Source: an uncultured Neomegalonema sp.
GTDB lineage: Bacteria; Pseudomonadota; Alphaproteobacteria; Rhodobacterales; Rhodobacteraceae
DNA length: 35,191 bases
Assembly (NCBI GenBank): GCA_937927905.1
Contig: CALFWP010000143.1
Location: forward strand, 1 to 35,191
Direction of reading: 5' to 3'
A model generated the notes under the pieces. It saw nothing but the letters and a program-made list of their open reading frames with translations. It made no database searches and was not told the origin of the DNA. Within the stretch, counting starts at the first letter, position 1; each line of letters starts with the position of its first letter. The position numbers were made by a program, and so were the translations under genes. Positions 1 through 35,191 of this stretch are shown here, in pieces.

Positions 1-48
1 GGCGGCAACTTGACAGCCCGGGACCGCAACAGTGAAAGGGCAACCGCC

Positions 49-1482
49 TTAAACACCGGTTTCGCTGACCAGTTTAGTGCGCAGGAACGCGTCCAGTCCC
101 TCGACACCGCCTTCTGAACCGTAGCCGCTTTCATCCACACCACCGAAGGGGGTTTCAGGTGTTGAAACACTCATGGAATTGATACCGACAAGACCGGCAT
201 TCAACTTCCGCCCAAGGCGGTTCGCCCGCTCGCCGTCGCCGGTAAAGGCATAAGAGGCCAACCCGACCTTAACTTTATTGGCGCGGCCGATGACCTCCTC
301 TTCCGTGCCGAAAGAGGCAACAGGCACAACGGGGCCGAAGGGCTCATCATTCATGATCGCCGCGTCTTCCGGCACGTCTTTCATCAAAGTCGGTTCATAA
401 AAATAACCCTGATTGCCGATGCGCTTGCCGCCCGTGACCAGAGTGGCCCCGCGCGAGACGGCATCATCAACAAAACCCTGCATTACAGGCAGGCGGCGAT
501 CCGCAACCAGCGGTCCCATCTGAACCCCCTCTTCCAGACCGTTACCGACCTTAATGGCCTTGGTTGCCGCTTCAAAGGCATCGACGAAATCGCCATAGAC
601 GCTTTCCTGCACATAAAAGCGCGTCGGCGAGATACAGACCTGTCCGGCATTGCGGAACTTTGCTGCGGCGGCCACCTTTGCCGCCGTGCCGACATCTGCA
701 TCATCGAACACCAGAACCGGCGCATGACCGCCAAGCTCCATCGTGCAGCGTTTCAGCGTCTCCGATGCCTGCCTCGCGAGCAGCTTTCCGATAGCGGTTG
801 AACCGGTAAAGGACATTTTACGCGGAATATCCGAGGCCAGAACCCGGCTGGAGACCGCCGCCGGGTCCCCGAAGACGACATTTACGGTACCATCCGGCAC
901 GCCTGCCTCCTGAAACGCGCGGGCAAGGGCAATTGCAGTGGCAGGGGTTTCCTCGGAAGGCTTGATGACGATCGAACATCCGGCACCCAGCGCTCCGGCA
1001 ATTTTGCGGATCACATTCACGCCGGGGAAGTTCCAAGCAACAAAGGCACAGGTCGGGCCGACGGGTTCCTTGGTGGCAATCAGGCGTGTGCCGGGAAAGC
1101 GTGAGGGAATAAGGCGGCCATAGGCACGTTTGCCCTCCTCGGCGTACCAGCGGATAGCATCGACAACAAAGCCAAGCTCCAGCTTTGATTCCAGCACCGG
1201 CTTACCCTGCTCCAAAGTACAATCTCGGGCAATCCGGTCCACATTGTCCTCGATGTAGCGTGCCGCTTTTTCCATGATCTTCTGACGCTCGAGCGCGGTC
1301 ATGGCGCTCCATGCATCAAATCCCCGCTGGCTGGCTTCGACCGCCGCGTCAAGATCGGCATCCGTTGCGGTCGGCAGAGAACCGAGAACCTCTTCGGTGG
1401 CGGGGTTGATAACGTCCATCGGCGCGCCGGAGCCTTTGGTCCATGCGCCGTCGATGAGCATATCGAGTTCGGGGTATGACAT
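49..1482 (-). CDS. NAD(P)-dependent aldehyde dehydrogenase, succinate-semialdehyde dehydrogenase-like
   Basis: ORF with ALDH motifs (FVAWNFPGVNVIRKIAGALGAGCSIVIKPSEETP, MELGGHAPVLVFDDAD, NAGQVCISPTRFYV). The start is placed at MSYPELDMLIDGAW (1482) because the upstream extension to 1695 is non-homologous looking and covers other signals. Confidence 0.9.
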   Translation of the reverse strand: MSYPELDMLIDGAWTKGSGAPMDVINPATEEVLGSLPTATDADLDAAVEASQRGFDAWSAMTALERQKIMEKAARYIEDNVDRIARDCTLEQGKPVLESKLELGFVVDAIRWYAEEGKRAYGRLIPSRFPGTRLIATKEPVGPTCAFVAWNFPGVNVIRKIAGALGAGCSIVIKPSEETPATAIALARAFQEAGVPDGTVNVVFGDPAAVSSRVLASDIPRKMSFTGSTAIGKLLARQASETLKRCTMELGGHAPVLVFDDADVGTAAKVAAAAKFRNAGQVCISPTRFYVQESVYGDFVDAFEAATKAIKVGNGLEEGVQMGPLVADRRLPVMQGFVDDAVSRGATLVTGGKRIGNQGYFYEPTLMKDVPEDAAIMNDEPFGPVVPVASFGTEEEVIGRANKVKVGLASYAFTGDGERANRLGRKLNAGLVGINSMSVSTPETPFGGVDESGYGSEGGVEGLDAFLRTKLVSETGV

Positions 1483-1555
1483 AGTGTCCTTATCCTTTGT
1501 TCCGCACTTGCAATGCGATTCGTCCTGAGTCACGCTCCTTTTATCGGAAATCAGT

Positions 1556-1571
1556 GAAAGGAGGTGATCCA
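1556..1571 (+). promoter_or_regulatory. Extended Shine-Dalgarno: GAAAGGAGGTGATCCA, perfect 16-nt complement of the 16S rRNA 3' tail (GGATCACCTCCTTTC)
   Basis: Read directly from the sequence. GGAGG lies 7 nt upstream of the ATG at 1572. Confidence 0.7.
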
Positions 1572-1652
1572 ATGTCCAGTGGGAATAAGGTCGGTCAGGC
1601 CAAAGGAATGATGACGGCGGAGCGCTTCTTAACCGGAGCTGCCATCTGCTGA
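1572..1652 (+). CDS. Candidate small ORF, 26 aa: MSSGNKVGQAKGMMTAERFLTGAAIC
   Basis: ATG 1572, TGA 1650-1652; very strong SD at optimal spacing; followed by an intrinsic terminator. Not in the supplied ORF track because it is short. Confidence 0.6.
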   Translation: MSSGNKVGQAKGMMTAERFLTGAAIC

Positions 1653-1660
1653 CACCATTC

Positions 1661-1675
1661 GGTCGGATTCCGACC
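1661..1675 (+). other. Perfect short hairpin GGTCGG-ATT-CCGACC just 3' of the small ORF
   Basis: 6-bp inverted repeat with a 3-nt loop, 8 nt after the stop codon. Confidence 0.55.
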
Positions 1676-1683
1676 ATCCTGCA

Positions 1684-1715
1684 GGGGTTGTGCATTGCAC
1701 AGCCCCTTTTTCTTT
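1684..1715 (+). terminator. Rho-independent terminator of the small-ORF transcript
   Basis: GGGGTTGTGC-ATT-GCACAGCCCC (10-bp stem with one G-U) followed by TTTTTCTTT. Confidence 0.85.
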
Positions 1716-1764
1716 GGCGATTATCGTGGCAGTAAAACGTAAAGTTATTTCAGGACAGATACCG

Positions 1765-3000
1765 ATGGACGCCACCGCACTTGACCTTGATTTCGTTCGC
1801 GCACAATTCCCTGCCTTTACCGCGCCCGAAGCGGATGGCTGGACCCATTTCGAAAATGCCGGAGGGTCTTTTCCCGCATTACAAACGATTGACGCTCTGT
1901 CCGGTTTCTATCGCACAAAAGTTCAGCCCTATGGCGCCGGTCCCAGCGGTGTGCTTGGTGATGCCATGGACCTGGCGCGAACCCGCTGGGCCGAAGCACT
2001 GGGCGTAACGCCGGAAGAGATCGTGTTCGGGCCGTCCACCTCGGCCAACACATATACGCTGGCGCACGCATTCCGCCCGTTACTCAACTCGGGCGAGGAA
2101 ATCATCGTCACAGATCAGGACCACGAGGCCAATTCCGGTGTCTGGCGGCGGATGGCCCATGCACTCGACCTGACCTTACGGGAATGGAAGGTTGATCCGG
2201 TATCGGGGCGTCTTGACCCTGCGGATTTCCATGCCTTGCTGAATGATAAAACGAAACTGGTAACGTTCACCCATTGCTCGAATCTGGCAGGTGAGGAAAA
2301 CCCTGTTGCCGACCTGACCGCAGCGGCACGGGAGGCGGGTGCGTGGAGTGTCGTGGACGGTGTATCCTGGGCTCCTCACGAAATCTGCGACATGAATGAC
2401 CTCGGCGCAGATGTTTATATGTTCAGTCTTTACAAGGTCTACGGTGTACATCAGGGCCTGATGACAGTCCGCACACCACTGATGGAGCGGCTGGAAAACC
2501 AGTCCCATTACTTCAATGCCGGTTCCCCCGCCGCCAAACTCAATCCGGCGGGGCCGGATCATGCCCAGGTTGCCGCAACCATCGGAACCCTGAACTATAT
2601 TGAGGCGCTGGCCGCTCATCACGGCGTGGACAGCAATGACCTGCATGGACAGGTGCGGACCGTCTCTGCCCTCTGGCGCGCACAGGAACAGGCTGTGACA
2701 GCGCCATTACTCGACTTTCTGGACGGACATCCGAACGTGCGTCTCATCGGTCCCGCTGAAGTCAGCACCCGCCGCGCGCCGACCGTTGCATTCATGCCCT
2801 CCAAAATCCTGCCCCCCGATCTGGAAAAGCATCTCGGGGAACAGGGCTTTATCACCGGTGCCAACGATTTTTACGCGCGGCGGCTTGTTGAGGCCCTCGG
2901 GCTTGACGCGGATATCGGCGTGATGCGCGCCTCCATGACCCATTACACCCGCACGGAAGATGTGATGCGCCTGATCAGCGCGCTGGATGCCGTATTGTGA
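1765..3000 (+). CDS. Class V aminotransferase fold protein (cysteine-desulfurase-like, NifS/Csd superfamily)
   Basis: PLP-fold motifs: FGPSTSANTYTLAHAF, VVDGVSWAPHE, FSLYKVYGVHQG (PLP lysine), C-terminal MTHYTRTEDVMRLISAL. Start chosen at MDATALDLDFVRAQFPAF. Confidence 0.8.
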   Translation: MDATALDLDFVRAQFPAFTAPEADGWTHFENAGGSFPALQTIDALSGFYRTKVQPYGAGPSGVLGDAMDLARTRWAEALGVTPEEIVFGPSTSANTYTLAHAFRPLLNSGEEIIVTDQDHEANSGVWRRMAHALDLTLREWKVDPVSGRLDPADFHALLNDKTKLVTFTHCSNLAGEENPVADLTAAAREAGAWSVVDGVSWAPHEICDMNDLGADVYMFSLYKVYGVHQGLMTVRTPLMERLENQSHYFNAGSPAAKLNPAGPDHAQVAATIGTLNYIEALAAHHGVDSNDLHGQVRTVSALWRAQEQAVTAPLLDFLDGHPNVRLIGPAEVSTRRAPTVAFMPSKILPPDLEKHLGEQGFITGANDFYARRLVEALGLDADIGVMRASMTHYTRTEDVMRLISALDAVL

Positions 3001-3578
3001 GAATTGTCGGTGGACGTTTCAAAGGCCGTATGATTGCGGCGCCGGAGGGGGATGGAGGCATTGCGCGGCTGCGCCCGTCCTCCGACCGGTTACGCGAAGC
3101 GGTGTTCAACCTGCTGGCGCACGGGGGGTATCCTGATCTGAACGGCGCACGGGTGCTTGATCTGTTTGCCGGAACCGGTGCCATGGGGCTGGAGGCATTG
3201 TCACGCGGCGCGGCACGGGTGCAATTTGTTGATGAGGGGGCAGAGGCCCGCGCCCTGCTGCGCCGCAATATCGAAGCCTTTGATGTAATAGGCGAGACGA
3301 AAATCTACCGCCGCGATGCAACACGGCTCGGGCCGAACCGCAGCGGGGGCTTCGGCTTTCTGTTTCTGGACCCGCCCTATCATAAGGGCCTCGGGGATGA
3401 CGCGGTCCTTTCGGCTCTGGATGGCGGATGGCTGGCACCCGGGGCCGTCATCATTCACGAAACCCATACGGACGAGACACCCGCAACGGAAAAACGCCTT
3501 TCAACAGTTGATGAAAGGCGCTACGGCAAGTGTAAAGTCACGATCAGCCGTGTGATTACAACGTCTGAAGACGCGTGA
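2997..3578 (+). CDS. rsmD: 16S rRNA (guanine(966)-N2)-methyltransferase RsmD
   Basis: MRIVGGRFKGR start, VLDLFAGTGAMGLEALSRGA, FLFLDPPY (DPPY motif). GTG start overlaps the upstream stop (GTGA). Confidence 0.93.
   Translation: MRIVGGRFKGRMIAAPEGDGGIARLRPSSDRLREAVFNLLAHGGYPDLNGARVLDLFAGTGAMGLEALSRGAARVQFVDEGAEARALLRRNIEAFDVIGETKIYRRDATRLGPNRSGGFGFLFLDPPYHKGLGDDAVLSALDGGWLAPGAVIIHETHTDETPATEKRLSTVDERRYGKCKVTISRVITTSEDA
3490..3520 (-). terminator. Rho-independent terminator for the minus-strand mlaA-mlaC transcript, embedded in the rsmD CDS
   Basis: Minus strand reads CGCCTTTCA-TCAACTGT-TGAAAGGCG-TTTTT (9-bp perfect stem, 8-nt loop, U-tract), about 36 nt beyond the mlaC stop. Confidence 0.75.
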
Positions 3579-4164
3579 TGAAGGCATCCACATCACCATC
3601 CAGATCCTGAATCATCTGGGTAAATTCGGCCTGCTGACTGGAAATCATAGACAGCCCTTCAACAATAATATCATTGATTTTCGGCTTACCATTGCGGTTG
3701 TCACGAACCTGCCACTTGATATTGATGACCTGACCGCCGGAATCGACAGAGCTGTCAACAACCACGCCCTTACGCCCGAAATCCTGGGCACCATTGATGG
3801 AAATGGTCTCACCGCTGTATTGGGAAAAACGGCTGGTATAAACCCGTGCGACATAATCCTGATACGCGATGACATACCGGTCACGCTGTGCCGGACTGGT
3901 GCCGCGCGCATACCGCCCGAGAGCAGCACCCGCGACCTGACGCATATCCACGTTCTGCGACATGATGGATTTCAGCTGACCGGTTTTTGATTGCGGCGAC
4001 CCGGGCTGTTTGACCAGCGTAAGAAGCTGCAAAGCGACATTTTCAACCAGGGCACGCGCCTCTGAGGTCGTGACCGCAAACGCGCTGTGAGCGCCCATTA
4101 CGGCGGACAGGGCAAACGCTCCGGTAAAAGTGATAAAATTACGGCGCTTCAAGGCGAACCTCAT
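3556..4164 (-). CDS. mlaC: Phospholipid-binding MlaC/Ttg2D family ABC transporter auxiliary protein
   Basis: Signal peptide followed by MlaC-like features (RQVAGAALGRYARGTSPAQRDRYVIAYQDYVARVYTSRFSQYSGE; INIKWQVRDNRNGKPKINDIIVEGLSM). Confidence 0.88.
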   Translation of the reverse strand: MRFALKRRNFITFTGAFALSAVMGAHSAFAVTTSEARALVENVALQLLTLVKQPGSPQSKTGQLKSIMSQNVDMRQVAGAALGRYARGTSPAQRDRYVIAYQDYVARVYTSRFSQYSGETISINGAQDFGRKGVVVDSSVDSGGQVINIKWQVRDNRNGKPKINDIIVEGLSMISSQQAEFTQMIQDLDGDVDAFITRLQTL

Positions 4165-4198
4165 TCCTGATCCTCTGATATTGCGACGTCAAATCCGT

Positions 4199-4963
4199 CT
4201 AAAACGGATTTTCATTATCGAAATCCGGTAATGTATCTGCATCAATCTGACCATTCAATATGGCATTCCTGCGGCGCTGAAGGTACGTATTTCTGACAAT
4301 CGTGTAACTGTCATCGCTTTCGTACAGGGCACCATCGATCAGATCGCTGAACCGGTGACGGGTATCAACGATGCGCACCGGTGTCTCCGCCGCCTTTGCA
4401 ATAGTGGCTGCAGTACCCTGCCCGATATATGTCGTCGGATTAAGTGCAGCATCCCCCGCCAATGAAACCATATCACGGATTGTTGAAGGCCCGAGCAGCG
4501 GCAACTCAACATAAGGGCCGGACCCTACACCCCAGACCGCGAGGGTCTGTCCAAAATCTTCCTCATGTTCGGGAATACCGATTTCCGTCGCTGGGTCCAG
4601 CGTCCCAAGCCCGCCCAGTGTCGAATTGACAAAAAACCGTACGGCGGTATCCCCTGCCCGTTCGATATTGCCCTGCAGCACGCTATTTACGAATGTCAGA
4701 GGCAGTTGCACATAACGGACCTCGTTGTTGATCACGTGCTTAACAGTTTCTGGAATCACTGTTCCGTAGCCCTTGGACAAAGGCCGTAAAACCGCCGTAT
4801 CAACACCTTTGTTAATACTGTGCGTGACACGGTTGAAACTCTCAAGCGGATCGCTCGCCTGATCCGGTACGGTATTTCCGGCACACCCGCTTAATATGAT
4901 AGACGTCGCACACGCAAAGCCGACCAACGGTTTCGAAAATAGAGAAAAAATTGAATCAGTCAT
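4199..4963 (-). CDS. mlaA: MlaA (VacJ) family lipoprotein
   Basis: Lipobox-like LSGCAG, DPLESFNRVTHSINKGVDTAVLRPLSKGY, RFFVNSTLGGLGTLDPATEIGIPEHEEDFGQTLAVWGVGSGPYVELPLLGPSTIRD. Confidence 0.93.
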   Translation of the reverse strand: MTDSIFSLFSKPLVGFACATSIILSGCAGNTVPDQASDPLESFNRVTHSINKGVDTAVLRPLSKGYGTVIPETVKHVINNEVRYVQLPLTFVNSVLQGNIERAGDTAVRFFVNSTLGGLGTLDPATEIGIPEHEEDFGQTLAVWGVGSGPYVELPLLGPSTIRDMVSLAGDAALNPTTYIGQGTAATIAKAAETPVRIVDTRHRFSDLIDGALYESDDSYTIVRNTYLQRRRNAILNGQIDADTLPDFDNENPF

Positions 4964-5114
4964 AAACGCAACCTACGCCCCTTTTGACGCGAGGTTAGCA
5001 AATTTATCCTGAAATACAGATAAACAATTCGATTTTGTCACGTGAAGTCATAATCGTTGCTTTTTCATCGCGGATTGCTTGCAACCTGCGGAAATGCTGA
5101 GGCATACCGGCGTT

Positions 5115-6086
5115 ATGGACACGGGTGAAACACTGGAGCTTGTACTGGACGCATTGCGCGGCGCGGGCGAGGAAACCCGCCTGCGGATTTTGCATGCGCT
5201 GTCACGTGATGAACTGGCGGTCAGTGAACTGACACAGGTGCTGGCGCAAAGCCAGCCGCGGATTTCCCGGCATCTGAAGCTTATGACCGAAGCCGGTCTG
5301 ATCGAACGGCGGCGGGAGGGCAGCTGGGCGTTTTTCCGCCTGACGCGTACAGGGTTTCCGGCAAGACTTGCACGCTTTGCCCTTGACGCTCTGGAAACCG
5401 GCGATGCTGTTCTGGACAGGGACCGCGAGCGTCTGGAACGGATCCGCGCGAAGCGTGCCAGTCTTGCGGACGCATATTTTCAGGAAAATGCCGCTCACTG
5501 GGACGAATTGCGTTCGATGCACGCACCGGAAGCGGCGGTCGAAGCGGCCGCGCGGGAGATGTTTGTGCCCACAGCCGGGACATTCACGCGGCTGATGGAC
5601 CTCGGGGCCGGAACAGGCCGGATGCTTGAGCTTTTTGCCGACCGGTATGAGACAGCCATCGGATATGATGTCAGTCAGCCGATGCTGGCGCTCGCACGGG
5701 CACGGCTTGCCGCTGCCGGACTGGTGCAGGCCGAACTGCACCAGGGCGATATTCTTGCTCTGCCCGAAGAAGAACAAAGCGCCGATGGGGTGATCCTGCA
5801 TCAGGTTCTGCATTTTCTGGTCGAACCGTCCCAGGCGATTGCCGAAGCCGCCCGGGTACTCTCAACCGGAAATCCGCTGCTAATCGTTGATTTTGCCCCC
5901 CATGAAGCAGAGATACTGCGCGAGAGTCATGCTCATCGCAGGCTGGGTTTTGCCCGTGAAGAGATTGAAGAGATGGGTCGTGCTTCCGGCCTTGCCTCCG
6001 CAGGTTACACCGAAATACCGGCCGGGGACACCGGCCGCGGGGGTGCTCTGACCGTTTCATTATGGCTGATGAAAAAAACGGACTGA
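5115..6086 (+). CDS. ArsR-family HTH regulator fused to an SAM-dependent methyltransferase domain
   Basis: N-terminal wHTH (EETRLRILHALSRDELAVSELTQVLAQSQPRISRHLKLMTEAGLIERRREGSW) followed by methyltransferase motif I (LMDLGAGTGRMLELFADRYETAIGYDVS). Alternative starts at 5094 (ATG) or 5079 (TTG). Confidence 0.88.
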   Translation: MDTGETLELVLDALRGAGEETRLRILHALSRDELAVSELTQVLAQSQPRISRHLKLMTEAGLIERRREGSWAFFRLTRTGFPARLARFALDALETGDAVLDRDRERLERIRAKRASLADAYFQENAAHWDELRSMHAPEAAVEAAAREMFVPTAGTFTRLMDLGAGTGRMLELFADRYETAIGYDVSQPMLALARARLAAAGLVQAELHQGDILALPEEEQSADGVILHQVLHFLVEPSQAIAEAARVLSTGNPLLIVDFAPHEAEILRESHAHRRLGFAREEIEEMGRASGLASAGYTEIPAGDTGRGGALTVSLWLMKKTD

Positions 6087-6094
6087 CCTGTCCA
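6072..6094 (-). terminator. Possible intrinsic terminator for the cysteine synthase transcript, overlapping the 3' end of the ArsR-methyltransferase CDS
   Basis: Minus strand GGAC-AGGTCA-GTCC-G-TTTTTTT. The stem is short (4 bp plus wobbles) but the U-tract is long. Confidence 0.35.
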
Positions 6095-6153
6095 CGGAAA
6101 ACCGGCCCACAAACCAAAGACCAGAGACACAGCCCGCGAACCGGTTGCAGAGG

Positions 6154-7185
6154 CTATTCCTCGAAAACCGACGGAATGTCCTTGCGGTGGTGTTCCAGCC
6201 AATCAGGACATGGCAACCCCTTTTCCTTTAGAAACACCGGATTGAACAACTTTGACTGATAGCGGGTGCCGTAATCGCATAGAATGGTCACGATGGTTTT
6301 CCCCGGCCCGAGTTCATGCGCAAGACGCATAGCACCGGCCACATTCACGCCTGTAGAAAGCCCCATACACAGCCCTTCTTCGCGCAACAGGTCAAAGACA
6401 ACCGGCATCCCCTCGCTGTCGGGGATCAGATAGGGGTGATCGACTTTCAGGCCCTCAAGGTTTGCGGTAATACGCCCTTGTCCGATGCCCTCGGCAACCG
6501 ATGACCCTTCGGCTTTCAACTCGCCATAGGCAAACCAGTTATAGATTGCCGCGCCTTCAACATCCGCAAGGCCGATTTTGACCCCTTTGGGCTGAAGAAT
6601 CTCGGCAACACCGGCCAGTGTCCCGCCTGATCCGACCGCACAAATAAACCCGTCCACTTTGCCACCGGTCTGTTGCCAGATTTCCGGACCGGTCGTGTCA
6701 ATATGCGCCTGACGGTTTGCAACATTATCGAACTGATTCGCCCAGACCGCCCCGTTCGGCTCTGTTTCGTTGAGGCGCATGGCCAGGCGTTCCGAATAGC
6801 GCACAAAATTGTTCGGATTTTTGTACGGAGCCGCCGGAACCTCGACCAGTTCAGCACCGGCCAGACGCAACATATCTTTTTTCTCGTCCGTCTGCGTCTC
6901 TGGAATGACAATCACCGAACGGTATCCGAGCGCCGCACCGATCAGCGCCAGACCGATACCCGTATTACCGGCGGTCCCCTCGACAATCGTTCCGCCGGGG
7001 TGCAGCTTACCGCTCTTTTCCGCATCGCGAATCATCGACAGGGCGGCACGGTCTTTGACCGACTGTCCGGGATTCATGAACTCGGCCTTGCCGTAAATGT
7101 CGCAACCAGTGATTTCAGAAGCCTTTTTCAGGCGGATCAGCGGTGTGTTGCCGACGGCTTCAGGGACCGAGTTATAAAGCGTCAT
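6154..7185 (-). CDS. cysK: PLP-dependent cysteine synthase family protein (CysK/CBS fold)
   Basis: VGNTPLIRLKKASE, NPGQSVKDRAAL (PLP lysine), EGTAGNTGIGLAL, GSGGTLAGVAEIL. Confidence 0.85.
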   Translation of the reverse strand: MTLYNSVPEAVGNTPLIRLKKASEITGCDIYGKAEFMNPGQSVKDRAALSMIRDAEKSGKLHPGGTIVEGTAGNTGIGLALIGAALGYRSVIVIPETQTDEKKDMLRLAGAELVEVPAAPYKNPNNFVRYSERLAMRLNETEPNGAVWANQFDNVANRQAHIDTTGPEIWQQTGGKVDGFICAVGSGGTLAGVAEILQPKGVKIGLADVEGAAIYNWFAYGELKAEGSSVAEGIGQGRITANLEGLKVDHPYLIPDSEGMPVVFDLLREEGLCMGLSTGVNVAGAMRLAHELGPGKTIVTILCDYGTRYQSKLFNPVFLKEKGLPCPDWLEHHRKDIPSVFEE

Positions 7186-7309
7186 GGTTCGTTTCTCCGT
7201 AAAGGGACTTCCGGTTTAATGCGCTGCCATACTTGCGCCAAGCCTTTCATGAATTTCGGAACCAATAGACCGGATCATGCGTAACTACCCTGATGTAAAG
7301 GAAAGACCG

Positions 7310-7981
7310 ATGATGTATTCTCCGAACCGACGCGATGTCATCGCGGCCGGGGCCGCTTTTTTGCTGACAACCGTGCCCGCACGGTCGCGGGACAGAGCAA
7401 CCCGCAGCTATAAGCTCTTTCGTGGCGGCAGTGACATCGGCACACACAAGTTGTCCATAGAGCGTGACGGCGACCGGGTTATTGCCCGTACGAATATTGA
7501 TATTGCCGTTAAAGTCCTCGGCTTTACCGCTTATCGTTATGAACTGGCCTATACCGAGACCTATCGCGACGGTGTGCTTCAGACGCTCAACGGCACCGCC
7601 AATGATGACGGGGACCCCGGATTCGTAAATGTAACGCGCAAGGGCAATATGCTGGAGGTTGACGGTTCCAGCTTTTCCGATCTTATCACTGGGACGGCGG
7701 CCCCGACCAGTTATTGGCGGCAACAGGCGTTGAACACAACGCCCTGGATCAGCACACAGACCGGCGAAATTCTGCGGGTCGGAACCACGGAGGTCCAACC
7801 CCTGACAGGATTTCCCGCCGGGACCCGAAGCTGGCGCGCAAGCAACAATGCCGATTATAGCGTCGACATCGCCTATGATGCGCAAGGCAACTGGCTGGGA
7901 TGCTCCTTCGATGCAAGGGGCGAACTGGTCACATATAATGTCGAGGGCGGAAGCGGTGCGCTGGCGAGCCTTGCCATATGA
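7310..7981 (+). CDS. Exported protein of the DUF6134 type (putative)
   Basis: Tat-like N-terminus MMYSPNRRDVIAAGAAFLLTTVPARS; body YKLFRGGSDIGTHKLSIERDGDRVIARTNIDIAVKVLGFTAYRYELAYTETYRDGVLQTL. Family assignment from memory. Confidence 0.65.
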   Translation: MMYSPNRRDVIAAGAAFLLTTVPARSRDRATRSYKLFRGGSDIGTHKLSIERDGDRVIARTNIDIAVKVLGFTAYRYELAYTETYRDGVLQTLNGTANDDGDPGFVNVTRKGNMLEVDGSSFSDLITGTAAPTSYWRQQALNTTPWISTQTGEILRVGTTEVQPLTGFPAGTRSWRASNNADYSVDIAYDAQGNWLGCSFDARGELVTYNVEGGSGALASLAI

Positions 7982-8772
7982 CGCAATGGGGCCGGACTTA
8001 CATTCCACTTCCGGAACACGGGGCCGCGTGGGTAACAGGGGCAAGCGCCGGTATCGGACGGGCCATCACTTTGAAACTCGCCGATGAAGGGTGGCGTGTT
8101 TACGCAACAGCACGCAGCGGTGACAAGCTTGCGGAACTGGTGGTGGAACGGCCGGGCCGGATCATAGCCGTGCCCGGGGATGTCACCGACCCTGTAGCCA
8201 TGAAAAAGATCGTTGACCGGATTGACAGGGCCGAAGGATTGGCTCTGGCGGTTCTGAATGCCGGTGTTTACGTGCCCATGCGGGCACAGGATATGACCGT
8301 GGAAGGCGCACGCAAGCATTTTGACGTAAATCTGCAAGGTGTTGTCAACGGTCTGGTTCCGGCGATGCAGGCGATGATTGCGCGGCAATCCGGCTGTCTG
8401 GCGCTGGTCGGGTCTGTTGCCGGATACCGCGGGTTGCCGAAGGCAGCCGCTTACGGCGCAACCAAGGCGGCACTGATCAACATGGCCGAGGCACTTGCCT
8501 ATGACCTGCATCCGGCAGGTGTCCGTATCTCACTGATTTCACCCGGATTTGTGGAAACCGACGCCACATCGGTGAATGATTTCGATATGCCGTTTCTGAT
8601 GCAGACCGCTGACGCGGCGGAACGGGTGGTCAATGGTCTGAAAACACCGGCCTTCGAAATCGCATTCCCGAGGCGGTTTGCTTTTATCCTGAAGTCTTTA
8701 CGGTTTCTGCCCGTCAAAGCCTATCTTTGGATCGGGCGCAAGGCGATGGGATGGGATAAAATCGACGATTAA
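7978..8772 (+). CDS. SDR family NAD(P)-dependent oxidoreductase
   Basis: AAWVTGASAGIGRAI (TGxxxGIG), LNAG, YGATKAAL (YxxxK). ATGA overlap with the upstream gene. Confidence 0.93.
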   Translation: MTQWGRTYIPLPEHGAAWVTGASAGIGRAITLKLADEGWRVYATARSGDKLAELVVERPGRIIAVPGDVTDPVAMKKIVDRIDRAEGLALAVLNAGVYVPMRAQDMTVEGARKHFDVNLQGVVNGLVPAMQAMIARQSGCLALVGSVAGYRGLPKAAAYGATKAALINMAEALAYDLHPAGVRISLISPGFVETDATSVNDFDMPFLMQTADAAERVVNGLKTPAFEIAFPRRFAFILKSLRFLPVKAYLWIGRKAMGWDKIDD

Positions 8773-8852
8773 ACCCCGCACACAGGCGGGTGAGACATCA
8801 CATTCATCCTGACATATCAGTCTTCCGGCACATATGCATCAGACCGCATGTG

Positions 8853-9554
8853 TCATCGCCCGCATGACCGGCCAAGAGCACAAAGTATCTCCTGTCCGAT
8901 CTGTTCCGCCAGCAGGCGGTGCCCGCGCGGGGACATATGAAAACGGTCTTTCGCAAGCAAGGAGGGCAGCCCCTCCGGACCCGAATCGCGCATGGCCTCA
9001 TACCGGTCAACCACCGGTATACACAGCGCCGCGCCGACCGCATCAATCCGCTCTGCCATACGCGCATAATGCGCTTTACCCGCAATGCGCGGATAAAATT
9101 GCGGGTCCACCAGAATCGCATCTGCCTCCGCCGCACGGATCAGCGCCACACCGCTGCGAATGGTCCGCGCCACATCATCAGGATCAAGGCGCGCATTGGC
9201 ATCATTGGTGCCGACCTGCCAGATCACCAGATCAGGGCGGGTTTGCGCCATCGCTCGCGGCAGACGGCGCAAGGCACCGGCGGCCCTTTCCCCGCCGACC
9301 CCGCGCGCGGTGACATCGGGGATCAGACCCCAAGGGCGCAAAACCGGAGGAATCTGTTGCGGATAAGCGGCCTCTTTACCGCCGGCCCCAACCCCGCCTG
9401 TACTGGAAGACCCGATCGCAAACACCCGGAACATACCGTCATGAGCGGCAATAGCCCGGGCGGTATTCGGCAACGATTGTGAAAGATCACACGCGAACAC
9501 CTGTGAGGTGCCTATAGACCAAAGTGCAGCTAGCACAGGAATCACACGCCACAT
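8853..9554 (-). CDS. SGNH/GDSL-family hydrolase, exported
   Basis: Signal peptide MWRVIPVLAALWSIGTSQVFA; block I FAIGSSSTGG, block III VGTNDA, catalytic DRFHMSPRGH. Confidence 0.85.
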   Translation of the reverse strand: MWRVIPVLAALWSIGTSQVFACDLSQSLPNTARAIAAHDGMFRVFAIGSSSTGGVGAGGKEAAYPQQIPPVLRPWGLIPDVTARGVGGERAAGALRRLPRAMAQTRPDLVIWQVGTNDANARLDPDDVARTIRSGVALIRAAEADAILVDPQFYPRIAGKAHYARMAERIDAVGAALCIPVVDRYEAMRDSGPEGLPSLLAKDRFHMSPRGHRLLAEQIGQEILCALGRSCGR

Positions 9555-11638
9555 TATGCGGCCCCCAGATAACGGATCGAATCGTCACGGCCCATCAGAT
9601 AAAGTAACACCCTCAGTGCCTCCCCCCGTCCGGTTCTCAACTCCGCATCCTGTGACACAATCAGACGGGCATCATCGCGTGCAACCTCCAGCAGATTGCC
9701 ATGCTTGGCCAGATCCGCAAGACGCATTTTCGGCAAACCCGCCTGCCGCACACCGAGCAAATCCCCCGCCCCGCGCAGTTTCAGATCTTCTTCGGCAATG
9801 CGGAATCCGTCCTCTGTCTCGCGCAGGACAGCCAGCCGCGCCGCTGCTGTCTCGCCGAGCGGTCCCTGATAGAGCAGTACACAGCTGGATGCGCCCCCGC
9901 CCCTGCCCACACGTCCGCGTAACTGATGCAACTGCGCCAATCCGAAGCGTTCGGCATGTTCGATCACCATGATCGTGGCCTCCGGCACATCAACACCGAC
10001 CTCAACCACTGTCGTTGCGACGAGCACTTTGACCTGTCCGGTTTTAAATGCGGCCATGGCCGCGTCTTTTTCGGCGGGCTTCAACCTGCCATGGGTCAGC
10101 GCAACCGCGTCTTCGCCCAGCGACCGGCGCAAGGCTCGCGCACGGTCCTCGGCGGCAGCCAGATCCACAACATCAGACTCTTCCACCAGAGGACAAATCC
10201 AATAGGCCCGGGCACCCTTAGCAATCGCCGCCCGCAAACTCTCCACAACCTGATCATAACGTGCCAGCGAAATCATTCGCGTTTCAATCGGTTTGCGTCC
10301 CGGAGGTTTTTCATCAAGGACCGAAATGTCCATATCCCCGTATCCCGCCAGCGCCAGTGTGCGCGGAATCGGCGTCGCACTCATCACAAGGATATCCGTG
10401 CCCGCGCCCTTTTCGGCCAGTTCATTGCGCTGGTTGACGCCGAAACGGTGCTGTTCATCAACCACCGCAAGCCGCAGATCATGAAATGTGACATCCGATT
10501 GGAACAGCGCATGGGTGCCGACCACAATATGCACCGCCCCCGCCGCAATATCCGCAAGCCGGTCCTGGCGCACCGCACCCTTACTGCGCCCGGTCAGCAA
10601 CGTAAGACGGATACCCGCCGTTTCGCATAAAGGTTCCAGTCCGGCGAAATGCTGACGCGCCAGGATTTCCGTAGGAGCCATCAATGCGGCCTGCCCTCCG
10701 CTTTCAACCGCGTTCAGCATCGCGAGCAGTGCCACCAGAGTTTTACCAGCACCGACATCACCCTGAAGCAAACGCAACATACGCTGTTCATCGGCCATAT
10801 CGTCATAAATTTCGCCCGCCGCCCGCTTTTGCGCACCGGTCAGATCAAAAGGAAGCGCGGCAATCACCCGTTGCCGCATCGTACCGTCCCCTTGCGTAAT
10901 CCGCCCTTTTGCCCGCCGCCGCCGCGCCCGCACCAGCGCCAGCGCCAGCTGATGTGACAGCAATTCATCATAGGCCAGCCGCTGTCGGGAGGGGGCGTCC
11001 GCCTCAATGTCTCCGGCGCTTTGCGGCGCGTGAAGAGCACGGACCGCCTCATCCCAGGCAGGCCAGCCCTGTTTTTCCAGCCACGCGGCATCCTGCCATT
11101 CAGGAAGGTCCGGCGCTTTTGAAAGTGCAGAGCGCAGCGCCTTTGCAATCGCCTTCTGATTCAGACCTGCGGTGGCGGGATAAACCGGTTCAAACCCGTC
11201 CGGTGCGTCGTCCTCCTCCGGATTAACGATCATATCCGGATGCGGCATCTGTGCGACGCCATCGTATATCTCGATTTTACCACTGACGATGCGCACTTCA
11301 CCGGCAGGGAGAATCCGCATCAGATATTCAGGATGTGCGTGAAAGAACACCAGCACGAAATCCAGCACCCCGTCATTGACGGTAATCCTGTAGGGTGCCC
11401 CCCTGCGGCCAGGAACCGAATGCCGCCCGACCGTCACACGCACAGTGACCGTTGCCCCTTCGGCAGCGCCCTGAACACTGTCCCGCAAACGGCGGTCAAT
11501 AACACCCGAAGGCGGCAGAAACAGCGCATCTACGACGCGGGAAACCCCCAGCTTTTCATATAGCGGTGCCGTTTTCGGCCCGACACCGTCCAGCTTGGTC
11601 GCACTGGCAAAAAGGGGAAACAGGATCTCCGGTCGCAT
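9554..11638 (-). CDS. recG: ATP-dependent DNA helicase RecG
   Basis: LLQGDVGAGKTLVALLAML (Walker A), VVDEQHRFGVNQRNEL, MSATPIPRTLALAGYGDMDISVLDEKPPGRKPIETR, QLRGRVGRG. Confidence 0.97.
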   Translation of the reverse strand: MRPEILFPLFASATKLDGVGPKTAPLYEKLGVSRVVDALFLPPSGVIDRRLRDSVQGAAEGATVTVRVTVGRHSVPGRRGAPYRITVNDGVLDFVLVFFHAHPEYLMRILPAGEVRIVSGKIEIYDGVAQMPHPDMIVNPEEDDAPDGFEPVYPATAGLNQKAIAKALRSALSKAPDLPEWQDAAWLEKQGWPAWDEAVRALHAPQSAGDIEADAPSRQRLAYDELLSHQLALALVRARRRRAKGRITQGDGTMRQRVIAALPFDLTGAQKRAAGEIYDDMADEQRMLRLLQGDVGAGKTLVALLAMLNAVESGGQAALMAPTEILARQHFAGLEPLCETAGIRLTLLTGRSKGAVRQDRLADIAAGAVHIVVGTHALFQSDVTFHDLRLAVVDEQHRFGVNQRNELAEKGAGTDILVMSATPIPRTLALAGYGDMDISVLDEKPPGRKPIETRMISLARYDQVVESLRAAIAKGARAYWICPLVEESDVVDLAAAEDRARALRRSLGEDAVALTHGRLKPAEKDAAMAAFKTGQVKVLVATTVVEVGVDVPEATIMVIEHAERFGLAQLHQLRGRVGRGGGASSCVLLYQGPLGETAAARLAVLRETEDGFRIAEEDLKLRGAGDLLGVRQAGLPKMRLADLAKHGNLLEVARDDARLIVSQDAELRTGRGEALRVLLYLMGRDDSIRYLGAA

Positions 11639-11768
11639 CACTGGTCATTACATCACCGCCTGTGCCGTGAAAAGACCTTCGCGGATGCCCGCACTTGTAG
11701 GACCGCCCGGCAGTAGCTAGAGAGATTACGACTATAACAGTGTTCTTTCCGGAAAGGCGCGTCCATTT

Positions 11769-12671
11769 ATGAATGACGGGGGAGACCGCCGGAACTGGGT
11801 CCGCCTTGCAGTCCTCGGCCTGATCTGGGGCGGGGCCTTTCCACTGGTGGAGGTCGCACTGGAGGGGTTTGCCCCGATGACCCTTGCGGCGATGCGCCTC
11901 GGTCTGGCAGCGCTGATACTGGTGCCGCTTTCACTGTTATACGGTGGTTTGCCGAAAGGCCGCCGCATCTGGGGATTTGCGTTCGGGGTTGCCGTTCTCT
12001 CCAATGCCTTGCCCTTTGCATTGTTAAGCTGGGGGCAGACTTACGTGACCGCAGGCGTAGCCGGCATCGCCATGGCGGTCATGCCATTGATGGCCCTGCC
12101 ATTGTCACATCTTCTGGTCCCCGGCGAACGGATATCGTCACAGGGGATGCTCGGTCTTGGCATCGGCTTTATCGGTGTTCTTGTGCTGATCGGATTCGAT
12201 ACATTACAGAAACTGGGCGGTGCGGGGATCGAAGTCCTTGCACAACTGGCCTGCCTTGCCGCGACAGTCTGTTACGTGACAGGCTCCATCACCATAAAGC
12301 GCGCGCCGCCTGCGCACCCGATCGCTTTTGCTGCCGCGGCCATGCTGCTGGCGGCAATTCTCGCAGTGCCTTTTGCGCTATGGTTTGACGGTCCGCCTGT
12401 ACAACCGGACCCGGTCAGCGGTATTGCGATCATCGTGCTGGCCATTGGGCCGACGGTGATTGCGCTTATGCTGATGCTTAAAATCCTGTCCTCTGCCGGG
12501 CCGCCTTTCCTGTCGCTGGTCAATTATCAGGTCCCGGTCTGGGCAACGATTTTCGGTGCGGTTTTTCTGGGTGAAAAAATCGAGCCGCGCCTTGCCCTCG
12601 CACTGGTGCTGATCCTGATCGGTGTCGCTGTCAGTCAGGGCCGCATCGGTCGCCGCAGCGCCCCCCTCTGA
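11769..12671 (+). CDS. DMT superfamily (EamA) transporter
   Basis: About 10 hydrophobic TM segments; two EamA-like repeats (LIWGGAFPLVEVALEGFAPMTLAAMRL ... PVWATIFGAVFLGEKIEPRLALALVLILIGVAVSQ). Confidence 0.88.
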   Translation: MNDGGDRRNWVRLAVLGLIWGGAFPLVEVALEGFAPMTLAAMRLGLAALILVPLSLLYGGLPKGRRIWGFAFGVAVLSNALPFALLSWGQTYVTAGVAGIAMAVMPLMALPLSHLLVPGERISSQGMLGLGIGFIGVLVLIGFDTLQKLGGAGIEVLAQLACLAATVCYVTGSITIKRAPPAHPIAFAAAAMLLAAILAVPFALWFDGPPVQPDPVSGIAIIVLAIGPTVIALMLMLKILSSAGPPFLSLVNYQVPVWATIFGAVFLGEKIEPRLALALVLILIGVAVSQGRIGRRSAPL

Positions 12672-12719
12672 CAGGACACACCGGCACTTTCACATTTAAC
12701 TCAGCGACCGGAGAACGTC

Positions 12720-14021
12720 TTAACCGGGACGGCCATTGCGCAGTTTTGCCCAGTATTCCAGACGTTTTTTGATTTCACGTTCAAAGCCGCGCGGCACCGG
12801 ACTATAGAATGTCGCGCGCCCCATGCCTTCAGGGAAATAATGCTGTCCCGAAAATCCGTCCGGCGCATCATGATCATAGGCATATTCCGCCCCGTACCCG
12901 AGGTCTTTCATCATCGTTGTCGGCGCATTCAGGATATGCATGGGCGGATCAAGGGAACCGGTTTCCTTTGCGGATCGCATCGCCGCTTTACAGGCGGTAT
13001 AGGCGGCATTCGATTTCGGCGCGGTGGCGACATAAATCACCGCCTGTGCGATGGCCTGCTCTCCCTCGGGCGAGCCCAGGAAATCATACGCCTCTTTCGC
13101 CGCAAGTGTCTGGCGCAACGCCTCCGGATCCGCAAGGCCGATATCCTCAATCGCCATGCGCACCACACGCCGCGCGATATAAAGCGGATCCTCGCCGACC
13201 TCAAACATCCGCGCCAGCCAGTAAAGCGCCGCATCAGGGTCGGAACCGCGCACGGATTTATGCAGCGCTGAGATCAGGTTGTAATGCCCCTCGCGCCCTT
13301 TATCATAGATCGGCGCGCGCTTTTGCAGCACATCGGCCAAAGCCGCAGGATCAAGCGGCTCTGTCGCCTGCAATGCAAACAAATCCTCCGCCAGATTCAG
13401 AAGATACCGTCCGTCCCCGTCCGCCATCGCCAACAGGCTTTCCCGCGCCTGCGGCGTTAAATTCAACCGGTGTTCCACTGCCTCCGCCCGGCACAACAGC
13501 GCCTCCAGATCCTGTACATCAAGGCGTTTGAGTACAAGAACCTGCGCCCTGGACAAAAGTGCCGCGTTCAGCTCGAAGGAGGGGTTTTCAGTTGTAGCCC
13601 CGATCAGAATGATCGAACCATTCTCCATATGCGGGAGAAAGCTGTCCTGCTGCGCACGGTTAAAACGGTGAATTTCATCAACGAACAGCAGCGTACCCTG
13701 CCCTGTCAAACGGCGTGCCTTTGCCGCATCGAAAACCTTACGCAGATCGGCAACACCGGAGAAAATCGCGCTGATCTGTTCAAAATGCAACGCGGTCTCA
13801 CCGGCAAGCAAACGCGCAATCGTCGTCTTACCCACCCCGGGCGGTCCCCAAAGGATTGCCGAACCGAGGCGTCCTGCCGAGATCATCCGGCCCAGCGGCG
13901 CATCTGCGGATATCACATGGCCCTGCCCGATTACCTCGCTTAAGGATGCAGGCCGCAACCTGTCAGCAAGCGGCCTTGGCGCGCCCTTATCAAGACCCGC
14001 CGCTTCGAACAGGTCACTCAC
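12720..14021 (-). CDS. rarA: Replication-associated recombination protein A (RarA/MgsA), AAA ATPase
   Basis: PLADRLRPASLSEVIGQGHV, GPPGVGKTTIARLLA, FVDEIHRFNRAQQDSFLPHMENGSIILIGATTENPSFELNAALLSR. Confidence 0.96.
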   Translation of the reverse strand: MSDLFEAAGLDKGAPRPLADRLRPASLSEVIGQGHVISADAPLGRMISAGRLGSAILWGPPGVGKTTIARLLAGETALHFEQISAIFSGVADLRKVFDAAKARRLTGQGTLLFVDEIHRFNRAQQDSFLPHMENGSIILIGATTENPSFELNAALLSRAQVLVLKRLDVQDLEALLCRAEAVEHRLNLTPQARESLLAMADGDGRYLLNLAEDLFALQATEPLDPAALADVLQKRAPIYDKGREGHYNLISALHKSVRGSDPDAALYWLARMFEVGEDPLYIARRVVRMAIEDIGLADPEALRQTLAAKEAYDFLGSPEGEQAIAQAVIYVATAPKSNAAYTACKAAMRSAKETGSLDPPMHILNAPTTMMKDLGYGAEYAYDHDAPDGFSGQHYFPEGMGRATFYSPVPRGFEREIKKRLEYWAKLRNGRPG

Positions 14022-15373
14022 CCGTCAACCGCAAGACGCAAGGTGCGCCCGCCTCTGTCCACGGAAATCCGCCAGGATCGCCCCGCCGCATTCAATGCTT
14101 CGGCGACATCTGCCACCCGTTCAATACGTGTTCCGTTGATCGACAAAAGGCGGTCGCCGGGCCGCATACCATAACGACGCCCCGGACCGCGCCGGACCTG
14201 CACGACAATGACCCCTTCAAGGGCAGGGTCCAAGCCCTCTTCCTGTGCCAATGCCGGGTTGATATTGGCGATGACAATACCGCTCAACGGATTGTTGCCA
14301 TCCACTTCTGACAGGTTACGCGGCGGATCATCGGGTGCGGCAATCAGGGTTACAGCAGCCTCATAGCGCTGACCGTCCCGCAAAAACCCCACCGCTACGC
14401 TCTCTCCCAACCTTCCCGTCCCGAAACGGTAGCCCAGTGTCACCATATCGCGCACCGGTCTGCCTGCCACATCCAGTACAATATCGCCAGGCGATAAACC
14501 CGCCTCCGCCAGCGGACTCAGCGGATGCAGATCGGAAAGAATCACACCGTCCGGTAATATACCGAGGCTTTCGGCAATCTCCTGCGTGACAGGCTGACCA
14601 TCCGCACCGATCCAGGGACGGGCAATTGTCAGTGCACCGGTTGCTGCCGATTCAACCGCCCGCCGTGCCAGATCAGCGGGTATCGCAAACCCGATGCCGT
14701 TAGAGCCGCCTGAACGTGACAGGATTTGTGTGTTAATCCCCACCAGCCGCCCCGCCATATCAACCAGGGCACCACCGGAATTCCCTGGGTTAATCGCGGC
14801 ATCGGTCTGAATAAAAACCTGCCCCTCGTCATTCGTGCGTGTCTGAGCCGAGACGATGCCGCTTGTCACAGTTTGACCGACGCCGAACGGATTACCAATC
14901 GCCAGGACAAGATCCCCGACCTCCATTGTATCGGGATCCCTGAACTCAAGAACCGGCAGATCCGTTGCGTCAACCTTGAGTACGGCAAGATCATTGCGTT
15001 CGTCCATTAACAGCAATTCGGCCAGAAACTCCCGTCGGTCATTCAGAGCGACCGTAATCTCATCCGCACCCTCAACCACATGGGAATTCGTAACAACAAT
15101 CCCATCCTCACGGACAATAACGCCGGACCCAAGAGACGTTTCATCACGTGATCGAGGCCCCAACCGCCTGCCGAACAGCATCTCGAACACCGGATCATTA
15201 AACCGCCGCGTCACCAGGGTGCGGGTATAGATATTTACCACAGCTGGCGCCGCGCGTTTGACCACAGGGGCAAAGGAGAGCCTGATTTCCGTCTGATCCG
15301 CAGGCACCTGTTGCGCAAAGGCCGATAGCACCGGCATCACTAAAAGGCATAAAATAAGGGCTAAGGATTTCAT
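14018..15373 (-). CDS. Trypsin-like serine protease of the DegP/HtrA (Do) family with PDZ domains
   Basis: Signal peptide; GSGVIVREDGIVVTNSHVVEGADEI (His), NDLAVLKVD (Asp), TDAAINPGNSGGALVDMAGRLVGIN (Ser); two PDZ-like C-terminal regions. Confidence 0.94.
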   Translation of the reverse strand: MKSLALILCLLVMPVLSAFAQQVPADQTEIRLSFAPVVKRAAPAVVNIYTRTLVTRRFNDPVFEMLFGRRLGPRSRDETSLGSGVIVREDGIVVTNSHVVEGADEITVALNDRREFLAELLLMDERNDLAVLKVDATDLPVLEFRDPDTMEVGDLVLAIGNPFGVGQTVTSGIVSAQTRTNDEGQVFIQTDAAINPGNSGGALVDMAGRLVGINTQILSRSGGSNGIGFAIPADLARRAVESAATGALTIARPWIGADGQPVTQEIAESLGILPDGVILSDLHPLSPLAEAGLSPGDIVLDVAGRPVRDMVTLGYRFGTGRLGESVAVGFLRDGQRYEAAVTLIAAPDDPPRNLSEVDGNNPLSGIVIANINPALAQEEGLDPALEGVIVVQVRRGPGRRYGMRPGDRLLSINGTRIERVADVAEALNAAGRSWRISVDRGGRTLRLAVDG

Positions 15374-15434
15374 GGTGCACTCCCTTTTCAGTCAATATTT
15401 ATGACATAGGAAAAGAGTGGTAAACTGGAAGATC

Positions 15435-16145
15435 TCAGAGAGATTTCACGACCAGAGCCAAACCGCCCAAACCCGAAATCGTCAACATACCGATGCGTGC
15501 GCGCTGTTGCGTGACGCGCATGGCAATAAACCGCCCGCAAATAAAACCAAGCGCAATCCCGGGCAAAAGACTTAAACCCATAAAAACTTGCGCCATCCCA
15601 AAGCGTCCGGATATCCACAATCCCGCCAGCGCCATCGTACATCCGGCCACAAACACAACTGCAAAAGTCGCACGGACCTTCGCCGCATCCTCCCGTTGGT
15701 AAAGGCTGACCAGGGGCGGCGCGTGCATGGCCGCGACGATGCCACTCACCCCCGCTGCGCTGGCACCGTAAAGGATTGTTCGCTTTGTAAGCGGCAGGGC
15801 AGGAGAAAAAATACTCCAGGCCACGGCAAGAAGGATCACCATACCGAAAACCAATCCGAGTTTTTCAGCAGCGACTTGTGTCAGGATAAGCCCGCCTATC
15901 ACAGTACCGATCAACAAACCCGCCAACAGAGGCGACGTTTCTTTCCGATCCAGTGATGCTCCCTCCCGATAAAGAATTGCCATCGACAGAAACAGATTGG
16001 CAAACAGCATCGGCCCCGGCAGATAGGTAATATTGATCAGAGCAAGCAGCGGATTGGCAACCATGGCGAACCCAAGCCCTGCCGAAGCCTGTACGACCCC
16101 GGCAAATGCAATCGCCAGATTCAGCAAAACCAGCTCGGCAGTCAC
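15435..16145 (-). CDS. TauE/SafE family sulfite exporter-like membrane protein
   Basis: Multi-pass hydrophobic protein with GVVQASAGLGFAMVANPLLALI and LLIGTVIGGLIL, typical of TauE/SafE. Confidence 0.85.
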   Translation of the reverse strand: MTAELVLLNLAIAFAGVVQASAGLGFAMVANPLLALINITYLPGPMLFANLFLSMAILYREGASLDRKETSPLLAGLLIGTVIGGLILTQVAAEKLGLVFGMVILLAVAWSIFSPALPLTKRTILYGASAAGVSGIVAAMHAPPLVSLYQREDAAKVRATFAVVFVAGCTMALAGLWISGRFGMAQVFMGLSLLPGIALGFICGRFIAMRVTQQRARIGMLTISGLGGLALVVKSL

Positions 16146-16162
16146 ACAGCCTGCTCCAAAAT

Positions 16163-16191
16163 AAAAACCCCTTCCCGCGTCCGGAAAGGGG
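16163..16191 (-). terminator. Rho-independent terminator ending the ribosomal superoperon after rplQ
   Basis: Minus strand CCCCTTTCCG-GACG-CGGGAAGGGG (10 bp, one G-U) followed by TTTTT. Confidence 0.88.
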
Positions 16192-16217
16192 CTTTAAACA
16201 TCATAAATGCCAAAAAC

Positions 16218-16646
16218 TTATTCAGCGTCTTCCATCACGGCTTCTTCAGCGGCGACACGCTCACGATCAGCGAGACCCTTTGCATCGGTATCACGATCAA
16301 CCAGTTCAATAATCGCCATCGGTGCCGCATCACCATACCGGAAACCCGCCTTGAGAATACGGCAATACCCGCCCTGACGATCAGCGTAGCGCGTTGAAAT
16401 CGTATCAAACAGCTTTTTAACCGCATCATCCGAATTCAGCTTCGCGCGTGCCAGACGGCGTGCATGGAGGTCTCCGCGTTTGCCCAGCGTGATCAGGCGC
16501 TCGACAACAGGGCGCAGTTCTTTCGCCTTCGGAAGTGTTGTTTTGATCTGCTCATGCTCAATCAGGGATGCGGCCATATTCGCAAGCATGGCCTGACGAT
16601 GAGAATGGGTGCGGTTCAGTTTACGGCGTCCTTTACCGTGTCTCAT
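16218..16646 (-). CDS. rplQ: 50S ribosomal protein L17
   Basis: [56 protein letters not shown]. Confidence 0.98.
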
Positions 16647-16754
16647 GATGTGTCCTTTCGTTTTTCTTTGTCAGGCCGCCGTACTGATCTTTTTAATTAT
16701 AAGCAGCCGCTTTGGAGCACGGCCCGTTCAGGCTGCACCCTTTTTATCTTTACC

Positions 16755-17774
16755 TTAGAACTGGTCTTCGAATTTTTTCGACAATTCGTCGATATTCTCA
16801 GGGGGCCAATTGGTGATTTCCATACCAAGGTGCATCCCCATACCGGTCAACACTTCCTTGATTTCATTCAAAGACTTGCGCCCGAAATTCGGCGTGCGAA
16901 GCATTTCCGCTTCGGTCTTTTGAATCAGATCGCCAATATAGACAATATTGTCGTTTTTCAGGCAATTTGCCGAACGCACAGACAATTCGAGTTCGTCCAC
17001 CTTCTTGAGCAGGAGAGGGTTGAATTCCAGTTCAGGCTCTTCACTCGGACGCGGCGCAGCCTCCTGCGGTTCATCAAAGTTCACGAAGGTGCGCAGCTGG
17101 TCCTGAAGAATGCGGGACGCATAGGCAAGCGCATCTTCGGGGCTGACAGAACCGTCGGTTTCGATTGTCATGGTCAGTTTATCAAAGTCGAGAATTTGCC
17201 CCTCACGAGTCGGTTCGACCTTGTAACTCACACGTTTTACAGGGCTGTAGAGCGCATCAACCGGAATCATCCCGATCGGCGCATCTTCCGGCCTGTTGCG
17301 GTCAGCGGCAACATACCCCTTGCCCGTATCAATCGTCAGTTCCATGTGAATATCAGCGCCATCATCGAGCTGACAGATCACATGATCCGGGTTAAGGATT
17401 TCGATACCCGCAGTCGCGGCAATATCCGATGCCTTCACCGCACCGGGGCCGGATTTGCGCAAGGTCACACGGCGCGGACCTTCCACATCCATTTTAATTG
17501 CAATCGCTTTAACGTTCAAAACGATATCGGTCACATCCTCACGGACACCCGCGACCGATGAAAATTCATGGAGAACGCCATCAATTTGCAACGATGTGAC
17601 AGCTGCACCCTGAATAGAGGAAAGCAATACACGACGCAAAGCGTTACCAAGCGTCAATCCAAAACCGCGTTCCAACGGTTCTGCAACAATCGATGCCTTA
17701 CGAACCGGGTCAAGGCCCGGCTCAAATTCAAGCTGTTGTGGCTTGATCAGTTCGGTCCAGTTCTTCTGGATCAT
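16755..17774 (-). CDS. rpoA: DNA-directed RNA polymerase subunit alpha
   Basis: [51 protein letters not shown]-terminal [46 protein letters not shown]. Confidence 0.98.
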
Positions 17775-17937
17775 ATGGAACCTCCATTCTCGCGGTGAAG
17801 GGTGAACCTTGCCCCTTACCGTCTCCCGAGAGTCCTATCCATGGTTCAATCTGCTCATAAATTATAGGAGCATTCGTTCTAACGCCCACATCCGCAAAGC
17901 AGCGAAAATGGGCGAATTCTGATTCCGGAAAACGTAA

Positions 17938-18327
17938 TTAGACGCGGCGACGTTTCGGCGGACGACAACCGTTATGGGGAATCGGCGTAACGTCACGAAT
18001 TGACGTTACCGTAAAACCAATCGCCTGAAGTGCACGAAGAGCTGACTCACGGCCCGAGCCCGGTCCCTGTACCAAAACTTCCAACGTACGCATTCCGTGT
18101 TCCTGAGCCTTTTTACCGGCATCTTCAGCAGCCATCTGCGCAGCATAAGGCGTGGATTTTCTGGATCCCTTGAAGCCCATGTTACCCGCAGAAGACCACG
18201 AAATCGCATTTCCCTGAGCGTCGGAAATTGTGATCATCGTGTTATTGAAACTTGAATTCACATGCGCAACACCGGTCGCAATATTTTTGCGCTCTTTACG
18301 TTTGATGCGTGCCTTATCTCTCGCCAT
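17938..18327 (-). CDS. rpsK: 30S ribosomal protein S11
   Basis: [50 protein letters not shown] ... [18 protein letters not shown]. Confidence 0.98.
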
Positions 18328-18339
18328 TGCAGTCGATCC

Positions 18340-18708
18340 TTATTTCTTTTTACCGGCAATGGCCTTTGCAGGGCCTTTACGTGTGCGTGCATTTGTATGA
18401 GTCCGCTGTCCGCGCACCGGTAATCCGCGACGATGACGCAAACCACGGTAACACCCGAGGTCCATAAGACGTTTTACATTCATAGAAGTCTGACGACGCA
18501 GATCGCCTTCAACCGTGTAGTCCGCATCAATTGTTTCGCGCACTTTCAGAATTTCGGGATCTGACAAATCATTTACACGGCGCGTCGAATCAATACCCAC
18601 CTTTTCACAGATGTCGGATGCCGCATGCGGCCCGATTCCGTGAATATAGGTCAGTGCGATCACAACACGCTTATTCGTCGGTATATTGACACCTGCAATA
18701 CGGGCCAC
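18340..18708 (-). CDS. rpsM: 30S ribosomal protein S13
   Basis: (V/M)[28 protein letters not shown] start at 18708 gives 122 aa; the ORF-track extension to 18747 is unlikely. Confidence 0.97.
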
Positions 18709-18765
18709 TGTATTTTCTCCGTCTCGGAAGCGGCGGGCATACCCCAATCCGCTGTCATGTTCAAG

Positions 18766-19413
18766 TTACGCGGTAATCACCGCATCAATCTGTTTCGTCA
18801 CGTCTTCAATCGCCGCCATTCCGTCCACAATGCGCAAAGCATTTTTTGCGTGGTAATACCCGATCAGCGGAGCAGTATCTTTATAATAATTCAGCAAACG
18901 GGCACGAAAGGCTTCCACTGTATCGTCTTCCCGTTGCCGCATTTCGGAACGGCCACAAACATCGCAGACATTCTCAACTTTCGGCTTTTTATAGCTGCTG
19001 TGATATCCCTCACCGCAGTTACCGCAGGTATACCTGCCTGTGATCCGTTCAATGAGCTGATCATTGTCACATCGCATCTCAACAACGGCATCCAGGCGGA
19101 TGCCTTTCTCAGACAGCATAGCTTCAAAGGCATCCGCCTGGCCGAGCGTACGCGGAAAACCGTCAAAAATAATGCCGTCCTGGGCGTCGGGATCATCCAG
19201 TCTGTCAGAAACGATACCAACAACAATGTCATCTGGAACCAGATCGCCACGGTCAATGAGTTCTTTGGCCTTTAAGCCTGTCTCGGTCCCTGCAGCGACG
19301 GCATCACGCAACATGTCTCCAGTCGAAAGCTGCATCAATTGTAGTTTATCAACCAGCAAACGTGCCTGGGTTCCTTTTCCGGCACCTGGCGGACCGAGCA
19401 GGATCATATTCAC
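18766..19413 (-). CDS. adk: Adenylate kinase with 4-Cys lid
   Basis: MNMILLGPPGAGKGTQARLL, DGFPRTLGQADAFE, lid CGNCGEGYH...CDVCG. Confidence 0.97.
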   Translation of the reverse strand: MNMILLGPPGAGKGTQARLLVDKLQLMQLSTGDMLRDAVAAGTETGLKAKELIDRGDLVPDDIVVGIVSDRLDDPDAQDGIIFDGFPRTLGQADAFEAMLSEKGIRLDAVVEMRCDNDQLIERITGRYTCGNCGEGYHSSYKKPKVENVCDVCGRSEMRQREDDTVEAFRARLLNYYKDTAPLIGYYHAKNALRIVDGMAAIEDVTKQIDAVITA

Positions 19414-20738
19414 CGCTTCTTACCCCGCAACTTCGAACGCTGAATCAGACCCTCATACTGGTGCGCAAGCAAATGACTTTGAATTTGTGAAACTGTGTCC
19501 ATCGTCACACTCACAACAATAAGTAATGACGTTCCACCAAAATAAAAAGGTACTTGCCAATTCGCAGTCAGAATTTCGGGCAGCAAACAAACAAGAGCAA
19601 GGTACGCCGCACCAACAACTGTCAAACGTGTTAACACATAGTCAAGATATTCTGCGGTGCGTTTTCCTGGTCGAATGCCCGGAATAAAACCGCCATGACG
19701 CTTAAGATTTTCCGACACTTCTTCTGGATTGAAAACAACAGCGGTATAAAAGAACGCGAAAAACACGATACCCGCAACGTAAAGCGCAAGATACGCAGGT
19801 TGTCCGCGACCAAGATAGGCCGTAACTGTTGTCAGCCAATCGGGTCCGCCCGCAGAAGAAAAGCTTGCGGCAGTTAGTGGCAAAAGCAGTAGAGAAGAGG
19901 CAAAAATCGGTGGAATAACGCCCGCAGTATTGACCTTCAAAGGCAAATGACTGCTTTCACCACCAACCATTTGCTGTGGTCCGACTTGCCGTTTGGGATA
20001 TTGAATAAGGATACGGCGCTGTGCGCGCTCCATAAATACCACAAATCCGATTGTCGCAAACGCCAGGATGATAATGCCAAGTATTATCGCGGTGGAGATC
20101 TGACCCTGCGAACTCAATTGTAAAGTCTGAGCAATGGCACCAGGCAACTCAGCGACAATACCTGCAAAAATAATCAGCGATATACCATTACCGATACCAC
20201 GCGCGGTAATCTGCTCACCAAGCCACATCAAAAGGACCGTGCCGCCGACAAGAGAGATTACAGTAGTAACGATAAAAAACGCACCGGGTTCGGACGCAAC
20301 ACTGGTGTTCAAACCCGCAGCAATGCCCCATCCCTGCAATGTCGCCAGAATTACGGTTCCGTAGCGGGTCCACTGATTAATTTTTTTGCGACCCTGCTCA
20401 CCCTCTTTCTTCAATTTTTCCAGCGATGGCACCATAGAAGTCATCAGCTGCATAATAATCGAAGCAGAGATATACGGCATGATACCAAGTGCAAAGATTG
20501 ACATGCGGCTGATTGCGCCGCCACCGAAGGTATTAAAAATATCCAGAATGCCGCCACGGAACTGTTCTAGCAAATCAGCAACCCGCACCGGATCAATACC
20601 CGGCAAGGGAAGATAAGTCCCAAACCGGTATACAATCAGAATACACAACGTGAAAAGAATACGACTCTGAAGGTCTTTGGCTTTGCCAAAGGCCGACCAG
20701 CTCATATTTGCAGCGAGTTGTTCAGCGGCCGAGGCCAT
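19410..20738 (-). CDS. secY: Preprotein translocase subunit SecY
   Basis: YRFGTYLPLPGIDP, NTFGGGAISRMSIFALGIMPYISASIIMQL, MVGGESSHLPLKVNTAGVIPPIFASS, FNPEEVSENLKRHGGFIPGIRPGKRTAEYLD. Confidence 0.98.
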   Translation of the reverse strand: MASAAEQLAANMSWSAFGKAKDLQSRILFTLCILIVYRFGTYLPLPGIDPVRVADLLEQFRGGILDIFNTFGGGAISRMSIFALGIMPYISASIIMQLMTSMVPSLEKLKKEGEQGRKKINQWTRYGTVILATLQGWGIAAGLNTSVASEPGAFFIVTTVISLVGGTVLLMWLGEQITARGIGNGISLIIFAGIVAELPGAIAQTLQLSSQGQISTAIILGIIILAFATIGFVVFMERAQRRILIQYPKRQVGPQQMVGGESSHLPLKVNTAGVIPPIFASSLLLLPLTAASFSSAGGPDWLTTVTAYLGRGQPAYLALYVAGIVFFAFFYTAVVFNPEEVSENLKRHGGFIPGIRPGKRTAEYLDYVLTRLTVVGAAYLALVCLLPEILTANWQVPFYFGGTSLLIVVSVTMDTVSQIQSHLLAHQYEGLIQRSKLRGKKR

Positions 20739-20761
20739 GGGTTAACTCCGCACGTAAACTT

Positions 20762-21265
20762 TTAAGAATCAGACTTAGACGCTGCAGCTTCAGGCGCAAC
20801 AACTTTTGGTGCAATTGTCACAGCCCCGCCAGCAGCCTCGACAGCCTTAACAGCAGCTTCCGAAGCACCCGAAGCAGTAATTTTCAGACTTACCTTCAGT
20901 TCACCTTTGGCGAGTACTCTTACACCATGGGTCTTGGCCCGGCGAACAACTCCGCTTTTGATCAGAACATCCTCATTGATCTCGGCAGACGCATCAAGCG
21001 CGCCACGATCTACAGCGGCCTGCAGCTGACCAAGATTCACAATAGAATATTGCTTGCGGAAGATGTTGTTAAAACCGCGTTTCGGCAAACGGCGGTGAAT
21101 AGGCATTTGACCGCCTTCAAATCCTTTGATCGCAACACCTGAACGTGATGTCTGGCCTTTAATGCCGCGTCCTGCAGTTTTACCAAGGCCGGATCCTGGA
21201 CCGCGTGCAACACGCTTTTTACGCTTTGTCGCACCTGGAAAATCGCGAATATCATTCAATTTCAT
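20762..21265 (-). CDS. rplO: 50S ribosomal protein L15
   Basis: [43 protein letters not shown]. Confidence 0.98.
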
Positions 21266-21345
21266 GACGCTCTCCTTTGCCGGATATTCAAATGCGCGTC
21301 ATGCAGCACAAGAACCCACAGCTTCAACTTTTGGTCAGCGGGACA

Positions 21346-21528
21346 TTAACCTTCGCTGACGATCTCCACAAGATGCGGAATTTTACGTATCATGCCCCGA
21401 ACTTCAGCTGTGTCCTCCAACTCACGGGTGCGGTGCATCTTATTCAAACCAAGACCGATCAAAGTCGCGCGCTGATCTTTCGGGCGGCGTATCGGGCTGC
21501 CGACTTGTTTTACGGTAATCTTAGGCAC
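21346..21528 (-). CDS. rpmD: 50S ribosomal protein L30
   Basis: (V/M)[42 protein letters not shown] start at 21528 overlaps the rpsE stop (GTGCCTAA) and gives 60 aa. Confidence 0.93.
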
Positions 21529-22099
21529 CGGCACTCTCCTCGGCTTGAGGGACAACAGCATCAGCAGATTGTACGGATGTTTCCTGACGTCTGCCAATGA
21601 TATCAGCAACCTTCATACCGCGACGTGCAGCAACCTGACGCGGGCTGTTTTCGCTTTGCAGGCCCTGAATAGTCGCACGAACCATGTTGTAAGGATTTTG
21701 CGACCCGGTGGATTTTGCGACAACATCACGAATGCCGAGCATTTCAAACACGGCACGCATAGGACCACCTGCGATGATCCCTGTTCCCTCCGGAGCGGAC
21801 CGCATAACAACTTTACCGGCGCCCCAACGACCCTTGGTGTCATGATGAAGGGTACGGCCTTCGCGAAGAGGTACCCGAATCATTTTCGTCTTGGCCTGTT
21901 CCGTAGCTTTTCGGATTGCCTCTGGAACCTCGCGGGCTTTGCCCTTACCAAAACCGACGCGCCCCTTTTGATCCCCTACGACCACAAGGGCAGCAAATCC
22001 GAAACGACGTCCGCCTTTCACAACCTTGGCAACACGGTTGATATGAACAAGGCGATCCTGAAATTCGGACTGTTCTTCGTCTCTGTCTCTACGTGCCAT
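21521..22099 (-). CDS. rpsE: 30S ribosomal protein S5
   Basis: [49 protein letters not shown]. Confidence 0.98.
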
Positions 22100-22111
22100 C
22101 CGGCAAACTCC

Positions 22112-22471
22112 TTAGAATTTCAGACCCGCTTCACGCGCGGCGTCGGCCAATGCCTTAACGCGTCCGTGAAACAGGTAACCGCTACGGTCAAAAACGACTT
22201 CCTCAACACCGGCGGCCTTCGCGCGCTCTGCAATCAGAGCACCCACCTTAGAAGCCGAATCCACTGTTGCTACACCGCGAAGCGACAATGATTTATCCAG
22301 TGTCGATGCAGCGGCCAACGTACGGCTTTGCTTATCATCGATGACCTGAGCATAAATATTTTTACCTGAACGGAATACGCTCAGACGAGGGCGGCCTGTA
22401 GCCACCTTTTTAAGCCGGTTGCGCACACGTAAACGGCGGCGCGCAAGGGCTGATTGGTTCGAATTCGCCAT
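22112..22471 (-). CDS. rplR: 50S ribosomal protein L18
   Basis: [20 protein letters not shown] ... [28 protein letters not shown]. Confidence 0.98.
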
Positions 22472-22483
22472 GATCTCCGGCCC

Positions 22484-23017
22484 TTACTTCTTCTTGCCTT
22501 CCTTACGGAAAATATATTCGTCCGAATAACGTATGCCTTTGCCCTTATATGGCTCCGGCTTACGCCATTCACGGATATTTGCCGCGACCTGACCAACGAG
22601 CTGCTGATCAATTCCGGAGACTTCAATCTCCGTAGGTTTCGGCGTTTTTACTTCGATGCCATCGGGAATATTAAAATCCACATCGTGTGAATAACCGAGT
22701 GACAATTTCAGAACTTTACCCTGAACCGCAGCACGATAACCGACGCCCGTGATCTCCAGCTTTTTCATAAAGCCTTCGCTTACACCTTTCATGCAATTTG
22801 CCACCTGTGTACGGGACATACCCCACATCTGGCGCGCACGTTTGCTGTCATCGGCAGGTTTTACGACAACGGCACCGTCATCCATCATGACACTGACTTC
22901 ATCAGGCACCGTAAAGCTACGCAAACCCTTCGGCCCTTTGGCTTCTACTGTCTGACCGTTTAGTTTGATCTCAACACCTTTCGGTGTTTCAACCGGTTGT
23001 TTTCCAATTCGGGACAT
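22484..23017 (-). CDS. rplF: 50S ribosomal protein L6
   Basis: [17 protein letters not shown] ... [23 protein letters not shown]. Confidence 0.98.
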
Positions 23018-23053
23018 ATCAAAGTCTCACTTTTCTAGGTGCTGCGGCTTCAC

Positions 23054-23452
23054 TTAGAAGACTGTGCACAACACCTCGCCCCCGACATTCGCATCGCGGG
23101 CATTGGAATCCGACATAACACCTTTTGGCGTCGACAAAATCGTAACACCAAGACCGTTGCGAACACGCGGCATGTCTTTTACGTTGCTGTAAACACGACG
23201 GCCGGGAGTCGATACCCGTTTGAGTTCGCGGATAACCGGCTGTCCGTCATAGTATTTCAGCGAAATTTCAAATTCAGAATGATTACCTTCCGATACATTT
23301 TCGTACCCCCGGATAAAACCTTCTGACTTAAGAACGTCTAGTACCCAGCCGCGCAATTTCGAAGCAGGAGTACGGACTGTAGATTTTCCGCGCATTTGAG
23401 AGTTGCGGATACGGCTTAACATGTCACCGATAGGATCGTTGATAAATGGCAT
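23054..23452 (-). CDS. rpsH: 30S ribosomal protein S8
   Basis: [29 protein letters not shown] ... [32 protein letters not shown]. Confidence 0.98.
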
Positions 23453-23465
23453 CGCTACGACTCCC

Positions 23466-23771
23466 TTACCAGCTCGATTTCGTCATGCCGGGGATCATAC
23501 CCTGGCTGGCGAGTTCGCGCAGGGCGATACGTGACATTTTCAGCTTGCGGTAATACCCGCGCGGTCGACCGGACACTTCACACCGATTACGCAAGCGGTT
23601 CGGGGCCGAGTTTCGCGGCAGCTCCGCAAGTTTCATACGCGCGGCAAAACGCTCTTCAGGCGAGACTGACTCGTCGTTCGCAATTGCTTTCAGAGCCGCA
23701 CGCTTCCCGGCATATTTAGCAACAAGGCGCTCGCGCTTTTTTTGCGTCTGTATTGTTCCGTCTTTAGCCAT
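23466..23771 (-). CDS. rpsN: 30S ribosomal protein S14
   Basis: [30 protein letters not shown] ... [41 protein letters not shown]. The track ORF to 23996 is an overlapping extension. Confidence 0.97.
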
Positions 23772-23772
23772 A

Positions 23773-24351
23773 TCAGCTTTCTCCCCCGTCACGTTTCGGG
23801 AACGGCATGTTAAATTCACGCAGCAAGGCACGCGCATGATCGTCCTGGCTTGCCGTTGTGCAGATAATAATATCCATGCCCCGGATTTTATCGACCTTGT
23901 CGTATTCAATCTCAGGGAAGATAATGTGTTCTTTGATGCCCATGGCATAGTTACCACGACCGTCAAAGCTGGTGTCTTTGACACCACGAAAATCACGGAT
24001 ACGCGGCATCGCGATCATAATCAGACGATCAAGGAAGTCATACATGCGGGCACCGCGCAATGTTACCTTGACGCCGAGTGGCATGCCTTCGCGGACTTTA
24101 AAACCTGCAATGGAATTCTTAGCACGTGTAACAACAGGACTTTGACCTGCAATGGCTTCCATTTCCGCAGCCGCTGCTTTAACCCGCTTGGTGTCCTGAA
24201 CAGCGTCGCCGACACCCATATTCAAAACGATCTTTTCAAGCTTGGGAATCTGCATGTCATTTTTAAAACCGAACTCGGACTTAAGTTTTGTCCGGATTTC
24301 AGAATCATAAAGAGCTCGCAGACGCGGTACATATGTCGATCCATCAGCCAT
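23773..24351 (-). CDS. rplE: 50S ribosomal protein L5
   Basis: [18 protein letters not shown] ... [38 protein letters not shown]. Confidence 0.97.
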
Positions 24352-24658
24352 CAATCACTTCTCCCGATTTTTTGGCGAAACGGACTTTTTTACCGTCCTC
24401 GATTTTAAAACCAACGCGCGTCGGTCCACCGTCTTTTGGATCAACCAAAGCAATGTTGGACAATTGAATGGGAGCGGATTTTGAGATCCGGCCACCTTGG
24501 CTTGTCTGGCTTTGCTTGGTGTGGCGTACACGGGTGTTGATGCCGGTAACAATCGCACGGCCCTCGGCGGGAATAACTGTTTCGATCTCACCCTCCTGGC
24601 CCTTATCGCGGCCAGTCAGAACAACCACCTTGTCACCCTTTTTAAGCTTTGCAGCCAT
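24344..24658 (-). CDS. rplX: 50S ribosomal protein L24
   Basis: [35 protein letters not shown] overlap with rplN. Confidence 0.97.
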
Positions 24659-25026
24659 CACAGAACCTCCGGTGCAAGGGAGATGATCTTCATGTAATTC
24701 TTCGCCCGTAATTCACGTGGCACAGGACCGAAGATACGGGTTCCCATAGGCTCGTTGTTGTTGTTCAAAATCACAGCGGAATTCGTATCAAACCGTATTA
24801 CTGTTCCGTCAGGCCGACGAATAGCTTTGGATGTACGGACAACAACGGCTTTCCGTACCTCACCCTTTTTGACACGACCACGCGGAATAGCTTCTTTTAC
24901 AGAAACGACGATAACATCGCCGACATGGGCATAACGGCGCTTTGCACCACCCAATACCTTAATGCACTGTACCCGGCGGGCACCGCTGTTATCAGCGACC
25001 GTCAGATTTGATTGCATCTGGATCAT
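24658..25026 (-). CDS. rplN: 50S ribosomal protein L14
   Basis: [50 protein letters not shown]. Confidence 0.98.
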
Positions 25027-25097
25027 AGTTAGCCTCCAGACCTAATCCCATCACCTAAAAGGATCGGGAGCGGTTTCATAGAGCCGGAAATTTGCGA

Positions 25098-25337
25098 TTA
25101 CTCAGCAGAGTCTGTCACAAGCTCCCAGCGTTTCAATTTAGAAATCGGTGCGCATTCACGAATACGAACCGTCTGTCCTTCTTTCGCAGCATTTGAAGCA
25201 TCATGTGCGTGATATTTCTTCGAACTCCGGATCGTTTTTTTCAGGACCGGATGACGGAAGCGACGCTCGACATTCACGACAATTGTTTTGTCGTTTTTCT
25301 CACTGACAACCGTTCCCTGAAGAATTCTTTTGGGCAT
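25098..25337 (-). CDS. rpsQ: 30S ribosomal protein S17
   Basis: [46 protein letters not shown]. Confidence 0.97.
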
Positions 25338-25354
25338 CTGTGACTTTCCCCGCT

Positions 25355-25561
25355 CTATGCGGCACCCGCAGCATCGCGGGCCTTTTCGTTCAAGACTGTC
25401 ATGACCGTAGCAATCTGACGACGCACCGTGCGAACACGGGACGTATTTTCCAACTGCCCGGTTGCGCCCTGAAAGCGCAGGTTAAATTGTTCTTTTTTCA
25501 GCGTTACGAGTTCTTCCCGTAGCTGTTCAAGCGTTTTATCACGCAATTCCGCAGCGCTCAT
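25355..25561 (-). CDS. rpmC: 50S ribosomal protein L29
   Basis: [60 protein letters not shown]; 68 aa from the ATG at 25561. Confidence 0.96.
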
Positions 25562-25613
25562 TGCGGCGTCCTTCCAACGATCACTAGGGGGATTAGCCCG
25601 AAAGCGTTCCCGA

Positions 25614-26027
25614 TCACCAATCTGTCCGCGCGACAAAGCGGCATTTCACAGGCAGTTTCATAGCTGCGAGTCGAAGCGCCTCTTGTGCAACAGGTTCTGT
25701 CACCCCGTCAATCTCAAACATGACCCGACCGGGTTTAACTTTCGCTGCCCAGTATTCAACAGAGCCCTTACCTTTACCCATACGGACTTCAGTAGGTTTT
25801 TTCGAAACAGGCACATCAGGAAAAATACGAATCCAAACACGGCCCTGACGTTTCATGTAACGCGTCATAGCACGACGGGCGGCCTCAATTTGACGTGCAG
25901 TTACCCGCTCCGGTTCAAGAGCTTTCAAACCGTATGAACCGAAGTTCAGATCTACGCCGCCTTTGGCTTCGCCCTTAATACGACCCTTATGGGCCTTACG
26001 GTATTTCGTGCGCTTTGGTTGCAGCAT
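25614..26027 (-). CDS. rplP: 50S ribosomal protein L16
   Basis: [19 protein letters not shown] ... [43 protein letters not shown]. Confidence 0.98.
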
Positions 26028-26039
26028 CTAATTTACTCC

Positions 26040-26777
26040 TCAGTCGCGATCACGGCGAGGTCCGCGACCACCGCCGGGACGTCCACCACCGCCGGGGCGA
26101 CCACCCTCTTGCAATTCCGCCGCACGCTTATCACGCGCCATTGGATCATGCTCAAGGATTTCACCTTTGAAGATCCAAACTTTAACACCACAAACACCGT
26201 AAGCGGTATGACCCGAAGCAGTTGCGTAATCCACATCGGCGCGCAAAGTATGAAGTGGCACACGCCCTTCACGATACCATTCTGTTCGGGCGATTTCAGC
26301 ACCACCGAGACGGCCACCGACATTGACACGAATACCCAATGCGCCCATACGCATGGCGTTTTGCACAGCACGTTTCATAGCACGGCGGAATGACACGCGG
26401 CGCTCAAGCTGTTGCGCAATATTTTCAGCGACCAGTTGCGCGTCAATCTCTGGCTTACGCACCTCTACAATGTTCAGGTGCAGTTCGCTTTCAGTGAACT
26501 TTGCAAGCTTTTGACGCAATTTTTCAATATCCGCGCCTTTTTTACCGATGATCACACCGGGACGACCAGCATGAATCGTAACGCGGCATTTTTTATGCGG
26601 ACGTTCAATGATTACACGGCTGATTGAAGCCTGCTTGCATTCCTTAAAGATAAACTCTCGAATTGCGATGTCTTCATGCAAAAGCTCACCGTATTCACGA
26701 GTATTCGCATACCAACGCGAATCCCATGTACGGTTGATCCCGAGGCGAATACCGATGGGATTAATCTTCTGTCCCAT
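26040..26777 (-). CDS. rpsC: 30S ribosomal protein S3
   Basis: [35 protein letters not shown] domain [21 protein letters not shown]; Gly/Arg/Pro-rich tail. Confidence 0.98.
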
Positions 26778-27154
26778 TATGCAGACTCCTCTTCACGAAC
26801 CTTGATGGTCAATTGCGCAAACGGTTTAAGAATCTTGCCGAAGCGTCCCCGTGCACGAGGGCGGCCACGCTTAAGGGTAATATTCTTACCGACCCATGCT
26901 TCAGCAACCACGAGGCTGTCCACATCAAGACCGTGATTATTTTCAGCATTCGCAACAGCAGATTGCAGTGTCTTCTTTACGTCACCCGCAATACGCTTTT
27001 TGGAAAAGGTCAGCTCAGCCAAAGCTGTACCAACTGTTTTACCTCTGATTTGCTGCGCAACAAGATTTAGTTTCTGTGGGCTGACGCGGAGCATCCGGTT
27101 TACAGCCATGGCCTCATTATCCGCTACGCGGCGAGGATTGGTTTGCTTGCCCAT
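26777..27154 (-). CDS. rplV: 50S ribosomal protein L22
   Basis: [58 protein letters not shown]. Confidence 0.98.
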
Positions 27155-27157
27155 CTC

Positions 27158-27436
27158 TTACTTCCGCTTCGCTTTTTTGTCAGCCGCATGGCCGTAATAG
27201 GTACGAGTTGGCGAGAATTCACCTAGTTTATGTCCAATCATATCCTCAGAGATGAGAACAGGAATGTGCTTTTTACCATTATGTACGCCAAAAGTAAGGC
27301 CTACAAATTGGGGAAGAATGGTCGAACGACGCGACCATGTTTTGATAATTTCTTTGCGGCCGCTTTCACGAACAGCTTCTGCTTTTTTAAGCAGATAACC
27401 ATCCACAAACGGGCCTTTCCAGACGGAACGAGGCAT
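27158..27436 (-). CDS. rpsS: 30S ribosomal protein S19
   Basis: [20 protein letters not shown] ... [50 protein letters not shown]. Confidence 0.98.
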
Positions 27437-27448
27437 GTCTGGCGCTCC

Positions 27449-28285
27449 TTATTTCTTCTTACGCGCGTGGCGGTTGCGGATGATGAGTTTATCAGTTGTC
27501 TTGTTATTCCGTGTACGCGGACCCTTGGTCGGCTTACCCCAAGGCGTAACCGGGTTACGACCACCTGACGTCCGGCCTTCACCACCACCATGCGGGTGAT
27601 CAATCGGGTTCATTGCGACACCTCGAACCGAAGGGCGCTTACCTTTCCAGCGCGTACGACCTGCTTTACCGAAATTTTGGTTTGAATGATCAGGATTAGA
27701 CACCGCACCGACTGTCGCCATGCATTCCTGTCGCACAAGGCGCAGTTCACCTGAACCAAGACGAATTTGAGCGTATCCGCCATCACGACCGACAAATTGA
27801 GCATAAGAACCGGCTGAACGGGCGATTTGCCCTCCCTTCATCGGCTTCATCTCTACATTGTGGATTATTGTACCAATAGGCATACCCGATAACGGCATCG
27901 CATTGCCAGGACGTATATCAACCTTCGCACCGGCTACGATCGTATCTCCAATAGCCAGTCTTTGAGGCGCAAGGATATAATTAATCTCACCATCGGTGTA
28001 TTTAATCAATGCAATGAATGCCGTCCGGTTGGGATCGTATTCAATCCGTTCAACGGTCGCGGGCATATCCCACTTACGTCTTTTAAAATCAACGATCCGG
28101 TATAGCTTCTTAGAACCACCGCCGATGCGTCGCGCCGTAATCCGGCCCGTATTATTCCGGCCACCCTTTTTTGTAAGACCTTGTGTCAAAGTCTTCTCAG
28201 GACGACCTTTATAAAGATCAGCGCGGTCAATCAGCACCAGCCCCCGCTGGCCCGGCGTCGTCGGCTTGTATTTCTTTAACGCCAT
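27449..28285 (-). CDS. rplB: 50S ribosomal protein L2
   Basis: [34 protein letters not shown] ... [40 protein letters not shown]. Confidence 0.98.
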
Positions 28286-28336
28286 GCTTTCTGTCTCCCG
28301 TGCGCAAGGCAGAACCTTGCAAACTTCATTAGGGCC

Positions 28337-28633
28337 TTAAAGGCCCGTCGTAACGTCAATCATTGCGCCGTCCTGCAGCGTAACAACAGCTTTCTTGATG
28401 TCTTTACGCTGACCACGGCGGCCACGGAAGACTTTACGCTTACCCTTTTGGATCAGCGTATTCACTTTCGTGACCTTAACATTGAACAGAGCCTCCACCG
28501 CGTCGCGGATAGAGCCTTTATCGGCATCGATGGCAACTTCGAAAACAACAGCATTTGATTCTGATGCGAGTGTTGATTTTTCGGTTACGATAGGACGACG
28601 GATAACATCGTAATGTTTCGTTTCCGCACTCAT
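28337..28633 (-). CDS. rplW: 50S ribosomal protein L23
   Basis: [53 protein letters not shown]. Confidence 0.97.
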
Positions 28634-29271
28634 GACGCAGCCCCTTCTTTCGCGCCAAGACGCGCATTCAGAATATCAAGACCGGCCTTGGTCACAACCA
28701 GCGTATCTTTAAGCATTATGTCATACACATTGGCACCGCCACCTGGAAGCACATCGATGCCATTGAGGTTGCCGACAGCACGCGCAAACCCGCTATTAAG
28801 TTCCGCCCCATCGATAATGAGCGCTTTTTTAACACCGAGTTTTTCCAAATGCCCTTTAAGCGATCTGGTCTTGCCATCCTCAAGCAACGCCGAATCCAGC
28901 ACTATCAACTTTTTCGCTGCTACCTTATCCGACAATGCCATCTTCAAGCCAAGTGCACGTACTTTTTTTGGTAAATCATGAGCATGACTGCGGGATTTCG
29001 GGCCTTTATAGACACCACCGCCGCGGAAAATGGGCGCACCACGTGATCCGTGACGGGCACCGCCTGTACCTTTTTGACGATAGATCTTCTTCGTCGAGTA
29101 CTTAACCTCGGACCGGCCCTTTGTAGAATGCGTCCCTGCCTGGGCTCGCGCTCTTTGCCACCGTACAACACGGTGAAGAATATCAGCACGAGGCTCAACA
29201 GCGAAAATAGACTCATCAAGCTCCACATCACCGGCAACGCTTGCATCCAGTTTAAACACGTCGATTTTCAT
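28630..29271 (-). CDS. rplD: 50S ribosomal protein L4
   Basis: [58 protein letters not shown]. Confidence 0.98.
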
Positions 29272-30008
29272 TCCTGTGTCTCCCCGGACCCAGAGGCATC
29301 ACCTTCCGGAACATCCGCAGTTTTCGCAGCCGCAGAAGACCGTAAAGCGGCAGGCATTGGTGCATCCTCCGGCAGTGCCTTTTTGGATGCATCCTTGATC
29401 ATTACCCAACCGCCTTTAGCACCGGGAACCGCACCGCGGATCATAATCAGACCACGTTCTGTATCCGTACGTTCGATACGAAGGTTCTGGGTTGTCACAC
29501 GGGCATCACCCATGTGACCGGCCATTTTTTTCCCTTTAAAAACTTTACCAGGATCCTGACACTGACCCGTAGAACCGTGAGATCGGTGCGAAATGGAAAC
29601 ACCGTGAGACGCACGCAATCCACCGAAATTATGCCGCTTCATCGCTCCGGCAAAACCTTTACCGATCGAGGTTCCCACAACGTCAACAAATTGACCTTCG
29701 GAATAATGAGCTGCAACAATCTCTTCACCAACCCCGATAAGATTGTCGGGTGACACACGAAATTCCGCAATACGCCGCTTAGGTTCTACTTTTGCAATCG
29801 CAAAATGACCCCGCATCGGGGCAGATACCCGCTTTGCCTTTGCAGCACCTGCACCAAGCTGAACAGCCGTATAACCATCCCTCTCAATCGTGCGTTGTGC
29901 AATAACTTGTACATTATCCATGCTGAGCACAGTAACCGGAACCTGACGACCGTCATCCATAAACAGACGGGTCATTCCGAGCTTCCGTGCGAGTACGCCA
30001 GTCCGCAT
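29268..30008 (-). CDS. rplC: 50S ribosomal protein L3
   Basis: [36 protein letters not shown] ... [42 protein letters not shown]. Confidence 0.98.
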
Positions 30009-30022
30009 AAGAAGCCCTCCCT

Positions 30023-30331
30023 TTAAAGTTTGATCTCAACATCCACACCAGCCGCAAGATCAAGCTTCATCAGCGCATCTACGGTTTGTGGAGTCGGGTC
30101 TACAATGTCGAGAAGCCGCTTATGCGTGCGAATCTCAAACTGCTCGCGGCTTTTCTTGTCGATGTGAGGCGATCTGAGTACCGTGTACTTCTCGATACGC
30201 GTCGGCAGTGGAATAGGACCACGAACCTGTGCGCCGGTACGCTTGGCCGTGTTGACAATCTCGAGCGTCGACGTATCGAGCGTTCGATGATCGAAGGCCT
30301 TAAGCCGTATGCGGATATTTTGTCCCGTCAT
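30023..30331 (-). CDS. rpsJ: 30S ribosomal protein S10
   Basis: [72 protein letters not shown]. Confidence 0.98.
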
Positions 30332-30365
30332 GGGAGCGCCTCTCGAAAAACCTGTTCAATAGTAA

Positions 30366-30389
30366 GGGCCGGAATAAGAATTCCGGCCC
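30366..30389 (-). other. Perfect 10-bp stem-loop in the tuf-rpsJ spacer, no U-tract
   Basis: GGGCCGGAAT-AAGA-ATTCCGGCCC read directly; inside the 75-bp intergenic region. Confidence 0.8.
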
Positions 30390-30406
30390 CAGCTTATAGT
30401 CGTAAA

Positions 30407-31582
30407 CTATTCGATGATCTTCGAAACGACACCGGCACCAACGGTACGGCCGCCTTCGCGGATCGCAAAACGGAGTTTTTCTTCCATAGCGATCGGTGCA
30501 ATCAGCTCGACCAGCATCTTTACGTTATCACCCGGCATAACCATTTCGGTGCCTTCGGGCAGCTCAACCATTCCGGTTACATCCGTCGTACGGAAATAGA
30601 ACTGCGGACGATACTTGGTAAAGAACGGAGTATGGCGACCGCCTTCATCCTTATTCAGAATGTATGCTTCGGCCTCAAACTTCGTATGTGGCGTCACCGA
30701 ACCCGGCTTACACAGAACCTGACCACGTTCGATCGCATCACGGTCAACACCGCGAAGAAGAGCACCGATGTTATCACCGGCTTCACCGCGATCCAGCAGC
30801 TTACGGAACATCTCAACACCGGTACATGTTGTTTTCTGTGTGTCTTTGATGCCAACGATTTCAATTTCTTCGCCAACAGTAACAACACCACGCTCAACAC
30901 GGCCCGTTGCAACAGTACCACGACCGGAAATCGAGAACACGTCCTCAACCGGCATCAGGAAAGGTTGGTCAATGGGACGGTCAGGCGTTGGGATGTAATC
31001 ATCTACAGCCTTCATCAGTTCTGCGATTTTCTCGGAACCGATATTGTCATCACGACCTTCAAGTGCCGCCAATGCGGAACCGGCAACGATCGGGATGTCA
31101 TCTCCCGGGAAGTCATAGGAAGACAGCAGCTCGCGAATTTCCATCTCAACCAGCTCAAGCAGTTCTTCGTCGTCAACCTGATCAACCTTATTCATGAACA
31201 CGACCAGCGCAGGCACACCAACCTGGCGGGCAAGCAGGATGTGCTCACGGGTTTGCGGCATCGGACCATCTGCAGCGTTCACAACAAGGATCGCACCATC
31301 CATTTGCGCAGCGCCAGTGATCATGTTTTTCACGTAATCGGCGTGACCTGGGCAATCAACGTGTGCATAGTGACGGCTTTCCGTCTCGTATTCAACGTGT
31401 GCTGTTGAAATGGTGATGCCGCGGGCTTTCTCTTCCGGCGCACCGTCAATTTCGTCATAGGCTTTAAAATCACCGAACTGCTTGGTAATCGCAGCAGTCA
31501 ATGTTGTTTTACCATGGTCAACGTGGCCGATTGTGCCGACGTTAACGTGTGGTTTATTTCTTTCAAACTTTTCCTTGGCCAT
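30407..31582 (-). CDS. tuf: Translation elongation factor Tu
   Basis: [34 protein letters not shown] ... complete 391-aa EF-Tu. Confidence 0.99.
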
Positions 31583-31647
31583 CTCTGGTCTCCGTACTTT
31601 TCAATGGCGTCGCGGCGGACCGCGCGTCTTGGGTTGGTCCGTCGGTA

Positions 31648-33765
31648 TTAAGTATATTTCGCCTGAATTTCTTCGGCGACGGCTTGAGGCACTTGCTCGT
31701 AGTGATCGAACTGCATCGTAAACTGCGCCCGTCCCTGGGACATAGAACGCAGCGTATTAACGTAGCCGAACATATTTGCAAGTGGAACAAAGGCTTTAAT
31801 CGAGGTCGCAACTCCACGGGCTTCCGTCCCCTGAATCTGCCCGCGACGGGAATTCAGGTCGCCGATAATGTCACCCATGTAATCTTCAGGTGTCACAACC
31901 TCGACATTCATCATCGGCTCAAGCAACTTTGGGTTGCCTTTACGGATGGCTTCACGCGTACCGGAACGTGCTGCAATTTCAAACGCAAGTACCGATGAAT
32001 CAACATCGTGATAAGCACCGTCGAGCAGAACCGCTTTAAAGTCGATCACAGGGAAACCGGCTAGCGGACCGGAATCCATAACCGACTGAATGCCTTTTTC
32101 AACACCAGGAATATATTCCTTCGGCACGTTACCGCCAACGATCTTGCTTTCGAAACTATATCCCTCACCGGGTTCAACCGGTTCAAGCTGCAACTTCACT
32201 CGCGCAAACTGACCGGTACCACCGGATTGCTTTTTATGGGTGTAGTCGATTTCAGTCGGCGCTGTAATCGTTTCACGGTAAGCCACCTGAGGAGCGCCGA
32301 TATTCGCCTCAACCTTGAATTCGCGCTTCAGACGATCCACGAGGATATCAAGGTGAAGTTCACCCATACCCTTCATGATCGTTTGACCGGATTCCAGATC
32401 GGTTTCAACGCGGAAAGAAGGATCCTCGGCAGCAAGACGCGCCAAACCTTGAGACATTTTCTCCTGGTCCGCTTTGGTTTTAGGCTCAACAGCGATCTCG
32501 ATCACCGGATCAGGGAAGTTCATTGTTTCCAGAATGACAGGCTTTTGCTTATCGCAAAGCGTATCACCCGTTGTCGTATCCTTCAGACCGGCAAGCGCAA
32601 TGATATCACCGGCAAACGCTTCTGTGATCTCGTCTTGCTTATTCGAGTGCATCATGACCATACGGCCGACACGCTCAGGCTTGCCCTTTGTGGAATTGAG
32701 CAGCGAGTCGCCTTTGTTCAGCATACCGGAATAAATCCGCGTAAATGTGAGCGTACCCATGTAAGGGTCGTTCATGATCTTAAAGGCCAGCCCGGAAAAC
32801 GGCTCGGCATCGTCTGCACTTCGCTCAATGTTCCGTGTTTCCGTCTCATCACCCGGCGCAAATCCGGTATAAGCCGGTACATCAAGAGGACCGGGAAGAA
32901 AGTCAATCACCGAGTTCAGCATAGGCTGAACGCCTTTGTTCTTGAATGCCGAACCGCAAATTACGGGAACAAAGGAAAGCGATAAAGTACCCTTACGCAG
33001 CAAAGAACGCAGTGTATCAACATCGGGTTCCTCACCTTCGAGAAACTTCTCCATGGCGTCATCATCCATTTCGACGGCATTTTCAACCATCGTGGCGCGC
33101 CACTCATCTGCAGTGTCCTTAAGGTCGGGACGAATATCGCGAAGCTCCCAGGATGCACCTAGGTCCTCTCCTGCCCAGACCCATTCTTTCATCAGTATCA
33201 GGTCAACAATGCCTTCAAGCTCGTTTTCAGCTCCGATCGGAATCTGAACCGGCACGGGCGTCGCGCCGGTTCTTTCCTTGATCATGTTCACACAATTGAA
33301 AAAGTCCGCACCGATTTTGTCCATCTTATTGACAAAAACGATACGCGGTACTTTGTAGCGGTCCGCCTGACGCCATACTGTTTCTGTCTGCGGCTCAACA
33401 CCGGCGTTAGCATCCAGAACACAAACCGCACCATCAAGAACAGCCAATGAGCGCTCGACTTCAATTGTGAAGTCAACGTGGCCGGGCGTATCAATGATGT
33501 TGAAACGGAACTTGTCTGACTGTGCCGTCTGACCGTCCTCGGTGCGCTCCCAGAACGTCGTTGTTGCAGCAGAGGTAATCGTTATTCCCCGCTCCTGCTC
33601 CTGCTCCATCCAATCCATCGTCGCTGCACCATCATGCACTTCGCCGATCTTGTGGGATTTTCCGGTGTAGTAAAGCACACGCTCGGTTGTCGTAGTTTTA
33701 CCCGCATCAATGTGCGCCATGATGCCGAAGTTACGATACCGGTCGAGGGGATATTCGCGGGCCAT
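31648..33765 (-). CDS. fusA: Translation elongation factor G
   Basis: [69 protein letters not shown]. Confidence 0.99.
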
Positions 33766-33813
33766 CTCGGTTTTACCTTGCTCGATGAATTCAGTGCTGC
33801 AACGTTCGCAGCA

Positions 33814-34296
<483 letters not shown>

Positions 34297-34668
34297 TTAC
34301 TTGGGACGCTTAGCGCCGTATTTCGAACGGCGCTGCTTACGGTCTTTAACGCCCTGAGTATCAAGAACGCCGCGAAGCACGTGATAACGGACACCCGGCA
34401 AGTCTTTCACACGGCCGCCACGGATGAGCACGACAGAGTGCTCCTGAAGGTTGTGACCCTCACCGGGGATATAGCTGATGACTTCATACCCATTCGTCAA
34501 ACGGACCTTAGCCACGCGACGCAAAGCCGAGTTCGGCTTCTTCGGTGTCGTGGTATAAACACGGGTACAAACACCACGCTTTTGCGGGCATTCCTCCAAA
34601 TGGACCGACTTGCTGCGCTTGATCTTCGGCTTGCGCGGCTTGCGTATCAGTTGTTGTATCGTTGGCAT
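34297..34668 (-). CDS. rpsL: 30S ribosomal protein S12
   Basis: [60 protein letters not shown]. Confidence 0.99.
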
Positions 34669-34850
34669 TCAGCTCGCCTTATCCCGAACAGGTCATCAAA
34701 TTTCTACCAAACCGCAAAACAGAAAATGCGCCGGACAGCAAAAAGCGCCACCAGCACAAAACAACAGAGGACCAGGGCATAGCCCGATCATGCAATTTAT
34801 ATTCGCGATGCAGTCTTTCACAGGATATTTATTCCTGCAGAAGTGCGCGG

Positions 34851-34879
34851 AACCTAGTCAGATGACTCGCAGACGTCAA
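34851..34879 (-). promoter_or_regulatory. Probable vegetative promoter of the str operon (rpsL)
   Basis: Minus strand TTGACG - 17 nt - TAGGTT, about 180 bp upstream of the rpsL ATG and just downstream of the rpoC terminator. Confidence 0.75.
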
Positions 34880-34931
34880 CCCTTGAGTAACGCCATTTGA
34901 CAGTTTTTTCCGCTATACAGTAAATGTCAGT

Positions 34932-34957
34932 AAAAAGGCGTGCCCGAAGGCACGCCT
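34932..34957 (-). terminator. Rho-independent terminator after rpoC
   Basis: Minus strand AGGCGTGCC-TTCG-GGCACGCCT followed by TTTT: 9-bp perfect stem with a TTCG tetraloop. Confidence 0.93.
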
Positions 34958-34984
34958 GTCGCTATCACATTGTCAAAAGACGGT

Positions 34985-35191
34985 TTATTCTGCTGCGTCC
35001 GGAGTTTCTTCTCTTGGAGCTTCCAGTTTAACAGCCTCTTCCGCGGCCGCCTTACGCTCTGCAATGATCTTTTTATCACGCTCCGAAGCCACACGCTTCA
35101 TACGCGCCGCCATACCGCCCGTACCAGCCGGAATCAGTCTGCCGACAATGACATTTTCTTTCAGACCGACCAGCTTATCCCGCTTACCCTG
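34985..35191 (-). CDS. rpoC: DNA-directed RNA polymerase subunit beta', C-terminal 68 aa (truncated by the window edge)
   Basis: Manual minus-strand translation: [68 protein letters not shown]. Not in the ORF track because no start lies in the window. Confidence 0.95.

Follow-up and report, generated by a model that had tools for sequence, protein, structure and literature searches.

Layout of the locus

The window, the whole 35,191-nucleotide stretch of Neomegalonema DNA that was analysed, carries a compact element on the plus strand between an aldehyde dehydrogenase gene (SSADH-like, PF00171; 49 to 1482, minus strand) and a gene for a class V aminotransferase or cysteine-desulfurase-like protein (PF00266 and TIGR01976; 1765 to 3000, plus strand), both of which lie outside the unit. 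The two genes are divergently oriented, as the original prediction had stated, and its account of what lies between them was equally accurate. The 5' arm, GAAAGGAGGTGATCCA (1556 to 1571, plus strand), is a perfect complement of the single-stranded 16S rRNA 3' tail, and the GGAGG within it (1560 to 1564) stands 7 nt ahead of the ATG at 1572. The mini-ORF that begins there (1572 to 1652, plus strand) encodes MSSGNKVGQAKGMMTAERFLTGAAIC in 26 codons (1572 to 1649) and is closed by TGA (1650 to 1652). A hairpin, GGUCGG-AUU-CCGACC (1661 to 1675, plus strand), starts 8 nt past the stop and is followed by an intrinsic terminator (1683 to 1711, plus strand) that consists of an 11-pair stem (1683 to 1707) and a run of T. 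Farther downstream, the gene for RsmD, the 16S rRNA G966 methyltransferase (2997 to 3578), begins within the aminotransferase gene, close to its 3' end, and is two genes away from the anti-16S RNA; this closeness is probably a coincidence.

Anti-16S arm and its distribution

In the collected loci the 15-nt arm core GAAAGGAGGTGATCC, which adjoins an RTG start, was near invariant, although these loci had been gathered by motif search. The main change tolerated inside the arm, GGTGATCC to GGTGGTCC (principal internal variant, GGUGGUCC), retains a G:U pair with the 16S tail. A recognisable 16S 3' end was looked for and not found in the window's own assembly (68% complete), so the anti-16S match in this organism rests on relatives: the 16S 3' end of G050, the sole relative whose tail was seen, reads CTGGATCACCTCCTTTCT, and the tail of S. 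meliloti is the same (PMC6943124). A literature search on the arm motif returned nothing relevant except one 16S oligonucleotide.

Rhizobiales-type ORFs (L053, L054, L056 and L161) contain CTGGATCNTCGCCTC, which mimics the 16S tail CTGGATCACCTCC and is able to base-pair with the arm of the same RNA. Rhodobacterales members (L023 to L052) have a C[AG][CT]CTCC motif downstream of the ORF and ahead of the terminator; all its variants can form base pairs with GGAGGTG in the arm, so that the motif is in that sense an internal anti-SD. Pairing of an internal anti-SD with the arm was only weakly better than in shuffles (mean z of -0.6 to -1.4); it was set aside as an explanation and kept as a lead.

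The 14-mer AAAGGAGGTGATCC occurred once in the genome of the window, and its reversed control did not occur. The genus was searched with GGAGGTGATCCAATG, one mismatch being allowed, and GGAGGTGATCC[AG]ATG with at most one mismatch was present in 13 of 14 genus genomes; a copy was not detectable in G009, a genus member that is 98% complete. Each genus match was followed by a frame of 25 to 26 codons, with the exception of L020 and L022, which are chance matches to the arm, and of L012, where the contig is broken within the element. The 26-aa peptide, used as a query, found matches in genus members only. Across the family, AAGGAGGTGATCCNATGNNNAG with at most one mismatch was found in 127 of 298 genomes, about once per genome and mostly with a GTG start (reversed control, 0). 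The exact 19-nt pattern was present in 80 of 385 genomes class-wide (reversed control, 0 of 385) and in 65 of 399 genomes phylum-wide, every one of them within Alphaproteobacteria; it was absent from the approximately 260 Pseudomonadota genomes outside that class. Positive genomes in a scan of named genomes belonged to Sphingomonadales, Rhizobiales, Acetobacterales, Caulobacterales, Rhodobacterales, and Rhodospirillales. By these sequence counts, the element is far beyond chance. One copy per genome was the rule; G048 holds two copies of the motif (G048:C1:805112 and G048:C1:2922051). Two candidate homologues from outside the class (L098 and L155, titled Phycisphaerales and a beta MAG) were rejected, and chance or binning is their likely origin because the match was mainly confined to the arm.

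Membership of the RF01867 (CC2171) family

A search of the window against Rfam at the gathering threshold gave no match. At a permissive threshold RF01867 matched positions 1548 to 1706 over its full length (34.2 bits, E = 1.2e-5), short of its gathering cut-off of 75 bits, and likewise matched relatives from other genera. The Rfam consensus contains GAAAGGAGGUGAUCCAGUGUCUCAU, and the features of the family are present in the window: the arm GAAAGGAGGUGAUCCA followed by RUG is identical at 1556 to 1574, the closing helix between the post-start and pre-terminator segments is represented by GUGGGA:UCCUGC, and a 3' intrinsic terminator is the final element. Because membership should not lean on a sub-threshold Rfam match, we built a covariance model, R1, from 16 aligned loci with a structure of P1 and terminator only; the window's genus contributed none of these loci, and Rhodobacterales-type loci whose third codon is AGA were likewise left out. 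R1 matched the window at 1553 to 1708 with 42.3 bits (E = 1.3e-10), the next-best match in the window scoring 4.3 bits, and it also recovered genus, Rhodobacterales, and Sphingomonadales members, whereas the chance arm matches L020 and L022 gave 11.4 bits and no match, respectively. On the R1 result we therefore accepted membership, the 75-bit gathering score of Rfam being a curation threshold and not a biological feature. Members above it include those of Rhizobium (91.5 bits) and Falsiroseomonas (75.5 bits), and a continuum of loci joins these to the window copy. The cut-off was passed by 9 of the 69 genomes matched in the class sample and most members are missed by it. The window locus is thus almost certainly a diverged member of the alphaproteobacterial RF01867 (CC2171) family, and since the Rfam cut-off hides most of that family, standard annotation will probably overlook the RNA as well as its ORF.

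CC2171 is said to have been introduced, as a Caulobacter sRNA, by Landt and colleagues in 2008. Rfam types RF01867 as 'Gene; sRNA'. In the literature searched, which did not extend to that original paper, RF01867 appeared only in the Rfam 15 paper, in which it gained one covarying pair, and as the predicted sRNA MH_s33 of Mesorhizobium huakuii. The same search found no paper on the anti-16S arm of RF01867 or on its translation, and the novelty of the translated reading is to be taken as 'not found', not as 'proven absent'.

RNA structure

Helix P1 is formed between the bases right behind the start codon and those immediately 5' of the terminator. In the window these are GUGGGA in codons 3 to 5 (1579 to 1584, plus strand) and UCCUGC (1677 to 1682, plus strand). 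The sequence of P1 differs among lineages, with CAUUGUC:GACAAUG in Rhizobiales and Caulobacterales, CAUGGUUCAG:CUGACCAUG in Sphingomonadales, and GUGAG:CUCAC in others. Class-wide, 5 of 7 P1 pairs had changed on both sides, and covariation of P1 and terminator was 0.431, whereas shuffling gave 0.199 and sliding the structure gave no more than 0.127. In a swap test, a locus's own P1 partner beat that of another group at 198 of 206 loci (36/38 in the window's subgroup and 108/110, 34/34, and 20/24 in the others). With compensatory changes and swap test in agreement, P1 is in all likelihood a real helix.

A minimum-energy fold and duplex prediction suggest that P1 can be lengthened by P1b, in which GGUCGG in codons 6 to 8 (1589 to 1594, plus strand) would pair with CCGACC (1670 to 1675); the post-stop hairpin competes with P1b for the same CCGACC. 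GGTC was found at the P1b position in every listed genus member, and the GGTC..GACC hairpin after the stop in the window and in 6 of 10 other genus loci tested. A switch between the local hairpin and P1b was rejected on the grounds that it is conserved in part of the genus only. In Rhodobacterales the start codon also lies within a hairpin, formed by UCCAGUGUC with GAUAUUGGA.

Conservation of the frame and its stop codon

In all, 285 distinct loci were collected, and selection on the stop codon was assessed in the 125 Rhodobacterales-type loci, the genus being too small. A stop was present at codon 19 in 123 of these 125 loci, as TAG (64), TGA (39), or TAA (20) and never as TGG, which was expected 20.3 times if letters 2 and 3 were independent (minimum of 10 in 100,000 shuffles). 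Codons 2 to 18 were free of in-frame stops, whereas the two other frames contained 46 and 53 and column shuffles gave 7.5. The stop pattern does not represent one inherited state, because approximately 55 single-base steps among stop codons, none of them to TGG, were needed on a rough tree, a count that may be inflated since the tree was built on approximately 170 nt. In Sphingomonadales the stop at codon 19 was found in 30 of 33 loci, and in the other large groups frame 0 mostly ended at 20 to 26 codons. The original prediction had staked itself on conservation in related genomes, and the outcome was the opposite of what would have counted against it: the SD is near invariant class-wide, and the frame and the stop are conserved. 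It is very likely that the ORF is translated; the evidence for a translated and terminated frame is strong in relatives and extends to the window by homology.

For C. crescentus, Schrader et al. (2014) report that two earlier ncRNAs, which their text does not name, are translated and other ncRNA regions are not; the CC2171 RNA could fall on either side of that split. In MSS-type members (L036, L084, L087, and L142), GGAGCARCCTC (peptide EQP) is shared before the stop, and in Rhodobacterales a similar GGGCARCCC lies directly past it.

Divergence of the encoded peptide

The proposal of a microprotein was not borne out, the peptide being lineage specific past the first few residues and its variable codons lacking third-position bias. 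Entropies of the variable codons at positions 1, 2, and 3 were about equal (1.41/1.46/1.21 and 1.21/1.35/0.97), and amino acids were not conserved above nucleotides. Among nearest neighbours in Sphingomonadales, single-base codon changes numbered 26, 27, and 8 at positions 1, 2, and 3, which is the reverse of the pattern of a protein under selection. Rhodobacterales showed a modest third-position excess (107, 97, and 153 changes), to which the four-fold codon 2 and codon 11 may contribute a large part. The peptides of the different orders read VSRxxLExGVGT, MSHGSA, VSHCH, VSFTKRCHLAGIAR, and MSS. The terminal Cys, which had been thought suggestive, is unique to this window and is replaced by Ser in the nearest relatives, within its own genus; a functional role for it was rejected. 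The peptide itself is probably unimportant. We conclude that selection keeps ribosome loading, a fixed stop, and the RNA fold and leaves the amino acids largely unselected.

Transcription unit and genomic neighbours

Of the 285 loci, 194 had a -10-like element that ended 34 to 38 nt 5' of the start codon, a peak that was missing in shuffles, and 254 had a recognised terminator. On account of this class-wide -10 peak and of the terminators, the RNA is predicted to be its own transcription unit, and the position of the -10 element places the start site approximately 30 nt upstream of the start codon. A promoter scan of the window found none. The element at the class-wide position lies 35 nt ahead of the start codon in the window and is weak by consensus; the probable promoter (1508 to 1536, plus strand) comprises TTGCAA (1508 to 1513), 17 nt, and CACGCT (1531 to 1536), from which we infer a transcription start near 1543. 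The predicted transcript stands alone and has approximately 165 nt, its terminator lying 50 to 60 nt before the next gene.

The genes around the RNA vary. Within the genus, one subgroup lies between the aldehyde dehydrogenase and aminotransferase genes and another beside a UbiD-like gene; loci L003 to L021 occupy these two different genomic sites, with a single copy per genome. The downstream gene was not the same across members, differing between orders and within the genus, and a cis-acting leader of the aminotransferase gene was rejected because other genus members have other neighbours. A steady neighbour was found only in Rhodobacterales, where an arfB-type RF-1 domain lies downstream in 97 of 125 loci; the ArfB identity comes from an NCBIfam match just under its cut-off on a partial sequence. 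ArfB is a ribosome rescue factor, and in those loci the RNA is directly upstream of its gene. A gene for a queuosine precursor transporter (Vut_1/YhhQ) is often found upstream of the RNA and arfB in Rhodobacterales (L024 to L052 and L202 to L295).

Proposed mechanism

Promoter position, a structured RNA, a translated ORF, an own terminator, and the lack of a fixed neighbour class-wide together favour a self-contained unit and, by the same features, a dual-function sRNA, both of them among the descriptions that had been offered for this locus. The best explanation, which we consider moderately probable, is a structured RNA or riboregulator of the RF01867 family that is gated by translation.

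The gating step, which is deduced from the geometry of the RNA, is in itself somewhat less likely than not. The length of the arm exceeds what a start site requires, and we know of no conserved natural SD longer than that of RF01867. 30S subunits may dock through the extended SD:anti-SD duplex, whose strength would suffice for invasion of the folded RNA. P1 would have to open because the footprint of the initiating ribosome would cover it, and because initiation opens P1, 'ribosome loaded' and 'P1 closed' would be exclusive states of one molecule. The state of the 3' half would then be set by translation to the fixed stop and not by the peptide, the 3' half becoming active or exposed according to ribosome traffic, and the RNA could act in trans, or be stabilised or destroyed, depending on how easily it is translated. 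A bolder and rather doubtful extension is a class-wide ribosome-status sensor, an RNA translated only to be remodelled, in which docking through base pairs along the whole 16S tail and a halt at a fixed codon would make ribosome availability the ligand that switches the 3' half.

If this reading is correct, an orphan class-wide 'sRNA' family would be a translated RNA in which selection acts on the act of translation and not on its product. The RNA would also be a model for competition between extended SD pairing and mRNA folding, and might serve to sense free 30S subunits; a ribosome-status sensor, if true, would be a kind of regulatory RNA hitherto undescribed.

Alternative explanations

The arm could serve as a decoy that sequesters free 30S subunits or shields the 16S tail, for instance against other mRNAs, Era, or 3'-end processing, with translation being secondary. 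Its near-invariant complementarity spans the entire single-stranded 16S tail and also covers GAUCACCUCC, the sequence recognised by Era according to a title cited in PMC6943124; however, a single gene copy per genome fits titration poorly and the selected stop codon and open frame are left unexplained, which makes this reading unlikely. Slightly less probable still is a cis-acting attenuator in which leader ORF and terminator control the downstream gene, arfB in Rhodobacterales and the aminotransferase gene here. The layout resembles that of a leader peptide, with the terminator close ahead of the next gene in the window, and an arfB-type RF-1 domain follows at most Rhodobacterales loci, but the terminator is retained in most loci and neighbours vary between orders and even between the two genus subgroups.

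A highly expressed microprotein, whose long SD would maximise synthesis of a functional peptide of 14 to 30 aa, could account for the conserved frame and stop and for the recurrence of lineage motifs such as VSRxxLExGVGT. We regard it as improbable, and rejected a microprotein family, given that variable codons are free of third-position bias, that the residues which are conserved fall on nucleotides that are themselves conserved or base-paired, that class-wide conservation of the peptide ends after M/V-S, that relatives do not share the terminal Cys, and that neither Pfam nor NCBIfam gave a match; it is the unconserved amino acids and the window-only Cys on which the microprotein reading fails. 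A plain noncoding sRNA with an accidental ORF, as the Rfam type has it, would suit the strong RNA covariation but is very improbable in view of the fixed stop position, the use of TAG, TGA, and TAA with no TGG, and the frame free of stops. Most improbable of all is a sponge or target of anti-SD sRNAs, in which the GGAGG arm would pair with CCUCC-bearing sRNAs in a network like that of CrfA and SisA: four Hfq sRNAs of C. crescentus do share an anti-SD-signature 10-mer and are antagonised by a sponge (PMC12559287), but the conserved arm runs on through GAUCC, fitting the 16S tail, and the codon constraint would be unexplained. None of titration, attenuation, and sponging covers the stop constraint, the freedom of the peptide, and the changing neighbours together, and a mixture is possible.

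Comparison with known systems

The ORF of Pos19 of R. sphaeroides is different from the mini-ORF of the window and longer. The window RNA resembles Pos19 in being an sRNA-sized coding transcript found in Rhodobacterales, from which Pos19 is set apart by its RpoE stress induction (PMC5036791). With the dual-function sRNA rnTrpL/peTrpL of S. meliloti (PMC10117765), the window RNA shares its short length, alphaproteobacterial origin, translated mini-ORF, and terminator. rnTrpL, however, starts leaderless at the trp attenuator and encodes an active peptide (PMC10117765 and references therein), whereas in the window RNA the SD is extreme, the downstream gene is not fixed, and the peptide is not conserved.

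The closest likeness is to RF01867/CC2171, which shares the arm GAAAGGAGGUGAUCCA with RUG, the order of P1 and terminator, and a full-length model match. The window copy differs in scoring far below the gathering cut-off, in having GUGGGA in place of CAUUGUC in P1, and in its 26-codon ORF; Rfam records no ORF for the family, as far as the search outputs show. In S. aureus, a start-codon-proximal extension of the SD selects weak GUG starts and G:U pairs are tolerated (PMC13009471). The window RNA and its relatives are similar in their start-proximal extension, GUG starts, and tolerated G:U, and the pairing logic of S. aureus fits the A-to-G arm variant of RF01867-type loci. In S. aureus, however, the extension amounts to 2 extra pairs in ordinary mRNAs, whereas in the window RNA 15 of 15 positions pair, in a small structured RNA conserved throughout the class.
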